DNA of 64,000 bases from assembly GCA_944381575.1 (NCBI GenBank), contig CALWLS010000002.1, forward strand, positions 124,001 through 188,000, read 5' to 3'. Each line of letters opens with the position of its first letter. Within the stretch, counting starts at the first letter, position 1. This document shows, piece after piece, positions 1 through 64,000 of the stretch. The notes beneath the pieces are model-generated. The model was given only the letters and a program-made list of their open reading frames with translations, was not told the origin of the DNA and did not search any database. Source of the stretch: an uncultured Lachnospiraceae bacterium. Lineage in GTDB: Bacteria; Bacillota; Clostridia; Lachnospirales; Lachnospiraceae. Both the position numbers and the translations under genes were made by a program.

Positions 1-236
1 ATCTTGTATCCAAAAAAATCGAAGCTTGTGTCAGGCTCGGTGTTTTCACAAATAGTATCCATATTTACGCGTATGTCCTGCCATACCTCGTAATTCCTGA
101 TGGCGGTATCTCCCACTCCCTTTGCTCCCGGGCCAGGCATGGTGCTGCCGCAGGCCTTTCCGTTGCATACGGGACAGGCGTGGCAGAGTGCTCCTACATT
201 ATTTCTTGCCGCATCCATTAGTTCTTTGTAGTTCAT
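1..236 (-). CDS. Alpha-hydroxy-acid oxidizing protein (FMN-dependent), N-terminal part
   Basis: The N-terminal 78 residues of a leftward gene whose 3' end lies outside the window. The start ATG is at 236. A cysteine-rich opening (LCHACPVCNGKACG) followed by PGPGAKGVGDTAIRNYE is what I recall from the FMN-dependent alpha-hydroxy-acid/lactate oxidase-like proteins of Clostridia, which carry a short Cys-rich N-terminal extension before the TIM barrel. The catalytic barrel itself is not visible, so substrate cannot be called. The gene follows purC on the same strand with a hairpin between them. Confidence 0.65.
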   Translation of the reverse strand, partial: MNYKELMDAARNNVGALCHACPVCNGKACGSTMPGPGAKGVGDTAIRNYEVWQDIRVNMDTICENTEPDTSFDFFGYK

Positions 237-268
237 TTTATACCTCGCTCAAATAACAATGCATCGCA

Positions 269-289
269 GCCGGGCTTTTTAAGCCCGGC
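269..289 (-). terminator. Hairpin downstream of purC
   Basis: A perfect 9-bp stem (GCCGGGCTT / AAGCCCGGC) with a 3-nt loop lies between purC and the next leftward gene. The T tract on the minus strand is poor, so it may be a weak terminator or simply a stable transcript end. Confidence 0.45.
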
Positions 290-310
290 CGCATGATCAT
301 ATTATTATAT

Positions 311-1180
311 TTACAGCTCTTTTCCCGTAAGCATCCTGTATGCCTGAAGATATTTATCCTTTGTCTTTTCCACTATCTCCTCAGGGAGGGTCCAGTTATT
401 GTCAGGGTTGGCCTTAAGCCAGTCTCGTGCAAACTGCTTATCAAAGGACGGCTGTGAGTGTCCCTTTTCATAGCCATCGGCAGGCCAGAAGCGTGAGCTG
501 TCCGGAGTGAGCATCTCATCTCCAAGAACTATATTGCCCTCCTCGTCAAGGCCGAACTCAAACTTGGTGTCAGCTATGATTATACCCTTTGAAAGCGCGT
601 AGTCCGCACACTTCTTATAGAGGGCTATGGTGTAGTCCTTGAGCTTTTTCGCATACTCACTTCCCTTGCCCGGGAAACGCTTTTCAAGGTAATCCACGCT
701 CTCCTCATAGGAGATATTTTCATCATGGTCTCCGATCTCAGCCTTGGTGGACGGAGTATATATAGGCTCAGGAAGCTTTTCCGACTCCTCAAGTCCCTCC
801 GGAAGCTTAATGCCGCAGACAGTACCGCTTTCCTTATAGCTTGCCCAGCCGCTTCCGGTTATATATCCCCTTACGATGCACTCCACCGGAAGCATGGTGA
901 GCTTTTTGCATAACATGCTCTTGCCGTCAAACTCAGGCGTCCTGAAATACTCCGGCATGTCATTGACATCCACGGATATCATATGGTTAGGAATGATGTC
1001 CTCCGTAAGATCGAACCAGAACTTACTCATCTGTGTAAGCACGGTCCCCTTTTTCGGCACCGTGTTATGAAGTATCACATCGAAGCAGCTTATACGGTCG
1101 GTTGCGACCATTATAAGGTTATCCCCGTTATCATATATCTCTCTTACCTTGCCTTCCTTTACAGGTTTCATATCGCCCAT
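311..1180 (-). CDS. purC: Phosphoribosylaminoimidazole-succinocarboxamide synthase
   Basis: SAICAR synthase joins aspartate to CAIR using ATP in de novo purine synthesis, in the cytoplasm. At 289 residues it is full length and belongs to the longer form of the family. Visible family motifs include EGKVREIY at the N-terminus (ATP-binding), the central VECIVRGYITGSGW, and ADTKFEFG with LGDEMLTPDSSRFW toward the C-terminus. The start at 1180 is preceded by a GGCAGG element about 8 nt upstream; a second in-frame ATG three codons later is a possible alternative. It stands alone rather than in a pur cluster within this window. Confidence 0.95.
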   Translation of the reverse strand: MGDMKPVKEGKVREIYDNGDNLIMVATDRISCFDVILHNTVPKKGTVLTQMSKFWFDLTEDIIPNHMISVDVNDMPEYFRTPEFDGKSMLCKKLTMLPVECIVRGYITGSGWASYKESGTVCGIKLPEGLEESEKLPEPIYTPSTKAEIGDHDENISYEESVDYLEKRFPGKGSEYAKKLKDYTIALYKKCADYALSKGIIIADTKFEFGLDEEGNIVLGDEMLTPDSSRFWPADGYEKGHSQPSFDKQFARDWLKANPDNNWTLPEEIVEKTKDKYLQAYRMLTGKEL

Positions 1181-1428
1181 TTTAAACGCCTGCCTTTCCC
1201 TTATAAAATATCAGCATGATAGTTTTTATGCTTTTATCTGATTTATTATATCAGACTATGAAAAATAAGCAAAACATATGCTGATGTCTAATTTATAAAT
1301 ATTTTACAACAGTAATGCAATGATATAGAATAAACTAATCTTTATAAGTATCGCGGCCTGTGATCCGATCATAAACACAGGCTGAGACTCTTTTGTTATA
1401 TTTATAAATCTTTTCTAAGGAGGTTATT

Positions 1429-2571
1429 ATGGATAATAATGAAAATGCTTCAAAAGTCTATTTTACCAGCTTCAGATGCAAACCTGACGAAGGCCCGGCA
1501 GATAAGCTTAAGAGGCTGATCAAAAAAGCCGGCATAGGCGATATAGATTTTAACGGTAAGTTCACCGCCATCAAGATGCATTTCGGTGAGCTCGGAAACA
1601 TGAGCTACCTAAGGCCTAACTACGCAAAGGCTGTGGCTGATACAGTAAAGGAGCTGGGAGGCATCCCGTTCCTTACCGACTGCAATACCTTATATCCCGG
1701 AAAGCGTAAAAATGCCATAGAGCATATGTACTGCGCCTGGGAAAACGGCTTCACCCCTCTTTCCGCCGGATGTCCCGTTATCATAGCCGACGGCCTTAAG
1801 GGAACTGACGATATTGCCGTACCCGTAAAAGGAGGCGAATATGTAAAGGAAGCAAAGATAGGCCACGCCATCATGGACGCTGACGTATTTATCTCCCTTA
1901 CACATTTTAAAGGGCATGAGATGACCGGCGTAGGCGGTACCATCAAAAACATAGGTATGGGAAGCGGATCGAGGGCCGGCAAGAAGGACCAGCACTGCAA
2001 CGGCAAGCCGGTGATCGATCCTGAGCTCTGCCGCGGATGTAAGAGATGCATGCGCGAATGCGCCAATAACGGGTTAAGCTTTGACGAGCAGACTAAGAAG
2101 ATGCATGTGGTCACCGAAAACTGCGTAGGCTGCGGACGCTGCATAGGAGCCTGCAACTTTGACGCCATAGGCTTCGCCCAGGACGCCGCAACAGAGGAAC
2201 TTAACTGCCGCATGGCGGAATATACCAAGGCCGTAGTAGACGGAAGGCCGGCCTTCCATATCTCCATCATCTGCGACGTATCGCCTGTCTGTGACTGCCA
2301 TGCAGGAAACGACGCCCCGGTCATCTCTGATATCGGAATGTTCGCTTCCTTTGATCCTCTTGCCCTTGATCAGGCCTGCACGGACGCCTGTCTTAAGGCT
2401 GAGCCGCTCAAAAACAGCCAGCTTACGGATGAGATGGCAAAGGACGGCTTCACAGACCATCACGACCTGTTCGATAATATCAATCCGGGAACAGAGTATA
2501 AGAGCTGCTTTGCCCACGCTGAAAAGATAGGGCTTGGCACAAGGAATTATGAGCTTATAGAGGTCAAGTAA
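1429..2571 (+). CDS. DUF362 domain protein with two [4Fe-4S] ferredoxin motifs
   Basis: A 380-residue iron-sulfur protein of the DUF362 family. An N-terminal DUF362 domain (about residues 1-190, with KMHFGE, LTDCNTLY and SLTHFKGHEM) is followed by two ferredoxin motifs: CRGCKRCMREC near residue 201 and CVGCGRCIGAC near 231. A further DUF362 segment follows. Family members are cytoplasmic and are thought to move electrons, but no reaction is established for them. The start is set by a consensus AAGGAGG site 6 nt upstream. It is monocistronic, between divergent purC and a rightward terminator. Confidence 0.88.
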   Translation: MDNNENASKVYFTSFRCKPDEGPADKLKRLIKKAGIGDIDFNGKFTAIKMHFGELGNMSYLRPNYAKAVADTVKELGGIPFLTDCNTLYPGKRKNAIEHMYCAWENGFTPLSAGCPVIIADGLKGTDDIAVPVKGGEYVKEAKIGHAIMDADVFISLTHFKGHEMTGVGGTIKNIGMGSGSRAGKKDQHCNGKPVIDPELCRGCKRCMRECANNGLSFDEQTKKMHVVTENCVGCGRCIGACNFDAIGFAQDAATEELNCRMAEYTKAVVDGRPAFHISIICDVSPVCDCHAGNDAPVISDIGMFASFDPLALDQACTDACLKAEPLKNSQLTDEMAKDGFTDHHDLFDNINPGTEYKSCFAHAEKIGLGTRNYELIEVK

Positions 2572-2614
2572 ACTGAAGTATTAAAACTTGCGTAATAACC
2601 CTAAATTAATGAAG

Positions 2615-2650
2615 AGGCAGAGGGTAGGGTATACAACCTTCTGCCTTTAG
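2615..2650 (+). terminator. Intrinsic terminator after the DUF362 gene
   Basis: A 10-bp stem (2615-2624 with 2637-2646, one G-U pair) with a 12-nt loop, followed by a T-rich stretch, about 40 nt after the stop codon. Confidence 0.8.
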
Positions 2651-2771
2651 TGTTTTAAGCTTTTATAATACTATTCTTCTAATTATATCCACATGCCATT
2701 AGCTGCAGACCATTTTTCATTAAGTTCTTTGCCTCTAACCGCTGCAGTAACCGGTTTTGTTAAGAAAGCCT

Positions 2772-3483
2772 CTATTTTTTTTTCAAGACAATGCTATAAC
2801 TATCCGTCTTAGTATTGATCTTACGGACAAAGGCTTTCCACTTCTTTTGCATAGCAGCATCATCGTCAAAACTCATAACCTGCTTGAATTGCTCAAGCGT
2901 GAAGCTGTGTTCACGGTTTGAAAAAGTCCTTTTGAGTGCATCAGTAAGCACTTCGCCATCAAAATTAAACTTGTTTGCAATATAATAAATATCGTAGTAG
3001 TCCTTCATTCGGCTTGAAAATTCCATAAGACTCAAGATGGCATCAATTTTCTCGGCAATAGTTGTTTCCAAGGAATATGTATTTACTATAGGAGCATCAA
3101 AGTCGGAAAGCTGTGTAGGGATTCTTCGCTTTTCCTGTTCTGGAACAACGACATCTCCTACACCAAAATCAATGCTGAATGGCGTTCTTGTGTTTTTGAT
3201 ATGTGCAACTATAGCGGCACCGATTCCAGCATACTTTTTTGCAACTGCAATGGGAGCAACATCTTTAATCTCAAAAGTGATAAAATCGTTTCCGGTAGAT
3301 ATTGCAATAATTTCTTCCAACACAGTTTTTAACTGCTCCGGCGTATTTGGCATTTGACGAAGCAAAAAGTCCACATCCACCGTTACCCGACTGTCAAAAT
3401 TGGTCAAAGAATAAAGAAATAGCCCGCCTTTCAGCAGCCTTGTTTTTCAGTCGTGCAAGCACAGAAGCAGCGGCATCAGCCAT
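2772..3483 (-). pseudogene. AbiEii/AbiGii-type nucleotidyltransferase toxin, frameshifted by an internal deletion
   Basis: The toxin of an AbiE-like (type IV) toxin-antitoxin pair. Reading from ATG 3483 gives MADAAASVLARLKNKAAE, the normal family start, then 12 aberrant residues and a stop at 3394. The rest of the domain continues in another frame, starting KGGLFLYSLTNFDSRVTVDVDF, and runs intact to 2772. The residues normally found between those two blocks are missing, so an internal deletion with loss of frame has occurred. The conserved GG and TVDVDF nucleotidyltransferase motifs survive in the downstream frame, which could only be translated from an internal start such as TTG 3407. The ATG overlaps the antitoxin stop by 8 nt. 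Loss of toxin activity is inferred. Confidence 0.8.
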
Positions 3484-4102
3484 TGAGCAGCACCTCCATT
3501 ACACTCATAACCTTTGTATAAAGCTGCATTTCCTTTGCGTATATAGACAAATTTGCAAGGTTCTTTTTTTCGTCAGCAGTATAGGCATTGACAGCCTTAT
3601 TAAAGATTTCGTTATCAAGTTTTGTGCGATACTTAAAGCAATCACATATTGTTCGCTCGCGGTCATACACTGGCAATATTACACCGTTAAAATCACTTAA
3701 AGCCTTACCAATATCCAAAAGTTCCCTTCGAATGTAGTAAGCCTTCACCGGAAATTCGTCAATGTTCTTTACGGCACGGTACGCTGTTCTCGGCACAGCA
3801 ATCGACCATTCGCGCGGAGAAAAATCACTATATCCGTAGTGGAACAAAGCAGACTCCACGCAAATAATCCCCTGTGGAAGAAGCTCCCGTATGAGCTGTT
3901 CTTCTATAATATTTTCGCTTTGGGGAAGTTGATAAAAGCCTCTGCGGATTCTTTCAATGACTCCTTCTTTACAAAAAGCCGCCACTTCGTATTTATTTAT
4001 ACCGTTAGCGACAAAATCTGAAGTTTTTGCAATGCCGCCATTATTTTCAATTACCGTTTTTAGAATTTCCTTTTTATTCACCCAGTCGCCAACTTTCCGC
4101 AT
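3476..4102 (-). CDS. AbiEi-type antitoxin / transcriptional regulator
   Basis: A 208-residue protein of the AbiEi antitoxin family. An N-terminal winged-helix region (about residues 10-60, with GGIAKTSDFVANGINKYEV and RIRRGFYQLP) is followed by the C-terminal antitoxin domain (PREWSIAVPRTAYRAVK, YDRERTICDCFKYR). In the known AbiE systems the antitoxin represses its own operon and blocks toxin action without binding the toxin. It ends with an 8-nt overlap with the toxin start, so the two were translationally coupled. This gene appears intact although its toxin is broken. The pair is more AT-rich than flanking genes, consistent with horizontal acquisition. Confidence 0.87.
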   Translation of the reverse strand: MRKVGDWVNKKEILKTVIENNGGIAKTSDFVANGINKYEVAAFCKEGVIERIRRGFYQLPQSENIIEEQLIRELLPQGIICVESALFHYGYSDFSPREWSIAVPRTAYRAVKNIDEFPVKAYYIRRELLDIGKALSDFNGVILPVYDRERTICDCFKYRTKLDNEIFNKAVNAYTADEKKNLANLSIYAKEMQLYTKVMSVMEVLLNG

Positions 4103-4270
4103 ACAAAAAGCAAATACTGTACGCAGTTATTGTACCATACAGCTTTTAAAACAGCATCAACTATATGCAGACAATATTCTAAATTTGTATGTCGAAAGTG
4201 ATGATGGATGTTTTCAACCGTACAACACCTGCAGTATGCCATTGGGCTATCTTTTTTTCACATACCCAAT

Positions 4271-4312
4271 AAAAAACACTGACCCGTCATTAATAACGGA
4301 TCAGTGTTTTTT
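4271..4312 (-). terminator. Bidirectional-looking terminator downstream of dtd
   Basis: AAAAAACACTGA paired with TCAGTGTTTTTT around a 17-nt loop. It sits 23 nt past the dtd stop and upstream of the abiE pair, so it probably insulates the toxin-antitoxin operon from dtd. Confidence 0.85.
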
Positions 4313-4334
4313 AATATCATAGCTTCGCTTAAAA

Positions 4335-4802
4335 TCACATCTCTGCCGAATCGAGGATGACCGTAAACGGCCCGTCATTTGTAAGGGATACCTTCATGTC
4401 CGCTCCAAAGCTTCCGGTCTCCACCTTTGAGCCCTCCGATCCCCAGTCGTCAGCTGAGCTTCTGCATTTTTGTATTATGTATTCATAGAGCTGGTTTGCC
4501 CTGTCCGGCGCGCCGGCATTTATAAAGGACGGACGGTTGCCCTTCCTGCAGTCCGCGTAAAGCGTAAACTGGGATATCAAAAGCAAACTCCCTCCCACGT
4601 CCCTTAAGGACAGGTTGGTCTTACCGTTTTCATCCTCAAATATGCGAAGTCCCAGCATCTTTTTTACGAGCCGGTCGGCCTCGGCCTCACTGTCCTCAGC
4701 CGAAACGCCTATAAGCACCATGAAGCCCTTTCCTATCTCTCCTATGACCTCTCCGGAGACCTTTACTGAAGCCTCTGAGACTCTCTGTATCACAAAACGC
4801 AT
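4335..4802 (-). CDS. dtd: D-aminoacyl-tRNA deacylase
   Basis: Hydrolyses D-amino acids wrongly attached to tRNA (and glycine from tRNA-Ala in studied members), in the cytoplasm. At 155 residues it has the usual family length. The start [15 protein letters not shown] and the active-site motif SQFTLYAD near residue 78 are both present. The second signature, normally NxGPVT, reads NDGPFT here, a conservative change. It has its own terminator downstream and is not obviously in an operon. Confidence 0.95.
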
Positions 4803-4945
4803 GCTATCCTCCCTGTAAAATACAGTTTTAAACCGTCATTATGCCCGTCATCATATAAGCGGATATCGTGTAAGAATATATCATGATACATGATACATTA
4901 TTGTCCGGTCATCAGATAAAGCCTCATATCAAATAAATTCTCTAA

Positions 4946-6310
4946 TCAGATAAGGCCCCTTATAAGTATTATCAGTATAAGTATCGGAAGCACGAACTGG
5001 AAATACGGCTTAAGCGCCTTTGGAAGCTTAAGTCCGGTTCCGGTATTACATTCCTTTATATACTCATCAAAGCCCCAGCCCCACTTGGTAACGCAGAATA
5101 AAAGGAAAATAAGCGAACCTATAGGAAGCAGAAGGTTGCTGACGATGAAATCCTCAAAGTCAAGGAAGTTCTTTCCTCCAAGGAATGTTATATTGCTCCA
5201 TACGTTATATCCAAGCACGCAGGGCATGCTAAGTATAAGGATAAGTATACAGTTTATGATGGAGGCCTTCTTTCTTGAGATGCCGAACATATCCACCGTA
5301 AATGAGATGATATTCTCAAATACGGCAATAACCGTACTGAAGCTTGCAAAGGTCATGAAAATGAAGAACAACGATCCCCAGAGCCTTCCTCCGGCCATAC
5401 TGTTAAATACATTAGGCAGCGTCACGAATATAAGGGACGGTCCCTGGTCAGGCTGCACCCCAAATGAGAAGCATGCAGGGAATATAATTATTCCCGAGCT
5501 TATGGCTACGAAGGTATCAAGTATGCATATACGCACAGCCTCCCCAGGAAGTCTCTGAGCCTTGCTCATATAGCTTCCGAATATCTCCATTGCCGCCACG
5601 CCAAGGCTAAGTGTAAAGAACGACTGGTTCATGGCTGCGGCTGCGGCGTTAAGGATGCCTACCTTTTTGACATTCTCCATATTAGGAATGAGGTAGAAGG
5701 ACATGCCCTCTCCTGCCCCCGGAAGCAGCAGGCTGTTTACGGCAAGCACAAGTATCAATATGATAAGCGCCGTCATCATAAAGGTATTGAGCTTTTCAAG
5801 GCCGTTCTGGAGTCCCTTGCTGCAGATCAGAAATCCCGCCAGTATTGTAAGGATCGTAAAGAAGCTCATCTCCACAGGCTTGGAAAGCATGGTGTTGAAT
5901 ACTCCTCCTACCTCGTCGGCGGTCATGCCCGGAGTAAAGGTCCCGGTGACAAACTTGACGAAATAGTCCACCATCCATCCTGATACCGTAGTGTAGTACA
6001 TCATGAGTATGACGCAGCCTATAATGGCTACCCATCCGTGGATATGCCACTTGCTGCCCGGCTTTTCGAGCGCCTTATAGGCAAGCACTGCAGATTTTCG
6101 GCTCGCACGTCCCACAGCCAGCTCCATGGTAAGGATCGGCACTCCCATGATCAAAAGGAAGATAAGGTAAAAAAGTACGAACCATCCTCCTCCATTCACT
6201 CCCGTGATATACGGGAATTTCCAGACGTTGCCTATGCCTATGGCGCATCCGGCGCTGACCAGGATGAAACCTATCCTTGAGGCAAAGGATTCCCTGTTTT
6301 GGCTTTCCAT
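4946..6310 (-). CDS. Sodium-dependent transporter of the NSS/SNF family
   Basis: A 454-residue polytopic inner-membrane symporter that takes up an amino acid or related amine with sodium. The first helix carries the family signature SAGCAIGIGNVWKFPY near residues 18-33, including the unwound sodium/substrate-binding segment, and about eleven to twelve hydrophobic segments follow. Bacterial members of this length commonly transport tyrosine, tryptophan or other neutral amino acids, but the substrate cannot be read from sequence. It is separated from the upstream DUF1836 gene by a terminator. Confidence 0.9.
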   Translation of the reverse strand: MESQNRESFASRIGFILVSAGCAIGIGNVWKFPYITGVNGGGWFVLFYLIFLLIMGVPILTMELAVGRASRKSAVLAYKALEKPGSKWHIHGWVAIIGCVILMMYYTTVSGWMVDYFVKFVTGTFTPGMTADEVGGVFNTMLSKPVEMSFFTILTILAGFLICSKGLQNGLEKLNTFMMTALIILILVLAVNSLLLPGAGEGMSFYLIPNMENVKKVGILNAAAAAMNQSFFTLSLGVAAMEIFGSYMSKAQRLPGEAVRICILDTFVAISSGIIIFPACFSFGVQPDQGPSLIFVTLPNVFNSMAGGRLWGSLFFIFMTFASFSTVIAVFENIISFTVDMFGISRKKASIINCILILILSMPCVLGYNVWSNITFLGGKNFLDFEDFIVSNLLLPIGSLIFLLFCVTKWGWGFDEYIKECNTGTGLKLPKALKPYFQFVLPILILIILIRGLI

Positions 6311-6378
6311 ATATGTGTTCCCCCTGAAATAACAAAACTTTTGCCATTATAGCATCGTTGCATTCCTAAGGGAAGTAT

Positions 6379-6419
6379 AAAATCCCTGCCGGCATGCGCC
6401 CACAGGGATCGTTAGCAGG
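6379..6419 (-). terminator. Terminator between DUF1836 gene and the NSS transporter
   Basis: On the minus strand ATCCCTG and CAGGGAT form a 7-bp stem, with further partial pairing inside the loop, followed by TTTTAT. It lies just beyond the DUF1836 stop. Confidence 0.6.
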
Positions 6420-6446
6420 AATGCTCCTATAAAATGTCAATCCTGC

Positions 6447-6923
6447 TTACTTAATCTTATCTATACAATGATTTATGTAAATGTAGTAGGCGATGGCTGA
6501 AAGCAGTGTATCCATAAATCTGTCCTCCCCGCCGTTATCTTCCTTATTAACACTGCCGTCCACTCCGAAGACGGAGTTCAGCTCCCGCTCTATCTTGCTG
6601 CAGAACTCATCGTAGGCCTTATCATCCACGGGCATGCCCCTGCCCTTATCAAGCAGTATGCCTATATGATCCATGCTCAGTACCAGCTTGGCCAGCACTA
6701 TGAATATCAGCTTCCTTATCTGATCCCTGTCATACAGCTTTTTTACCGGTTTTTCTATGTATTTCTTTTTTACATAGTTGCTGACCATGGAGGGCGTCAC
6801 CTCCACGCAGCTTATTGGTTCAAACACCCGGTTGATATATTTTACGGTCTGATCGAGATATAAGCCTATGGAAGGTATCTCCGACGACCTCGGAAGTCTC
6901 AGTATCCTCTTATCCTCAGCCAT
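6447..6923 (-). CDS. DUF1836 domain protein
   Basis: A 158-residue protein recognised as DUF1836 from the N-terminal segment containing LPRSSEIPSIGLYLDQTVKY and TPSMVSNYVKKKYIEKPVKK. The latter resembles a MerR-like helix-turn-helix, so a DNA-binding role is plausible but unproven. The C-terminal half is helical with no recognised motif. It is divergent from degV, and in my recollection DUF1836 genes are often found beside degV in Firmicutes. A clear AGGAG site lies 9 nt before the ATG. Confidence 0.8.
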   Translation of the reverse strand: MAEDKRILRLPRSSEIPSIGLYLDQTVKYINRVFEPISCVEVTPSMVSNYVKKKYIEKPVKKLYDRDQIRKLIFIVLAKLVLSMDHIGILLDKGRGMPVDDKAYDEFCSKIERELNSVFGVDGSVNKEDNGGEDRFMDTLLSAIAYYIYINHCIDKIK

Positions 6924-6953
6924 ATTCCTTCACTCCTTTTAAATAGTATTATT

Positions 6954-6982
6954 AGTATAGAACAAATGTACCAAAATCGCAA
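6954..6982 (-). promoter_or_regulatory. Promoter for DUF1836 gene
   Basis: TTGCGA, 17-bp spacer, TATACT on the minus strand, ending about 30 nt before the start codon. Confidence 0.6.
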
Positions 6983-7001
6983 AGCGGTTTTTTAAAAACT
7001 C

Positions 7002-7030
7002 TTGACAAAGTTTATCGCTACTCTTACTAT
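7002..7030 (+). promoter_or_regulatory. Promoter for degV
   Basis: Consensus TTGACA, 17-bp spacer, TACTAT. The predicted start point near 7037 excludes an upstream in-frame TTG at 7030 as translation start. Confidence 0.8.
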
Positions 7031-7059
7031 TGACTTACAAAACTCCGGAGGGAATAATC

Positions 7060-7932
7060 ATGTCTTACCTTATAATTTCAGACTCATCCAGTAATCTTCT
7101 TTGGAGTAACGATGAACATTACCGGACGGTACCGCTGCATGTCATGATAGACGGCCATGACTGGGCGGATACGGCTGACCTCGACATCAATAAGTTTGAT
7201 GAGGCTCTGGACAGCTGTACCGGACCGGTCTCAACTGCCTGCCCGTCCCCGGACGAGTGGCTGTCAGCCTTCGGCGATGCCGAGGAGATATACTGCTTTA
7301 CCATATCAAGGAACCTGTCCGGAAGCTTTAACAGCGCCCTCGCCGCCAAAAGGCATTACGAGGATGAATTCCCAGACAGGCATGTATATATAATAGATAC
7401 ATTTTCCGCGGGCTGCACAGCCATATTCATGATGGATGAGCTTAAGAAACTCCTCGACAGCGGCATCCGCGGGGAGGAAGCGGTGCTTAAGCTTTCCGAA
7501 TTCAGGCTGCATAAGACTGCGCTCACCTTCACGCTGCAGTCCATAAAGAGGCTTGCTGCAGGCGGCAGGGTCAACCCTATACTGGTAAAAGCCATAGGCG
7601 TGCTTGACTTAAGGATCATAGGCACCGCCAGCGATGAGGGCAAGATACAGATAGCCGGAAAGAACAGAGGGGCCGCCAAGGTCCTTAAGGGCACATTTAA
7701 GGAAATGCTTAAACTCGGCTATAACGGCGGCCGCGTCATCATTGCCCATAACCGCAATATCGGCGATGCCGAAGGATTAAAGAAGCTGATCCTTGAGCGT
7801 TTCGGGGAAAAGGCCCAGGTCATGATAATGAGGACCACCGCCCTGTGCAGCTTTTACGCCGAGAAATACGGATATATCGTGGGATTCGACATAGATGAGT
7901 CCCTTAAGGAGCGTCATTTCATTTTACCTTGA
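7060..7932 (+). CDS. DegV family fatty-acid-binding protein
   Basis: A 290-residue DegV protein. Members bind a fatty acid in a cleft between two domains; in some Gram-positives the FakB members present fatty acid to the kinase FakA. Family motifs include the N-terminal ISDSSSN, TACPSPDEW (ligand-contact threonine/serine region), FTISRNLSGSFNSA and IDTFSAG. No fakA-like gene is adjacent, so FakB function is not claimed. The ATG at 7060 is chosen because GGAGGG lies 7 nt upstream and the promoter -10 overlaps the only earlier start. Confidence 0.9.
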   Translation: MSYLIISDSSSNLLWSNDEHYRTVPLHVMIDGHDWADTADLDINKFDEALDSCTGPVSTACPSPDEWLSAFGDAEEIYCFTISRNLSGSFNSALAAKRHYEDEFPDRHVYIIDTFSAGCTAIFMMDELKKLLDSGIRGEEAVLKLSEFRLHKTALTFTLQSIKRLAAGGRVNPILVKAIGVLDLRIIGTASDEGKIQIAGKNRGAAKVLKGTFKEMLKLGYNGGRVIIAHNRNIGDAEGLKKLILERFGEKAQVMIMRTTALCSFYAEKYGYIVGFDIDESLKERHFILP

Positions 7933-7957
7933 CAAAGCATTTACATTATTGTATCGT
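7929..7957 (+). promoter_or_regulatory. Promoter of the thiamin operon, overlapping the degV stop
   Basis: TTGACA overlaps the degV TGA stop; a 17-bp spacer and TATCGT follow. The inferred start near 7964 is about 30 nt before the riboswitch. Confidence 0.6.
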
Positions 7958-7992
7958 TACGCTTGTAAATAAAGAGGTCATCAAAACCGATT

Positions 7993-8080
7993 AAGGGGAG
8001 CTTGCACAAAGCAGGCTGAGACTCGGCTGTTATCGCCGTTACCCGTAACCTGATTTGGATAATGCCAACGTAGGGAAATA
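7993..8080 (+). promoter_or_regulatory. TPP riboswitch (thi-box)
   Basis: All the conserved thi-box elements are in order: AGGGG in the first stem, GCAGGCTGAGAC, ACCCGTAACCTGA, TTTGGATAATGCCAACG and the closing TAGGGA. TPP binding is expected to favour the terminator at 8137-8173 and switch the operon off. The stretch 7933-8256 otherwise holds only the promoter, this aptamer and that terminator. Confidence 0.97.
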
Positions 8081-8136
8081 TTCATTCCATGTTTCCGGAC
8101 CGCATAAGCGGCCTGATATACGGACACAGGATCTTT

Positions 8137-8173
8137 AAGAGGAGTTTCCCGCATCGGGGCGCTCCTCTTTTTT
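8137..8173 (+). terminator. Riboswitch expression-platform terminator
   Basis: AAGAGGAG pairs with CTCCTCTT, with inner CCCG/CGGG pairing, followed by six or more T residues. It sits about 55 nt after the TPP aptamer and upstream of thiD. Confidence 0.92.
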
Positions 8174-8256
8174 ACAGTATCAAAAGCGGCATCATTGGGG
8201 GCACCACCTTATGTCGCTCAAACAAAAGTTAATGTACATTTCAGAAAGGAGACAGG

Positions 8257-9054
8257 ATGAAAACAGCATTAACGATCGCCGGAAGCGATTCCAGCGGAGG
8301 CGCCGGTATCCAGGCCGACTTAAAGACCATGACGGCTAACGGAGTTTATGCGGAAAGTGCCATCACGGCCCTCACTGCCCAGAACACCACTGGAGTACAG
8401 GGGATATTTGAGGTCACTCCGGAATTTTTGGGGCTCCAGTTAGACAGTATATTTACCGATATCAGGCCGGACGCGGTAAAGATAGGCATGGTATCCTCCG
8501 CGGGACTTATAGGTACAATAGCCGATAAGCTTACCGAGTATAAGGCGCAGAATATCGTGGTGGATCCGGTAATGGTAGCCACCTCCGGATCAAGGCTCAT
8601 AAGCGAGGACGCCATCGGAGCCCTTAAGTCAAGGCTTCTTCCCCTTGCCTTAGTTCTTACGCCGAATGTCCCTGAGGCCGAGGTACTCTCAGATATGGAG
8701 ATACACTCAGCGGAGGACATGGAAAAGGCTGCAGAGCTGATAAGCGGAAATTACGGCTGCAGCGTTCTCATTAAGGGGGGCCATAATCTTAATGACGCCA
8801 ACGACCTGCTTATCCATGAGGGCAGAAAAGTCTGGTTCAACGGCAGACGCATAAATAATCCAAACACCCACGGCACGGGCTGCACCTTGTCGAGCGCCAT
8901 AGCCTCCAACCTTGCCAAAGGATACGATCTTGAAACTTCCGTTGAACGCGCAAAGGATTACATAAGCGGAGCCCTGGCTGCCATGCTTGACTTAGGTAAG
9001 GGCAGCGGCCCGATGAATCACGCCTTTGATATAAAAAGCAGGTTTACCGGCTGA
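8257..9054 (+). CDS. thiD: Hydroxymethylpyrimidine / phosphomethylpyrimidine kinase
   Basis: Phosphorylates HMP to HMP-P and then HMP-PP for thiamin synthesis. 265 residues, the full family length. The ribokinase fold is shown by GSDSSGGAGIQAD at the N-terminus (HMP-binding) and the anion-hole/catalytic motif NTHGTGCTLSSAI near residue 205. AAAGGAG lies 8 nt before the ATG. First gene of the TPP-regulated operon, followed 13 nt later by tenA. No thiE or thiM is present in this window, so thiazole supply and coupling must be encoded elsewhere or the thiamin be acquired otherwise. Confidence 0.95.
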   Translation: MKTALTIAGSDSSGGAGIQADLKTMTANGVYAESAITALTAQNTTGVQGIFEVTPEFLGLQLDSIFTDIRPDAVKIGMVSSAGLIGTIADKLTEYKAQNIVVDPVMVATSGSRLISEDAIGALKSRLLPLALVLTPNVPEAEVLSDMEIHSAEDMEKAAELISGNYGCSVLIKGGHNLNDANDLLIHEGRKVWFNGRRINNPNTHGTGCTLSSAIASNLAKGYDLETSVERAKDYISGALAAMLDLGKGSGPMNHAFDIKSRFTG

Positions 9055-9067
9055 CAAAGGAGCTCAT

Positions 9068-9733
9068 ATGGGAAAGAACGTGGAAATGCTCCTTGATTCT
9101 GTCAGGGACATCTGGGCATCCTATGACAGCCATCCCTTTGTCATGGGGATAGCGGACGGAAGCCTCGATAAGGAAAAATTTAAATATTACATGATACAGG
9201 ACTATCTGTATCTTTACGATTACGCGAGGGTCTTTGCCATAGGCTCCGCCAAAGCCGCGGATCCTGAGACAATGAAGGTCTTTGCAGGATATGTGGATCA
9301 GATACTAAACGGCGAGATGGAGATACATAGGGGATACATGTCCCGCCTCGGCATAAGCCTTAAGGAAGCCGAAAGCTCCAAAATGGCCCTCGACAACCTG
9401 AGCTACACATCATATATGCTTAGGGTCGCCTACGAGGGAGGCGCCGCTGAAACGGCCGCTTCGATATTAAGCTGCGCCGTAAGCTACGAGATGATAGCAA
9501 AAAATATACTCTTACGCCACCCGGAGGCCATAAAACATGAGTTTTACGGCGAGTGGATCAGCGGCTACGCGGATCCCGGCTACGCCGCCGCAAATCGCAA
9601 ATTAGAGGAGCTTATGGAAAAGCTGACGTCGGACATGAGTGTATCGGAGCTTGACAGGCTTAAGACCATATTTATAAACTGCTCTCTCTATGAAAAGCTG
9701 TTCTGGGATATGGCCTGGGAGATGCGTCCATGA
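9068..9733 (+). CDS. tenA: Thiaminase II / aminopyrimidine aminohydrolase
   Basis: A 221-residue TenA protein. The known reaction is hydrolysis of aminomethyl-HMP (a thiamin breakdown product) to HMP, feeding ThiD. The sequence has the TenA helical fold landmarks: HPFVMGIADGSL, YYMIQDYLYLYDYARV, the segment around LSCAVSYEM that carries the conserved catalytic cysteine, and EFYGEWISGYADPGY. Its stop overlaps the next start by 4 nt (ATGA). Placement with ThiXYZ-type transporter genes points to pyrimidine salvage rather than biosynthesis. Confidence 0.93.
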   Translation: MGKNVEMLLDSVRDIWASYDSHPFVMGIADGSLDKEKFKYYMIQDYLYLYDYARVFAIGSAKAADPETMKVFAGYVDQILNGEMEIHRGYMSRLGISLKEAESSKMALDNLSYTSYMLRVAYEGGAAETAASILSCAVSYEMIAKNILLRHPEAIKHEFYGEWISGYADPGYAAANRKLEELMEKLTSDMSVSELDRLKTIFINCSLYEKLFWDMAWEMRP

Positions 9734-10545
9734 CGGCCGGCCCGGCTGCAAGCTTAAGACCCGGCCCTGATGCTGAGCCTATGCTTGAGATAAGGGACTT
9801 GAGCTTTACCTATGCCGGCGACATCAAGCCCACTGTAGACCATTTAAGCCTTACGATACATAAGGGTGAGTTCGTGTGTCTCATCGGACCTTCAGGCTGC
9901 GGAAAGAGCACTATCTTCCGTCTTGTAAATAAGCTCTTAAATCCGGAAAGCGGAAGCATCAAGGTAGATGGCAGGGATATATCCGGCAGAAAAAACTATT
10001 GCGGCTACATGCCGCAGCAGGATCTGCTTTTTCCCTGGCGCACGGTGGCGGAAAACGTCCGCCTTCCCATTGAGATAAAGGGCGGAATGGATCAGAACGA
10101 TATGGACAAAGCCGTAAGTGATGCCCTTAATAACGTAGGCCTTGATGGCTGGGGCGATAAATCCCCCTCGGAGCTTTCCGGAGGCATGCGTCAGAGAGCG
10201 GCATTTGCAAGGACCATACTCACAGGCTGTGACCTGCTGCTTTTAGACGAGCCCTTTTCGGCCCTTGACTATCTTACAAGACTTAGCTTAAGAGAATGGC
10301 TCTTAAAACAGTGGGAAAGAGAACACAAAACCATACTCTTCATCACCCACGACGTAGAGGAGGCTGTGTTTCTATCAAACAGGGTCCTCGCGGTCACCGG
10401 TTTCCCGATCTCGGAACTTAAGAGCGTAGAGATCCCGGCAGGATACCCGCGGAACATTTCCTCATTAAGCGAGCCGGGAATGGCAAGGATAAAGGAGGAG
10501 CTTATAGATATGCTGAGAAGGGAGGCCCCTGCGGATGAAAAATAA
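9730..10545 (+). CDS. thiZ: ABC transporter ATP-binding protein, thiamin-precursor uptake
   Basis: The 271-residue ATPase of an importer of the nitrate/taurine/pyrimidine family. Walker [10 protein letters not shown] (near residue 55), signature LSGGMRQR, Walker B LLLLDEPFSALD and the switch His in FITHDVEEA are all intact. Starts inside the tenA stop (ATGA) and ends overlapping the permease by 11 nt, so the three genes are translationally coupled. Position under the TPP riboswitch and next to tenA supports import of a pyrimidine precursor such as formylaminopyrimidine or HMP; the exact ligand is inferred. Confidence 0.9.
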   Translation: MTAGPAASLRPGPDAEPMLEIRDLSFTYAGDIKPTVDHLSLTIHKGEFVCLIGPSGCGKSTIFRLVNKLLNPESGSIKVDGRDISGRKNYCGYMPQQDLLFPWRTVAENVRLPIEIKGGMDQNDMDKAVSDALNNVGLDGWGDKSPSELSGGMRQRAAFARTILTGCDLLLLDEPFSALDYLTRLSLREWLLKQWEREHKTILFITHDVEEAVFLSNRVLAVTGFPISELKSVEIPAGYPRNISSLSEPGMARIKEELIDMLRREAPADEK

Positions 10546-11290
10546 CAGCAGAGCCAATCTGCCGGCAGCCATACTTGTATTTGCCCTCCTGATAATATGG
10601 CAGGCAGGCGCGATGCATATGAACGCAGCCTACATACTTCCAAGCCCTTCCCAGATACTTGCTAAGCTATGGGAGCTCAGGGGACCGCTTTTTACGGCCC
10701 ATCTTCCGGCTACCATGGAGGTGGTGGCGATAGGCCTGATCATCTCGGTACTTTTAGGAATAGCCCTTGCCGTTATAATGGATGCCTTTCCGGCGGCCGA
10801 AAAGGCACTCTATCCCATCATCATAGCCAGTCAGACCATCCCTACCACTGCCCTCGCTCCGCTGTTCGTTCTGTGGTTCGGATATACGATATGGAGCAAG
10901 GTGCTTGTGGCGGTGTTGATGACATTTTTCCCCATCACCATTACGGTCTTTGACGGATTTAAGTCCGTAAGGCGGGAAATGGAGGAGCTGATGCTCACCT
11001 TCGGCGCGGACAAAAGGCAGATATTTTTAAAGCTCAAGCTGCCTGCCGTACTGCCCTACTTTTTTTCCTCCATAAAAATGGCCATACCTCTCTCGGTCAT
11101 CGGAGCTGCCATAGGTGAATGGCTCGGAGCCCAGTCAGGCCTCGGCTATTTCAGCCGGCGCATGATGACTCAGCTGGATGGAGCGGGAGTTTTTGCGCCC
11201 ATTGTCCTTTTAAGCGCCGTGGCGATGATACTGGTCGCCATAGTGGCGTTGATCGAAAAAAGGACGATCACCTGGAGGGGTAAGGCATAA
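10535..11290 (+). CDS. thiX: ABC transporter permease, thiamin-precursor uptake
   Basis: A 251-residue inner-membrane protein with about six hydrophobic segments and the BPD_transp_1 coupling loop, seen as LMLTFGADKRQIFLKLKLPA (EAA-like motif) near residues 150-170. It pairs with the preceding ATPase and the following binding protein. The start overlaps the end of the ATPase gene. Confidence 0.9.
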   Translation: MKNNSRANLPAAILVFALLIIWQAGAMHMNAAYILPSPSQILAKLWELRGPLFTAHLPATMEVVAIGLIISVLLGIALAVIMDAFPAAEKALYPIIIASQTIPTTALAPLFVLWFGYTIWSKVLVAVLMTFFPITITVFDGFKSVRREMEELMLTFGADKRQIFLKLKLPAVLPYFFSSIKMAIPLSVIGAAIGEWLGAQSGLGYFSRRMMTQLDGAGVFAPIVLLSAVAMILVAIVALIEKRTITWRGKA

Positions 11291-11307
11291 GCGGCATTCC
11301 GGCAAAA

Positions 11308-11324
11308 CTCATAAAGTTTATGAG
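11308..11324. repeat. Palindrome between thiX and thiY
   Basis: CTCATAAA-G-TTTATGAG, a perfect 8+1+8 inverted repeat about 18 nt after the thiX stop. Shortly after it, near 11369-11396, a 12-nt sequence GACAGTATAGTA occurs twice, 14 nt apart. Function unknown; it could adjust thiY expression or mark a processing site. Confidence 0.6.
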
Positions 11325-11443
11325 GATCATAAGACTGTCAGATTATCTTAAAATCCCAAGCTAAAAGAGACAGTATAGTATAGGACAGTATAGTAACATA
11401 GTAATAAAAATGATGATGATAATAAGATAAGGATAATTAAATC

Positions 11444-12580
11444 ATGAAAATAAGAAAGTTTACCGCCGTTATCACGGCTTTATCATTATCCGCAGCGCTC
11501 CTTATGGGCTGCGGACAGGGATCAGAAAGCACAGGAGACGGCTCAGCCGCTTCCGAAAATACTTCATCCTCTTCGGAGACCGCAGCTGCCAATGATACGG
11601 CTCTGGAAAACTCAACCACAGAAAATAAAGCAGAAAATGAAGCAGAAGCTGGCTCCGGGGACAGTGAGGAGCTTAAGGAGCTTACCGTAGTGCTGGACTG
11701 GTACCCTAACGCCCTGCATACATTTATATATACCGCCATAGAGCGCGGCTATTATGAGGAGGAAGGCCTTAAGGTAAATGTGCAGTTCCCGAGCAATTCC
11801 ACTGACGCCATCAGCCTGGTTGCAGCCGGCAGGGCAGATATCGGCCTCTATTACCAGCACGATGTTATCCAGGCTGTTGCCGAGCAGGGCGTTGGCATAA
11901 AGAGCATAGGCGCCGTAGTACAGAGTCCGTTAAACGTTATACTCTCTCTCAAGGATAAAAACATAACCCGTCCGGCCGATATGGAAGGAAAGACCATTGG
12001 CTACGGCGGTACGGCGTTGAGCGAGGCCCTTGTAAAGACCATGGTGGAGGCTGACGGCGCTGATTTCAGCAATATCGAGCTTATAGACGTAGGCTTTGAC
12101 CTCATGAGCTCCATGACTACCGGAAATGTTGACGCTACCATCGGCTGCCTTATAAACCACGAGGTCCCTCAGATGGAAGAAGAGGGCTTTGAGGTAAATT
12201 ATTTCCTCGTTAACGAGTACGGCATCCCGAATTATTATGAGGCTGTATTTTTGGCAAATGATGAAACGATAGAAAATGACAGCGAAACCCTTGCAGGATT
12301 TTTAAGGGCTTCAAAAAAAGGCTTCGATGACTTTAAGGCTGATCCGGAGGGCTGCCTTGATATCCTGCTTAACAACCAGAATGAGGAAAACTTCCCGCTT
12401 TCAGAAACTGTAGAGACCAAGAGCTGCGAGACCCTGCTTCCTCTTATGGAGACTGAAGACGCTGAATTCCTTTCACAGTCTGACGAATGCTGGCAGGAAA
12501 ACATCGACTGGATGCTTGAATCAGGCCTCATAACCAACGAGGTCACTCCTGATGACGTCCGTGTAAATTTAGAGTATTAA
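11444..12580 (+). CDS. thiY: Substrate-binding lipoprotein, NMT1/THI5-like
   Basis: The extracellular binding protein of the importer. A signal peptide ends in a lipobox (LLMGCGQG, lipid-modified Cys near residue 23), followed by a Ser/Glu/Ala-rich linker to about residue 75 and the NMT1/THI5-like domain starting VVLDWYPNALHTFIY. The motif GYYEEEGLKV and a substrate-region segment KTIGYGGTALSEALVKT are visible. The NMT1-like family binds pyrimidine precursors of thiamin, which suits the riboswitch and TenA. Last gene of the operon, 153 nt after thiX, with a strong terminator. Confidence 0.9.
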   Translation: MKIRKFTAVITALSLSAALLMGCGQGSESTGDGSAASENTSSSSETAAANDTALENSTTENKAENEAEAGSGDSEELKELTVVLDWYPNALHTFIYTAIERGYYEEEGLKVNVQFPSNSTDAISLVAAGRADIGLYYQHDVIQAVAEQGVGIKSIGAVVQSPLNVILSLKDKNITRPADMEGKTIGYGGTALSEALVKTMVEADGADFSNIELIDVGFDLMSSMTTGNVDATIGCLINHEVPQMEEEGFEVNYFLVNEYGIPNYYEAVFLANDETIENDSETLAGFLRASKKGFDDFKADPEGCLDILLNNQNEENFPLSETVETKSCETLLPLMETEDAEFLSQSDECWQENIDWMLESGLITNEVTPDDVRVNLEY

Positions 12581-12612
12581 ACTAACGTGCGCCGCCTGGC
12601 GCTGCACAATAT

Positions 12613-12666
12613 AAGATCCCCTGTCTTAACTCAGTTTCTATGTGAGTTAAGACAGGGGATCTTTTT
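12613..12666 (+). terminator. Terminator of the thiamin operon
   Basis: A perfect 21-bp stem (12613-12633 with 12643-12663) and a 9-nt loop, followed by TTTTT. It may also stop leftward transcription from the psiE-like gene. Confidence 0.95.
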
Positions 12667-12732
12667 GTACTATGATTGTTTTTTATGACTATTTTTATAA
12701 CAGTTCTCTATGATTTTTTTCTTGAACTTACA

Positions 12733-13347
12733 TCACCTTATGTCATTTTCAGCTTCCGGAGATACTGTAATTTTGTCCGGAGTTCCGGTCTCTGAAACAC
12801 TCCCGAGCTCTGACATCGATGCGGCTTCAGGTCCGGCTTCATTCATGGCCCCGGCTGAAGCAGCATTCCCAAAAGCAGATCTTCCCTTTTTATCCCTGGA
12901 TTTTTTCAGCCTTGGATGAAGCTCTGTCCTTATCTCCTTATCGAGCTGGGATACGAACAGATATTTTCTGATCAGGAAAAGCACTCCCACCGCCACGATT
13001 CCAAAGAGCATTTCCCAGGTGGTCATATGCTCAATGATAAGCTCCCTTGTAATGGCTATGAGAAGTATCTCAACTATCGTATCCAGAGTCTGGTTGCACA
13101 GCACCCTTATAAGCTCAATGGCAATAAGTATATTGATCGTGTACTTAAGGAAGCCGATGAGGCTTTCCGAATCCACGTCCGTAAGCCTCGATATCTGGAT
13201 CGGCAGGCTTAAGAGAGTGACTATGATGGCAACTATTATTGAAAAGGCAATAAAATACTGGATATACACCGACAGGTCATAGGTAAGATGTCTCAGCCTG
13301 TCGATAAATCTCATCTCGTCCCTCTGTTCTTCATCTCTTCTGTTCAT
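12733..13347 (-). CDS. PsiE-family membrane protein
   Basis: A 204-residue protein resembling the phosphate-starvation-inducible PsiE family. About four hydrophobic segments lie between residues 28 and 128, followed by a long hydrophilic, Ala/Glu/Ser-rich C-terminal tail from about residue 145 that looks disordered. No biochemical role is established for PsiE. Its ATG directly follows the ftsH stop codon, so it is probably co-translated with ftsH. Confidence 0.7.
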   Translation of the reverse strand: MNRRDEEQRDEMRFIDRLRHLTYDLSVYIQYFIAFSIIVAIIVTLLSLPIQISRLTDVDSESLIGFLKYTINILIAIELIRVLCNQTLDTIVEILLIAITRELIIEHMTTWEMLFGIVAVGVLFLIRKYLFVSQLDKEIRTELHPRLKKSRDKKGRSAFGNAASAGAMNEAGPEAASMSELGSVSETGTPDKITVSPEAENDIR

Positions 13348-15213
13348 TTATACCTCTTTTCCCTGACTACTGTCGGCTTCTTCTGCTTCTTCAGCCCTGC
13401 CCCTGTTAAAAAGCGCCGCAAACTCCTCTCCAGTGATCTTTTCCTTTTCCATCAGCAGGCAGCAGCTCTTTTCAAGCACATCCTTATGTTCAAGTATAAT
13501 CTCCTTAGCCGCGTTATAACACTCGTCCACAAGCTGCTTTATCTCCTTATCGATGAGAGTCAGCATATCCTCTCCGTAGGTCTTGTTCCTTGCTATGTCG
13601 TAGCCTAAGAATACATCGTCGCCGCTGTTATCGTCGCAGTTGATCATACCTATCCTGTCGCTCATGCCGTACTGCATCACCATGGCGCGGGCTATCTTTG
13701 TGACCTGCTTGATATCCTGGGACGCCCCGGTCGTTATATCGTCGCAGACCAGCTCCTCGGCTATGCGGCCTCCCATTGCGGCCATCATCATATGCTTAAG
13801 CTGGCCCTTAGTTATATGGCTGTCATCCTTATCCGGAAGGGGCATTGTGTAGCCAGCTGCCCCGTCTCCCGTAGGTATGATGCTTATGATATGCACCGGT
13901 CCCACATCTTTAAGCAGGTGGAACAATATGGCGTGTCCCGTTTCATGATAGGCTGTGATCCTCTTATCCCTTTCGGAGATCACCCTGGAACGCTTTTCCT
14001 TTCCTATACCGGTCTTGATAAAGGCGTCATTTATGTCCTTCTGGCTTATGCTGGACTTTTTCTGCATGGTCGCCTCTATGGCCGCCTCATTTAAAAGGTT
14101 CTCAAGATCGGCTCCGGTATATCCCGCCGTAGTCTGGGCTATCCTGTGCAGATCCACATCACCGGCAAGATGCTTGTTCCTCGCGTGCACCCTGAGAATG
14201 GCTTCCCTTGCAGGCATATCCGGATGGCCTATGGTTATCTTCCTGTCGAACCTTCCCGGCCTCATAATGGCCGGATCCAGTATGTCCACCCTGTTGGTGG
14301 CCGCCATCACTATGATGCCCTGATTTGTCTCAAATCCGTCCATCTCCACCAGCATCTGGTTAAGGGTCTGCTCCCTCTCGTCATGGGAACCTCCAAGGCC
14401 CGTGCCTCTGCGTCTTGCCACCGCGTCTATCTCATCTATGAATACGATGCATGGAGCGTTTTTCTTGGCCTCGGCGAACATATCCCTGACTCTGGCTGCT
14501 CCGACTCCGACAAACATCTCTACAAAGTCAGATCCGGAAATGCTGTAGAAAGGCACCTTGGCCTCTCCCGCTACCGCCTTGGCAAGCAGAGTCTTTCCGG
14601 TTCCCGGAGAGCCTACCAGTATAACGCCCTTGGGGATACGGGCTCCCATCTCGTTAAAGGCCCGCGGATTCTTAAGGAACTCTATGATCTCCTTTACCTC
14701 ATCCTTTTCCTCCACCATTCCGGCCACGTCAGAAAGGGTGATATTTACATTTCCCGACAGTCTGGCACGGCTTTTGGAAAACTCGTTCATCCTGGCTCCC
14801 TGTCCGCCGGCGGCCGAGCTCATCATCCTTATGAGCATCACCATTACCACAAGCGTAATGACAGAAGGGATGACCGTCGCTATGATAAGATCAGAGCTGC
14901 TGCCTATGCTGGTCCTGTAGTCTATATCCTTTTCCTCTAAGCGTCTTGCTATCCTGTCTATATCCGTAACGTCGGCTGACACCGTCCTGCCGTCGGATCC
15001 CATTATCGTCACGGTGCCTGCGCCGGAGCCTCCGTCCACGCTGAGCCTTACGTCACTAAGCTCCGTACCGGAATCTATCAGCGTCTCTAATTGTGTATTT
15101 GTGATCTTCTCCGCCGTACCTCCGGCAAAGGACCGGAATATCATGTACACCAGCAGCGCGATAAGAGCTATGCTGAACCACGACGGTCGGAATGAAGCTC
15201 TTTTATCATTCAT
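13348..15213 (-). CDS. ftsH: ATP-dependent zinc metalloprotease FtsH
   Basis: Membrane-anchored AAA+ protease that degrades misfolded and regulatory membrane proteins. Two N-terminal transmembrane helices (about residues 10-27 and 107-128) flank a small extracytoplasmic domain. The AAA domain carries Walker A GSPGTGKT near residue 203, Walker [12 protein letters not shown] and the second region of homology around [10 protein letters not shown]. The zinc site HETGH is near residue 422. 621 residues is typical. It lies in the conserved Firmicute order tilS-hpt-ftsH, 30 nt after hpt. Confidence 0.97.
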
Positions 15214-15243
15214 ATCAGTATAAACTTACCTTTCTTGCAAATG

Positions 15244-15771
15244 TCAGCCGTCGTTTTCAACTACGCCTATATACGGAAGGTTCCTGTATTTCTGGTCATA
15301 GTCAAGCCCGAAGCCTACCACAAATTTGTCAGGGACGCTGAAGCCGCAGTAATCGATCTTAACGTCCTTTACCCTGCGCTCCGGCTTTTCCAGCAGGGCC
15401 GCCAGCTTTATCGAGGCCGGTTTTTCGAGTCCCAGCACCTCCATGAGGGCCGTAAGGGTATAACCCGTGTCCACGATATCCTCAACCACTATGACGTGCC
15501 GTCCTTCTATATTTTCCTCATGATCCCTCTTGATCTTGATATTGCCGGTAGACACCATGCCTGAGCCGTAGCTCGATACCTGCATGAAATCTATTGTCAC
15601 CGGTACCGTAATGCTCTGGGAGAGCTCCGTAAGGAAATATACCGCTCCCTTAAGTATGCATATGAGCACCACGCTCTTTCCTTCGTAATCCCTGCTTATC
15701 TCAGCCCCGAGCTCTTTGATCCTGTTTTTAAGCTCAGACTCTGAGATCAATGTACTTATCGTATCCTTCAT
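15244..15771 (-). CDS. hpt: Hypoxanthine phosphoribosyltransferase
   Basis: Salvages hypoxanthine/guanine to IMP/GMP with PRPP. At 175 residues it is full length. The PRPP-binding loop VVEDIVDTGYTL and the family segments VLICILKGAVYF and DKFVVGFGLDY are all present. Its start lies 38 nt inside the end of tilS, an unusually long overlap implying translational coupling. The tilS-hpt-ftsH order is conserved in Firmicutes; in Bacillus TilS and HprT also act together to control ftsH expression. Confidence 0.95.
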   Translation of the reverse strand: MKDTISTLISESELKNRIKELGAEISRDYEGKSVVLICILKGAVYFLTELSQSITVPVTIDFMQVSSYGSGMVSTGNIKIKRDHEENIEGRHVIVVEDIVDTGYTLTALMEVLGLEKPASIKLAALLEKPERRVKDVKIDYCGFSVPDKFVVGFGLDYDQKYRNLPYIGVVENDG

Positions 15772-16807
15772 TTTTACCGTCCTGCTTTTTTGATCCGTTT
15801 TTTCCGCTTATTATCAGCGTTTCCCTGTAAATGTTTTCAGCCGTGACTCCTCCCGGAAGATCCGCATGAGCGCCTTTTCCGAGGAATAAAAGCTTATCTA
15901 TATCCTGAAAATGTCTCTCTCCCCAGTCCTTCATGGGTACGTCCGACATTTTCAGCCCTTCGATTATAACATATATCCTGAATATCTGCGGCCTTTCTTT
16001 GAGGTTCTCTTTCCCAAGCCTCAAGGCCTTAAGACCGTCCGGCCTCACCTCCATAAGCTCAGGAAGACTTAAAAGATAGTCCCTTGCCTCGGCGCTTAAA
16101 TATTCGTCCGCCGATGAGATCCTTTCCCCTGCGGAAGCAATGTGCTCCGCAGCCCTCAGATTGACATTACCTTTAAGCTCCGGCATGACAAGATTCCTTA
16201 TGGCGTTCCTTGCGTGATCATTTTCAAGATTGGTGGAGTCCGTGACGAAATCCTGGCCTTTTTCATTAAGCCATTTAAGTATGTCCTGTTTTTCAGCCTT
16301 CAGCATCGGCCTTATGATGTTTCCCCTTTTGGCCCTTATGCCTCCCATGCCTCTCATGCCCGTGCCTCTCAGCATGTTAAATAATATGGTCTCCGCCTGA
16401 TCATCGGCGTGGTGGGCTACGGCGATCTTAAAGCCCTCTCCGAACATTTCCAGGCCCGCCATATTAAGAGCCTCATATCTTAATACTCTGGCAGCCTCCT
16501 CCTCTGACATGCCGCTGTTTTTAACAAGGCCTTTCACGTCCACCCTCACGGCCCTGAATTTTATGCCTCTTGCTTTGGCAAGCTCCCGGCAGAAGGCCTC
16601 GTCCCTGTCGGCCTCTGCATCCCTTAAACCGTGATTTACATGGACTGCCGCTACCTCTGCCTTAAGTATGGCCTTTAAGTCATTTAACGCCAGCAAAAGG
16701 GCGACGGAATCGGCTCCGCCTGAAAAACCGGTTATGATCCTGTCTCCCTTTATTATCAGTTCATTATCGCGTATGAAACTGAGTATCCTCTTTTCAAATC
16801 TGTCCAA
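15734..16807 (-). CDS. tilS: tRNA(Ile)-lysidine synthase
   Basis: Converts C34 of the CAU-anticodon tRNA-Ile to lysidine, so that the tRNA reads AUA; this genome uses AUA heavily. The N-terminal PP-loop motif SGGADS is near residue 30 and the family segments VAAVHVNHGLRDAEADRDE and AVAHHADDQAETIL follow. I place the start at TTG 16807 because GGAGGTG lies 7 nt upstream. The in-frame ATG 20 codons earlier falls inside the 3' arm region of a hairpin and lacks a ribosome site. The 3' end overlaps hpt by 38 nt. Confidence 0.9.
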   Translation of the reverse strand: MDRFEKRILSFIRDNELIIKGDRIITGFSGGADSVALLLALNDLKAILKAEVAAVHVNHGLRDAEADRDEAFCRELAKARGIKFRAVRVDVKGLVKNSGMSEEEAARVLRYEALNMAGLEMFGEGFKIAVAHHADDQAETILFNMLRGTGMRGMGGIRAKRGNIIRPMLKAEKQDILKWLNEKGQDFVTDSTNLENDHARNAIRNLVMPELKGNVNLRAAEHIASAGERISSADEYLSAEARDYLLSLPELMEVRPDGLKALRLGKENLKERPQIFRIYVIIEGLKMSDVPMKDWGERHFQDIDKLLFLGKGAHADLPGGVTAENIYRETLIISGKNGSKKQDGKNEGYDKYIDLRV

Positions 16808-16852
16808 TCGCCGCACCTCCGCCTTAAGGACGGCACCCCAATATATATTAAA

Positions 16853-16877
16853 CCCGGAGCATGTCACATGTTCCGGG
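16853..16877 (-). terminator. Hairpin between divIC-like gene and tilS
   Basis: CCCGGAACATGT and ACATGCTCCGGG form a near-perfect 12-bp stem on the minus strand with almost no loop, followed by TTTAATATATATT. It could be a weak terminator or attenuator separating tilS-hpt-ftsH from the upstream operon. Confidence 0.5.
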
Positions 16878-16897
16878 TAACTGTCAAACCTGATCGT

Positions 16898-17209
16898 TTA
16901 ATTCTCATTTTCCTTAAGGAGCACCTCATCGGGATCCAGCAGTCCGAGCCTTTCCTTGGCGACCTCTTTGATATAGCGGTCTGTGGTCACGTACTTCTTA
17001 CGTTCCTCCAGGGTCTTCCTGCGGGCTTCCTCATCGGCTATGTCCGCCTCAAGGGCCTGTTCCCTTAAGATATATGTCTGCTCCCTTGCCTTGAGATCCT
17101 TTGTGTTGTTAAAGATGACTCCCGCAGCAAGCCCGACTATGACGAGAAATCCCGCCAGCGTCAGGCTGCCGTTTAAGTTTTTCTTTCTCTTGCCGCGTCT
17201 TGCTGTCAT
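16898..17209 (-). CDS. Septum formation initiator, FtsB/DivIC family
   Basis: A 103-residue bitopic membrane protein. A basic cytoplasmic start (ARRGKRKKN), one transmembrane helix at about residues 15-33, a coiled-coil (about 36-72), and the C-terminal motif YIKEVAKERLGLLDPDEVLL characteristic of the family. FtsB/DivIC helps assemble the divisome. It follows the S4-domain gene by 13 nt, as is common in Firmicutes. Confidence 0.87.
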   Translation of the reverse strand: MTARRGKRKKNLNGSLTLAGFLVIVGLAAGVIFNNTKDLKAREQTYILREQALEADIADEEARRKTLEERKKYVTTDRYIKEVAKERLGLLDPDEVLLKENEN

Positions 17210-17222
17210 CCGTGATCACTCA

Positions 17223-17462
17223 TTACAAATATCTGTAGAGCTCTTTGGCCTCGTCCTTTTTCTGGGTCTCCTCGACGGAGATGACCTCGACTGCTACAGA
17301 TCTTTCTCCAAAACCGATCTCAATGCGGTCTCCTGCCTTGACCTCGTAGGACGCCTTCTGCGGCCTTCCGTTGACAAGGACTCTCCCGGCTGCACAGGCG
17401 TCGCTTGCGACGGTCCTGCGCTTTATCAGCCTGGAGACCTTAAGATATTTATCAAGTCTCAT
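17223..17462 (-). CDS. rqcP: S4-domain RNA-binding protein RqcP
   Basis: A 79-residue protein that is essentially one S4 domain: MRLDKYLKVSRLIKRRTVA, with a second half VLVNGRPQKASYEVKAGD. Firmicute members of this size (RqcP/YabO) bind the 50S subunit and help RqcH add alanine tails to stalled chains. Six nt separate it from the HU gene upstream. Confidence 0.88.
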   Translation of the reverse strand: MRLDKYLKVSRLIKRRTVASDACAAGRVLVNGRPQKASYEVKAGDRIEIGFGERSVAVEVISVEETQKKDEAKELYRYL

Positions 17463-17468
17463 TAATAC

Positions 17469-17741
17469 TTATCTTACAGCGTCCTTTAAAGCCTTGGCAG
17501 CTGTAAACTTTGCAACTGTGCATGCAGGTGACTGCATTGACTCTCCGGTCCTTGGGTTGCGAACTGTTCTTGCCTCTCTCTTAGCTGCCTTGAAAGAACC
17601 GAGATCAGGTATCTGAACCTTTCCGCCGTTCTTAAGCTCTGCGGTAACAGTATTTGTAAGAGATCTGATAACAAGCTCTATATCCTTCTTTGTAACTCCG
17701 GTCTCATTTGCAATAGCTGCAACAAGTTCACTCTTATTCAT
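17469..17741 (-). CDS. hup: HU family DNA-binding protein
   Basis: A 90-residue nucleoid protein of normal length. The N-terminal helical part (MNKSELVAAIANETGVTKKD) and the beta-arm with GSFKAAKREARTVRNPRTGE, including the conserved RNPRTG DNA-minor-groove tip, are intact. It has a strong promoter and a very strong GGAGG ribosome site, as expected for an abundant protein, and heads the rqcP-divIC run. Confidence 0.96.
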   Translation of the reverse strand: MNKSELVAAIANETGVTKKDIELVIRSLTNTVTAELKNGGKVQIPDLGSFKAAKREARTVRNPRTGESMQSPACTVAKFTAAKALKDAVR

Positions 17742-17785
17742 AGGTAAACTTTCCTCCTCGAATCTTTTAAAAATCTGATATAGTG

Positions 17786-17814
17786 ACTATATATGTTTTA
17801 CAATGGCGTGTCAA
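17786..17814 (-). promoter_or_regulatory. Promoter of the HU gene
   Basis: TTGACA, 17-bp spacer, TATAGT on the minus strand; the -35 box overlaps the mfd stop codon. Confidence 0.85.
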
Positions 17815-20800
17815 GCATTTGGACGCAGTACGGATATTAATTCACGGGCTTTTTTCATCATCGCCGGTATATCCGTCTTAGCGCCTTTTGCCTCGTTATA
17901 AATAAATCTTGGATTCGCTCCCGTAATAAATTTAAGGCGTCCCTCCTCCTTTTCTATAAGCCCCGGTATCCGGCTCGCGTCTATCTTTGCCATCGGATAC
18001 ATCTGGATCGTAATGCTGCCCTCCTTGATCTTAAGCTCCGTCACATACGCTTCATGGGCTTCAGCCTTTAACAACGCCGTTCTCATGAGGGCCATCACCT
18101 CTTTCGGCACGTCTCCGTAACGGTCCACCAGCTCGTCAGTCATATCGTTTAAGCCTTCCTCGGAGCAAAGCTCAGAGATCCTCTTATATATGTCCAGCTT
18201 CTGATATTCATCCTCTATGTAGTCCGCAGGTATAAATGCGTCTATGTCCAGGTCCACGCTGGTTTCAAAGTCAGGCCTTTCCTCCTCCTCGCCCTTTTCA
18301 AGCCTTACGGCCTTTGAAAGGAGCTTACAGTAAAGGTCATATCCTACTGCCTGCATCTCTCCATGCTGTTCGGCCCCGAGGACATTTCCGGCTCCCCTTA
18401 TCTCAAGATCCCTCATGGCTATCTTGATACCTGCTCCGAATTCGGTAAATTCCCTTATGGCCTTAAGCCTTTTTTCCGCCTCTTCGGAAAGGATCTTATC
18501 CTTCCTGTACATAAAAAATGCGTACGCGGTACGGTTGGAGCGCCCGACGCGGCCTCTCAGCTGATACAGCTGGCTTAACCCCATGCGTTCCGCTCCATCT
18601 ATTATAAGTGTGTTGGCGTTGGGTATATCCAGCCCCGTTTCCACAATAGTAGTGGCGACGAGCACGTCTATATCCCCGTTTACAAAATCCGACATGATAT
18701 TTTCAAGCTCACGCTCATTCATTTGGCCGTGAGCCAGCTCCACCCTTGCCTCCGGCATGAGAGACCTTATATGGCTGCATTTTTCCGCTATGTCTCTGAC
18801 CCTGTTATAGACATAGAACACCTGTCCCTTTCTTGTAAGCTCTCTGGATATGGCCTCCCTTACAAATTCATCATTATATTCCAGCACATAGGTCTGCACC
18901 GGTATCCTGTCAAAGGGAGGTTCCTCCAAAATTGACAGATCCCTGATCCCTGCCAGGGACATGTGCAGTGTCCTTGGTATCGGCGTCGCCGTAAGGGACA
19001 GGGCTTCCACATTTGTCTTAAGCTGCTTTATCTTTTCCTTGTGGGCCACGCCGAACCTCTGCTCCTCATCTATGATGAGCAGCCCCAGATCCTTGAATGA
19101 AACGTCCTTTGATAAGAGCCTGTGGGTGCCTATGACTATGTCTATCTGCCCGTTTTTAAGTTTTTCGGCCGTTTTTCTGTTTTGTTCGCTGGTCCTGAAT
19201 CTGGACATCATGGCGATCTCCACCGGAAATTTTACAAGCCTCTCGCTGAAGGTCTTATAGTGCTGCTGGGCAAGTATGGTGGTGGGCACCAGTACCGCCG
19301 CCTGCTTGCCCTCCTGGACCGCCTTAAAGGCTGCCCTCATGGCTATCTCGGTCTTGCCGTAGCCCACGTCCCCGCATATGAGCCTGTCCATTATATGGCT
19401 GCTCTCCATATCCGCCTTGACCTGAGCGATGGCGTTTAGCTGATCCTCCGTTTCCTCATACGGGAACATCTCCTCAAATTCTGTCTGCCAGACAGTGTCC
19501 GGCCCGTATTTGTATCCCGTGGAGTTGAGCCTCGACGAGTAAAGCTTTATAAGATCCTTCGCTATGTCCTGTACGGCATGGTTCACCCTCTGTCTCGTCT
19601 TTGCCCACTCGTTTCCGTTAAGCTTATTAAGCTTTATCTTAGGGGCTTCGCCGCCGGCGTACTTCTGTATCAGGTCAAGCTTGGTGGCAGGCAGGTAGAG
19701 ATTTCCTCCGTCGGCGTACTCTATCTTGATGTAGTCCTTGCCCACATCGTCCCTTACTATGTGTTCAAGCCCTCTGTATATGCCTATGCCGTGGTTTTCA
19801 TGCACCACATAATCCCCGGGTTTCAGCTCATTTAACGAGCTTAGGGCTTCGCCTCCGCTGAATTTCTTCCTGCGTTTTTTTATGGCTGAGCGGCCGAACA
19901 TATCCGCTTCCGTCATAAGCACGTATTTTATGTCCGTATATATGAAGCCCTGCTTTAAGCTTCCCTGGACCACCTCGGTCTCTCCAGGCTTAAGCTCCTC
20001 CTTTGTCCCTTCATCCGGACAAAAAGCCCTGATATCATAACTCCTCAGCTCCTCGGCTATCCTTGATGCCCTGGTCCTTGAAGGCGTGAGCACTGTTATC
20101 CTGTAGCCGTTTTTCTGGTAGTTCCTTATATCCGATATCAGCATCTCAAAGCTGTCCTTATACTGGCCCACCGCCGCAGTATTGAAGTGAAAGCTCTTAG
20201 CTGCTCCAAACTCCTTTAAAGGCTCGTCCAGCGCCGCTATAAGCAGGCTCCTTGCTGACAGTGCCTTTTCCATGATAAGCTCTGCGGAAAATATATCCGC
20301 CGAAAGATTCGTTCCATCCTCCGTTGCCTCCTTGCCGGTCCCAGCCTGGCTTTTAGCTTTAGCCGCGTTTACTCCGGCTCCGGAAGCTTCAGCCTTAAGC
20401 AGGCCTTTTTTTGCGCGGTTTTCCATGCTCTCAGCAAATTCCGCCTCGACCATGGCAGCCCTGTCCCTGATCCTTACCGGATCATCTAAAATGATGAGGG
20501 CATCCTTTCCAAAGTAGTCTAAGAGCGAGACATCCTTAAGTTTTCCGCCTCCCGGCAGCCTGTCCCCCACCGGAAAAAGCTCGATCTCCTTTATCAGCTC
20601 CACGGATCTCTGGGTAATGGTATCAAAGCTCCTGATAGTGTCTATCTCATCGTCAAAAAATTCCACCCTGTAGGGAGATTCAGAAGTCATGGGATATATA
20701 TCAACTATGCCGCCTCTTACTGAAAACTCTCCCATGGACTCTACTGACGGACGTCTCTCATAGCCAAGGGAGGTAAGTGCACGGCTTAAGTTTTTCACCT

Positions 20801-21227
20801 CTATGACCATCCCCTCGTAAAGCTTTAAAACCGAATCTTCAAGGGCCTTTCTGTCAGGGATCTTATCCATCAGGGCGTCCACCGACGCCGTTATTATACC
20901 CTTCTGATCCTCTATCAGAGCCCTTAATATCTCCGTCCTCTGATTATCCAGGTACTTGCTCTGTATATCAGAGCTGTAAAACAGAAGGTCCTTCGCCGGA
21001 TACTGCCTCGCATTTTCCGAAAAAGAATTAAGCTCCAAAAGAGCTCCTGAGGCAGCCTGCTCATCCGCAGTTATATAAAGTATCCATGGGTAGGACTCAG
21101 AAAGCTTTGCCGTAAGCTGTATCTTCTGTGAATCCATACAGCCCGTTACAGCCAAAGGAGCGGAAGCTTCCTTAAGCTCCCGCTCTAAGCTGATATAGCT
21201 GTCTATGGTCTTTAATGAATCATACAT
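17811..21227 (-). CDS. mfd: Transcription-repair coupling factor
   Basis: Removes stalled RNA polymerase from damaged DNA and recruits UvrA. At 1138 residues it is full length. The order is a UvrB-like N-terminal region, a CarD-like RNA polymerase-interaction domain starting near LKPGDYVVHENHGIGIYRGL, then the translocase with GDVGYGKTEIAMRAA, DEEQRFGV and LRGRVGR, and the C-terminal TRCF domain. A non-conserved Ala/Gly-rich insert lies near residues 280-310 (about 20300-20400). It sits between pth and the HU gene, a standard Firmicute order. Confidence 0.97.
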   Translation of the reverse strand: MYDSLKTIDSYISLERELKEASAPLAVTGCMDSQKIQLTAKLSESYPWILYITADEQAASGALLELNSFSENARQYPAKDLLFYSSDIQSKYLDNQRTEILRALIEDQKGIITASVDALMDKIPDRKALEDSVLKLYEGMVIEVKNLSRALTSLGYERRPSVESMGEFSVRGGIVDIYPMTSESPYRVEFFDDEIDTIRSFDTITQRSVELIKEIELFPVGDRLPGGGKLKDVSLLDYFGKDALIILDDPVRIRDRAAMVEAEFAESMENRAKKGLLKAEASGAGVNAAKAKSQAGTGKEATEDGTNLSADIFSAELIMEKALSARSLLIAALDEPLKEFGAAKSFHFNTAAVGQYKDSFEMLISDIRNYQKNGYRITVLTPSRTRASRIAEELRSYDIRAFCPDEGTKEELKPGETEVVQGSLKQGFIYTDIKYVLMTEADMFGRSAIKKRRKKFSGGEALSSLNELKPGDYVVHENHGIGIYRGLEHIVRDDVGKDYIKIEYADGGNLYLPATKLDLIQKYAGGEAPKIKLNKLNGNEWAKTRQRVNHAVQDIAKDLIKLYSSRLNSTGYKYGPDTVWQTEFEEMFPYEETEDQLNAIAQVKADMESSHIMDRLICGDVGYGKTEIAMRAAFKAVQEGKQAAVLVPTTILAQQHYKTFSERLVKFPVEIAMMSRFRTSEQNRKTAEKLKNGQIDIVIGTHRLLSKDVSFKDLGLLIIDEEQRFGVAHKEKIKQLKTNVEALSLTATPIPRTLHMSLAGIRDLSILEEPPFDRIPVQTYVLEYNDEFVREAISRELTRKGQVFYVYNRVRDIAEKCSHIRSLMPEARVELAHGQMNERELENIMSDFVNGDIDVLVATTIVETGLDIPNANTLIIDGAERMGLSQLYQLRGRVGRSNRTAYAFFMYRKDKILSEEAEKRLKAIREFTEFGAGIKIAMRDLEIRGAGNVLGAEQHGEMQAVGYDLYCKLLSKAVRLEKGEEEERPDFETSVDLDIDAFIPADYIEDEYQKLDIYKRISELCSEEGLNDMTDELVDRYGDVPKEVMALMRTALLKAEAHEAYVTELKIKEGSITIQMYPMAKIDASRIPGLIEKEEGRLKFITGANPRFIYNEAKGAKTDIPAMMKKARELISVLRPNA

Positions 21228-21248
21228 GATATTTCTTAAATACTGTCC

Positions 21249-21845
21249 TTATCCTTCCGGTTTTTCCGGCGCAAGATCAATGCCGTTATAACGGTTCATC
21301 GCCTCCGGAACACCGTTATCTATTATGCACAGCGCCGCCTCAGCCGCTTTATCGTAGACATCCTCCATGATCTTTGCAGAGTCCCTGTCAAAACGCCCGA
21401 GCACGTGGGCCGCAAGATCGGTGCCGGCTTTTTTGTCTCCCACTCCGAGCCTTATCCTCGGAAAATCCTCGCTGCCGATAAGGGCTATTATACTTTTAAG
21501 CCCGTTATGCCCTCCAGCTGAACCCTTTGGCCTTATACGCATCCTTCCGCAGGGAAAGCTGATATCATCAGAGATCACTATTATATGGTCCGGAGGGATA
21601 TTAAAATAATCCGCTGCCATGCTTACAGACTCCCCGGACAGATTCATGTAGGTCTGGGGCTTTAAAAGTATAAGCTTTTTGCCGTCCCTCACAGCAGATC
21701 CCGAAAGTCCCTTATATTTTTTTTCCTCAACTCTTATGTTAAGCCTGTCTGCTAAATGGTCTATGGCGTTAAAGCCTGCATTATGCCTTGTATTTTCGTA
21801 TTTTTTATCCGGATTTCCGAGCCCGGCTATAAGATATGTTTCCAT
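21249..21845 (-). CDS. pth: Peptidyl-tRNA hydrolase
   Basis: Cleaves peptidyl-tRNA released during translation. 198 residues, typical length. Motifs: GLGNPDKKYENTRHNAGF at the N-terminus with the catalytic histidine, LLKPQTYMNLSGESV, and HNGLKSIIALIGSEDFPRIR. It is followed 21 nt later by mfd and preceded by the FAD oxidoreductase gene with a 6-nt gap. Confidence 0.96.
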   Translation of the reverse strand: METYLIAGLGNPDKKYENTRHNAGFNAIDHLADRLNIRVEEKKYKGLSGSAVRDGKKLILLKPQTYMNLSGESVSMAADYFNIPPDHIIVISDDISFPCGRMRIRPKGSAGGHNGLKSIIALIGSEDFPRIRLGVGDKKAGTDLAAHVLGRFDRDSAKIMEDVYDKAAEAALCIIDNGVPEAMNRYNGIDLAPEKPEG

Positions 21846-21851
21846 GTTCTG

Positions 21852-23255
21852 TCAATATTCCTTAAGTATGCTCCTTGCAGTGCAGAGCCCGTTGGCGCTC
21901 GCCTGCTGCAGTCCTCTCGTAATGGACGCGCCGTCTCCCATGGCTTTAAGATTCCTTACCGATGTGTTAAAATCCCTGTCCACCATGACCCGGTTCGAAT
22001 AAAACTTGACCTCGACCCCGTATAATAAGGTCTCTTCCGAAGCAGTTCCCGGGGATACCTCATCAAGGGCAAACAGCATTTCCTTTATATCCAGCATTAT
22101 CCTGTAAGGGAGCACGAGGCTCAAGTCTCCCGGCACTGCGTCTTTAAGTGTAGGTATTATATTATTCCTGCACAGCCTTTCCTCGGTGGTGCGTCTTCCC
22201 CTTAAGAAATCCCCGAAGGTCTGCACCATGATCTTTCCGTCGCAGAGCATGTTGGACAGCGCGGCAACATGCTTTCCGTACTCTATCGGAGTCTTGAAGG
22301 GCTTGGTAAAGTTCTTGGATACCAGCAGGGCAAAGTTGGTATTTTCCGTCTTCATCTCCTGGGACTTGTAGGCGTGTCCGTTCACTACGGCAAGGCCGTC
22401 GTCATAATACTCCGTCGCCACCTCTCCCGACGGGTTGGTACAGAAGGTACGCACCTTGTCGTCAAAGGTAGGCGTGTAGTAGATCAGCTTTGCCTCGTAA
22501 AGGTTTTTGTTGAGGAATTCCATTACCTCATCCCTGACCTCGACCCTTACTCCTATATCCACGGTACCGACCTTTGTTTCTATCCCGTGGCTGCGGCAGA
22601 TATGTGAGAACCAGTCCGAGCCTTCCCTGCCTATGCCGGCAGCTATATGATCCGCATAAAGTCTTTCTCCCTTATCGGTCACAACTCCTTTGGCAATATT
22701 ATCCTCTATAATGATATCCTCCACCATTGTGAGGAATTTCATCTCAACGCCCTTTTCCTTAAGATGCTCCTGTATACGGGTATATATCTTATACCCCTCC
22801 TCGGTCCCAAGGTGCCTTATCGGGCATTCCACGAGTTTGAGATTTGCCTTGATGGCTCTCTTTCGTATCTCAGCTATTTCATTATGCTTATCCAGCCCGT
22901 ATACATTTTTATCAGCCCCGAATTTAAGATAAATGTCATCGGCCTCATGTATCAGCTTGCCTGCCTCGTCATAACCTAATATCTCCGGCAGATTTCCGCC
23001 CACGTCAGGAGAAAGCGAGAGCTTTCCATCCGAGAAAGCCCCGGCTCCGGCAAAACCCGTAGTGATATTGCAGGGCCTGCAGCCCATGCACCTGCCGGTC
23101 AGCCTCTTAGGGCATGAGCGGGCCTCTATCGATCGTCCCTTTTCTATAATAAGGACCCTTAGATCAGGCCTTTTTTCCTTAAGCTCATAGGCGCAGAATA
23201 TACCTGAAGGTCCTGCTCCTATTATTATTACGTCATATTTATCTGTCTTTGACAT
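21852..23255 (-). CDS. FAD-dependent oxidoreductase (COG2509-type)
   Basis: A 467-residue flavoprotein. The dinucleotide-binding motif GAGPSGIFCAYEL opens the protein; a cysteine-rich segment with CPKRLTGRCMGCRPCN near residues 49-64 and GFAGAGAFSDGKLSLS follow. The C-terminal GDGASITRGLQQASANG is the second FAD contact. Members are widespread in anaerobic Firmicutes and annotated only as FAD-dependent dehydrogenases; the substrate is unknown. It runs in the same direction as pth and the yhaN-like gene with short gaps. Confidence 0.85.
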   Translation of the reverse strand: MSKTDKYDVIIIGAGPSGIFCAYELKEKRPDLRVLIIEKGRSIEARSCPKRLTGRCMGCRPCNITTGFAGAGAFSDGKLSLSPDVGGNLPEILGYDEAGKLIHEADDIYLKFGADKNVYGLDKHNEIAEIRKRAIKANLKLVECPIRHLGTEEGYKIYTRIQEHLKEKGVEMKFLTMVEDIIIEDNIAKGVVTDKGERLYADHIAAGIGREGSDWFSHICRSHGIETKVGTVDIGVRVEVRDEVMEFLNKNLYEAKLIYYTPTFDDKVRTFCTNPSGEVATEYYDDGLAVVNGHAYKSQEMKTENTNFALLVSKNFTKPFKTPIEYGKHVAALSNMLCDGKIMVQTFGDFLRGRRTTEERLCRNNIIPTLKDAVPGDLSLVLPYRIMLDIKEMLFALDEVSPGTASEETLLYGVEVKFYSNRVMVDRDFNTSVRNLKAMGDGASITRGLQQASANGLCTARSILKEY

Positions 23256-23265
23256 TTGATCTCCT

Positions 23266-25116
23266 TTAAGACGCCTTGAGAGCTATGCTCCTGTGGCTTA
23301 TGCCGGCTCTGTCAAGTATGTCCCCTTCTCTCTGCTGGCAGGTAAATATCAGCATCTGCCCCTTAAAATTATCCGAAATAAACCTTATGGCCTTCTCAAG
23401 CCTGTCGTCATCATACATTGCAAAGCTGTCATCAAGTATAAGCGGCACCTGATCCGAATCTCCGGTTATAAACCTCACTGCTGCCAGCCTTACCGCCATA
23501 TATACCTGATCCATGGTGCCCTGGCTCAGCTCCTCCACCGGTATCATTCCGTCAGGAGAATTTACCTTTATCTCATAATTACTTCCGGCGCTTAGACTGT
23601 CGTAAGCTCCGCCGGTAAATCCCTTAAGCATGTTTCCGGCTTCTTTGTTGATATATGTTCCCGCCGCTTTTGAAATATTTTCCGCAAGCTGCCCTATTAT
23701 ATCCTCCGCAAGCTCGACCGCTTCTATATCGTCCCTTATCTTTTCGTTTTTATCCACTGCCCGTTTTAATATTGAGGCTTTGCGCTTAAGCTCCACGAGC
23801 TCTGAAAGTCTGTCCTCAGCCTTTTTGCTGACATCGAACTGCTCCTTAAGCTCATCTGCTTTAAGACTTTCTTCCCTGTTTATGCCTTTAAGCTCTTCTA
23901 TGAGGCCATCCTTTTTAGTCCTGGCGTCGCCAAGCTTCAGGGCCTCTCCGGCATACGAATCTATCTTTTCCAAAAACAGCTTCATGCCGTCCCCGATATC
24001 TCCGGCAGCTTTGTCTATACCTGTATGCCTTGCTATAAGCTCTCTTAATTCTGAGCTTAAGGCCTCCCTTTTCTTTCTAAGGGAAATGCCTTCGATCTCC
24101 ACGGCAATGCCGAACACAAAAGCCGCCGCCCCTATGATCATGATCACATAGGTATACTGAAGGAGCCTGTCCATCACTCCAAATATATCCATCGAAACGC
24201 AGGCTATACACAGTATGCCGATGATCATGCTGATGATACCCGTAACCGTGTATACGGGAACTGCCTTTTTCTTATCCTCAAGGTCTCTGTACAGAGCCTC
24301 GGCCTTATTTTTAAGCGCTTCGACATCCCCGGAGTCTCTTAAACCTCCGGCTTTAAGCCCCTCCTCATAGCCGCTTATCACTATCTCGTTATCGGCTATC
24401 AGCCTTGCGGTCCGCTCTGCATTTTCCCTGGCCGTTTCACCGGCCTTTTTTACCTCATTTATCCTGTTGGCCATGGACGGATCCTTAAGCTCCGACTCAA
24501 CGGCCCTGATCCTCCCAAGGGTCATGTTATATTCCCTTGCCGCAGAATGATCCAAAAGGAGCTCCAGGCGCTTTTTTTCCTCTTTCAGATGCATGAGCGC
24601 CCTGTCCGCGTTAAGTCCAGGATTCACCGTTGACGACATATTTGCCGCATAGCGTCTTATCTCATCAGCCATTTCCCTGCCTGAACGCGCTTTGAGCTGT
24701 CCGGAGCTGACCGTATTGACATAGGCTGTCTCGCTCAGGTTTTTCAAAAGCTCCGACATAAATCCTTCAGGGTCTGCTACTTCACTTTCCTTTGGCTCCG
24801 TAATGTCAAAAACCCTGATATCGTCCGGCGCCTTATTAAAATCCCTCTCTATGCGGTATCTACCGCCTCCGTTTATTATCTCAAGGCTTCCGCCGTAGGT
24901 CTCTGGATGCTTCCAGGGCCTCATCCTCTCATAGACGGATCTTTCGCCCGATCTTTTCTTCAGGGGAGCGCCGTACAGCATGGAGCGTATAAACATGTGC
25001 ATAGTGCTTTTTCCGGCCTCATTGGGACCGGTTATTATATTGATCCCGCCTGACATGTCAATGTCAATGTCCTTAAGCTTTCCGAAGCCCTTTATGCTGG
25101 CTTTAGCTATGATCAT
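23266..25116 (-). CDS. YhaN-like SMC-type ATPase with membrane segments
   Basis: A 616-residue AAA ATPase of the RecF/Rad50/YhaN type. Walker A is GPNEAGKST near residue 35; the signature EELSQGTMDQVYMAVRLAA and Walker B PLILDDSFAMYDD are near the C-terminus. Between them are coiled-coil segments and two hydrophobic helices (about residues 288-308 and 318-338), as in YhaN. It overlaps the nuclease gene by 4 nt, giving an SbcC/SbcD-like pair probably acting on DNA ends at the membrane; this role is by analogy. Confidence 0.82.
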   Translation of the reverse strand: MIIAKASIKGFGKLKDIDIDMSGGINIITGPNEAGKSTMHMFIRSMLYGAPLKKRSGERSVYERMRPWKHPETYGGSLEIINGGGRYRIERDFNKAPDDIRVFDITEPKESEVADPEGFMSELLKNLSETAYVNTVSSGQLKARSGREMADEIRRYAANMSSTVNPGLNADRALMHLKEEKKRLELLLDHSAAREYNMTLGRIRAVESELKDPSMANRINEVKKAGETARENAERTARLIADNEIVISGYEEGLKAGGLRDSGDVEALKNKAEALYRDLEDKKKAVPVYTVTGIISMIIGILCIACVSMDIFGVMDRLLQYTYVIMIIGAAAFVFGIAVEIEGISLRKKREALSSELRELIARHTGIDKAAGDIGDGMKLFLEKIDSYAGEALKLGDARTKKDGLIEELKGINREESLKADELKEQFDVSKKAEDRLSELVELKRKASILKRAVDKNEKIRDDIEAVELAEDIIGQLAENISKAAGTYINKEAGNMLKGFTGGAYDSLSAGSNYEIKVNSPDGMIPVEELSQGTMDQVYMAVRLAAVRFITGDSDQVPLILDDSFAMYDDDRLEKAIRFISDNFKGQMLIFTCQQREGDILDRAGISHRSIALKAS

Positions 25117-26315
25117 AAGCTCTCCTTATCGTCCGCCGTATCTATAAGCGCGTCTATCCCGTAAAACATTGCTCTTTTTTCCATATCCGACATTTCTTTT
25201 CTGTCGTTGATTATGGTGCTTATGTAAAATCCTATCATGTCCTGAGGATGCTCCCTGAACAATTCCGCAAAGTCATACCAGGGCTCCGTTTCATCCACAA
25301 TCTCCCTTATGCGGAAGTCTCTTCTGATGGACTCAAAATTAAGTTTAAGCTCCGGATCCCTTTTGCCCGTGACCCTCAGTCTGTATATATTTTTAGCCCT
25401 GCGCTTTTCAAGCTCTGTCCTTAAGGAGTCAGAGAGCTCCTTTTCAGTGGTTTTATTGTTGACCCTGATATTGAGAGTCACATATGAGGTCGAGGCCATC
25501 GGCACGAAATCTATCTTTTCAAGCCGTCCCGTATTAAGGCTTATCTCCCCCGACATAGCTCCATGGGAGCCGGTATCAGCAGGGTCATGGGGCTCGAAGC
25601 TTCCCGGCATATATAAAAGGTCTTTTATGACTTCGCAGCCTTCCCCGCTTCCCGGTCCTCCCGCGGCCACATATGAAAAATCAGAAAGCTTAAAGGCATT
25701 GAGTTCTGATCTGTCCGCAAAGGTGATCATGGCAATGCGTATGGCTTCTCTGTCCTCATCCGAAGCCGCTGCCTTAATAAAGGCCTCCGGGTCAGGAACA
25801 GATATCTTTTCAGTATATTCCGCCCCTGCCCTCATATGTTTTTCTTCCTCTGTCATTTCCCTGAAGGGCAGGATCTCCGGTCCTTTTTCCTCTTCGTTTT
25901 CAGGCTCGATAAGCACCGGCGTCATTACCACCGAAGCCGCGTATATCTCTGTATGCAGCTTTTCCAGTACTATCCGGTTGACGCCCTCATCCAACACATA
26001 ATGCACATTTTCAGGCCACTGCATGCTTCTTACCGGACTGCTTAAGGAGACCGCATCGGTTAATCCCGCCGTTATAACGATCTCTATCCCTCCGTGAGCC
26101 ATGAATATATCTGCAGCCTCCTTAAGCTCATTAGAGACAGGCACATGTGAAAACAGCCCTCCTGTTATCATGATAAGCTCAATATGCTCCTCCTCCGCCC
26201 TTGCCATAAGGGCCTTAAGGCTTTCCACGAGCTCCCTTCGCCTTTCGCCTTCCCAGCGCATCCCGCTCTCCGAGCTGCTTCCTATGCAAATGTCGCTTAA
26301 ATGGATAAATTTCAT
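25113..26315 (-). CDS. YhaO-like DNA-repair metallophosphoesterase
   Basis: Partner of the YhaN-like ATPase. The start is placed at ATG 26315 (MKFIHLSDICIGS), where GGGAAG precedes it; the upstream in-frame stretch is translation of a terminator hairpin. The calcineurin-like fold is indicated by LSDICIG (first metal motif, where D-x-H is usual) and ITGGLFSHVP. Several usual metal ligands are substituted (I/C for the H in DxH, G for the D in GDxxD), so catalytic activity is doubtful. 400 residues. Confidence 0.72.
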   Translation of the reverse strand: MKFIHLSDICIGSSSESGMRWEGERRRELVESLKALMARAEEEHIELIMITGGLFSHVPVSNELKEAADIFMAHGGIEIVITAGLTDAVSLSSPVRSMQWPENVHYVLDEGVNRIVLEKLHTEIYAASVVMTPVLIEPENEEEKGPEILPFREMTEEEKHMRAGAEYTEKISVPDPEAFIKAAASDEDREAIRIAMITFADRSELNAFKLSDFSYVAAGGPGSGEGCEVIKDLLYMPGSFEPHDPADTGSHGAMSGEISLNTGRLEKIDFVPMASTSYVTLNIRVNNKTTEKELSDSLRTELEKRRAKNIYRLRVTGKRDPELKLNFESIRRDFRIREIVDETEPWYDFAELFREHPQDMIGFYISTIINDRKEMSDMEKRAMFYGIDALIDTADDKESL

Positions 26316-26337
26316 CGTAAAACTTCCCTTTAACCCG

Positions 26338-26373
26338 AAAAGCCTCCCAACGGAAACATCCGTTAAGGGAGGC
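26338..26373 (-). terminator. Terminator of asnS
   Basis: GCCTCCC plus AACGGA on one arm pairs with TCCGTT plus GGGAGGC on the other around a small loop, with a 2-nt bulge, followed by TTTT on the minus strand. It lies between asnS and the yhaO-like gene. Confidence 0.85.
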
Positions 26374-26386
26374 ATGGTTTTATATA

Positions 26387-27787
26387 TCAGAGCTCACAGC
26401 TTCCCGCCGTACGAGGGAACGGTATAACATCTCTGATGTTCTGCATTCCCGTTATGTACATCACGGCCCTTTCAAAGCCAAGGCCAAAGCCGGAATGTCT
26501 GACAGATCCGTATTTCCTTAAGTCAAGATAGAAGCCATAGGCCTCAGGATCAAGGCCAAGCTCGTTCATGCGCTTTAAGAGCTTGTCATAATCCTCTTCA
26601 CGCTGCGAGCCTCCCATGATCTCGCCCACTCCCGGCACAAGGCAGTCGGCGGCGGCCACGGTCTTTCCGTCCTCGTTGAGCTTCATATAGAAAGCCTTGA
26701 TATCCTTTGGATAATCAGTAACGAAGAGCGGCTTTTTGAATATCTGCTCCGTAAGGAATCTCTCATGCTCCGTCTGCAGATCATCGCCCCACTCTACCTT
26801 ATTTTCAAATCTGTCATTATGCTCCTTAAGGATCTCTACGGCCTCAGTGTAGGTGATCCTTCCAAAATCGCTCTCGACTATTGCTGTCAGTCTGTCGATA
26901 AGTCCTTTTTCCACAAAGCTGTCAAAGAACTTCATCTCCTCCGGAGCGTTTTCAAGTACATAGTTTATGATGTACTTGAACATGCTCTCCTCCACCTCCA
27001 AAAGGTCGTCAAGATCCGCAAAGGCCATCTCCGGCTCTATCATCCAGAACTCCGCGGCGTGTCTCGTGGTGTTGGAATTCTCAGCCCTGAAGGTAGGTCC
27101 GAAGGTATAAATGTTCCTGAAGGCCTCCATATAGGTCTCTCCGTTGAGCTGTCCGGAAACCGTAAGGAAGGAAGGCTTTCCAAAGAAGTCCTTTGTATAG
27201 TCCACCTCTCCCGGAGCGCTCTTTGCGAGCCTTTCCATATCGAGGGTTGTCACCTGAAACATCTCGCCTGCTCCCTCACAGTCAGAGGCCGTAATGAGAG
27301 GAGTATTCACATACACGAAGCCCCTTTCCTGGTAGAATTTGTGGATGGCGTAGGCAAGCACTGACCTCACCCTGAATACCGCCATGAATGTATTGGTCCT
27401 CGGCCTTAAGTGCGGCATGGTCCTTAAATACTCAAGGGTATGCCTCTTTTTCTGCAGAGGATAATCCGGGGTGGAGCTTCCCTCTATATCGACACTCTCC
27501 GCCTGTATCTCAAACGGCTGCTTTGCCTCAGGCGTGGCCACTAATTTTCCTGAAACTATAATGGATGAGCCCACGTTCAGCTTTGACACCTCGGCAAAGT
27601 TAGGCATCTTATCGTGATACACAACCTGCAGGGTGTTGAATGAGCTGCCATCGTTGAGCACTATGAATCCGAAGGTCTTGGAATCCCTTACGGACCTTAC
27701 CCATCCCCCTACTTTTATATCCTGTCCGATAAAATCATCCGGACTTTTAAATAACTCACTGACGGTTACTAATTTTTCCATTTTCAA
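26387..27787 (-). CDS. asnS: Asparaginyl-tRNA synthetase
   Basis: Charges tRNA-Asn. 466 residues, full length. An N-terminal OB-fold anticodon-binding domain ([22 protein letters not shown]) is followed by the class II core with [17 protein letters not shown] (motif 1 region), [21 protein letters not shown] (motif 2) and [15 protein letters not shown] (motif 3). The motif 2 segment is given here by its first and last residues across about 27080-27050. No T-box leader is visible in the 43 nt before it. Confidence 0.95.
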
Positions 27788-27830
27788 ATATCCCTCTTTT
27801 AATGTCTTTATTACCCGTTATTTTTATACG

Positions 27831-28910
27831 TTATTTTTCATCAAGCTTTGCTACAGCTTCGGAAACTGTCCCCGCTGCCCCTTCGTCTATAAGCTTTATC
27901 ATGGCGGCTATCCTGTCATGGTTTATATTTGCGGCTCCCACATAGGATATGAATCTTGAATTTATCTCATTTTCCGAGGTCCTTATCCGCTCCTTGGCGC
28001 TGTTTATCTCAGCCTCATTTGCAAAGATCCTTTCCTTAAGGGAAGCTTTCTCCTCAGCATGGCGCGCTTCTATCTCTTCTTTAAGTTTAAGGGCCGTATC
28101 CTCGTCAAACTTAAGCAGGGCCTGCTTCCTGGCCTCTTCAGTTTCCTCAAGCTTTGTCTGCTTTTCCTTTAAGACCTCGTCGTACTCGTGCAGATCATAG
28201 GAATCATCGTCTCCGGCTTTCTTTATGCTGCGCTCGATCTTCCTGGCCTGCTTCTCGTTCTTGCGGATGCTCTTTATTATATTTAAGCAGCTTTTTATCT
28301 CATCCCTGTATCTTATCCTGGTGTTGGCCCATATGATAATGTAGTCAAACGCCAGAACTATGGCAATGATACCCATAAATACCCACGGCGCTATGCTTGC
28401 CGCCACGGCTGCGCTCCTTGTTATCATGGCGCCGGAAATACCCATTATGATACAGAACAGCGCCGCAAGTATCACATATCCGATGATCCCCGGGCAGAAC
28501 AGGGCGTAATAGAGCCTGCTCTTAAATACAGGAGGAAGCTTATGGTTCCTGACATATGTCTTAAGAGTTTCCCTGTGCCCGTCGTTTTCGCCGCGGACAT
28601 CCTTTGTGGCCTCTTTGGCTTTTTTATCCATGCCCTCGTTAAGGGCCTTCTGTCTCCTGCTGCCGGCGGTCCTGACTTCACTTTTCGCCGCCTTTATCTG
28701 CCTGTCAAAACCGGCGGCGATATCCTCCCTGCGGGACCTGACCATTGAGGTCTTTTCTTTCTCAGTATTCTTAATCAAAGAATCAAGGGCCCCTTCAAGC
28801 TGTTTCTTTGCGGACAGGAGCCCGTCAAGCTCGCTTTTATCCGCGTCAAGGGCATCTACCGTCATGAGGAGCTCCGTCAGAAACTCCTTTGGTGAACTGA
28901 CATCTGCCAT
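27831..28910 (-). CDS. Hypothetical coiled-coil membrane protein
   Basis: A 359-residue protein that I do not recognise as a named family. Residues 1-110 are charged and coiled-coil-like, two hydrophobic segments lie at about 132-156 and 168-192, and a second long charged coiled-coil (about 205-330) is rich in Lys/Glu. It could be a membrane-anchored scaffold. It is on the same strand as asnS, 43 nt upstream of it. Confidence 0.75.
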   Translation of the reverse strand: MADVSSPKEFLTELLMTVDALDADKSELDGLLSAKKQLEGALDSLIKNTEKEKTSMVRSRREDIAAGFDRQIKAAKSEVRTAGSRRQKALNEGMDKKAKEATKDVRGENDGHRETLKTYVRNHKLPPVFKSRLYYALFCPGIIGYVILAALFCIIMGISGAMITRSAAVAASIAPWVFMGIIAIVLAFDYIIIWANTRIRYRDEIKSCLNIIKSIRKNEKQARKIERSIKKAGDDDSYDLHEYDEVLKEKQTKLEETEEARKQALLKFDEDTALKLKEEIEARHAEEKASLKERIFANEAEINSAKERIRTSENEINSRFISYVGAANINHDRIAAMIKLIDEGAAGTVSEAVAKLDEK

Positions 28911-28980
28911 GGCTTACCTCCTTATCCGGCGGGATCGGAAACTTAACGGCCCGCGTCCCGTCAGAAAAATCACTCGGCCG

Positions 28981-29397
28981 TCAGATCATTGCTGCGATCT
29001 TTTCAGCGATCCTTTTCTGCTCCTCCGAATCCGACTCATGCTGCGTCCATGTGACCATCTTTTCGTCACCGTTATATCTCGGTATGACATGCACATGAAG
29101 ATGCGGCACGGTCTGTCCTGCTGCTTCACCGTTATTCTGTACTATATTTATGCCGTCAGCGTTAAGGGCCTTCTTCATGCCTTCGCCTACCTTAGCTGCA
29201 ACCTTGAATATCTTTGACAGCACCTCATCGTCGGCATTTAACGCATCCTGAAAATGCTCCTTCGGTATGACGAGGGTATGTCCCTTTGCCGCAGGGCTTA
29301 AATCAAGTATGCACCTGAAATCCTCATCCTCATATACCGTATTGGACGGTATCTCCCCGTTAGCTATCCTGCAGAAAATGCAGTCATCCTTTTTCAT
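28981..29397 (-). CDS. HIT family hydrolase
   Basis: A 138-residue histidine-triad protein, likely a nucleoside phosphoramidase or dinucleotide hydrolase. The zinc-type N-terminus CIFCRIANGEIPS and the catalytic triad HLHVHVIPR near residue 98 are present. The start at ATG 29397 is fixed by AGGAGGAG 8 nt upstream; an in-frame extension of 25 codons upstream lacks a ribosome site and was rejected. Confidence 0.93.
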   Translation of the reverse strand: MKKDDCIFCRIANGEIPSNTVYEDEDFRCILDLSPAAKGHTLVIPKEHFQDALNADDEVLSKIFKVAAKVGEGMKKALNADGINIVQNNGEAAGQTVPHLHVHVIPRYNGDEKMVTWTQHESDSEEQKRIAEKIAAMI

Positions 29398-29545
29398 AGA
29401 GTCTCTCCTCCTGTCAATGATCCAGACGATACCCGCTTTTATCTTATCAGATATCGGCGCAGGTATCCGCATAGTTTATTAATTATAGCACAAACTCGGT
29501 TATTTTTAGATAGAAATCCTGTTGCATTTAATAAAAGGCCGGGAT

Positions 29546-30648
29546 ATGCTTTACCTGATGGAAAACGAGTACATGACAACCCATAAAGTAATGGCTGCGG
29601 ACAGCAGCAGCCTTGACGGGCTTAATAACAGATCCGTCGACCTCATAGTCACTTCGCCGCCCTATCCCATGATAGAGATGTGGGACGAAGTTTTTTCCAT
29701 GCAGGATAATTCGATTGCAGCCTGCATGGAAAACGGCAGGGGTCACGAGGCTTTTGCCAAAATGCATGCCATCCTTGACAGGACATGGTCTGAGTGCGAC
29801 AGGGTCCTTAAGGATAGTGGATTTATATGCATAAATATCGGCGATGCGACAAGAAAGCTGAATGACAGCTTCGAGTTATATCCCAATCACTCAAGGATAA
29901 TCGATTTTTTCTTCGGTCTTGGATACAGCGTCCTGCCTGACATACACTGGCGCAAACAGTCAAATTCTCCTAATAAATTTATGGGTTCAGGGATGTATCC
30001 GGCGGGAGCATACGTTACTTATGAGCACGAGTACATACTGATCTTCAGAAAAGGCGGAAAAAGGACATTTTCCGGCAGCCAAAAAAACTAAGGCAGAGAA
30101 GTGCTTATTTCTGGGAGGAACGCAATGTCTGGTTTTCTGACCTCTGGGATATTAAAGGAACGTCCCAGTTCATACCATGCTCAAAAGCGGGAAGAGACAG
30201 AAGCGCGTCATTTCCTCTTGAGATCCCCTACAGACTTGTAAATATGTATTCCGCAGAAGGAGATACTGTTTTAGACCCATTCCTTGGGCTTGGGACGACC
30301 AGCGTTGCCTGCATGATTTCAAAAAGAAACAGCATAGGCGTTGAGATAGATCCGGAGATAGCAGAGCTTGCGCTTAAAACCATGAATATCCCGGTTTCAT
30401 ATGCCAACAGGCTCATTAATAACAGAATAGAAAAACATCTTGAATTCATCGAATCTCTGTCGGATGAAAACAAAAAGAAATGTTATCAGAATACGCCTCA
30501 TGGATTTAAGGTAAAAACCAGACAGGAGACCGCCATAGAATTAAATATGCTTGAAGATATCATCAGCATTGATGATGGTTATATCTGTCGATACAAAAAA
30601 TACGAAAATGCCGATACTGATGAACAAATAAAACTATCCCTTACATGA
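29546..30648 (+). pseudogene. Site-specific DNA methyltransferase, frameshifted at an A7 run
   Basis: A beta-class N4-cytosine/N6-adenine methyltransferase. The catalytic motif TSPPYPMIEMWD is near residue 35 and the AdoMet motif DPFLGLGTT lies in the 3' half. The frame runs from ATG 29546 to a TAA at 30089-30091. Just before the stop, at 30080-30088, the sequence CAA AAA AAC carries seven A residues. Continuing one base back gives KKLRQRSAYFWEERNVWF and joins smoothly to the AdoMet half, ending at 30648. The gene is therefore either disrupted by a one-base homopolymer change or read by -1 frameshifting on A AAA AAC. The TSPPYPMI motif and the neighbouring nuclease remnant suggest a CTAG-type (MjaI-like) specificity; that is inference. 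Confidence 0.8.
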
Positions 30649-30939
30649 ATGACACCGGGGAGGGAAACTTGTGCCCTCCCCTATTTTATCCGTCGCCTCT
30701 CTGACCGACTCAGGGTGCGTCATGGTATAAAAATTTTTCCAATCCTCTATAGTCGGATGTTCCGCAACAGAATTTAAGAACTCTGGAAATATCTCGGACA
30801 TCTGCCCCACTACTTTGGGTCTCGTTCCCTGAGCATTCTGATTAGCCCAGTTTATAAGCTGTGAAGTATATTTTGGAAATATTTCATGTTCAGTACCGTT
30901 ATATGATTCGAGCATCTCATTTTTAAGATTATAAATCAC
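30634..30939 (-). pseudogene. MjaI-family restriction endonuclease, C-terminally truncated
   Basis: 101 residues that match, from memory, the N-terminal part of the MjaI restriction endonuclease family: FPKYTSQLINWANQNAQGT and RPKVVGQMSEIFPEF. Family members are roughly twice this length, and the C-terminal part that carries the catalytic PD-(D/E)xK-like residues is missing. The reading frame ends in unrelated residues (SFPPRCHSCKG) that run through the methyltransferase terminator. The gene converges on the methyltransferase and overlaps its end by 15 nt. It begins with GTG, and its ribosome site is a run of eight G. Confidence 0.75.
30657..30681 (+). terminator. Terminator of the methyltransferase gene
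   Basis: GGGGAGGG pairs with CCCTCCCC around a 9-nt loop, followed by TATTTTA. It lies inside the truncated 3' end of the opposing nuclease remnant. Confidence 0.75.
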
Positions 30940-31184
30940 GCTGTCCCCCCCCTTAAATTATGTAAAATATTAAAATGTCATCGGCATTGAGTTTATGTAA
31001 AAGAAATTTAGTATTAAAAATATGTAAATATGAATATATAGTGATATTTTATTATATGGATATATGAGCAATATAGTATAATTAAATCAGGATTTCAACC
31101 GCTGCTGCGTGAGATTTTCTCTGCCGGTATGTCCAGTTGAATTTGATATGTTAATAAAGCTTATAAAGAAAGGAAGCTAAACAT

Positions 31185-31544
31185 ATGGATCAGAAAACAA
31201 AGGATTATTTGATCGAAAAGGTTGACGAGCTTATAAACTCCGCTACCTGCTGCGAAGATGCGAAAACCGCCGGAAAAGAGTGGCTTGATTCCATCGGAAC
31301 GGATAAGGAGTCCGAAAAGGCAAAGGCTCTCGTGGAGGAGCTTGAGATGGATATCGTGACTGTTGACGGGCTTATTGAATTTGCAAGCTCTGAGGCCGGC
31401 GCAAAGGTATTCGGTGCAGAAAAGGCAAAAGAAGTTGCAGCCCACGGCGAGGAGATCAAAAAAGCCGGAGCAAAGTACTGCGACTGCCCTGCCTGCGCAG
31501 CCTGCGAGGCCATACTTGAGAAAAAAGCCGAGCTTATAGGGTAA
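31185..31544 (+). CDS. Small acidic cysteine-rich protein
   Basis: A 119-residue soluble, acidic helical protein. A CC pair lies near residue 22 and a C-terminal cluster CDCPACAAC lies near residue 100, suggesting metal or redox binding. Similar proteins exist in Lachnospiraceae under uninformative names (some mislabelled as Hsp90-related); I know no function. AAAGGAAG precedes the ATG. The 245 nt upstream are AT-rich with a TATAAT at 31077-31082 but no convincing -35 box. Confidence 0.75.
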   Translation: MDQKTKDYLIEKVDELINSATCCEDAKTAGKEWLDSIGTDKESEKAKALVEELEMDIVTVDGLIEFASSEAGAKVFGAEKAKEVAAHGEEIKKAGAKYCDCPACAACEAILEKKAELIG

Positions 31545-31594
31545 ACGATGTAAGCATAAGTTTTACGCTTATCCGGCAATTACATTATTGTCTA

Positions 31595-31641
31595 TATATC
31601 TCCTGCTTTTACAGCGTCCTGCCAAAATGGCAGGAGATATA
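31595..31641. repeat. Nested alternative hairpins before the acetyltransferase gene
   Basis: A 12-bp perfect stem (31595-31606 with 31630-31641) and a competing 7-bp stem (31617-31623 with 31629-31635) share the same 3' segment GGCAGGA, so only one can form. They lie 25 nt before the TTG start of the next gene. Confidence 0.6.
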
Positions 31642-31665
31642 CTTTAAGTCCAGGAGGATATTTGA

Positions 31666-32163
31666 TTGGACAGTAAATTAAGTTTCAGAACTGCCGAAAG
31701 CTCAGACGTTTCCCTGATACTAAAGTTTATACGGGAACTGGCAGACTATGAGCATATGCTTGACGAGGTAGTGGCGGACGAACAGACGCTTAAGACCTGG
31801 ATATTTGATAAGGAAAAAGCTGAGGTGATATTTGCTGTGGCCGATGGCAGGGAGATAGGCTTCGCCCTGTTCTTCCATAATTTCTCCACCTTCCTTGGCC
31901 GTGCCGGAATATATCTTGAGGACCTGTACATTATGCCTGAATATAGGGGAAGGGGCTACGGGAAAGCCATGCTTAGTAAGCTCGCATCCATCGCTGTAGA
32001 GCGAGGCTGCGGACGCCTTGAATGGTGGTGTCTTGACTGGAATAAGCCAAGCATAGATTTTTATCTGTCTCAGGGAGCGAAAGCCATGTCCGACTGGACC
32101 GTCTACCGCATCTCCGGCAGCAGGCTTAAGGAAATGGCTGAAAACAGCCTGATCGAGGTGTAA
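31666..32163 (+). CDS. GNAT family N-acetyltransferase (SSAT-like)
   Basis: 165 residues with the acetyl-CoA loop LYIMPEYRGRGYGKAMLS near residue 85 and the C-terminal DWNKPSIDFYLSQGA, which resembles spermidine/diamine acetyltransferase-like members of the superfamily. Substrate is unproven. Start is TTG 31666, set by AGGAGG 8 nt upstream. The stop is 2 nt before the next gene, so the two are probably co-transcribed. Confidence 0.87.
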   Translation: MDSKLSFRTAESSDVSLILKFIRELADYEHMLDEVVADEQTLKTWIFDKEKAEVIFAVADGREIGFALFFHNFSTFLGRAGIYLEDLYIMPEYRGRGYGKAMLSKLASIAVERGCGRLEWWCLDWNKPSIDFYLSQGAKAMSDWTVYRISGSRLKEMAENSLIEV

Positions 32164-32165
32164 AC

Positions 32166-33044
32166 ATGTATGAACTGATACAGCTATCGGAGCATGATTA
32201 TTATATAGACTGTCCTGCAAAGATCGGACTAATAAAGATAAATGACAGCGACGCCGTCCTTATAGACAGCGGAAATGACAAAGACGCCGGCAAAAAGATA
32301 TACCGCATACTTGATGCAAACGGCTGGACCTTAAAAGCGATATATAATACCCATTCCCATGCGGACCACATAGGCGGCAATCATTTCCTTCAGGAAAAGA
32401 CAGGCTGCCGTATATACGCAAAAGGCATGGAATGCACTTACTCAAATACTCCTTTGCTGGAGCCCGTTGGACTCTACGGCGGAAATCCTTTTAAGGAGCT
32501 TAAGCACAAATTCCTTATGGCCCAGGAAAGCACCGTGCTCCCGCTTACAGAGGATGTCCTGCCGGAGGGAATGTCAATACTTGATCTTAAAGGCCACAGC
32601 TTCGACATGGTTGGATTTAAGACAGCTGACGGAACGGCGTACATCGCTGACAGCGTGTCCTCGTCTGACACCCTTGATAAATACGGAATAGGCTATCTCT
32701 GGGATCCTGAAGCCTCAATTAAGGCCCTTGAATTTATCAAAGAGCTTGACTCCGCACACTTTGTTCCGTCACATGCGCCGGTAACAGATGATATCCACGA
32801 TCTGGCGCAGCTTAACATAGACGCGATAAACGGGGTAAAGGAAGCCATACTTAAATTCTGCTCAAAGCCCGTCACATTTGAAACACTGCTTAAAAGCATT
32901 TTCGATAAATACGGCCTCCAGATGTCTGCTCAGCAATATGTGCTCATAGGCAGCACCCTGCGGTCATATCTCTCAAATATGTATACGGAAAATGTCCTGA
33001 CTTATCATTTTACTGATAATCAGATGGTCTGGGAAAGGGTATAG
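32166..33044 (+). CDS. MBL-fold metallo-hydrolase
   Basis: A 292-residue metallo-beta-lactamase fold protein. The metal motif HSHADH is near residue 65, further ligands are in KGHSFDMVGF and YIADSVSS, and the last His is in FVPSHAPV. A C-terminal helical extension (about 215-292) is present. It may be a hydroxyacylglutathione hydrolase-like or other thioesterase-type enzyme; substrate unknown. Confidence 0.88.
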   Translation: MYELIQLSEHDYYIDCPAKIGLIKINDSDAVLIDSGNDKDAGKKIYRILDANGWTLKAIYNTHSHADHIGGNHFLQEKTGCRIYAKGMECTYSNTPLLEPVGLYGGNPFKELKHKFLMAQESTVLPLTEDVLPEGMSILDLKGHSFDMVGFKTADGTAYIADSVSSSDTLDKYGIGYLWDPEASIKALEFIKELDSAHFVPSHAPVTDDIHDLAQLNIDAINGVKEAILKFCSKPVTFETLLKSIFDKYGLQMSAQQYVLIGSTLRSYLSNMYTENVLTYHFTDNQMVWERV

Positions 33045-33092
33045 ATCTGTTCTTTCCGCAGTACGGCAGTTGTATAACATATACTGCTTCGC

Positions 33093-33425
33093 TTACAGGT
33101 CCTTAAGTATCTCCTTTCTCTTTTCCTCATACTCAGCCTCCGTGATCATCCCGGCATTATAAAGCTCCTCTGCTGCCCTGAGCCTTGACTCTATGCTTTC
33201 CTCGCCGTCATCTATTATTATCTCATGGGAAGTGACTCCCTTATCCGTAAAGGCATTTACCGCATTCGTTATGGTAATTATGACCGCCATGAGAGTCCAG
33301 ACTATCCCAAAGAGGCCAAAAACAGGTATGATCACAAAAATCCCTATGAAGCAAAACAATATCCCTGCTGCAAATCCCACCATGGACTGAGTCCTGCCCG
33401 GCTTTATCCTTACCTTTTTAGACAT
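33093..33425 (-). CDS. SHOCT-domain membrane protein
   Basis: 110 residues: two hydrophobic helices (about 13-35 and 36-58) followed by a linker and a C-terminal SHOCT motif RLRAAEELYNAGMITEAEYE. SHOCT domains are short oligomerisation or targeting modules. Function unknown. Confidence 0.82.
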   Translation of the reverse strand: MSKKVRIKPGRTQSMVGFAAGILFCFIGIFVIIPVFGLFGIVWTLMAVIITITNAVNAFTDKGVTSHEIIIDDGEESIESRLRAAEELYNAGMITEAEYEEKRKEILKDL

Positions 33426-33485
33426 GTGAAACTCCTTTTCCAGCTACTTTTTTTCTTCCTTCCAAGCACCTCTAAAAGACGGGCA

Positions 33486-33995
33486 TCAGGTATCAAGCTC
33501 AAAATAATACAGTATATCCGCATCGCTATCATATATGCCAAGGGTAAAATTAAAGGAAGCCCTGTGCAGTATGTCGGCCCCTGTCGCCTTACCTTCCTCA
33601 GCCTGCCTGTCTATTAGGAGATAATATCCGTTTTCTACCTCAGGGATCAACGGATGCCCGTCCCCGTCCGTCAGATACGGGCCCATCTGGATCTCCGAAT
33701 CACCATCCTGCATCTCAACTCCGTACACAAGCGCCCTTACGGTGTCGTCAAGAGGGAACGACGCCCAGTTTCCATCATCATTTATCTGATCGGCTATATC
33801 AGTCCCCGAACAGTCAAGGCTTATAAAGGCGGTGCCGTCCCCGTGAAAGCCTCCGTGATCATCCTCCTCACTAATGACTTCAGCTGATGAAATATCTATC
33901 CCAAGAGGCCTGGCAATATCATCCTTAAGTCCAGTTCCCGCACAGCCGCTAAAGCAAAACACCAATGCTGCAATTATAATAAATACGTTCTTCAT
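33486..33995 (-). CDS. Putative lipoprotein
   Basis: 169 residues with a lipoprotein signal (FIIIAALVFCFSGCAG, candidate lipidated Cys at about residue 18) and an acidic, Asp/Gly-rich extracellular domain. No family recognised. It is separated from the SHOCT gene by 60 nt on the same strand. Confidence 0.65.
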   Translation of the reverse strand: MKNVFIIIAALVFCFSGCAGTGLKDDIARPLGIDISSAEVISEEDDHGGFHGDGTAFISLDCSGTDIADQINDDGNWASFPLDDTVRALVYGVEMQDGDSEIQMGPYLTDGDGHPLIPEVENGYYLLIDRQAEEGKATGADILHRASFNFTLGIYDSDADILYYFELDT

Positions 33996-34055
33996 ATTAT
34001 TATTAAATCATTGAAACTGCCTTTGCCTCAACAAAAGATTTCCTTACATATTATG

Positions 34056-34119
34056 GTCGTTCTGATAGTCGTTGCTGATAGCCGTTGCTTACAATCGTTA
34101 TTTACAGTCGTTGCTGATA
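34056..34119. repeat. Five tandem degenerate 13-bp repeats
   Basis: Consecutive units GTCGTTCTGATA, GTCGTTGCTGATA, GCCGTTGCTTACA, ATCGTTATTTACA and GTCGTTGCTGATA. The first is one base short. The unit is not a multiple of three and no frame is conserved across it. Confidence 0.85.
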
Positions 34120-34288
34120 TTACTTTCTTTACTGATATCAATATCTCTAATATCTCTGTGCTTAAATATAGTGGCTGGGAGTCAGCTTTAGTGGCTGGCG
34201 GCTTGCTTAGAAAAAACACCCATATACTTAAAACTGCGAATCCTATATGTTCAAATATGTCTTCGCATACGGATAAAGTTCTTAAAAG

Positions 34289-34312
34289 TTACTGAAAAGA
34301 TGCTTTCAGTAA
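34289..34312. repeat. Inverted repeat
   Basis: TTACTGAAA and TTTCAGTAA, 9 bp perfect with a 6-nt spacer; no T run follows, so it looks more like an operator than a terminator. Confidence 0.6.
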
Positions 34313-34443
34313 GGTAAAATACGAATAAAAATCGCAGAATGCAAAAAATAGATTAATTTAATTGGCTGATTATGCATATACAAATTCAGAATTTCCAAAA
34401 TCAGGTGAATGGCGTTGTAAATAAAGCCGATGGCGGTCCCGGC

Positions 34444-34490
34444 ACATATATTTATTCAAGTATAAGGATTCCAACATATATTTATTTAAG
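34444..34490 (+). repeat. 17-bp direct repeat upstream of the acetyltransferase start
   Basis: ACATATATTTATTCAAG and ACATATATTTATTTAAG, 30 bp apart; the second copy ends 2 nt before the start codon at 34493. Confidence 0.7.
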
Positions 34491-34492
34491 TT

Positions 34493-34936
34493 ATGGAAAT
34501 AATCGAGATCAGGGAAAATAAAAAAGAATACCTTTCCTTACTGCTGCTGGCAGATGAGCAGGAAGACATGATAGACCGGTATATCGACAGAGGATGGATG
34601 TACGTCCTTGACGATAACGGTATCAAAGGTGAATGTGTCGTTACAGATGAAGGCAGCGGAGTACTTGAAATAAAAAATATCGCGACCGTGCCCAAATTCC
34701 AGAGAATGGGCTATGCAAAAGCCCTGATTGATTTCATTATTAAAAAATATTCAGGGCAGTATTCTGTTTTGCAGGCAGGAACGGGTGACAGCCCGCTGAC
34801 CATACCCTTTTATGAAAAATGCGGCTTTGTCCGCTCCCATATAATACCCGGCTTTTTCACTGCCAATTACGACCATCCTATATATGAAAACGGCGTACAG
34901 TTAGTGGATATGGTATACCTGCAAAGAGCCCTGTGA
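34493..34936 (+). CDS. GNAT family N-acetyltransferase
   Basis: 147 residues with the acetyl-CoA-binding stretch IATVPKFQRMGYAKALIDFI near residues 63-82 and FYEKCGFVRSHIIPGFF toward the C-terminus. Substrate unknown. The ATG has no good ribosome site; the preceding sequence is the second copy of a 17-bp repeat. The gene converges on a membrane-protein gene. Confidence 0.85.
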   Translation: MEIIEIRENKKEYLSLLLLADEQEDMIDRYIDRGWMYVLDDNGIKGECVVTDEGSGVLEIKNIATVPKFQRMGYAKALIDFIIKKYSGQYSVLQAGTGDSPLTIPFYEKCGFVRSHIIPGFFTANYDHPIYENGVQLVDMVYLQRAL

Positions 34937-34958
34937 TAGGATGCCATTGCCTTTTTCC

Positions 34959-35366
34959 TTAATATTTCTTCGCAAGTATGCGGAACATCACCGTATAAAG
35001 TATGACGAGAGCGCATATGGACATTGCCGCAAGCATACCCTCTCTTTCATACCCGAGTACAAGAAACGCCATGCACAGTACGCCCGCTATGATCAAATAT
35101 ATCGCGAAAGCCGCTTCCTTAGCCTTCATAGATATAAATGCATATCTCTCATCCTTTGCCGCAGTTTCAAAACGCTTCTTAAGCTCCGGATCCCGCTCGA
35201 TGCGGAACGCTCTAAAAAGCTGTACCAGTCCCACCGCTAGTATGCCCGAACCGATCCCAGTCAATACACCCGTTTCCCTGAACAGCCCTGAAAGCGCCAG
35301 TCCTTCTATGGCAAGTCCTATCAGTATTTCAACTATATAAACGATATAAGTCCTTTTATTTTTCAT
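34959..35366 (-). CDS. Membrane protein co-transcribed with an XRE regulator
   Basis: 135 residues with four hydrophobic segments (roughly 6-24, 31-49, 83-103, 110-130) and a charged middle. I choose ATG 35366 because AGGAG sits 7 nt upstream; ATG 35369 is almost as good. It overlaps the end of the helix-turn-helix gene by 11 nt. The XRE-regulator plus small membrane protein pair is a common two-gene unit in Firmicutes; the role is unknown. Confidence 0.78.
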   Translation of the reverse strand: MKNKRTYIVYIVEILIGLAIEGLALSGLFRETGVLTGIGSGILAVGLVQLFRAFRIERDPELKKRFETAAKDERYAFISMKAKEAAFAIYLIIAGVLCMAFLVLGYEREGMLAAMSICALVILYTVMFRILAKKY

Positions 35367-35565
35367 CATTTGTCTCCTCATAAATAAAAATATCCTCTAC
35401 GTTAAGTCCAAAGTACCGGGCTAACTTTATCGCAAGTATGACGGAGGGATTATACCGACCGTTTTCAAGAGAGCTTATGGTCTGCCTGGACACCCCCATG
35501 GCATCGGCCAGTTCCTCCTGCTTTATCCCTTTTTGTTTTCTTATCTCTTCAAGTTTATTTTTCAA
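35356..35565 (-). CDS. XRE-family transcriptional regulator
   Basis: A 69-residue Cro/CI-type repressor consisting of one helix-turn-helix domain: QEELADAMGVSRQTISSLEN is the recognition unit. It is preceded by a consensus promoter flanked by two related 16-bp palindromes, so it very probably represses itself and the downstream membrane protein. Confidence 0.92.
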   Translation of the reverse strand: MKNKLEEIRKQKGIKQEELADAMGVSRQTISSLENGRYNPSVILAIKLARYFGLNVEDIFIYEETNDEK

Positions 35566-35626
35566 GGCTGCCTCATTTCATAACTGGATGATATCAGATT
35601 ATACTGCTTACATCACAACTCTTGAC

Positions 35627-35690
35627 GTAAAGCGCGCTTTACATACATGCATTATAGGATGTTTCCTGTCAGATGTCAAGTTTGCTTTAC
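35627..35690 (-). promoter_or_regulatory. Consensus promoter with two operator palindromes for the XRE operon
   Basis: On the minus strand TTGACA (35674-35679), a 17-bp spacer and TATAAT (35651-35656) form a perfect sigma-A promoter. GTAAAGCGCGCTTTAC, a perfect 16-bp palindrome at 35627-35642, covers the start point. A related copy (12 of 16 matches) at 35675-35690 overlaps the -35 box. The centres are 48 bp apart. Confidence 0.88.
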
Positions 35691-35755
35691 ATTAAGAATA
35701 ATAAAAATCTGCTCTGATCAGATCAGAACAGAATAAAATAGATCTCTGATAAGCT

Positions 35756-36403
35756 CTACGCTTTAAGCAGGAACTGATTTTTCTTATATTCGATCAGTCC
35801 GTCCTTCTGCATTTTGGAAAGCTCATTACACATGGCGCTGCGATCGACATTCAGATAGTCCGCCAGCTGCTGACGGTTATAGGGTATCATAAAGGAATTA
35901 CTTCCAGACCTCCTGGCACATTCCGAAAAGTAAGACATCAGCCTGCCCCGGACAGATTTTGAGCTGGTATGCTGTATCCTCTGTGAGAGCAGCAAACTTT
36001 TATGGGCGCAAATAGTCAGTAGATTTCCGACAAGCTTTGTATGAAACTGGCAGGCATTTGTACACGGGGACAAAACCCGCCCTATCTTCAGAAACAATAC
36101 CGAAGTTTCTTCAACGGCAGATACCGTGACCAGCATAGGCTGTCCCGGGATGCAGGCGTACACTTCCGCAAAAACGGAACCCGGCACAACATTTCCCAAA
36201 ACACTGGCGTTGCCCCAAATGTCATTACAGGATATTACCGCCATACCTGAAAGCACTATACCGATGGAATCTGTTATGCTTCCTTCCGATAAGATCGTTT
36301 CCCCCTTTTGATATTTGCGTTCTTTGGCACTAAGGCAGCTTAAAAGTGATGATATCTCCTCTTCTTTTAATCCACGAAACAGCTGTGTGTCGGATAGTTT
36401 CAT
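35756..36403 (-). CDS. Crp/Fnr family transcriptional regulator
   Basis: 215 residues. An N-terminal cyclic-nucleotide-binding-like sensor domain (about 1-115) with GETILSEGSITDSIGIVLSG and GSVFAE, and a C-terminal helix-turn-helix YNRQQLADYLNVDRSAMCNE near residues 168-187. A CxxxC in SPCTNACQFH near residue 113 could hold a redox or Fe-S ligand, but this is inference. It is divergent from an iron-sulfur protein gene with a palindromic operator between them, suggesting it controls that gene. Confidence 0.9.
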   Translation of the reverse strand: MKLSDTQLFRGLKEEEISSLLSCLSAKERKYQKGETILSEGSITDSIGIVLSGMAVISCNDIWGNASVLGNVVPGSVFAEVYACIPGQPMLVTVSAVEETSVLFLKIGRVLSPCTNACQFHTKLVGNLLTICAHKSLLLSQRIQHTSSKSVRGRLMSYFSECARRSGSNSFMIPYNRQQLADYLNVDRSAMCNELSKMQKDGLIEYKKNQFLLKA

Positions 36404-36417
36404 ATTTTCTCCTTTTT

Positions 36418-36433
36418 TGTTGTCATGGCAACA
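36418..36433. promoter_or_regulatory. Probable Crp/Fnr-type operator
   Basis: TGTTGTCATGGCAACA, a 16-bp palindrome with one imperfect pair, placed 15 nt before the regulator start codon and about 85 bp upstream of the divergent gene's inferred transcription start. Confidence 0.6.
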
Positions 36434-36477
36434 TACGTGTGATTATGATTATAGTATTCTAAGCACATAAATTCAAC

Positions 36478-36505
36478 TTGAGTTAGTAAGACTTAAGTTT
36501 ATACT
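36478..36505 (+). promoter_or_regulatory. Promoter of the 4Fe-4S protein gene
   Basis: TTGAGT, 16-bp spacer, TATACT. The implied start near 36512 falls on an early in-frame ATG and supports the later start at 36542. Confidence 0.6.
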
Positions 36506-36541
36506 GACAATATGAACTTGATCGAAAGGATAATATTTGAA

Positions 36542-37258
36542 ATGATCAGAAAAATAATTCAGATAGACGAAGAAAAATGTAACGGATGCGGAGCCTGCGC
36601 TAACGCCTGCCACGAAGGAGCAATAGGCATGATGAACGGAAAAGCAAAACTGCTGCGTGATGACTACTGCGATGGGCTTGGCAACTGCCTTCCAGCCTGC
36701 CCCACCGGCGCAATCAGCTTTGTAGAACGTGAGGCGGCCGCATATGACGAAAAGGCGGTGCAGGAAAGATTAAAACAAAATGCCATGCAACACTCCTCAG
36801 ACAGTACCCACGCCGGATGTCCCGGCAGCAGGATGCAGCACATAGATCATGCTGACGCTGATAAAATTCCTGTTCGTCCTGTTTCACAGTCCTGCTCACA
36901 GCTTGGGCAGTGGCCATGCCAGATAAAGCTTGTTCCTGTAAATGCCCCGTATTTTGATGGCGCAAAACTGCTGATAGCAGCCGACTGCACTGCATACGCC
37001 TATACCGGAATGCATGAAGATTTCATGCGCGGGAAGATCACCATTATCGGATGTCCTAAGCTGGACAGTGTGGATTACAGCGAGAAGCTGACTCAGATCA
37101 TCCAGAATAACAACATTCAGAGCGTAACCATCGTACGTATGGAGGTTCCATGCTGCGGCGGGCTGGAGGCAGCCGCAAAAGCCGCCCTTAAGGCAAGCGG
37201 AAAATTTATTCCATGGCAGGTCGTAACCATATCCATCGACGGCCGCATCCTGGACTAA
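36542..37258 (+). CDS. 4Fe-4S dicluster protein
   Basis: 238 residues starting MIRKIIQIDEEKC. Two ferredoxin-type sites: CNGCGACANAC near residue 14 and a degenerate second site CDGLGNCLPACP near 43. Two Cys-containing segments follow, and the C-terminal half contains AADCTAYAY and MEVPCCGGLEAA, which look like additional cluster ligands. Such proteins accompany Crp/Fnr regulators in Clostridia. A redox role is likely; the partner is unknown. It is followed 13 nt later by a TIGR04076 gene. Confidence 0.85.
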   Translation: MIRKIIQIDEEKCNGCGACANACHEGAIGMMNGKAKLLRDDYCDGLGNCLPACPTGAISFVEREAAAYDEKAVQERLKQNAMQHSSDSTHAGCPGSRMQHIDHADADKIPVRPVSQSCSQLGQWPCQIKLVPVNAPYFDGAKLLIAADCTAYAYTGMHEDFMRGKITIIGCPKLDSVDYSEKLTQIIQNNNIQSVTIVRMEVPCCGGLEAAAKAALKASGKFIPWQVVTISIDGRILD

Positions 37259-37271
37259 GAAAGGAATAATT

Positions 37272-37541
37272 ATGGCAAAGCCTAAAATAAAAATCAGTCT
37301 TATCGAACAAAAAGGCCATATGGGATGCCATCGCGGGCACAAGATCGGCGATACATTTGATTTTGATACAGAAAGAGGAAGGCTCTGCCCCATGGCCATG
37401 CATGTGGCTTTTCCTTATATAGATATCCTGCGCTATGGCGGTAAGCTTCCGGACCAGCCCGATGGCACCGCCATATTCTGCTGCCCGGATGTGGATGTGA
37501 TAAATGTGTTTAAGATCGAAATCGTGGACGAGGCTGAATAA
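37272..37541 (+). CDS. TIGR04076 family protein
   Basis: 89 residues. The family pattern of a short beta-rich protein with a conserved Cys-Pro is visible: KGHMGCHRGHKIGDTFDFD and GRLCPMAMHVAFPYID. No function is established. AGAAAGGAA precedes the ATG; it forms an operon with the preceding 4Fe-4S protein. Confidence 0.82.
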   Translation: MAKPKIKISLIEQKGHMGCHRGHKIGDTFDFDTERGRLCPMAMHVAFPYIDILRYGGKLPDQPDGTAIFCCPDVDVINVFKIEIVDEAE

Positions 37542-37550
37542 TTTGTCAAA

Positions 37551-37649
37551 TTAACCTGTACTTTCGTGCAAATTCAGCGCTTCTTAACCTGCATTTTCGT
37601 GCAAAATCAAGGGTAGTTAACTTGCCTTTTCGTGATTTTTGATTTATTT
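37551..37649 (+). repeat. Three tandem 33-bp repeats
   Basis: Units start at 37551, 37584 and 37617 with TTAACCTGTACTTTCGTGC, TTAACCTGCATTTTCGTGC and TTAACTTGCCTTTTCGTGA. The first half of each unit is well conserved and the second half is variable. They follow the TIGR04076 gene and adjoin the end of a toxin gene. Confidence 0.85.
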
Positions 37650-37674
37650 TCGGCATTTTATTATTTTGCCGAAT

Positions 37675-37995
37675 TTAAATCAAATCATTTAATAATCTGC
37701 CATAATTACGTTTTGCATAGACTACCCTTGCAACTATCACCAGTTTTTTCTCTTCATCAACCCAATAAAACATCAGATAATTCCGCACCCGGATTTTTCT
37801 ATACTCACGCTTTAGCGGGCGGATCGTTCTATAAGCCGGCGTTGCATATGGAAATGCAAGTACACTTTCAGCCGCTTTAACCAGCTCATCTGCCAGTCGT
37901 TCCGCCGCATCCGGATTTTTCAGTTTCCAGCTGATATACCGTACGATTTCAAGCATATCATTCCTCGCAGCAGGCAAATACTCCAAATTATACAA
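37675..37995 (-). CDS. RelE/ParE-family toxin
   Basis: 106 residues with a RelE/ParE fold pattern: EYLPAARNDMLEIVRYISWKL at the N-terminus and YRKIRVRNYLMFYWVDEE in the C-terminal strands. I set the start at TTG 37995 because AAGGAGGAG lies 4-9 nt upstream; it overlaps the antitoxin stop by 8 nt. Toxin of a type II pair; RelE-like ribonuclease or ParE-like gyrase action cannot be told apart here. Confidence 0.88.
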   Translation of the reverse strand: MYNLEYLPAARNDMLEIVRYISWKLKNPDAAERLADELVKAAESVLAFPYATPAYRTIRPLKREYRKIRVRNYLMFYWVDEEKKLVIVARVVYAKRNYGRLLNDLI

Positions 37996-38266
37996 CCTGC
38001 TCCTCCTTAATGGCATCCTTCATTGCCTTGAGCACATCTTTGGATGAATAGCGTTGATCTGTCAGCTCAGCCTCTCTCTCTGCTTCCTGCAATTTTAAAT
38101 ATATTTCACTTTCAAACTGCAGACTTTCAAAAGCCTCCATACTCATTACGACCATATCGCCGTAACCGTTTTTCGTAAGAAAAACCGGCTGTGCAGTTTC
38201 ATGCACAGTCTTTGAAATATCAGCAAAATTATTCCTTAAATCAGAAACCGGTCTAATCATCTTCAT
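37988..38266 (-). CDS. Phd/YefM-family antitoxin
   Basis: 92 residues. The N-terminal DNA-binding Phd/YefM domain reads RPVSDLRNNFADISKTV and VFLTKNGYGDMVVMSME; the acidic helical C-terminus binds the toxin in known systems. AAGGAGG lies 8 nt before the ATG. An inverted repeat at 38289-38310 just upstream is the likely autoregulatory operator. Confidence 0.93.
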   Translation of the reverse strand: MKMIRPVSDLRNNFADISKTVHETAQPVFLTKNGYGDMVVMSMEAFESLQFESEIYLKLQEAEREAELTDQRYSSKDVLKAMKDAIKEEQVV

Positions 38267-38288
38267 AGTATCGACCTCCTTGATGTTA

Positions 38289-38310
38289 TTTTAGCATGAT
38301 TGCGCTAAAA
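38289..38310 (-). promoter_or_regulatory. Operator-like inverted repeat of the toxin-antitoxin operon
   Basis: TTTTAGC and GCTAAAA separated by 8 bp, 22 nt upstream of the antitoxin start. Confidence 0.65.
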
Positions 38311-38368
38311 TATCTCGCGATAAATCAGAAACCTCTGAAAATTCTTTTACACTGTTTTTCTGTACCGC

Positions 38369-38488
38369 CTAAACTATAGATAAATATAAAAATGGCGAAA
38401 CAAGACCTGCATTTTCATAGCCCTGCACCATCCGGCGGGTGATCTTAAGTTCATCGCATACCTCGTATAATGTCTTGACCAATTTCAT
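38369..38488 (-). pseudogene. MerR-family regulator, N-terminal remnant
   Basis: A 39-residue reading frame starting MKLVKTLYEVCDELKITRRM with VQGYENAGLVSP, the first helix-turn-helix of a MerR-type protein, then a stop. It has a good GGAGG site 6 nt upstream and a palindromic operator at 38506-38524, so the 5' regulatory end is intact while the rest of the gene is gone. Confidence 0.7.
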
Positions 38489-38505
38489 TACCTCCTCACC
38501 GTAAA

Positions 38506-38524
38506 ACTGCACTTAAAGTGCAGT
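38506..38524 (-). promoter_or_regulatory. MerR-type operator palindrome
   Basis: ACTGCACTT-A-AAGTGCAGT, a perfect 9+1+9 palindrome that overlaps a TTGACT -35-like box on the minus strand, as in MerR-controlled promoters. No clear -10 box at the expected 19-bp spacing. Confidence 0.6.
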
Positions 38525-38632
38525 CAAGAAATTTGCCTGAGATCACATCCCATAACAGCTCTTGTTTTTTTCGCTAGAAGGTATCTGCGGGAAATGCGGA
38601 TATCAACCAATGTAATTTATAAAAAATAACAT

Positions 38633-38662
38633 AAAAAAAAGCACCGACCATCAGTGTCGGTG
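38633..38662 (-). terminator. Orphan intrinsic terminator
   Basis: On the minus strand CACCGAC and GTCGGTG form a 7-bp stem with a 7-nt loop followed by a run of eight T. No gene precedes it on that strand; a short untranslated RNA or lost gene is possible. Confidence 0.7.
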
Positions 38663-38867
38663 TTCAGTGCTATGTACAAAGGCCTTTATTTACAATTAAA
38701 TAGCTTTTTTATCTATAAAATTCTTTATGTGTATTTATCTGTGATTCTTATTGTTATTTAGTAAAAAATCTTATGCTTAAGTAAGTTTATGCTTATTATA
38801 TCGAAAAACTATTAATATATCAGGACTTTTTAGATATAATACTGGTAAAGATTATGGAGGTGTTCCA

Positions 38868-40067
38868 ATGATTATCCGCCCGCACTATTTGAATATGCTG
38901 AAAACCTACCGGGATATCCCGCTTGTCAAGATACTTGCAGGGATAAGACGCTGCGGTAAATCCACTATCCTGGAGATGCTGAAAAATGATCTTATAGAGA
39001 ACGGCATTGCACCTGATCATATTATCAGTATGCGTTTTACGTCCGAAGAGCTTGATAAAATAATAAACGATAAAGATATGTATCAGAGCATAAAAAACAG
39101 TATGCACGATGACGGCCGGTACTATCTTTTGCTGGATGAGGTTCAGGAGATCAACGGTTGGGAGAAAGCCGTAAACAGCCTGTTAGAGAATTACAATACC
39201 GACATTTATGTAACGGGTTCCAATTCCAGGCTTATGTCCGGTGAGATCTCAACCTATCTTACCGGACGATATATATCCATACCCGTTTTTACCCTGTCCT
39301 TTGCTGAGTATCTTGAATTTAAAAAATCAGATCCACGGTCTCGCAGAGAACTGTTAAGTGATTATCTGCGTCTCGGCGGTTTCCCGATCGTGGCTCTTGG
39401 CAATTTTGACGAGCAGTCGGCCTATCAGATAGTGGAGGGCATATATAATTCGGTTATTAACAGCGATATTACAAAAAGACACAATATTACCAATTTCGAC
39501 CTTTTCAATCGTGTCGTAAAATACATTATTGAAAATGTAGGAAAAACATTTTCCGCCAATTCAATAACGAAATTCCTGAAAAATGAAGGACGTTCCCTGT
39601 CCGTGGAAACTGTATATAACTACCTTACCTGGTTGGAAAAGGCATTTGTTATCTACCGCTGCCAGAGATATGATTTACAGGGAAAATCCATATTGAAGAC
39701 ACAGGAAAAATTTTATCTGGCGGACTCTTCGCTCAAATACTGTATTATAGGATTCAATCCACAGTCTGTCGCATCCATGCTGGAAAATATAGTATATTTT
39801 GAGTTGCTCCGTCGCGGCTATGATGTCTACATTGGAAAAAATGGGACAAAAGAAATAGATTTTGCAGCAGTCAAACGTGACGATCGCATATATGTACAGG
39901 TATGCCGCAGCCTGCCAACCGGATCGGATCGTGAGATCAGCAATCTCCTTGACATCAAGGATCACTATCCTAAATATGTAGTGACCCTGGATGAGTTTGC
40001 CTCAGGAAATATAAATGGAGTGAGACTTGTACATCTGGCAGATTTTCTGTTAGATCCTTCATACTGA
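38868..40067 (+). CDS. DUF4143-type ATPase (AAA_14)
   Basis: 399 residues. An N-terminal AAA domain with Walker A GIRRCGKST near residue 26, Walker B-like YYLLLDEVQEI near 86 and sensor VTGSNSRLM is followed by the C-terminal DUF4143 domain (about 200-399) with FSANSITKFLKNEGR and a nuclease-like strand KEIDFAAVKRDDRIYVQV. Such proteins are common, mobile accessory genes of unknown role, sometimes linked with DNA processing. Monocistronic, with its stop 6 nt from a convergent gene. Confidence 0.9.
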   Translation: MIIRPHYLNMLKTYRDIPLVKILAGIRRCGKSTILEMLKNDLIENGIAPDHIISMRFTSEELDKIINDKDMYQSIKNSMHDDGRYYLLLDEVQEINGWEKAVNSLLENYNTDIYVTGSNSRLMSGEISTYLTGRYISIPVFTLSFAEYLEFKKSDPRSRRELLSDYLRLGGFPIVALGNFDEQSAYQIVEGIYNSVINSDITKRHNITNFDLFNRVVKYIIENVGKTFSANSITKFLKNEGRSLSVETVYNYLTWLEKAFVIYRCQRYDLQGKSILKTQEKFYLADSSLKYCIIGFNPQSVASMLENIVYFELLRRGYDVYIGKNGTKEIDFAAVKRDDRIYVQVCRSLPTGSDREISNLLDIKDHYPKYVVTLDEFASGNINGVRLVHLADFLLDPSY

Positions 40068-40072
40068 TCAAC

Positions 40073-40519
40073 TCATTTCCTATCAGTTTTTCCGGCAGGC
40101 ACAAGGCTCTTAAGCACTTCGTCCATGCCCGGAAAATGTTTTTTTACAGCTATCGGAAGCCCGTTTTCCCGTATGAAGCAGTGGGAGGATTCCGCTTTCG
40201 CTATCAGGTCTCCGTTATTTTTATCACGCATGACATAAGACAGCGTGAGGACCACTCCGTTATAGCTCTTAAGGCTAACGTCTATCTCAATAAGATCATC
40301 GTAGGTCGTGGAGCGTTTATATTCACAGCTTACGGCGGTCACCGGTGAGGTTATACCTTCGGCCTCTATGCGCTGCATCGGATAACCTATCTCCTTAAGG
40401 AATTCGAGCCTTGCCTCCTCCATGAAGCGGATATAGTTGGAGTGATGGGTTATGCCCATTTTGTCCGTTTCATAATAATTTACCTTATGCGTATAAAAAA
40501 CGTGCTTTTCCGTCTCCAT
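40073..40519 (-). CDS. Acyl-CoA thioesterase, hotdog fold
   Basis: 148 residues of the 4HBT/YbgC type. The motif TDKMGITHHSNYIRFMEEAR near residues 18-37 carries the conserved Tyr/Asp-His-Asn region of the family. Likely hydrolyses a short or aromatic acyl-CoA; substrate unknown. Confidence 0.9.
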   Translation of the reverse strand: METEKHVFYTHKVNYYETDKMGITHHSNYIRFMEEARLEFLKEIGYPMQRIEAEGITSPVTAVSCEYKRSTTYDDLIEIDVSLKSYNGVVLTLSYVMRDKNNGDLIAKAESSHCFIRENGLPIAVKKHFPGMDEVLKSLVPAGKTDRK

Positions 40520-40556
40520 TTATTCCCTATTTCTCCTCCGTTTTCCATAGCGTTAC

Positions 40557-41102
40557 TTACAGCGCCGTACCTTTCTTGGGAACATATACTCCGCTCATAT
40601 CGGCATTTTCCAATTCCAAAAGCCTGATCTTCTTATCTATGCCTCCGGCGTAACCAGTAAGGCTTCCGTTAGAGCCCACTACCCTGTGACATGGTACGAT
40701 AACGGATATCTTATTATGTCCTACAGCGCCTCCCACGGCCTGGGCTGACAGGTGCTCAGTCCCTCGTTTCTTAGCGATCCGCTTTGCTATCTCTCCATAT
40801 GACATTGTACGGCCGTACGGGATGGTGAGCAGTATCTCCCATACCTCTTTCTGAAACTCCGTCCCGATAAAATTGAGCGGCGGCGTAAAATCCGGTTCAT
40901 TTCCTGAAAAATATATATCCAACCAGTGTTTCGCAGTCTCAAATACCGGCAGCTCCCTTTCCTCACACTTATCATCAAGGCCCGCAGAAAAGTATTTCTG
41001 TCCCTCAAACCATAGCCCTGTAAGCCCTGTGTCATCTGCAGCTAAAAGTATAGCTCCCAGTGGCGAATTATAACGGCTTATATACTGCATGTCTGTTCTC
41101 AT
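40557..41102 (-). CDS. ogt: Methylated-DNA-protein cysteine methyltransferase
   Basis: 181 residues. Repairs O6-alkylguanine by a single-use transfer to its active-site cysteine, [21 protein letters not shown] around residue 137 (the PCHRV core). The upstream [21 protein letters not shown] is the usual helix-turn-helix. The start overlaps the fic stop by 4 nt (ATGA). Confidence 0.94.
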
Positions 41103-41713
41103 AAATGCCTAAGATCCTCCGTCCTGTATGTCATATAGCCCTCATAATAATAACTGTGATCTATGCCTTTCATATATATCTCACGATCATTGATATCATC
41201 CGTCAGCGCCGTTTTTAAGACATGCTTGATCTCCGTATCGCGGATAGGGCTTCGTTCCATTGCAAGCAGATAATCCTCCTTGTCCACTTTGCTCCAGTCG
41301 ACCACCTTTTTTATTTCTTTCTTAAGCATCAGATCAAGCCAGATGCGCATGCTTCTGCCATTCCCTTCCCGAAAAGGATGGGCAATATTCATCTCAACAT
41401 ATTTCTCTATTATCTGTTCAAATCCCGACTGCGGCATTTTATCAATATTTTTGAGGGCCTCCGCCAAATACATGACCGGCGCAAAACGGAAATTTCCTTT
41501 TGCGATATTTACTGTCCTTATCTCGCCGGCAAAATCATATATATCCTCAAAAAGAAATTTGTGGATCTCTGAAAGCGATTCAAATGTGCCCGCATCAAGT
41601 TTGTCAAGGCGTCCGCTTTCAAACAGCTCCATGGCTTTTTGTTTACTGATCCTTTCCTCTGCCTGGGCAAGCTTAAAAGAATCCGAGATGCCTAATTTAT
41701 TTTGGATCGTCAT
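41099..41713 (-). CDS. Fic family AMP-transferase
   Basis: 204 residues. The catalytic motif [14 protein letters not shown] near residue 112 has every canonical residue of active Fic AMPylases. The beta-flap segment [13 protein letters not shown] is also normal. Near the C-terminus SYYYEG (about residues 186-191) fits the autoinhibitory (S/T)xxxE(G/N) motif, so this looks like a class III Fic with a C-terminal inhibitory helix. Target unknown. It is coupled to the ogt gene by a 4-nt overlap. Confidence 0.9.
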
Positions 41714-41822
41714 TTCCTTCCCCTGTCAAATTTACCTGTCCTTGTAAAAATGCCTGCTTATACTTTACTTTTTAGTATATGCCAAACTGCACTTATTATC
41801 AATTTTCAGCTTCCAAAAAAGC

Positions 41823-41854
41823 AAAACGGAGCGCCGTTAAGGACACTCCGTTTT
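41823..41854 (-). terminator. Terminator downstream of the 242-residue lipoprotein gene
   Basis: AAAACGGAG and CTCCGTTTT, 9 bp perfect, T/A-rich on both sides and able to work in both directions; 70 nt past the leftward gene's stop. Confidence 0.75.
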
Positions 41855-41925
41855 CACTGCATTTTTATTTAGAAAGAAAGGTTACAGACTTAAAGTCTGT
41901 CCACTATGGGCTAAATTGGTTTGTA

Positions 41926-42654
41926 TCAGAGTATGACTATCTTGGAGCAGTTATCCCAGATAATGAGCCTGCTGCCCTCTGTGATATCGTCAAGCGTAAC
42001 TATGTTCCTTGTTTTGAATGGGGAGACCTCGGTATCCTCGTTGGCGGACCATACGTTTCCGTCCTGATCCGTTATCTCAAGGTTGCCGGTATAATCCACG
42101 TCATAGGTGGCGTCCGTTACTACCACGTAGCTTGGAGCTCCCGCATCCTCAGGCACATTTACTATAAGGGCCTGAAGGCTGGTCTGAGGAGGCAGCGACA
42201 TGGTCATGGCGTTTGAGGCCCAGGCATATACAAAATCCCCTTCCTCAAGGTCGCTCATACTTACAGGAAGTCCTGATACCGCATCCACTATAGGAACGAA
42301 GGACTGGGTATGGAATACGGTTTCCTGTCCGTCTTCAACATTCAGAGTGAAATCTCCGCTCTCATCATCTATCGAAGTTATGCTGCCGTACATCATTACC
42401 GGCTGATCCGTAAAGTAATTATCGATGCTGTCTGCATCAGCTTCGCCCTCTGGGGCTTCCTCTCCCTCAGGAAACCTTGCAAGCGTTTCACCCTCTGATT
42501 CGGACTCTGTTTCCTCCTCTGTCTCAGCTTCGGTCGTTTCTGCTTCTGCGGTCTCTGTTTTTGCCTCTGTTTCTGAAGCCGAACCGGCCCCGCATGCCGT
42601 CACTGACAGCGCCAAAGCACAGGCAGCTGCTATGATAAATATTTTTCTTTTCAT
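41926..42654 (-). CDS. Putative lipoprotein with acidic Thr/Glu linker
   Basis: 242 residues. Signal peptide with lipobox SVTACGAG (Cys about residue 21), a strongly acidic linker rich in Thr, Glu and Ala (about 25-75), and a C-terminal beta-rich domain with GSITSIDDESGDFTLNVEDG. The last 60 residues (WSANEDTEVSPFKTRNIVTL) resemble the repeated OB-like region of secreted Firmicute lipoproteins. Function unknown. Confidence 0.78.
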   Translation of the reverse strand: MKRKIFIIAAACALALSVTACGAGSASETEAKTETAEAETTEAETEEETESESEGETLARFPEGEEAPEGEADADSIDNYFTDQPVMMYGSITSIDDESGDFTLNVEDGQETVFHTQSFVPIVDAVSGLPVSMSDLEEGDFVYAWASNAMTMSLPPQTSLQALIVNVPEDAGAPSYVVVTDATYDVDYTGNLEITDQDGNVWSANEDTEVSPFKTRNIVTLDDITEGSRLIIWDNCSKIVIL

Positions 42655-43024
42655 TTTTTACCCTTTCCGCATATGATATGCCCTATCATATTTTGCCCCG
42701 GATACGGGTGCCGTCATTCAGATATTTACCAGACAGCACTCTTATCCCTGCAGATAGCAGTATATCACAGCAGCCATAATACATCTCTCTCCTTTTCCTT
42801 ACGGTTTTGTGAGAAGTCTGTGAATAACTTAAGGAATTATTACTGAAATATTTAAGTTGCATAAACCCTGCGTTTAAATTACAGTACATTTATAGGATCA
42901 CGCCGTGTCATGTAAAGCTTTTGCAGGGCAAAATAAAACCTGTTGGCATAAGCAGAACATTTAAATGACATTTACCGGCATTAAATCATTAAATATCAGG
43001 CAGCAGATATGGAGGATAGCCCAC
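42655..43024. other. 370-nt intergenic region
   Basis: Holds the divergent 5' ends of the lipoprotein and HAD genes. A TATGATA/TATCATA inverted repeat lies at 42672-42690, 17 nt before the lipoprotein start. A possible 32-codon leftward reading frame at 42686-42784 has an AAAGGAG site but no recognisable product, and I do not call it as a gene. Nothing else is supported. Confidence 0.6.
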
Positions 43025-43786
43025 ATGAATATAAAATTATCGGATTTTGACGCGATCTTATTTGACCTTGACGGAACGATATACTGGGGCACCGAGCTTA
43101 TCCCCGGGGCCAACGATACCATAGCTTTTTTCCGGAATAACGGCAAAAAGGTATTTTTCACAACAAATAACTCCACGAAGCGCAGAGAACAGATATACGA
43201 AAAGCTTAACAAGATGGGAGTCGACGCACAGTATGACGAGGTGCTCACCAGCGGATATGTGGCCGCCGACTACGCCAAGCGCAACAATATGAAGGATATC
43301 CACATATTCGGCTCCGCCGACCTCATCCATGAGTTTAAGGATATGGGCGTGGATGTAAATCAGGAGGAGGATGCTGAAAATCTCCTCATCGGTTACGATC
43401 CTGGCATGACCTATGAGGATCTGGTAAAGGCCGTCCGCGTGGCTATGAACTGCAAGACGATCATGGCCTGCAACAGGGAAAAAATATTTGCCGGCCAGGG
43501 CGCTAAGCCGTTCCCGGGCTGCGGAGCAATGACCGCCCCTGTAGAATGGTGCTCAGGACGCACGGCTGACATCATTATAGGAAAGCCTAACACCATGCTC
43601 GTGGACTTCCTTAAGTCCGCCTACGGCATAGAGCCGAGCCGTGCCCTTGTTATAGGCGATACCTATGAGAGCGACGTAGCCATGGCCAAAAACGCCGGCT
43701 GCCTCTCCATATGCATAAGCCCGAACGAATATGACGATACGGTAAATGTCAGAGCCATTAAGGACATACCGGGGCTTTTCGCCTGA
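43025..43786 (+). CDS. HAD-IIA family hydrolase (NagD-like)
   Basis: 253 residues. The HAD motifs are complete: DLDGTIYWG near residue 12 (nucleophile Asp), TTNNSTKR, and ALVIGDTYESDVAMAKNAGC near 208. IIA capping domain between. Likely a phosphatase of sugar phosphates, nucleotides or phosphoglycolate; substrate not determinable. Start at ATG 43025 is set by GGAGGAT 9 nt upstream; an upstream in-frame ATG lacks such a site. Confidence 0.92.
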   Translation: MNIKLSDFDAILFDLDGTIYWGTELIPGANDTIAFFRNNGKKVFFTTNNSTKRREQIYEKLNKMGVDAQYDEVLTSGYVAADYAKRNNMKDIHIFGSADLIHEFKDMGVDVNQEEDAENLLIGYDPGMTYEDLVKAVRVAMNCKTIMACNREKIFAGQGAKPFPGCGAMTAPVEWCSGRTADIIIGKPNTMLVDFLKSAYGIEPSRALVIGDTYESDVAMAKNAGCLSICISPNEYDDTVNVRAIKDIPGLFA

Positions 43787-43846
43787 AGCAGGCATGTCTG
43801 GCTAATATAGCATCTTTATATAGTATATTTATCATCGTATTTTTTA

Positions 43847-43898
43847 AAAGAGACTTCTTTATCAGCCGTTTCTGCAGGCTGAAAAAGAAGTCTCTTTA
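43847..43898. terminator. Bidirectional terminator between the HAD gene and hydE
   Basis: A long stem of AAGAGACTTCTTT with AAAGAAGTCTCTT plus inner CAGCC/GGCTG pairing. It ends both the rightward HAD transcript and the leftward 11-gene operon. Confidence 0.9.
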
Positions 43899-43955
43899 TA
43901 TATTTATAATACAAACATTTACTCCCTGTCTTTTTCCTATTTCAAGTATACGGAC

Positions 43956-45077
43956 TCACGCCATGCTTATATGGTCGCCTCTTGTCTGCTCCACATGGCA
44001 TCCCACGCTTTCAACGCGCCTTACAAGGCCTTCCCTGTGTTCCGCAGCCTCGTCTCCCGTACAGAGCTTGCCGTCATATAGAAGGTATTTGCCCCGCACG
44101 TCTGAAGGCGAGAGGTTAGGCATTATGACATTGGCTCCGGCTAAAAGCCCTTTTTCCCTGCCGTGCTCATCTATGGTGCCAAGGGCTGTAGTTGCCGGAA
44201 GCAGCACCTCCGGGAACATAAGCCTCAATATACCAAGCATGTGCAGGGTGCTTTTTAAGCTTCCCTGAGGCTCATAGGCAAAACAGGTATCCTTATGGGG
44301 TATGAAGGGCCCCACGCCTATCATATGCGGTCCAAGCTCCTGCATGAATCTCAGATCCTTTAATATATGCTCCGGCCTCTGGCCCGGCGATTCCACCATG
44401 AATCCTGCTCCCACCTGATAGCCTATGCTTTTTAAGGTATAGAGACAGTTCTGCCTGTGCTCCATGCTCAAGGTATCCGGATGCAGAAAATGATAATGCT
44501 TAAGGTCTGAGGTCTCCTCCCTGAGGAGATACCTGTCTGCTCCTGCGTCAAAATAGGCCTGATAACTTTCCCTCTCCTTTTCTCCTATGGAAAGCGTAAC
44601 GGCGCAGTCAGGATGTGAGGATTTTATCAGTGAAATGATGCCGCATATCATTTCATCGGTATAGTAGGGATCCTCCCCTCCCTGCAGCACAAAGGTCCTG
44701 AAACCAAGCTCATATCCCTTATTGCAGCAGGACAGTATCTCATCAATATTAAGGCGGTATCTCTCGGCTCTTATATTTCCCTTATTGATCCCACAGTAGC
44801 GGCAGCCATTTTTGCAGTAATTTGTAAACTCAATAAGACCTCTGAGATAGACGGCTTTACCGTAGACCTTTTCCACGGTCTCCCTTGCTTTTAGGTACAG
44901 GTGTCTCTCCTCATTCTCAGTCCAGGGCTCTATCCTTCCCGGGATATCAAGTGAACCCTCCTCCCCGGGCATGCGATTTACAAAGCTGCAGGCAGGATAT
45001 ATCAGCCTTAAGAATTCCTCATCCGTAAGGTCTCTGTTTTTTGCGAGCTTATTTATAATATTTATTCTTGAAGCCAT
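43956..45077 (-). CDS. hydE: Radical SAM maturase HydE
   Basis: 373 residues. HydE is one of the three maturases of the [FeFe]-hydrogenase H-cluster and works on the Fe-CO/CN synthon to form the dithiolate-bridged site. The radical SAM motif CKNGCRYC (CxxxCxxC) lies near residue 92 and the SAM/core segments FVLQGGEDPYYTD and SIGEKERESYQAYFDAGADR follow. The extra cysteines that bind a second cluster in some HydE are mostly absent (only one Cys in GKLCTGDE), as in other functional variants. It is the last gene of the operon. Confidence 0.92.
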   Translation of the reverse strand: MASRINIINKLAKNRDLTDEEFLRLIYPACSFVNRMPGEEGSLDIPGRIEPWTENEERHLYLKARETVEKVYGKAVYLRGLIEFTNYCKNGCRYCGINKGNIRAERYRLNIDEILSCCNKGYELGFRTFVLQGGEDPYYTDEMICGIISLIKSSHPDCAVTLSIGEKERESYQAYFDAGADRYLLREETSDLKHYHFLHPDTLSMEHRQNCLYTLKSIGYQVGAGFMVESPGQRPEHILKDLRFMQELGPHMIGVGPFIPHKDTCFAYEPQGSLKSTLHMLGILRLMFPEVLLPATTALGTIDEHGREKGLLAGANVIMPNLSPSDVRGKYLLYDGKLCTGDEAAEHREGLVRRVESVGCHVEQTRGDHISMA

Positions 45078-45155
45078 AAGTTAAATACTTTTTTTCATTT
45101 AAAGTTTCTGCTATTTTTTCGTTCATCCCCTGCATTTCATGCTGTCTGTCCTGCT

Positions 45156-46412
45156 TCATGCTGAAAATGTCTCCCGCACCTCAGGAAGCATTGAAACAGA
45201 CCTCTCAAGTATGCCGGTAAACTGGGCTATCGCCGTACCGTAATTAGTTACCGGCACTCCCTGTGAGTACGCTCTCCTTATGCGGCTCAGCACTTCTCTT
45301 TCATTCAGCATGCATCCCCCACAGTGTATCACCAGATCGTAGCCTTTAAGATCCTCCGGAAAATCCTGGCCCGAGGCCGTGTCGATGGTCACGCGGCCTC
45401 CGGTATATTTTTCAAGCCACATCGGGATCTTGACCGTACCTATATCGTTACACTGTCTGTGGTGGGTACAGCCCTCGGCTATGAGCACGCGGTATGTCCC
45501 GTGCTGCCCGTCCGCCCTCATGGTCTCAAGATACCGGGCGCCCTTTACCGCTTCCTTAAGAAAGCCCTTATGGCGTGCCATCAGTATGGAAAATGAAGTA
45601 AGGGGTATCTCCTCCGGCACCACGGCGGATACCTCCTTAAATACCTGGCTGTCAGTTATGACGAGAGCCGGCCTTATCCCGTGAGTCTTAAGCACGTCTT
45701 CAAGCCTGTCCTCCTTTACGCATACAGGTATGGCGTCATTATCAAGAATGTCCCTTATAACCATCTGCTGAGGAAGTATTAGCCTCCCTTTAGGCGCCGC
45801 CTTATCTATCGGTATCACAAGCAGCACCATGTCCCCAGGCCTTATCAGATCCCCGCAGAGAAAGGTCCTGTCATTTTCAGGCTTAATAAGTCTCGCCAGG
45901 CGTTCCTTAAATTCATGTATGTTTGTACCGTCGAGAGCACTTACATGTATTATATTTTTTTCCCGGCCGTCTTTTAATGCGCCTGAAAATTCCGCGTCCT
46001 CTGCATCCTCCTCATGCCTGAGGTCGGCTTTGGTAAATGCTATTATATAAGGGACCTTGCGTTCATCAAAAAGACCTATAAGCTCATAGTCGCATTCCTT
46101 TAAGCCTTCTGAAGCGTCCACGGCAAGTACGGCGATATCCGTCTGGTCGAGTATTTTCCTTGTTTTCCTTACCCGAAGCTCACCCAGAGCTCCCTCGTCG
46201 TCAAAGCCCGGCGTGTCGGTTATCTCCACGGGACCCAAGGGTAAGAGCTCCATGGCCTTCTTTACCGGATCCGTCGTGGTGCCCGGCACATCGGAAACCA
46301 CGGAGAGATCCTGCCCCGTGACTGCATTTACAAGGCTTGATTTTCCTGCGTTCCTCCTGCCGAAAAATCCTATATGTACTCTTTCGCCCGAAGGCGTATC
46401 ATTCATGCTCAT
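45156..46412 (-). CDS. hydF: [FeFe]-hydrogenase maturation GTPase HydF
   Basis: 418 residues. HydF is the GTPase scaffold on which the diiron subcluster is assembled and from which it is handed to the hydrogenase. The GTPase motifs GRRNAGKSSL (P-loop), DTPGFDD (G3) and TKAD (G4) are complete. The C-terminal cluster-binding motif is present as GCTHHRQ (CxH) near residue 317 and HCGGC near 370, matching the family CxH...HCxxC pattern. It lies between the 442-residue nitrogenase-like gene and hydE in one operon. Confidence 0.93.
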   Translation of the reverse strand: MSMNDTPSGERVHIGFFGRRNAGKSSLVNAVTGQDLSVVSDVPGTTTDPVKKAMELLPLGPVEITDTPGFDDEGALGELRVRKTRKILDQTDIAVLAVDASEGLKECDYELIGLFDERKVPYIIAFTKADLRHEEDAEDAEFSGALKDGREKNIIHVSALDGTNIHEFKERLARLIKPENDRTFLCGDLIRPGDMVLLVIPIDKAAPKGRLILPQQMVIRDILDNDAIPVCVKEDRLEDVLKTHGIRPALVITDSQVFKEVSAVVPEEIPLTSFSILMARHKGFLKEAVKGARYLETMRADGQHGTYRVLIAEGCTHHRQCNDIGTVKIPMWLEKYTGGRVTIDTASGQDFPEDLKGYDLVIHCGGCMLNEREVLSRIRRAYSQGVPVTNYGTAIAQFTGILERSVSMLPEVRETFSA

Positions 46413-46505
46413 TTTCTATATCCTCATCCCGCCGCGGCCTAAACAGAATAATAAAGGCCGGCTTTAATACATACGGTTTATGTGAGCTCCGGCACATTGC
46501 TTACA

Positions 46506-47834
46506 TCATGTATCCAGTATAGTCACAAGATCCTTTACATCCCTGATGAAGCATCTCCCTGAAAATGCCACATGGGGAAGCCCGTGAAATACAGCAGTTT
46601 CCGGACACAGTGGCCTGTACAGCGGATCTGCTATCACATGCTTAACGCCCTTTAAAAGCTCTATACACTGCTCCTCGCCCTTAAAAGCCATGTCATTTTC
46701 AGTAAGAGCGGACTTTGAAAACTCAAGAGGACACAGCACCTTTACATTACAGCCGTATTGCAGCCTTATGGCTGCCGCAAGGGAACTCATGGTCACCGCC
46801 TCGCCTATGATTGCCACATCTATCTCGCGGGCCGGATCGGCTTTGTCGGCTGGACCCGGCTCTAACTTTCCTGCATCGCCGGCTTTTCTCCTGTGCCCTG
46901 CAGAGTTTTTGGCATAGCCTGTACTGCAGGTTCCTGCTGCCGCCGCCCTTTTTATATCCTCTGAAAGCACTTCCGCAAACTTTCCTGTCGGAACCCCGAG
47001 TACATACGGTGTGCCAAACTCCTCATAGAGATATTTCGCAAGGGGGATACCCATGGCCGAGACCACCAAATTAACATCAGCGTTAAGATCAGGCAGCAGT
47101 ATCCCGTCAATATCAACGCCGTTTTTTATATCTCCGCTTCCAAAGGCAAAACTTGTTGAAATGTCAATATCTCTGTTGACAAATGCCTGTTTTATCGAGG
47201 TTATCGTGCGAAAATCACCAAAATCCAGTGGGGACGCCCCTAAAATGTTGATAACCCGCCTGTTATTTTTGTCTGATTTATCAGAACTTTGTTGATAAAT
47301 TTTGTCGTGTTCCGACAAACTTTGGTCACAAATTGCACTTTTTATGTTCCTGATATCATTAAGCCCGTACTTTTTTTGAAGTATCTTCAGCATACAGCTT
47401 ACATACTCCTTAAGGGCCGCTCCGCCTCCGGCAATGTAGTCATGCATGGAATTGGTGTGTACGGCAAAGGCCGGTATCCCCGTCTTTTTTTCTATCATTG
47501 AGGCTATGGCGTTATAATCCGTGCCGTTAAGATAGGGTATCGGAGAACCGCATATGGTTATAAATGCGGGCTTAAGCCTTTCAGCCGCATCAGAGACATC
47601 CTCCACGACCTTTTTATCATTTCCCATGATGGCGTCTATCTCCGTAAGTCCGGTGATATATATGAGGCTGTCCTTATCGTACCAGCGTGTCTCGTCATGA
47701 GTATTATAGGTCGAATTGCAGCCGGAGGGATCATGCATCACTATCATGCCCCCAAGCTCAAAAAGGGCCGAGCATACTCCTGAGGCATCCGCGGTATAGC
47801 ACGGAGTTACTATATATGAATTTTCTATACGCAA
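46506..47834 (-). CDS. Nitrogenase component 1-like protein, type B (442 residues)
   Basis: A NifD/NifK/NifE/NifN superfamily member. Three cysteines match the P-cluster/[4Fe-4S] ligand layout: C12 (TPCYTADASG), C39 (HDPSGC) and C95 (TICGSPIP). The 27- and 56-residue spacings are close to those of NifD and NifK. Downstream blocks NILGASPLDFGDF and LPHVAFSGRC recur in the second half of the 885-residue fusion protein, so the two are paralogues. A low-complexity insert (about residues 310-340) contains SAGHRRKAGDAGKLEPGPAD. Starts at TTG 47834, overlapping the previous gene by 10 nt with a G-rich ribosome site. Not NifDK proper; role inferred as a scaffold or reductase subunit. Confidence 0.85.
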   Translation of the reverse strand: MRIENSYIVTPCYTADASGVCSALFELGGMIVMHDPSGCNSTYNTHDETRWYDKDSLIYITGLTEIDAIMGNDKKVVEDVSDAAERLKPAFITICGSPIPYLNGTDYNAIASMIEKKTGIPAFAVHTNSMHDYIAGGGAALKEYVSCMLKILQKKYGLNDIRNIKSAICDQSLSEHDKIYQQSSDKSDKNNRRVINILGASPLDFGDFRTITSIKQAFVNRDIDISTSFAFGSGDIKNGVDIDGILLPDLNADVNLVVSAMGIPLAKYLYEEFGTPYVLGVPTGKFAEVLSEDIKRAAAAGTCSTGYAKNSAGHRRKAGDAGKLEPGPADKADPAREIDVAIIGEAVTMSSLAAAIRLQYGCNVKVLCPLEFSKSALTENDMAFKGEEQCIELLKGVKHVIADPLYRPLCPETAVFHGLPHVAFSGRCFIRDVKDLVTILDT

Positions 47835-49324
47835 CTTTCACACCCCCATGCTTTTCTGACAATGATATCTTCTACGTCCTTTTCCGTCTTAAAGGCCTCC
47901 TCCATAAGTCCGCACAGCCTTATGATCCCGTCAAAGCCGAAAAGGCCTATGCCGTATACTCCGTTCACGAAATGCTTTGTACCTGTAAACCATGCGGCCT
48001 TCTGTCCGATGGCGATGGCTCCGGGCGCATTTCCATGGGAGACCCTGCCCTCCGGATGAACGATGGAATATATGTTCAGTTCCGGAAATTCCTTCCTTAA
48101 GGATGTATATGCAGCCTCCTCTTCAGGGTTGAAGGTTTCCGTATATACGCCTGTTACCTTAAATCCATGTGTGAGAAGGAGCGCCGCAAGCTCCAGAGGT
48201 CTTGGATGGAATGAAGAATCTATGCGTATCTCGGTATCCCCCACTGTCCTCAGGGCTTGCTTAAGGGCCCTGCCGCAGTCCTCCCTTAAGCTTTCTATCT
48301 CACGATCCATAAGCTCATGAAGCTCTGTATGCTCTCCATTATTTTTCCATGCAGACCCCATGCAGTTTTCATCTATCAGATCCGCAAGCTCATGCCACTG
48401 CCGCTCTATTGTATCCATATCAAAGGCCGCCGGCATGTAAAATGCGGCCCTGCCAAGACGGCCGCCCAGTCTTTCGAGAGCCATTTTTGCCGCAGGCTGG
48501 ACAGCCATAAGCATGGCGCTTTTCCCTATGTCAAGGAATTCCTCATATGTAATTAATGTCGCCATTTCCTTAAATGTAATGGCGTTCATCTGCGGCCTTA
48601 AGCCCCTGCCGTCTTCTATCGCCTTAAAGTAGCTCTCAGGCAGATTTTTAAGTACAGGATTTACCGTCCGGCTTAAAACATTTGCCGCGGGACTTCCGGA
48701 AACAATTTCTATGATCTTATAAATGTCGCAGGTCTTATAGAGCGGAAGCTCGCTGCCTATAAGGCTGATGAGCGTGCTGTCCTGCTTTACGGGCTCTATC
48801 AGATCGTACATTGCCGCCCTGAGCTTTATATCCGGCGCCGGCTTTGCCTTCTGCAGTATGCAGTCCATAAAGCATCTTACAAAACGGATGTCCGGATATC
48901 TTTTTTCGAGCTCGCCGTAGATATGATCAAGGTTTGCTCCAAGATAGTGATGTACGCACACAGTAAACAGCAGTACCGCCGGAGGCATTTTCCCCGCCTC
49001 CTTAAGCCTGTCAAGACAGCGTGAAACTCCCTCTATGGTGACATCATCTATATCGGACATGGTCATGTCCTCTTCATCTAAGAGCACAAAGGAAAACCTG
49101 TCCTCAGTGTTCATTTCGGCGGCAGTCAGGACCACTCCCCTCATGCACCCGTCAGCGCAGACAAATATCTCCCTTGTCTCCGGGATCAGCATGCCTATAT
49201 GTACTATATTCCAGGTCCCGTGGGCCGGTGAATTAAATTCCAGTCCCGGATAAAAGGGCTTTGGAAATGCCGCATCGCCTATATTAACGCAGCCTTCCCT
49301 CGTCCCCGGTTTAACTTTCTCCAT
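47825..49324 (-). CDS. Nitrogenase component 1-like protein, type A (499 residues)
   Basis: A second component-1 superfamily protein. It resembles the N-terminal half of the 885-residue fusion: FNSPAHGTWNIVHIG, IFVCADGCMRG and FTVCVHHYLGANLD align with SFNSPGAEGFG, LVVSPGCCGR and ICITCVDALLGTD there. Cluster-ligand candidates are C56/C60 in VCADGC and the Cys of FTVC near residue 122; the usual first ligand is not evident. The stop overlaps the type B start by 10 nt, so A and B are probably made in equal amounts as a heterodimeric partner pair. Confidence 0.83.
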   Translation of the reverse strand: MEKVKPGTREGCVNIGDAAFPKPFYPGLEFNSPAHGTWNIVHIGMLIPETREIFVCADGCMRGVVLTAAEMNTEDRFSFVLLDEEDMTMSDIDDVTIEGVSRCLDRLKEAGKMPPAVLLFTVCVHHYLGANLDHIYGELEKRYPDIRFVRCFMDCILQKAKPAPDIKLRAAMYDLIEPVKQDSTLISLIGSELPLYKTCDIYKIIEIVSGSPAANVLSRTVNPVLKNLPESYFKAIEDGRGLRPQMNAITFKEMATLITYEEFLDIGKSAMLMAVQPAAKMALERLGGRLGRAAFYMPAAFDMDTIERQWHELADLIDENCMGSAWKNNGEHTELHELMDREIESLREDCGRALKQALRTVGDTEIRIDSSFHPRPLELAALLLTHGFKVTGVYTETFNPEEEAAYTSLRKEFPELNIYSIVHPEGRVSHGNAPGAIAIGQKAAWFTGTKHFVNGVYGIGLFGFDGIIRLCGLMEEAFKTEKDVEDIIVRKAWGCESCV

Positions 49325-49389
49325 ATCTAAAATACCGTATAAACTTAAACTTTACCTTGCCCGCCGGTCTAATACAGCCTGACAAAACT

Positions 49390-49650
49390 TCAGCTTATTA
49401 CATTTGAATAGGCGATCTTTACGGACACTCCCTGAAGCCTTCCTATCTTCCCGCCCAGACTGCTTATCACATCCTGGGGAGCGTCGATGGCTATGGTTAT
49501 GATATTTATATTCTTTTCCCTGTAGGGGATGCCCATTCTGCCAATGATGTATTCCCCGGCCTCATGCAGCAGCTCGTTGATCTTTTCCGAGCAGCTGCTG
49601 TCCTCTGCGATTATGGCTATGACCGCAACTCTCTGTCCTTCCGGTGACAT
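49390..49650 (-). CDS. TM1266-family [FeFe]-hydrogenase system protein
   Basis: 86 residues with an ACT-like fold pattern: VAVIAIIAEDSSCSEKINEL, EYIIGRMGIPYREKNINIIT and GGKIGRLQGVSVKIAYSNV. The family (TM1266 / TIGR03959) is known as a putative regulator that travels with hydE, hydF and hydG. I use ATG 49650 because AAAGGAGG sits 5 nt upstream and the protein then has family length; an ATG 15 codons earlier is possible. Confidence 0.88.
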   Translation of the reverse strand: MSPEGQRVAVIAIIAEDSSCSEKINELLHEAGEYIIGRMGIPYREKNINIITIAIDAPQDVISSLGGKIGRLQGVSVKIAYSNVIS

Positions 49651-49714
49651 CCATGCCTCCTTTATACTCACTTCCTGCCTGTCCGCGACGTGCATTTTTC
49701 AGATCCCTGATATA

Positions 49715-50734
49715 TCAGCAGATACGTGGAAGCAGCTCTCCTCCCGGCTGTGAAAGTATGGTCTCGCTGCCTATCTCGGTCTCCATTATCACCCTGCCCG
49801 GATGATCCTCAGTGACCCTTCCTATGACTGCGGCATTTCCTGAGTAAGGCATGCTCCTTAAGACTCCAAGTATCTTTTCCGATTCGCTTTCCGGCGCGAT
49901 TATCACCAATCTTCCCTCACAGGCAAGATATAAAGGCTCCAGTCCCAGCATTCCGCAGACTCCCTTTACCTTTGGATCCACCGGAATGTCCGTCGCCTTT
50001 ATATGTATGCCAACATTGCTCTGTCCCGTTATCTCATAGAGCACCGTTCCGACTCCGCCCCTTGTGGCATCGCGTATTACGTGTATATCCTTTGAGACCT
50101 CAAGCATGGCCTTTACCGTATTCCAGAGCGGAGCGCAGTCGCTGGTTACATCGGCCTCTATGCCGAAATCCTCCCTCTGAAGCATTATGGTGCAGCCGTG
50201 TCTTCCCACATCTCCGCTTACTATGACCACATCCCCCGGCTTTGCAAGGGCTCCCGAGGTATTTACACCCTCAAGGATCCTTCCGACTCCGGTGGTGGTT
50301 ATGAATACTCCGTCCACCTGTCCCCTTCCGGCAACCTTGGTATCTCCGGAAACTATCTTCACTCCGGCCTCCTTAGCCGTAAGCTCCATTGCGGAGGCTA
50401 TCTCCTCAAGCTTATCCATCGGAAAGCCCTCCTCGATAACGAAGGCGCAGGAAAGGTATAACGGCTCGGCCCCCATGCAGGCAAGATCGTTTACCGTCCC
50501 GCATATGGAGAGCTTGCCTATATTTCCTCCCGGAAAGAACTGAGGCGAAACTATAAATCCATCCGTAGTCATGGCTATGCGCCCCTTCGGTGCCTCAAGG
50601 ACCGCGGCGTCGTCCGCGGTAAAATACGGATTGGTAAAATGCGCCTTAAAAACCGAATCTATAAGCTCCGAGGTCTGGCGTCCTCCTGCCCCGTGAGCGA
50701 GTGTCACTGTTTTGCCTAAATTTTCAATATTCAT
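49715..50734 (-). CDS. hypE: Carbamoyl dehydratase HypE
   Basis: 339 residues. HypE takes the carbamoyl group from HypF onto its C-terminal cysteine and dehydrates it with ATP to a thiocyanate, the source of the cyanide ligands in [NiFe] hydrogenases. The essential terminal motif PRIC is intact. The PurM-like segments LAHGAGGRQTSELI, GDTKVAGRGQVDGVF and DATRGGVGTVLYEI are present. Eleven nt after hypD, in an operon with no hydrogenase structural gene in this window. Confidence 0.96.
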   Translation of the reverse strand: MNIENLGKTVTLAHGAGGRQTSELIDSVFKAHFTNPYFTADDAAVLEAPKGRIAMTTDGFIVSPQFFPGGNIGKLSICGTVNDLACMGAEPLYLSCAFVIEEGFPMDKLEEIASAMELTAKEAGVKIVSGDTKVAGRGQVDGVFITTTGVGRILEGVNTSGALAKPGDVVIVSGDVGRHGCTIMLQREDFGIEADVTSDCAPLWNTVKAMLEVSKDIHVIRDATRGGVGTVLYEITGQSNVGIHIKATDIPVDPKVKGVCGMLGLEPLYLACEGRLVIIAPESESEKILGVLRSMPYSGNAAVIGRVTEDHPGRVIMETEIGSETILSQPGGELLPRIC

Positions 50735-50744
50735 AACTTTCTCC

Positions 50745-51788
50745 TTACAGCTCTCCTCCGTACTGATAGTAGGCGGAGCAGGCTCCCTCTCCTGATACCA
50801 TGCAGGCTCCGACCGGATGAGTCGGCACGCAGGCCGTGCCGAAGCACGGACAGTCTGAAGGCTTTATAAGCCCCTGCAGCACCTCTCCGCAGCGGCAGGC
50901 TTTATTTACCTTTCCGCTTATCTTTGGAAGCGCGTACTTTTTCCTTGCGTCATAGGCTGCGTATTCATCCTTAAGGCGCCTGCCCGAGCCCGGTATTATG
51001 CCGAGGCCGCGCCACTCGCAGTCGTACGCCTCCATGTACTTATTCATTATGCTCTTTGCCGCAGGGCTTCCCTCGTCTGTCACTACCCTCGGATAGGCGT
51101 TTACAAAGAACGGCTTTCCTTCCCGTACCTTGATCACTGCCGCCGCAAGAGCGGAAAGTATCTCATTTGCCGTAAATCCTGATACCACTCCGCTCACCCC
51201 TCTTTTGGCAAGCTCGATGCATTCAGAATTTCCCATTATGGCGTTTACATGACCGGGATAGAGATAAACATCGACATAATCCTTAAGCATCTCATAGGCC
51301 TTCGGCATGGTCTTATTTGCCGTAAGCAGGGAGAAGTTATCGATGCCGTCCTTTTCCGCCATGGAAACGGCTATGCAGCTTGCAGGCGTCGTTGTTTCAA
51401 AGCCCACTGATAAAAATACCACCTGCTCGTCCCTGTGGGCCGCGGCGTAGCTTTCCGCATCCATGGGGCTGTATACGATATCTATCTTTCCGCCCTGAGC
51501 CCTGGCTCCCGCAAGGCTCATTTCAGAGCCCGGTACTCTTATCAGATCCCCAAAGGTACATACGGTGCAGCCCTTTTCCAGCGCCAGCATGATTGCCTCA
51601 TCTATAAATGCCACCGGCGTAACGCATACCGGACAGCCCGGACCCGATATGAGCTCGATATTATCAGGCAGCACCTGTCTGATGCCGAGACGGAATATCT
51701 CATGGGTATGAGTGCCGCAGACCTCCATTATACGCAGCTTCGGGCCGTCGTAGCTCTTTATTATATCTATGAGTTCCTCGTTTTTCAT
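50745..51788 (-). CDS. hypD: Fe-(CN)2CO scaffold protein HypD
   Basis: 347 residues. HypD is the [4Fe-4S] protein that with HypC builds the Fe(CN)2CO unit. The catalytic CGTHTHEIFR near residue 24, GPGCPVCVTP near 51 (redox Cys pair), and the C-terminal cluster region CRCGEV plus CPCFGTACVPTHPVGACMV are all conserved. It follows hypC by 12 nt. The full set of cysteines predicts an active protein. Confidence 0.96.
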   Translation of the reverse strand: MKNEELIDIIKSYDGPKLRIMEVCGTHTHEIFRLGIRQVLPDNIELISGPGCPVCVTPVAFIDEAIMLALEKGCTVCTFGDLIRVPGSEMSLAGARAQGGKIDIVYSPMDAESYAAAHRDEQVVFLSVGFETTTPASCIAVSMAEKDGIDNFSLLTANKTMPKAYEMLKDYVDVYLYPGHVNAIMGNSECIELAKRGVSGVVSGFTANEILSALAAAVIKVREGKPFFVNAYPRVVTDEGSPAAKSIMNKYMEAYDCEWRGLGIIPGSGRRLKDEYAAYDARKKYALPKISGKVNKACRCGEVLQGLIKPSDCPCFGTACVPTHPVGACMVSGEGACSAYYQYGGEL

Positions 51789-51800
51789 ATGCCTGACCCC

Positions 51801-52025
51801 TTATCTCGCCGAAGTTTTCCTTAAATTTCCAATGAGCTCATCCGACTGCTCATCCTCATCCTCCGTTATCTTTGCTATGGCAACTCCCGCGTGTACCATA
51901 ACATAGTCCCCCGGCTCCAGTGATTCCAGCATTGCCGAAGAAACCTCTAATTTAGCGCCGTTAGAATCTATCAGCGCAGTTCCGTCCTGTACTTTAAGTA
52001 CTTTGGCCGAAAGTCCTACACACAT
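51801..52025 (-). CDS. hypC: Hydrogenase maturation chaperone HypC
   Basis: 74 residues, normal length. The N-terminal cysteine that carries the iron synthon is present as MCVGLSAKV (Cys2). The second half has GDYVMVHAGVAIAKI, the family signature. Placed between hypF and hypD. In [NiFe] systems HypC also contacts the hydrogenase large subunit; no such protein is encoded nearby, so its client here may be one of the nitrogenase-like proteins. That last point is inference. Confidence 0.94.
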   Translation of the reverse strand: MCVGLSAKVLKVQDGTALIDSNGAKLEVSSAMLESLEPGDYVMVHAGVAIAKITEDEDEQSDELIGNLRKTSAR

Positions 52026-52059
52026 GATTTTTATCCTCCCCGTTTTACTACGCTGTTTT

Positions 52060-54873
52060 TTACAAATGCTTCATTGCGTATACCGCCTGGCCCAAGGCTA
52101 TGCCTCCGTCATTCGGCGGTATGAGATGATGTATCAGCACATTCATCCCGCATCTTTCAAGTTCATTTTTTACATATCCCAAAAGCAGGGTGTTCTGAAA
52201 TACGCCTCCGCTTAAGGCCGCCGTCCTGCAGGCCTCAGGTTTTATTTCCGCTGCCGCGGCCACCGCGTCGGCCGTCATCTCCGAAAGGGCAAGATGGAAG
52301 TTCAGGGCCGTCCTTTTTATGTCCGTTCCCTTAAGACGTTCCCTTAACACTGCCTCCATCAGGCCGTTAGTATTAAGTATGATGCCTCCCTCACCTGCAG
52401 CATGCAGGGTATCTATATCAAGACATTCAGATCTGCCGCGGCTTCTTCTATTAAAATAAGCTGTGACGTCAAATTCCTTTGCTCCTTCCATTGCCGCGTA
52501 CATGAGCGCAGTTGAGGCCTCGCCCTCAAAGCTTGAAGCCTTCTTTATGCCGAGTACGGCGCTCACGGCGTCAAAGAGTCTGCCGGCACTGGTCGAAGGC
52601 ACCGTATTTATCATACGGTCAGACATGGCGGATATCACGAGATATTCGTCCTTACTGCAGAGCCCGAGCCTTAGACACATATCCATGCCCTTCTCTTTTC
52701 CGTACAGCCCGTTTATCATGGAAGCCGCTATGCGCCAGCCCTCCTTAGCGGACATATCTCCTCCGGCCTGTTTAAAGCCGTCGATATGTCCAAGCCGTTC
52801 AAAGCCGTCCCAGGTGCTGAAAAGTATCTCTCCTCCCCATATGGTTCCGTCCGTTCCATAGCCGGTACCGTCAAAGGAGGCGCCTATCACCGGAAGCTCC
52901 CGTCCGTTTTCAGCCATACAGGAAAGTATGTGGGCGTAATGATGCTGCAGCTCAAAGATCTTTATTTCCTGCAGATCTTCCTTACCTTCCTCACGGTTTT
53001 TCTGAAGCCCCGTCTGGCCGTCTTCCCGGCTGTCCTTTTGACGGTATTTATCTGATCCCTGAATACGTATTTCACCGGCATTTTCAGGGCGCTGTTGACT
53101 ACCATCTTCTCCGCCGCTGCCCCGAGGCTCTTGCCAAGGACCGCCTTTAGTACCGGCCCGAATACCACTGCCACCGCCTTGGTGACCGTTGCTGTTATAA
53201 ATGTTATTATCGGTATGACCGTCGCGTTCAGCAGCGCATATATCAGATCCGCCAACGGAGCTAATATCGTCTGCAGCAGCGCGATAATTCCCAAAGGATC
53301 CGGTATCATATCCCTTCTCCTCCCATCTTTTCTTCAATTCATAGGCAAGCTCTCTCGACCTGTACAGCGGATGCATGTCGCAGGCTATGGCCTCAGGCTT
53401 TGCCTCCAGCAGTGAACAGAACCTCCCTATGGTCTCGTCAAGAGCGTTTAAGGTCCTTACGTCGCCAAGGTCCCCCACATATGGCGAAGGATAGAACAGC
53501 TGTCCCCTGCCTATGCAGAAGCTGTTTTTAAGCTCGCCTCCGATGCCTATCACCGAAGGTATGCCTTCCTTATGCGCCTCTGGCGCAGACTCAAACAGCA
53601 CCGGCAGCGGGGCATAGCCCCTTGAGCGCCGTATCATGTACGGCTCATCTTCAAACATGTCCATAACGGTGTCGTCCGCCCTTATGCGTATGAGCCTGTT
53701 GTGTGAAAGTATGGCGTCGCATAACGGCAGCAGCTCCTTCAACGCGTCATTATCATCCCTGCATATGGGAGCCCCGGATTCGTTGGCGCTTGTCATCACA
53801 AGACAGTCCGTCATGCTGATGCCGTCGTCATAATCAAACAGCAGCATCTGCAGCGGAGCGTATGGAAGCATTACCCCAAGCTTTGGATTTCCCGGTGCTG
53901 TCTCTTCGGATATCCCCGGCTTAAATTCAGCCGCTTCTTTACTTACTGTTTTCCTTTTTTCAAGCAGGATTATAGGCTTTTGATGCCCCGTTATAAGCTC
54001 TCTTATGATATCAGGACCGATAATGCACTCCCTTTCCACCGTCTCGATATCCTTCATCATGACGGCAAAGGGCTTTGCCGGCCTGTTTTTTAATCTGCGC
54101 AGCCTCTTTACCGCCTCACCGTTAAGGGCGTCGCAGCTTAAGTGAAATCCGCCTATGCCCTTTATCGCGACGATGCCGCCCTCCATGATCATATTCCTTG
54201 CGTGGGTTATGGCTTCCCGGCCTCTTAAGCCCGGACCGTCCGGTCCAAGGATATACACTTCAGGTCCGCAGTCATTACAGCAGACGGGCTGGGCGTCGTA
54301 GCGTCTCGTTTCAGGATCGTGATATTCCTGAAAGCATTTTCCGCACATTGGAAATTCCTTCATGCTCGTGCGTTCCCTGTCATAGGGAAGTCCCTCTAAA
54401 ATGGTCATGCGTGGCCCGCAGTTCGTGCAGTTTATAAAGGGATGCAGATACCTTCTGTCTTCGGGATCATAAAGCTCCTTCCTACAGTCCTCGCATATGG
54501 CTATATCGGGAGATATGTATATCTCTCCCTTTGTACGGCCGCTTTCAATGATCGAAAAATCCTCGTATACAGCCGGCTCTTTCTCCGTATCGGTTCCTGA
54601 CCCATGCTCTTTGCCGTTAAGCTCCTCCACGTCCGCCCTGATTATTGAAGCCCTTTTTGGCGGAGCTTCTTTAAGCAGCTTTAAGAAGGTCCCGCACTGC
54701 ATATCAGTGCCCTGGGCGATTATCTCCACATAAGGCCCCTTGTTGCACACAGATCCCCTGATCCCTGCCTCCATGGCGTGACGGCTCACCGTGGGCCTGA
54801 AGCCCACCCCCTGTACTATGCCGTACACACGGATCCTTAAGGTCTTTGTTTTTTCCTTTTCACTGCCTGTCAT
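52060..54873 (-). CDS. hypF: Carbamoyltransferase HypF with a long insertion
   Basis: 937 residues, about 170 longer than usual HypF. HypF uses carbamoyl phosphate and ATP to load HypE. The order is normal: acylphosphatase-like domain (RVYGIVQGVGFRP), two zinc fingers (CEDCRKEL...CTNCG and CGKCFQEY...CCNDCG), a YrdC-like domain (KRPAKPF-type RLKNRPAKPFAVMMK), then the Kae1-like domain with LQHHYAHILSC and GASFDGTGYGTDG. Between ACDMHPLYRSRELAYELKK and LQHHYAH there is an extra hydrophilic Gly/Asp/Gln-rich stretch of roughly 110 residues (about nt 52980-53310). A second reading frame lies inside this insert. The start overlaps the fusion gene's stop by 14 nt. Confidence 0.92.
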   Translation of the reverse strand: MTGSEKEKTKTLRIRVYGIVQGVGFRPTVSRHAMEAGIRGSVCNKGPYVEIIAQGTDMQCGTFLKLLKEAPPKRASIIRADVEELNGKEHGSGTDTEKEPAVYEDFSIIESGRTKGEIYISPDIAICEDCRKELYDPEDRRYLHPFINCTNCGPRMTILEGLPYDRERTSMKEFPMCGKCFQEYHDPETRRYDAQPVCCNDCGPEVYILGPDGPGLRGREAITHARNMIMEGGIVAIKGIGGFHLSCDALNGEAVKRLRRLKNRPAKPFAVMMKDIETVERECIIGPDIIRELITGHQKPIILLEKRKTVSKEAAEFKPGISEETAPGNPKLGVMLPYAPLQMLLFDYDDGISMTDCLVMTSANESGAPICRDDNDALKELLPLCDAILSHNRLIRIRADDTVMDMFEDEPYMIRRSRGYAPLPVLFESAPEAHKEGIPSVIGIGGELKNSFCIGRGQLFYPSPYVGDLGDVRTLNALDETIGRFCSLLEAKPEAIACDMHPLYRSRELAYELKKRWEEKGYDTGSFGNYRAAADDISSVGGSDICAAERDGHTDNNIYNSNGHQGGGSGIRAGTKGGPWQEPRGSGGEDGSQQRPENAGEIRIQGSDKYRQKDSREDGQTGLQKNREEGKEDLQEIKIFELQHHYAHILSCMAENGRELPVIGASFDGTGYGTDGTIWGGEILFSTWDGFERLGHIDGFKQAGGDMSAKEGWRIAASMINGLYGKEKGMDMCLRLGLCSKDEYLVISAMSDRMINTVPSTSAGRLFDAVSAVLGIKKASSFEGEASTALMYAAMEGAKEFDVTAYFNRRSRGRSECLDIDTLHAAGEGGIILNTNGLMEAVLRERLKGTDIKRTALNFHLALSEMTADAVAAAAEIKPEACRTAALSGGVFQNTLLLGYVKNELERCGMNVLIHHLIPPNDGGIALGQAVYAMKHL
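52962..53309 (-). CDS. Nested reading frame inside the hypF insertion
   Basis: A 115-codon frame on the same strand as hypF but shifted. It begins ATG 53309 with a strong GGAGGAG site 9 nt upstream. The product has a hydrophobic N-terminal half (LGIIALLQTILAPLADLIYA, then VIPIITFITATVTKAVAVV) and a highly basic C-terminus (KTARRGFRKTVRKVRK). Codon choice here (ATA, CTG, GTA, GCG) looks more like the neighbouring genes than the overlapping hypF frame, which uses GGT, GAT and ATT. It could be an overlapping small membrane protein or the relic of an inserted gene. No homologue recognised. Confidence 0.4.
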   Translation of the reverse strand: MIPDPLGIIALLQTILAPLADLIYALLNATVIPIITFITATVTKAVAVVFGPVLKAVLGKSLGAAAEKMVVNSALKMPVKYVFRDQINTVKRTAGKTARRGFRKTVRKVRKICRK

Positions 54874-57517
54874 ATATTATATCCGTCTGTCTTCCAGATA
54901 CCGCAAAATGCGGAAGATCTATAAATATAAGCTCCCTGTCTAAAAAGCTTTTTATATAAGGTATAGTCACAGCATCGGCAATTATGATGTCTGGGTCAGT
55001 TTCAGCAATGATCCTTTTAAGACCGGCCTCCCCGGACATGGCTCTTGCAGCGCCCTCCGACTTAAACCAAGTAGCCGCATGCGCCTCCTTTGCCCCAAGC
55101 TCCATGATAAGCCTGCAAAGCTCTGCGGCAAGGATCTCCTGGTGGACTATGAGCACTCTTTTTCCCTTATATATCTCCTTATTCGGATCCTCCGGCGTTA
55201 TTTCTGATAATATCCTGTCCGCCCCGGGATACGCCGTAATGAACGGTACTCCAAAACGTTCCTCTAAGTACTGTGCCGCCTTCAGTCCTGACGGCGCTAC
55301 GACTATATTTTTATTAGCATATGCGGCCCTTTTAAATGCATCAAGACCGCCGTCCGCTCCGTAGCAGCAAATGTCATCAGTTCCAAGGGCGTCTGCAAAA
55401 AACCGTCCCGGATCCTTTGAAAGCATATCCAGCGGCGAAGCCCCTATTATGCCCGTAAAGCCATCGGCCGGCAGGCGTTTCTGATCCCCTGACAGGCCTT
55501 CCGTGATACAGTCTGCCGGCCCCGTGTCTGCGGCTTCAGACTCAGACCTTTCAGCTGCAAAGGCCTTAAACAGCTCGAGGTACGCCTTTTCAGCCCCTTC
55601 GTCATAAAGTCCCGTGCCTGTGGTATCTATCCCTATGACCTTGAGCCCCGTATCCTTTTCCGCCATCCGCTTTATGGCCTTATAGTCGGTTCCTATAACG
55701 GCAGGCACCGGCGTGCCTATTACTGCGGCAAAGTTCGCGTCTATCACGCTGGCCGCCCGCTTTATTTTTTCCACTAAATGATCATCCCTGCCGAGGATGG
55801 CGTCCATATCCCTTAAGCCCGCGCTGAATATTGCGCTCTTTTCATCAAGCCATCTCGGCTCATCAAATCCGCAGACATTCCCGGCGCAGCCTCCGGCGTC
55901 ACATATAACGGTAAGCCCTCCCAGTCCGTAAAATACCGAGGACGCTCCGGACTGATCCGGAGCAAAGGGAGGAAGGAACAGTCTCATCCCCCGGACGTCT
56001 GTTTTCTGGTCCTTAATAAGTTCCACACCGCTCTGCTCCAGGACATCCTGCTCAGCCGATCCTCCTTTGACATTTTCCAAAGACTCTGCCAATGGCACCG
56101 GCTTAAGCACCCGGACTCCCTCCGGCCCTTCCTTTTTATCGGAATAATATCTCAGCCTTACTCCATCCTCAGGGGCTTTGGCTGCGGAATTATACAACCC
56201 GTACAGTTCTTCAAAAAGATGCCTTACCCCGGAGAAACTAAATGGCTGGGTGTCCCCATTCCAGTTTAAATGCCTGCTCTCCGGATGGTAATAGGCCGCA
56301 TCCTTTCCTATGGTGATGTCAATTTTCAGTCCGTCATTTTCATAATAGAGCATTCCCGGATCAAGGTTCGACATTATCTCAGTGTCCGGAGAAAGCTCCG
56401 CTATTTTCCTGATATATATGAAGTTCTCTTCTGTGACCGTGCCGAATATCTCCGATACGGTAAAGCCCTCCCGGATCAGGGCATAAGCAAGCTCAAAGGG
56501 GTCTCCGTTCATTATCTCCCCTACCGCAAAGGAAGGGAGCTTTTCCCTGCCCTTAAAAATACCTTTAAATCTCTCTATGGCCTCTCTGGCAGCTTCCTTT
56601 TGCCTGGATACATCCACGCTAAAGCCAAGAGCCTTTCCGAGGGCCTTGTACTGGGACTCTATCTTATCCATCTGGTACAGACGCTTAAGCTCGATATAAG
56701 GTATCTTAAGGCGTTCCTCCAGATCAGCCGCTGCCGGCCTTGCTTCAGGGTTTAAGACCACATTGAAATTGGCCTCCCCCATATCCGTAAATTCATCATA
56801 ATCCCGGCAGGCCGATACCTCCCGTATCTTCTTTATTCCCATGGAACGGAAGACATCATAGAGCTCACAGTCCTTTGCGAGGGGCGAGAAAAAGCCCAGT
56901 ATGTTTATACTCGTGCTTACTTTTTTTCTTTCCTCAAGCAGCGAATATATGGACTGCCTTATATGCACCATTGGAGGCTTTCTTCCCTCTCTTGTAAGCG
57001 CATACATATAGCTTGGCCTCACCGGAACCCCGGCCTTTTCCTCAGCCTTTTTAGACACTCTGTCCATGTCTGTGCCAAGCAGGGCGTCCACGCAGGTAAT
57101 GCATATCATAATGACAGAAGGCTTTTTCCCAGTCCTTTTTAAGACCTCCTCAGCGACCCTGGCCGCAGCCTCAGGGATCTTATTTAAATGCCTTCCTGTG
57201 ACGATATCCGCCTCGTCCATATCTAAAAAGAAAAACCGGTCCCTGTATTCTGTCCTGTCCCCTATGCCTGAGGTATTTCTGCCGCAGCATCCCGGAGACA
57301 CTACTAAAAGCACCGAGCCCGGAACAGTAAGCGAGGCCCTCTTTACGCCAAAACCCTCAGCCCCCGGTGAGTTAAATGAAAGCGCCGCCGGGGAACTCAG
57401 TATCAGATGCTCCGCCGACTTAAACTGTAACGGAAGCCCGTCCATGCCGAGGCCATTTAGTTCTGAGGCCGTTATCTTAAACGCCCTGCCCTTAAATTGA
57501 TCCTTATCCATACCCAT
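54860..57517 (-). CDS. Fused nitrogenase component 1-like protein (A-B, 885 residues)
   Basis: Two component-1-like modules in one chain. The first (about 1-430) has SPGCCGRNTSG near residue 75 and ICITCVDALLGTDMD near 136 and matches the separate 499-residue type A protein. The second (about 510-885) has DAGGCAGNVCGFDEPRW near 560, FAAVIGTPVPAVIGTDY and GIIGASPLDMLSKD, ending LPHFAVSGRQ; it matches the 442-residue type B protein. In the second module the first and third cluster cysteines of type B are replaced (FAPDQSG, VIGTPVP), leaving the central GGC. The gene lies directly after the NifH-like gene. This may be an assembly scaffold or a catalytic pair; which one is unclear. Confidence 0.85.
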   Translation of the reverse strand: MGMDKDQFKGRAFKITASELNGLGMDGLPLQFKSAEHLILSSPAALSFNSPGAEGFGVKRASLTVPGSVLLVVSPGCCGRNTSGIGDRTEYRDRFFFLDMDEADIVTGRHLNKIPEAAARVAEEVLKRTGKKPSVIMICITCVDALLGTDMDRVSKKAEEKAGVPVRPSYMYALTREGRKPPMVHIRQSIYSLLEERKKVSTSINILGFFSPLAKDCELYDVFRSMGIKKIREVSACRDYDEFTDMGEANFNVVLNPEARPAAADLEERLKIPYIELKRLYQMDKIESQYKALGKALGFSVDVSRQKEAAREAIERFKGIFKGREKLPSFAVGEIMNGDPFELAYALIREGFTVSEIFGTVTEENFIYIRKIAELSPDTEIMSNLDPGMLYYENDGLKIDITIGKDAAYYHPESRHLNWNGDTQPFSFSGVRHLFEELYGLYNSAAKAPEDGVRLRYYSDKKEGPEGVRVLKPVPLAESLENVKGGSAEQDVLEQSGVELIKDQKTDVRGMRLFLPPFAPDQSGASSVFYGLGGLTVICDAGGCAGNVCGFDEPRWLDEKSAIFSAGLRDMDAILGRDDHLVEKIKRAASVIDANFAAVIGTPVPAVIGTDYKAIKRMAEKDTGLKVIGIDTTGTGLYDEGAEKAYLELFKAFAAERSESEAADTGPADCITEGLSGDQKRLPADGFTGIIGASPLDMLSKDPGRFFADALGTDDICCYGADGGLDAFKRAAYANKNIVVAPSGLKAAQYLEERFGVPFITAYPGADRILSEITPEDPNKEIYKGKRVLIVHQEILAAELCRLIMELGAKEAHAATWFKSEGAARAMSGEAGLKRIIAETDPDIIIADAVTIPYIKSFLDRELIFIDLPHFAVSGRQTDIIYDRQ

Positions 57518-57594
57518 ATCGATTTATCCCGAAATAATTGCCTGCTGACCGCCCAGACATTTAAAAACATCATGCAAACTGCCTGCCAGAGGGC

Positions 57595-58353
57595 TCAGCC
57601 CTCTCCAAGAAGCTTTTTTGCAAGCTCCATAAAAGTCCTGCTTACCGGAAGATCCATATCTCCCTCTATCACCGTCTTGCCCTGGTCCTCATAGTAATTG
57701 ATATCCTTTGACCTCGGTATCTCTCCTATTATCTCAAGGCCGTTGGGATCCGTAAAAGCGTGGACCTTTGCATTTTCATCCTCTACATTCCTGTGGTTTA
57801 AAATGACTCCCCTTACTCTTGCGTAACTCCTGTCCTCAAAGTTTTTTACGGCCTGATAAATGTTATTGGCGGCGTAAAGAGCCATTTTTTCTCCGGAGGT
57901 CACTATCAGCACCTCGTCCGCGTAGCCCTCCCTTATGGGAGCCGCAAAACCTCCGCAGACCACGTCGCCGAGCACATCGTACAGGACCACGTCCGGCTTC
58001 CAGGTCTCAAAGAGCTTCATTTCCTCCAAAAGCTGGAATGTGGCTATTATGCCTCTTCCAGCGCAGCCAAGCCCCGGCGTCGGTCCTCCGGTCTCTATGC
58101 AGAGTATCCCTCCATAGCCGACCTTTGATATATCCTCTATGCTTTCAGGCTCCGCATCCATATCTCTCATATAATTCATGACAGGGAGCAGCGGTTCTCC
58201 GTTAAGCAGATTGATGGTCGAATCCGCCTTGGGATCACAGCCTATCTGAATCACACGCTTGCCCAGGCTTGCAAACGCCGCTGCCAAATTAGCCGTTACC
58301 GTTGATTTTCCTATGCCGCCCTTGCCGTAGATCGCTAATTTTAATATGCCCAT
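57595..58353 (-). CDS. NifH-like Fe protein
   Basis: 252 residues, the ATP-driven electron donor of the nitrogenase superfamily. P-loop GKGGIGKST (residues 10-18), GCDPKADST (38-46), [14 protein letters not shown] with Cys97 and Arg100, and [16 protein letters not shown] with Cys133. Both [4Fe-4S]-bridging cysteines are at almost the same positions as in Azotobacter NifH. It is shorter than classical NifH and distinct from ParA-type ATPases because it has both cysteines. First gene of the 11-gene operon, preceded by an attenuator-like leader. Confidence 0.93.
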
Positions 58354-58557
58354 TGCCTTTTATCCTCTTAGTCCTAAGTCACCTTAAACGTACGCTGCCC
58401 TAAAGCCATAAAAAAGCCCTTTTATGCCGGAAATGACATAAAAGGGCATGCTGAGCCTTTCAGCACACGTCCTTTATCCATGTCTTCGGGCTTGATAAAT
58501 CTCGCTGTCAGTACTTTGGGACATGCTGTATCATCGCATTGATATTTTTTTAACTAT
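58354..58557 (-). promoter_or_regulatory. Structured leader of the nitrogenase-hydrogenase hybrid operon
   Basis: About 200 nt between the inferred transcription start and the NifH-like start codon. Pairings seen: CATGTCC with GGACGTG (58519-58525 with 58466-58472) enclosing a TTTATC/GATAAA hairpin, then TGCTGA/TCAGCA (58449-58465), then an intrinsic terminator (58410-58447). I do not recognise a known riboswitch class. Transcription attenuation is inferred. Confidence 0.6.
58410..58447 (-). terminator. Leader terminator before the NifH-like gene
   Basis: GCCCTTTTATG pairs with CATAAAAGGGC (11 bp) followed by six T on the minus strand, about 55 nt before the start codon. Read-through is needed for operon expression. 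Confidence 0.88.
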
Positions 58558-58563
58558 ATGTGG

Positions 58564-58591
58564 ATTATAGCAAAAACACCGCCGCAGTCAA
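58564..58591 (-). promoter_or_regulatory. Promoter of the hybrid operon
   Basis: TTGACT, 16-bp spacer, TATAAT on the minus strand. The -35 box lies in the loop and 3' arm of the upstream gene's terminator. Confidence 0.75.
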
Positions 58592-58606
58592 TCCTTGCGG
58601 CGGTGT
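58571..58606 (-). terminator. Terminator of the YjjG-like gene
   Basis: ACACCGCCGCA and TGCGGCGGTGT form a perfect 11-bp stem, followed by TTTT; 15 nt after the stop codon. Confidence 0.92.
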
Positions 58607-58620
58607 CTTTATGTTCAAAA

Positions 58621-59340
58621 TCACGTAAGTCCCGGATCCTGAATGCTAAGCAGCACTCTTTCTATATCCTCCCATGCGTTGAGCTCGAGGTCCGGACGCA
58701 CCGGACTGTCCCCATCAAGGGTATCATTAGCCTTAAACTGCGGGTTATACCATATGGAAACTATCCCACTGTTTACTCCACCCCTTATATCCGAGGAGAG
58801 GGAATCGCCTATGATAACTGTCTCTTCTCTTTTATATCCCGGTATCCTTTCAGCTGCCCTCTCAAAAAATCTTCTGTCCGGCTTGTTAAAGCCTATCTCC
58901 TGCGAGATAAATATGCCGTCAAGATACTCCTCTAAGTCTGAGCTCCTTATGCGGCCGTACTGTACCCTTGCAGTCCCGTTGGATACAAGATACATCCGGT
59001 ATGACGGCTTAAGCCTCTTAAGGGCTTCATGGGCTCCCGGCATGTAATAATGGCCTCTGCTCAGGTTATTTTCATATTTTTCACGAGCCGTCTCCGGAGG
59101 GATATCAAATCCTTCCTCTTTAATAAACACCTCAAATCTCCGGGAAAGGACCTCATTTCTGGTCATATGTCCAAGCTCCAGCTGCTTCCAGTGCCATTTG
59201 TTAATGGCTGAATATCTTTCTGCGGCATCGTCTCCGGCCTTCACCCCAAAAGACTCAAGCATTTTTAAGAGCGCCTCGCGCTCCGCCCTTTTGAAATCAA
59301 ATATGGTGTCATCCAGATCCAAAAGTATGTTCTTTATCAT
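58621..59340 (-). CDS. YjjG-family noncanonical pyrimidine nucleotidase (HAD)
   Basis: 239 residues. HAD motif I DLDDTIFDF near residue 8, motif II LVSNGTARVQYGRI near 117, and motif III/IV EIGFNKPDRRFFERA with IIGDSLSSDIRGG. This pattern fits the YjjG group, which hydrolyses dUMP, dTMP and damaged pyrimidine nucleotides. Overlaps the upstream flavin-binding protein gene by 4 nt (ATGA) and ends in a strong terminator. Confidence 0.9.
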   Translation of the reverse strand: MIKNILLDLDDTIFDFKRAEREALLKMLESFGVKAGDDAAERYSAINKWHWKQLELGHMTRNEVLSRRFEVFIKEEGFDIPPETAREKYENNLSRGHYYMPGAHEALKRLKPSYRMYLVSNGTARVQYGRIRSSDLEEYLDGIFISQEIGFNKPDRRFFERAAERIPGYKREETVIIGDSLSSDIRGGVNSGIVSIWYNPQFKANDTLDGDSPVRPDLELNAWEDIERVLLSIQDPGLT

Positions 59341-59810
59341 TCGTGGAACTTACAGCTCCATTCTGTTACCTTAAGCCTGAATACAGCCGTCGCCTTTATG
59401 GCCTCGTCGTTAAACTGTATATCCTTTCTGTCGGTATACTGGGCGAATATTGCCTTAAAGGCCTCCTTTTTGGAATCTGTATCCTCAAGTATGGAGATAT
59501 CTCCCTTACCCATTATGCTCTTAAAGGCAAAGGAATAGCCGCATCCCGTTTCCTGAGGCTTAAGCTCATGTCCGCAGTCCATTTCGAAGGATACGACCGG
59601 CTGCTTTCTGATGAGGTCTATCTTTTTACCTTCCCCTGCTCCATGAAAATATATCACAAGGCTGCCGTTTTCAACAGTATGTCCGAAATTGACCGGCACC
59701 ATATATGCCAGCCCGTCCTCGTCAATAAGTCCTATCCTGACGCAGTCGCACTCCCTGACTGCCTCAAGCATGACAGCCTGATCCGTTATCTCCCTGTCCT
59801 TTCTGCGCAT
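59337..59810 (-). CDS. Pyridoxamine 5'-phosphate oxidase-family protein (NimA-like)
   Basis: 157 residues. The split beta-barrel flavin-binding fold is suggested by MRRKDREITDQAVMLEAVRE, MVPVNFGHTVENGSLVIYFH and SVIMGKG-like SIMGKGDIS. Such proteins bind FMN or heme and include nitroimidazole-resistance proteins. ATG 59810 is chosen for its CAGGAGG site 6 nt upstream. Coupled to the YjjG-like gene. Confidence 0.86.
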   Translation of the reverse strand: MRRKDREITDQAVMLEAVRECDCVRIGLIDEDGLAYMVPVNFGHTVENGSLVIYFHGAGEGKKIDLIRKQPVVSFEMDCGHELKPQETGCGYSFAFKSIMGKGDISILEDTDSKKEAFKAIFAQYTDRKDIQFNDEAIKATAVFRLKVTEWSCKFHE

Positions 59811-59869
59811 AATATCCTCCTGCCGAATAAAATTTGTGTTTAAACGCATTTTGTTCCCGTAACAGATTT

Positions 59870-59954
59870 ATTATACCATACCGATTAAGTTTATGGATAT
59901 ACCGGAAAGTACCGCATGACACGTGTACTTTTTAAGTCAGTACCGCATGGCGCG
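59870..59954 (-). promoter_or_regulatory. Extended -10 promoter with upstream direct repeats
   Basis: TGGTATAAT (TATAAT at 59870-59875) with no good -35 box. Upstream on the same strand lie two copies of a 16-nt sequence (plus strand AGTACCGCATGRCRCG) at 59908-59923 and 59939-59954, 31 bp apart, placed as expected for an activator site. Confidence 0.55.
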
Positions 59955-59967
59955 GCATTTTCACACA

Positions 59968-60219
59968 TTATCCAAATAATGAAAATCTTTTCTTTTCATA
60001 GGGCTCGGCAGCGATACCTGTAACCGTATAGCCCTTTGCGGCTATGACTGCCTTAACGGCGTCTTCATCTACCGGCTCCTCAGAGATTATCACTGTCTCC
60101 CCCTTGGTATGGGAGGAGCTTACCTTTTTTACATTGAAATTCTTCCTTATTTCATCGTTTATATGTGCCTCGCACATTCCGCAGGCCATACCCTTTACCT
60201 TAAGCGTAGTTTTGATCAT
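59968..60219 (-). CDS. Heavy-metal-associated (HMA) copper chaperone-like protein
   Basis: 83 residues with the HMA metal motif GMACGMCEAHI near residue 11 and the ferredoxin-like fold KGYTVTGI at the end. Probably binds Cu(I) and may donate it to an ATPase encoded elsewhere. Start at ATG 60219, with GGAG 9 nt upstream. Confidence 0.88.
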   Translation of the reverse strand: MIKTTLKVKGMACGMCEAHINDEIRKNFNVKKVSSSHTKGETVIISEEPVDEDAVKAVIAAKGYTVTGIAAEPYEKKRFSLFG

Positions 60220-60288
60220 GATATCCCGCTCCTTTATCAAACCTGTTTTGATAATTGTATTTGTTAGCCTTAACTAACTCAATTTAAA

Positions 60289-60316
60289 AGTCTATCACTT
60301 CCACCGGTTTTGTCAA
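60289..60316 (-). promoter_or_regulatory. Promoter of the HMA gene
   Basis: TTGACA, 16-bp spacer, TAGACT on the minus strand, about 70 nt before the start. Confidence 0.65.
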
Positions 60317-60405
60317 GGGATGCCTATTCATATCTGACAGACACAGATATTTATATGATATCGCAATTTTTGATTTTATATCCTCCCACTGCATAATTAT
60401 CAAGC

Positions 60406-60434
60406 TTGACGCGCTCAAGAGATTTAACTATAAT
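60406..60434 (+). promoter_or_regulatory. Promoter of the nitroreductase locus
   Basis: TTGACG, 17-bp spacer, TATAAT. Together with the HMA promoter and the terminator at 60483-60519 this accounts for most of the gap between 60220 and 60565. Confidence 0.8.
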
Positions 60435-60482
60435 CAAAATGTAAAATTTTAGTGGACTTTTCCGGATTCAGTCATCTTTTTA

Positions 60483-60519
60483 CCACACAGTTATATTGTG
60501 ATAGCTGCGTGGCTTTTTT
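60483..60519 (+). terminator. Leader terminator before the nitroreductase remnant
   Basis: CCACACAGTTAT pairs with ATAGCTGCGTGG (two G-U pairs) around a 6-nt loop and is followed by CTTTTTT, 46 nt before the start codon. Either an attenuator or the end of a short RNA of about 80 nt. Confidence 0.75.
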
Positions 60520-60565
60520 ATTATCTGTATTCGGAAAATGCTGCCAGAATGTAGGATGGTTATAT

Positions 60566-60966
60566 ATGGAAAACAATTTTCTGTGTCTTATCAAGACGCG
60601 CCGCAGCGTGAGGGCCTATAAATCAGAACCTGTATCTTCTGAGATCTTGAATGCTATACTGGAAGCGGGGACTTACTCCCCTACCGGTGGAGGACATCAA
60701 TCTCCCATCATTATTGCAATTACAGACCCTAAATACCGACATGAAATTGCAGATTTAAACGCGGAAGTGATGGGGTGCAGCACAGATCCATACTATGGCG
60801 CGCCTGTTGTAGTTTTAGTTTTAGCCGATGGCTCTGCGGATACTTTTATAGAGGATGGAAACTGCCGGAATCCTTACGCGGCGTCGGCGCGATCGCACTT
60901 GGTTATCCGGCTAAAGAATCAGATCAGCCCGCAGCCCGGAAACAAAACTATATAGTACGGATTTGA
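60566..60966 (+). pseudogene. Nitroreductase-family gene with internal frameshifting deletion
   Basis: The start MENNFLCLIKTRRSVRAYKS and YSPTGGGHQSP, GAPVVVLVLADG are typical of nitroreductases. After FIEDG the frame breaks: it ends with an aberrant tail at 60955. The proper C-terminus, LPESLRGVGAIALGYPAKES to a stop at 60966, is in another frame. The section that should connect them is missing, so an internal deletion with loss of frame is present. Flavin binding is unlikely. ATG 60566 is used because the longer upstream extension is untranslated leader. Confidence 0.8.
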
Positions 60967-61051
60967 TATTCAGGCTGGAGCAACATTTATTCTGGCGTTC
61001 GTGTTCTTTTTAACGATGCTTAGCACAGTAAAATCAGGAAGGGGATACTAT

Positions 61052-61471
61052 ATGGAAATACAGATTAAAAAGGGGCTTGATGCCCTGCAGGCAGAAGCCG
61101 TACTTCGCCTTCTGTCACAGACAATATGGGCATGTAACAGGGATAAAGAAGCAATTATGGAGTCATGGAAGCACTCTGTCTGTTACGGTGCCTATACCGC
61201 AGACGGAAAACAAATCGGATTCGCGAGGGTCATAACAGATTATGCCACCCATTACTATATTTGTGATGTAGTTGTGGATGCTGATTTCCGTCACAAGGGT
61301 GTAGGGACCGCCCTCCTGAAAACGATTACGACGGAGGATACCTACCGCTCCTTGTTGGGAATGTTAATCACAGAAGAGGCTGAGCATTTTTACGAGCCGT
61401 TTGGTTTCAGAAAAGATTCCATCTGCTTTATGACAAGAAAAGGAATGCCGGAGTCGGCCACGAATGAATGA
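61052..61471 (+). CDS. GNAT family N-acetyltransferase
   Basis: 139 residues starting at ATG 61052 with AGGAAGGGG upstream. The acetyl-CoA loop DADFRHKGVGTALLKT lies near residue 75 and HFYEPFGFRKDS toward the C-terminus. Substrate unknown. Confidence 0.85.
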   Translation: MEIQIKKGLDALQAEAVLRLLSQTIWACNRDKEAIMESWKHSVCYGAYTADGKQIGFARVITDYATHYYICDVVVDADFRHKGVGTALLKTITTEDTYRSLLGMLITEEAEHFYEPFGFRKDSICFMTRKGMPESATNE

Positions 61472-61575
61472 TGCTTTGTCCCTGCCTATGGTTTTATCCA
61501 TGCCTTTAATTCTCTCTATAAAGTTTTAGACAGTTTCTTTAACATGAGAAATCAGCGAAAAAGCTGTTACAGTAA

Positions 61576-61604
61576 TTGTCAAAAGCTATTTTTAATTATA
61601 AAAT
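61576..61604 (+). promoter_or_regulatory. Promoter of ybaK-like gene
   Basis: TTGTCA, 17-bp spacer, TAAAAT in an AT-rich gap. Confidence 0.5.
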
Positions 61605-61698
61605 ACTCTGTACGCAAAATGTTTATATGTATTGAAATTCACTTTAATATTCAGATAAATAAACATTTATCGTATTTTTATCCAAGGAGAATTGTAAA

Positions 61699-62178
61699 AT
61701 GGCCATAGAAAAGGTAAGAGAGTATTTTAAGGCCTTCGGCATGGAGGACCGCATACTTGAGTTTGATGTATCCAGCGCCACCGTTGAGCTGGCTGCCCAG
61801 GCTGTGGGCTGCGAGCCTGAAAGAATAGCCAAGACTCTTTCTTTCATGCTGCCGGAGGGTCCCATACTGATCGTTGCTGCCGGCGACGCCAAGATCGACA
61901 ACCGCAAATTTAAGGATCAGTTCCATACCAAGGCAAAGATGCTTACGCCTGATGAGGTGGTAGAGCTCGTGGGACACGCCATCGGCGGCGTCTGCCCTTT
62001 TGGCATAAATGAGGGCGTGACTGTTTATCTTGATGAATCTCTTAAGCGGTTTGAAACTGTCTTTCCTGCCTGCGGAAGCTCTAACAGCGCCATTGAGCTT
62101 ACGATCCCTGATCTGGAAAAATATTCCGGATATTCAGCCTGGATCGATGTCTGCAAGGGCTGGGGCGAAGAAGCCTGA
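61699..62178 (+). CDS. YbaK/ProX-type aminoacyl-tRNA editing protein
   Basis: 159 residues. Landmarks are CEPERIAKTLSFML, VAAGDAKIDNRKFKDQF and HAIGGVCPFGI, the YbaK/prolyl-tRNA deacylase domain; these proteins hydrolyse mischarged tRNA-Pro in trans. Substrate subtype is not certain. AAGGAG lies 8 nt before the ATG. Confidence 0.9.
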   Translation: MAIEKVREYFKAFGMEDRILEFDVSSATVELAAQAVGCEPERIAKTLSFMLPEGPILIVAAGDAKIDNRKFKDQFHTKAKMLTPDEVVELVGHAIGGVCPFGINEGVTVYLDESLKRFETVFPACGSSNSAIELTIPDLEKYSGYSAWIDVCKGWGEEA

Positions 62179-62183
62179 AAAAC

Positions 62184-62246
62184 AAAGGGCAGTCCATCCC
62201 GCCTCCCGGCTTAAGCCGGTACTTACACGGCGCATGGCTGCCTTTT
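62184..62246. terminator. Terminator between ybaK-like gene and phoU
   Basis: AAAGGGCAG with CTGCCTTTT, plus an inner perfect palindrome CCGGCTTAAGCCGG; works for both converging genes. Confidence 0.7.
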
Positions 62247-62268
62247 ATCTTTTGTCGATTTTTTCTTT

Positions 62269-62952
62269 TTATTTTACGACCTTTATAAGGCTCTCGTCGG
62301 ATTGATGGATCCCCGTTACCGAATAAACAGCCCATTCCGCGATATTTGTGGCGTGGTCTCCTATACGCTCCAGATACTTTGCGATCATCATTATGTCTAT
62401 GGCCTTTTCCGCGTTTTCACGATTGCCTGTTTCTTTATTCTGGGAGATTATGTCTATGATCTCTCCCTTGATCTCATTAAAGAGGTTGTCCACCACATCG
62501 TCGTAGGCTATGATCTGTTTCGCAAGATTGACGTCCTGCCTTACATATGAATTTACGCTCTCAGTGACCATATGTATAACTGCTCTGGCCATTTCAGATA
62601 TCTTTGTCATATCAAGGATATGGTCTCCGTGGATATATTCCATAAGCTCGGCTATATCAGAGGCCTGATCTCCTATACGCTCCATGTCAGTTATCATCTT
62701 AAGGGCCGCAGAGACCTGTCTTAAGTCGCTGGCCACCGGCTGCTGCTGCAAAAGCAGCTTTAAGCACAGGGATTCCACATCCCTCTCGCTGCGGTCGATA
62801 TCGGCGTCGATCATGGCAACGCTTCTTGCATCATCTATGTTATCGTTTATAAGCGAGTCCGTAGCAAGAGTTATCACGGTCTCACAAAGCTCGCCCATCT
62901 CTATGAGCTCTGCGTGGAGCTTTTTCATCTGCTCCGTAAATCTGTCTCTCAT
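62269..62952 (-). CDS. phoU: Phosphate-transport regulator PhoU
   Basis: 227 residues of the two-repeat helical PhoU fold. Repeats carry the metal-binding ExxxD pattern, seen in ITDMERIGDQASDIAE and in AKYLERIGDHATNIAEW. It restrains Pst uptake and PhoR signalling. Directly after pstB in the pst operon, last gene before a terminator. Confidence 0.95.
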   Translation of the reverse strand: MRDRFTEQMKKLHAELIEMGELCETVITLATDSLINDNIDDARSVAMIDADIDRSERDVESLCLKLLLQQQPVASDLRQVSAALKMITDMERIGDQASDIAELMEYIHGDHILDMTKISEMARAVIHMVTESVNSYVRQDVNLAKQIIAYDDVVDNLFNEIKGEIIDIISQNKETGNRENAEKAIDIMMIAKYLERIGDHATNIAEWAVYSVTGIHQSDESLIKVVK

Positions 62953-62972
62953 GTTCTTTAACTCCCTCCGGA

Positions 62973-63728
62973 TCAGCCAAATCTTCCCGTGATGTAGTCT
63001 TCCGTCCTCTTATCCACAGGGGTGGAGAACAGCTTTTCCGTATCCCCGTATTCGACCATCTCTCCTAAAAGGAAAAATGCTGTTTTATCCGAAATACGCA
63101 CTGCCTGCTGCATGTTGTGGGTCACGATTATGATCGTATATTTTTCCTTAAGCTCCATGGCAAGATCCTCTATCCTTGAGGTGGATATAGGGTCGAGAGC
63201 GCTGGTAGGCTCATCCATAAGAAGGATGTCCGGCTCTACCGCAAGGGCTCTTGCGATACAGAGCCTCTGCTGCTGTCCGCCGGAAAGTCCAAGAGCTGAT
63301 TTTTTAAGCCTGTCCTTTACTTCCTCCCAGATGCCGGCTCCCTTTAACGACTTTTCGACAATGCCGTCCAGCTCAGATTTTGCAGTGATCCCATGGGTAC
63401 GAGGCCCGTAGGCTATATTGTCATAAATGCTCATAGGGAAAGGATTAGGCTTCTGGAAAACCATGCCTATTTTGTGCCTGAGCTCATTTACATCCATTGA
63501 GGGATCATATATCTCCTGGCCCCTGTACTGTATGCTTCCGGTTATCCTCACATCCGGGATAAGATCGTTCATGCGGTTAAGGGATTTTAAAAATGTGGAT
63601 TTTCCACAGCCCGAAGGCCCGATGAGCGCCGTTATGGCGTGCTCCGGAATATCCAGCGTAATATCTTTAAGTGCCTGGGACGGACCGTACCAGAGGCACA
63701 TATCTTTTATAGAAATAATCGTATCCAT
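62973..63728 (-). CDS. pstB: Phosphate ABC transporter ATP-binding protein
   Basis: 251 residues. Walker [10 protein letters not shown] near residue 37, signature [16 protein letters not shown], Walker [13 protein letters not shown] and the switch His in [16 protein letters not shown]. The phosphate-family stretch [21 protein letters not shown] is diagnostic of PstB. 20 nt before phoU. Confidence 0.97.
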
Positions 63729-63789
63729 ATGATCTAAATATATCCGTAATTTTTTAAATTGACCGTGGTGCGCCTTTTACAGTCCGCCG

Positions 63790-64000
63790 TCATGCTCTCT
63801 TTTTCTTGAAGTATGCTCCGACCAGACGGGCGGCAACATTTAAGATAAGGGTAAGGATGACAAGGATGGCCGCTATTCCAAAGGCAACTCCGAACTCACC
63901 CTGCTCCTTGGCATAGACGTAAAGCGCTACGGTAAGAGTCGCTCCTGCGCTCTGAAGGCCCTTTACCACTCCGTTTAACGCATGGGCGAAGCCTGCGGTA
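63790..64000 (-). CDS. pstA: Phosphate ABC transporter permease PstA, C-terminal part
   Basis: The last 69 residues of the PstA permease; the 5' end is outside the window. The end carries LTVALYVYAKEQGEFGVAFG and one final transmembrane helix ILVILTLILNVAARLVGAYF with a basic KKKR tail. Its place upstream of pstB and phoU is the standard pst order. Confidence 0.9.
   Translation of the reverse strand, partial: TAGFAHALNGVVKGLQSAGATLTVALYVYAKEQGEFGVAFGIAAILVILTLILNVAARLVGAYFKKKRA

What the first reader, a model, noticed from the sequence alone, without database searches (positions are those of the whole stretch)
43956..58353. An 11-gene operon that joins nitrogenase-like, Hyp and Hyd machinery
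All 11 genes run leftward with small gaps or overlaps from one promoter: NifH-like, a fused component-1-like A-B protein, HypF, HypC, HypD, HypE, TM1266-type, separate A and B component-1-like proteins, HydF and HydE. Known biology puts these modules in three different systems: ATP-driven reduction and cofactor assembly (Nif), Fe(CN)2CO synthesis (HypCDEF) and H-cluster assembly (HydEF). Their tight linkage suggests one pathway that makes or uses a novel Fe-CO/CN-containing metallocofactor. I know of no described system with this set.
Basis: partly seen in the sequence, partly recalled or inferred. Interest (0 to 1): 0.95.

Follow-up and report, generated by a model that had tools for sequence, protein, structure and literature searches.

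The report
HydG-free hydrogenase cofactor assembly operon
A conserved bacterial operon combines nitrogenase-like enzymes with parts of two hydrogenase-building kits, and the genomes that carry it rarely have the enzyme (HydG) normally needed to build the active site of iron-iron hydrogenases, so it probably replaces HydG by a route that has not been characterised.

Summary
Eleven leftward genes, gaps -14 to +93 nt, encode NifH-like, fused A-B component-1-like, HypF, HypC, HypD, HypE, TM1266, A, B, HydF and HydE. Of 53 loci with enough flank, 53 keep NifH-An-Ac-HypF-HypC-HypD-HypE, 51 A and 47 B, in Bacillota and Actinomycetota, among them Clostridium ljungdahlii, Blautia and Roseburia.

Of 50 module genomes, 50 have [FeFe]-hydrogenase, 8 a [NiFe]-type subunit and 1 HydG; all have a HydE-like protein. 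The module most likely replaces HydG: HypCDEF plus two ATP-driven nitrogenase-like reductases would supply the Fe-CO/CN precursor that HydE and HydF turn into the H-cluster. A covarying leader RNA absent from Rfam precedes the operon in 62 of 76 loci.

Caveats: no experiment; 38 of 100 relatives have [FeFe]-hydrogenase genes with neither HydG nor HydF; Dos Santos et al. 2012 noted, in one sentence, NifHEN-like genes beside hydrogenase maturation genes.

The parts
58564..58591 (-). promoter-like site TTGACT-16-TATAAT, TG-extended
   Evidence: consensus scan, 11 of 12 positions; not tested
58470..58521 (-). conserved leader RNA, candidate riboswitch (divergent copy)
   Evidence: covariance model R1, 20.3 bits, E 0.075; this copy was in the training set; inner helix supported on copies outside the training set
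58416..58447 (-). intrinsic-terminator-like hairpin (13 pairs) with T tail between leader RNA and NifH start; would allow attenuation
   Evidence: consensus scan
57595..58353 (-). NifH-like Fe protein; P-loop Lys and C97, C133 (cluster ligands by recalled NifH knowledge) conserved
   Evidence: PF00142; invariant in 54 aligned NifH rows
54860..57517 (-). fused nitrogenase component-1-like An-Ac protein (NifEN-like)
   Evidence: PF00148; called as one ORF in 17 of the 80 loci; best Foldseek match fused NifEN 9i0g
52060..54873 (-). HypF carbamoyltransferase (with a long low-complexity insert)
   Evidence: TIGR00143 over cut-off
51801..52025 (-). HypC; Cys2 and His45 conserved
   Evidence: TIGR00074 over cut-off; alignment of 18 rows
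50745..51788 (-). HypD
   Evidence: TIGR00075 over cut-off; three Cys motifs in 48 of 48 HypD of other loci
49715..50734 (-). HypE, ends in PRIC
   Evidence: TIGR02124 over cut-off; PRIC end in 49 of 49 complete HypE of other loci
49390..49695 (-). TM1266-type regulator-like protein
   Evidence: TIGR03959 over cut-off
47825..49324 (-). component-1-like A subunit with C-terminal CxxC
   Evidence: AlphaFold model pLDDT 84.9, nitrogenase component-1 fold; C56, C60, C123 invariant, C495 and C498 nearly so
46506..47834 (-). component-1-like B subunit; TTG start
   Evidence: PF00148 over cut-off; C39 invariant in 44 rows
45156..46412 (-). HydF GTPase/scaffold
   Evidence: TIGR03918 over cut-off; C315, C364, C367 invariant in 11 rows
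43956..45077 (-). HydE radical SAM maturase
   Evidence: TIGR03956 over cut-off; CX3CX2C invariant in 11 rows

Best explanation
The operon is a HydG-independent route for building the [2Fe] part of the [FeFe]-hydrogenase H-cluster. SHOWN by sequence: conserved linkage; intact HypF, HypE (C-terminal Cys), HypC and HypD motifs; two Fe-protein/component-1 pairs in the commonest form (NifH with An-Ac, NifH2 with A-B; the window keeps one NifH); HydE and HydF over their family cut-offs; near-absence of HydG. INFERRED: HypF and HypE make cyanide from carbamoyl phosphate and HypC-HypD carry an Fe-CN-CO unit, as in [NiFe] maturation. The unit that HypCDEF is known to make is Fe(CN)2CO, whereas HydE takes Fe(Cys)(CO)2(CN), so the ligand ratio must change; I propose that the two ATP-driven nitrogenase-like reductases do this, acting NifEN-like as scaffold and reductase (possibly making CO from CO2 or removing a cyanide), and pass the unit to HydE, then HydF, then apo-hydrogenase. 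In this genome the only PF02906 protein found is a group B monomeric [FeFe]-hydrogenase. Expression is probably controlled by the leader RNA and its terminator.
For: (1) HydG over the family cut-off in 1 of 50 module genomes and 0 of 6 in the family sample, against 43 of 46 HydF-positive genomes without the module (Fisher p = 4e-6 within the family sample; 1.6e-22 for 1 of 50 against 43 of 46; neither corrected for kinship). (2) PF02906 [FeFe]-hydrogenase matches in 50 of 50 and 6 of 6. (3) HypC, D, E, F in 53 of 53 loci, yet PF00374 ([NiFe] or Ech/complex-I-like) matches in only 8 of 50 and 2 of 6. (4) HydE and HydF labelled as module (15 and 14 rows) do not form clades apart from HydG-partnered ones (14 and 18 rows): 5 and 4 label changes on the best trees, as expected if the front end was swapped and the back end kept. 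(5) TM1266 stands beside 9 of 20 HydG loci read, five of them in the order TM1266-HydE-HydG-HydF; in the window and in six of the 80 module loci A-B stand between TM1266 and HydF. (6) PMC9431212 (passages and section 17) reports HydE and HydF in all eight acetogenic clostridia, HydG by known motifs in only three, HypCDEF in all but HypA and HypB in only three, and no straightforward explanation; two of the HydG-lacking ones, C. ljungdahlii and C. ragsdalei, carry the module and no HydG by the family model.
Against: No biochemical evidence. 38 of 100 genomes of the family sample have PF02906 but neither HydG nor HydF (my count); in all 17 that I sampled a hydrogenase keeps the P1-like (TSC[CS]P) and P3 motifs and in 13 also P2, so HydG absence alone is not diagnostic. 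Three HydF-positive, HydG-negative genomes (G011, G047, G048) lack the close module; one module genome (C. thailandense) has HydG. The HydE tree is poorly resolved: well-supported branches force only one label change there (three for HydF), labels are clustered compared with shuffles, and one row (L227) was mislabelled as module. HypCDEF may also serve [NiFe]-type enzymes in the window's genome (two Ech-like subunits; one HypD) and in C. ljungdahlii and C. ragsdalei. PMC9431212 assigns C. autoethanogenum a HydG with an atypical C-terminal motif and names atypical radical-SAM candidates in the others. HydF was searched genome-wide only in the family sample, where mostly the 16 best first-look candidates were scored. 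Completeness is not told for the 50 genomes, many of them MAGs.
Confidence: 0.72

Rival explanations
1. One reading: the module makes a novel Fe-CO/CN metallocofactor that the A/B and An/Ac proteins themselves use for an unknown ATP-driven reduction; HydE and HydF are co-opted for it.
For: Two complete Fe-protein/component-1 pairs look like a catalyst and a scaffold, as NifDK and NifEN; A has invariant C56 and C60 and a nearly invariant CxxC tail.
Against: Does not explain why HydG is missing in 49 of 50 while [FeFe]-hydrogenase is present in 50 of 50, nor why HydE and HydF are of the ordinary families.
Confidence: 0.14
2. The genes are co-located but act apart: HypCDEF for [NiFe] enzymes, HydEF for [FeFe]-hydrogenase with CO and CN scavenged or made by an unrecognised HydG substitute, and the nitrogenase-like pairs as a reductase for something else such as a tetrapyrrole.
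For: Distant nitrogenase-like relatives in four genomes stand beside FecCD or Peripla_BP_2 transporter genes, without Hyp or Hyd genes in the stretches read. PMC9431212 discusses ligand scavenging, citing about 1% activation with HydE and HydF only. The window genome has Ech-like subunits.
Against: Same genes in 53 of 53 loci across phyla; 42 of 50 module genomes have no PF00374 match at E <= 1e-5; one dedicated leader RNA heads the unit.
Confidence: 0.1

Closest known systems
HydEFG maturation of [FeFe]-hydrogenase
   Same: HydE and HydF are family members over cut-off and not a clade apart from HydG-partnered ones; a TM1266 gene stands beside 9 of 20 HydG loci read
   Different: HydG, which makes CO and CN from tyrosine (PMC11736057, PMC12752695, passages), is missing; Hyp and nitrogenase-like genes are linked instead
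HypABCDEF maturation of [NiFe]-hydrogenase
   Same: HypC, D, E, F over cut-off with conserved motifs
   Different: no hypA or hypB in the unit; 42 of 50 carriers have no PF00374 match
NifEN cofactor scaffold of nitrogenase
   Same: component-1 fold; best sequence and Foldseek matches of the AB protein are NifE/NifEN
   Different: 10-19% identity in the structure alignments; far below the nifE cut-off (109 of 505.1 bits)
NifHEN-like sequences of gut Firmicutes in Dos Santos et al. 2012 (PMC3464626; section 11 whole and passages read)
   Same: two closely linked NifHEN-like copies in Coprococcus catus and Dorea longicatena; association with hydrogenase maturation proteins noted; few conserved Cys
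   Different: one sentence of speculation; the word hydrogenase occurs once in the main text; nothing on HydG or a leader RNA in what I read
CfbCD, DPOR/COR and methylthio-alkane reductase
   Same: two-component ATP-driven nitrogenase-like reductases (recalled), same component-1 fold for DPOR and methylthio-alkane reductase
   Different: NifH-like protein is below the CfbC, BchL and BchX cut-offs; component 1 reaches no NCBIfam cut-off

Membership tests
HydEFG system | HydE and HydF present | tested here: met
   TIGR03956 and TIGR03918 over cut-off
HydEFG system | HydG present in the genome | tested here: not met
   no match over cut-off in G000; 1 of 50 module genomes
HydEFG system | [FeFe]-hydrogenase client in the genome | tested here: met
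   TIGR04105 607 bits, cut-off 450, on contig C9
[NiFe] Hyp system | HypC, D, E, F with conserved Cys motifs | tested here: met
[NiFe] Hyp system | [NiFe]-hydrogenase client in the genome | tested here: inconclusive
   two Ech/complex-I-like PF00374 subunits in G000; 8 of 50 other carriers
Nitrogenase (NifHDK) | NifH and NifD over family cut-offs | tested here: not met
   nifH 298.8 of 394.35; best nifD 37.5 of 653.55
F430 CfbCD, DPOR, COR | component-2 and component-1 proteins over family cut-offs | tested here: not met
Methylthio-alkane reductase | sequence membership and gene context | tested here: inconclusive
   fold match only; no family model of it appeared in the scans
H-cluster assembly by this module | module needed for hydrogenase activity | not testable with these tools
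   needs mutants and spectroscopy
Known Rfam cis-regulatory RNA | leader RNA reaches a family gathering score | tested here: not met
   window and seven other loci at gathering scores; two leaders at E up to 1 and 2 (two chance-level matches in all)

The most novel reading that the evidence does not exclude
Nitrogenase-family enzymes act as ATP-driven organometallic synthases: they remodel a HypCD-made Fe-CN-CO unit, perhaps with CO made from CO2, into the Fe(CO)2(CN) synthon for HydE, giving life a second, tyrosine-independent route to the H-cluster, in common gut bacteria and industrial acetogens and under control of a new riboswitch class.
Probability: 0.43. Interest if true: 0.96.

Novelty: new variant of a known kind. 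Interest (0 to 1): 0.9.

Why it matters
If true, there are two unrelated ways to start the H-cluster, and the HydG-free one is used by gut bacteria known as H2 producers (Blautia, Roseburia, Coprococcus, Anaerobutyricum; their physiology is recalled, not looked up) and by the gas-fermenting acetogen C. ljungdahlii. It would explain the missing HydG that PMC9431212 could not account for, give nitrogenase-like proteins a new role, link [NiFe] and [FeFe] maturation chemically, and make the source of the CO ligand in anaerobic Hyp-type assembly testable. C. ljungdahlii offers a laboratory host.

Tried and rejected
Rejected: a patchwork of three operons by chance (gene set and order conserved); membership in known nitrogenase-like families; further conserved partner genes in the flanks (the two largest clusters of unlabelled ORFs look to me like antisense shadows of module genes, the other clusters listed are small or distant); leader RNA elements ahead of hydrogenase or HydG genes (of 80 loci only three credible hits, those ahead of module NifH that were in the training set; four more with E 0.6 to 2.4). 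No C. autoethanogenum hydrogenase structure was recognisable in the PDB sequence searches with two C. ljungdahlii hydrogenases. The main text on transposon data for C. autoethanogenum (PMC9004356, passages) has no occurrence of maturation, hypF, nif or hydE. Literature searches for a HydG-free or nitrogenase-like/Hyp/Hyd system: (listings); preprints and most subscription papers were not covered. A paper on Elusimicrobia nitrogenase paralogs that I recalled was not held. In one search row L227 (G048) is labelled module but lacks the full module. In one search some leader copies outside the training set are near-duplicates of trained ones; for I dropped five near-duplicates of 30. Those copies were found with the model, so they lean towards its structure. 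The C. ljungdahlii, ragsdalei and thailandense leader variant is not found by the model; I saw it by eye. The AB model is of moderate confidence (pLDDT 75.3), so its domain placement was not interpreted.
Full report
OBSERVATION. The window lies in a 2.0-Mb, 18-contig genome of 97.4% completeness. Its closest named relative in my NifH tree is a Lachnospiraceae MAG (L103, 83% identity), so I take the unnamed 'family' of the genome tools to be Lachnospiraceae (inference). The eleven genes are as described; HypC is at 51801-52025. Gaps run from -14 to +93 nt, the neighbours scanned are unrelated, and a good promoter-like site precedes NifH.

CONSERVATION. With the AB protein as query, 10 of 100 same-family genomes (one per genus, the window's own included) match at E <= 1e-20; six (G000, G025, G069, G071, G083, G091) carry the close form and four (G004, G048, G059, G072) a distant nitrogenase-like set beside transporter genes. 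In G071 and G091 the second pair lies on another contig. A scan of the 84,980-species collection with an alignment of the A half gave 491 stretches that encode a relative; the best 80 were kept. By tblastn, of the 53 loci with at least 9.9 kb downstream, 53 have NifH, An, Ac, HypF, HypC, HypD and HypE, 51 A, 47 B, 35 TM1266, 31 a second NifH, 13 HydF and 10 HydE; NifH lies within 1.5 kb upstream of An in 75 of 75 testable loci. Carriers include Blautia, Roseburia faecis, Coprococcus comes, Eubacterium ramulus, Anaerobutyricum hallii, Clostridium ljungdahlii, C. ragsdalei and many MAGs labelled Coriobacteriaceae or Atopobiaceae. The two Fe proteins form separate clades (100/98 and 100/100 support), each upstream of a component-1 pair where both occur. 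The fused AB protein of the window was called as one ORF in 17 of the 80 loci.

THE HydG GAP. In the 100-genome sample HydG occurs in 45, HydF in 52, HypD in 20, PF00374 in 14 and PF02906 in 89 (thresholds as set there). All six module genomes are HydF-positive, HypD-positive, PF02906-positive and HydG-negative. Among HydF-positive genomes HydG is present in 0 of 6 with and 43 of 46 without the module. In 50 module genomes picked from the 80 by locus length, HydG passes its cut-off in 1 (C. thailandense, 683 bits), while each genome has a weaker match (50 to 85 bits) like that of the window's HydE (52.9 bits); for C. ljungdahlii that match is HydE (376.9 bits, cut-off 254.6). PF02906 matches in 50 of 50. 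PF00374 matches in 8 of 50, so in most carriers HypCDEF cannot serve a recognisable [NiFe]-hydrogenase. Of 30 fetched hydrogenase loci from these genomes, 29 gave an ORF and 25 of those showed P1-like, P2 and P3 motifs (motif letters recalled); of the other four, two lack P2 by my pattern and in two my script seems to have taken a wrong ORF.

SAME BACK END, DIFFERENT FRONT END. Trees of HydE (29 rows) and HydF (32 rows) do not separate module from HydG-partnered members: 5 and 4 label changes on the best trees; well-supported branches force 3 for HydF but only 1 for HydE, whose tree is poorly resolved; labels are still more clustered than in shuffles. TM1266 stands beside 9 of 20 HydG loci read, five in the order TM1266-HydE-HydG-HydF; in the window and in six of the 80 loci A-B stand between TM1266 and HydF. 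So HydE and HydF look ordinary and the step before them exchanged. In the known pathway HydG makes Fe(Cys)(CO)2(CN) from tyrosine and hands it to HydE (PMC11736057 and PMC12752695, passages). HypCDEF makes Fe(CN)2CO (PMC9431212, passage). The ligand ratio differs, which is where I place the two nitrogenase-like reductases; this step is inference.

LEADER RNA. A small structured element, about CUGACGGCAAGG-hairpin-CCGAGCGGGAA, lies within 450 nt upstream of NifH (E up to 0.5) in 62 of 76 loci with at least 400 nt of leader, 31 of them outside the training set. In several Bacillota leaders a terminator-like hairpin follows (read by eye); in 16 loci, all labelled Coriobacteria, Atopobiaceae or actinobacteria, the element abuts the start codon. 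On 25 copies outside the training set, themselves found with the model, the inner helix is paired in 89.6% of cells with ten two-sided changes, each reached in 0 of 500 shuffles; the number of further pair types is no better than in shuffles (316 of 500). The outer stem is weaker (60%). Rfam 15 has no match in the leaders tested. The window's copy is divergent and weak (20.3 bits, E 0.075, in the training set).

AGAINST. 38 of 100 relatives have PF02906 but neither HydG nor HydF (my count); all 17 such genomes that I sampled keep P1-like and P3 motifs and 13 also P2. The family may hold a third, unknown arrangement, and absence of HydG alone proves little. G011, G047 and G048 are HydF-positive and HydG-negative without the close module. 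In G000 two Ech-like subunits exist, and C. ljungdahlii and C. ragsdalei have [NiFe]-hydrogenase, so HypCDEF may do double duty there. PMC9431212 names atypical HydG candidates in acetogens. The p-values ignore kinship, and completeness of the 50 genomes is not told.

PRIOR ART. Dos Santos et al. 2012 noted the linkage in one sentence. PMC9431212 reported the missing HydG in acetogens and offered atypical HydG or scavenged ligands. In my searches I found no paper that joins the two.

VERDICT. A real, widely conserved and largely uncharacterised unit; most likely a HydG-free H-cluster assembly pathway.

Noticed in passing
L231-L247 (G008, G017, G022, G032, G039, G055, G096, G089, G073, G087, G065, G086, G043, G042, G016, G003, G019): [FeFe]-hydrogenase genes with P1-like and P3 motifs in 17 genomes where neither HydG, HydF nor the module was found; 38 of 100 genomes of the sample are of this kind. 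How these enzymes are matured is unexplained.
   Followed up: partly
window:58470-58521 (-) and upstream of NifH in 62 of 76 loci of L103-L182: Candidate riboswitch class without a match in Rfam 15, found ahead of this operon in Bacillota and Actinomycetota.
   Followed up: partly
G048:C192, G059:C13, G004:C24, G072:C3 (L039-L042): A second, distant nitrogenase-like set beside Peripla_BP_2 or FecCD transporter genes, without Hyp or Hyd genes in the stretches read.
   Followed up: partly
G000 contig C11 (L229, L230): Two complex-I-like/Ech-like gene sets with PF00374-containing subunits; one has a HypB-like (cobW family) GTPase beside it.
   Followed up: no
window:7984-8094 (+): TPP riboswitch (57.1 bits).
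   Followed up: no
window:52060-54873 (-): HypF carries a long low-complexity insert between its two Kae1-like Pfam matches (residues about 514-663).
   Followed up: no
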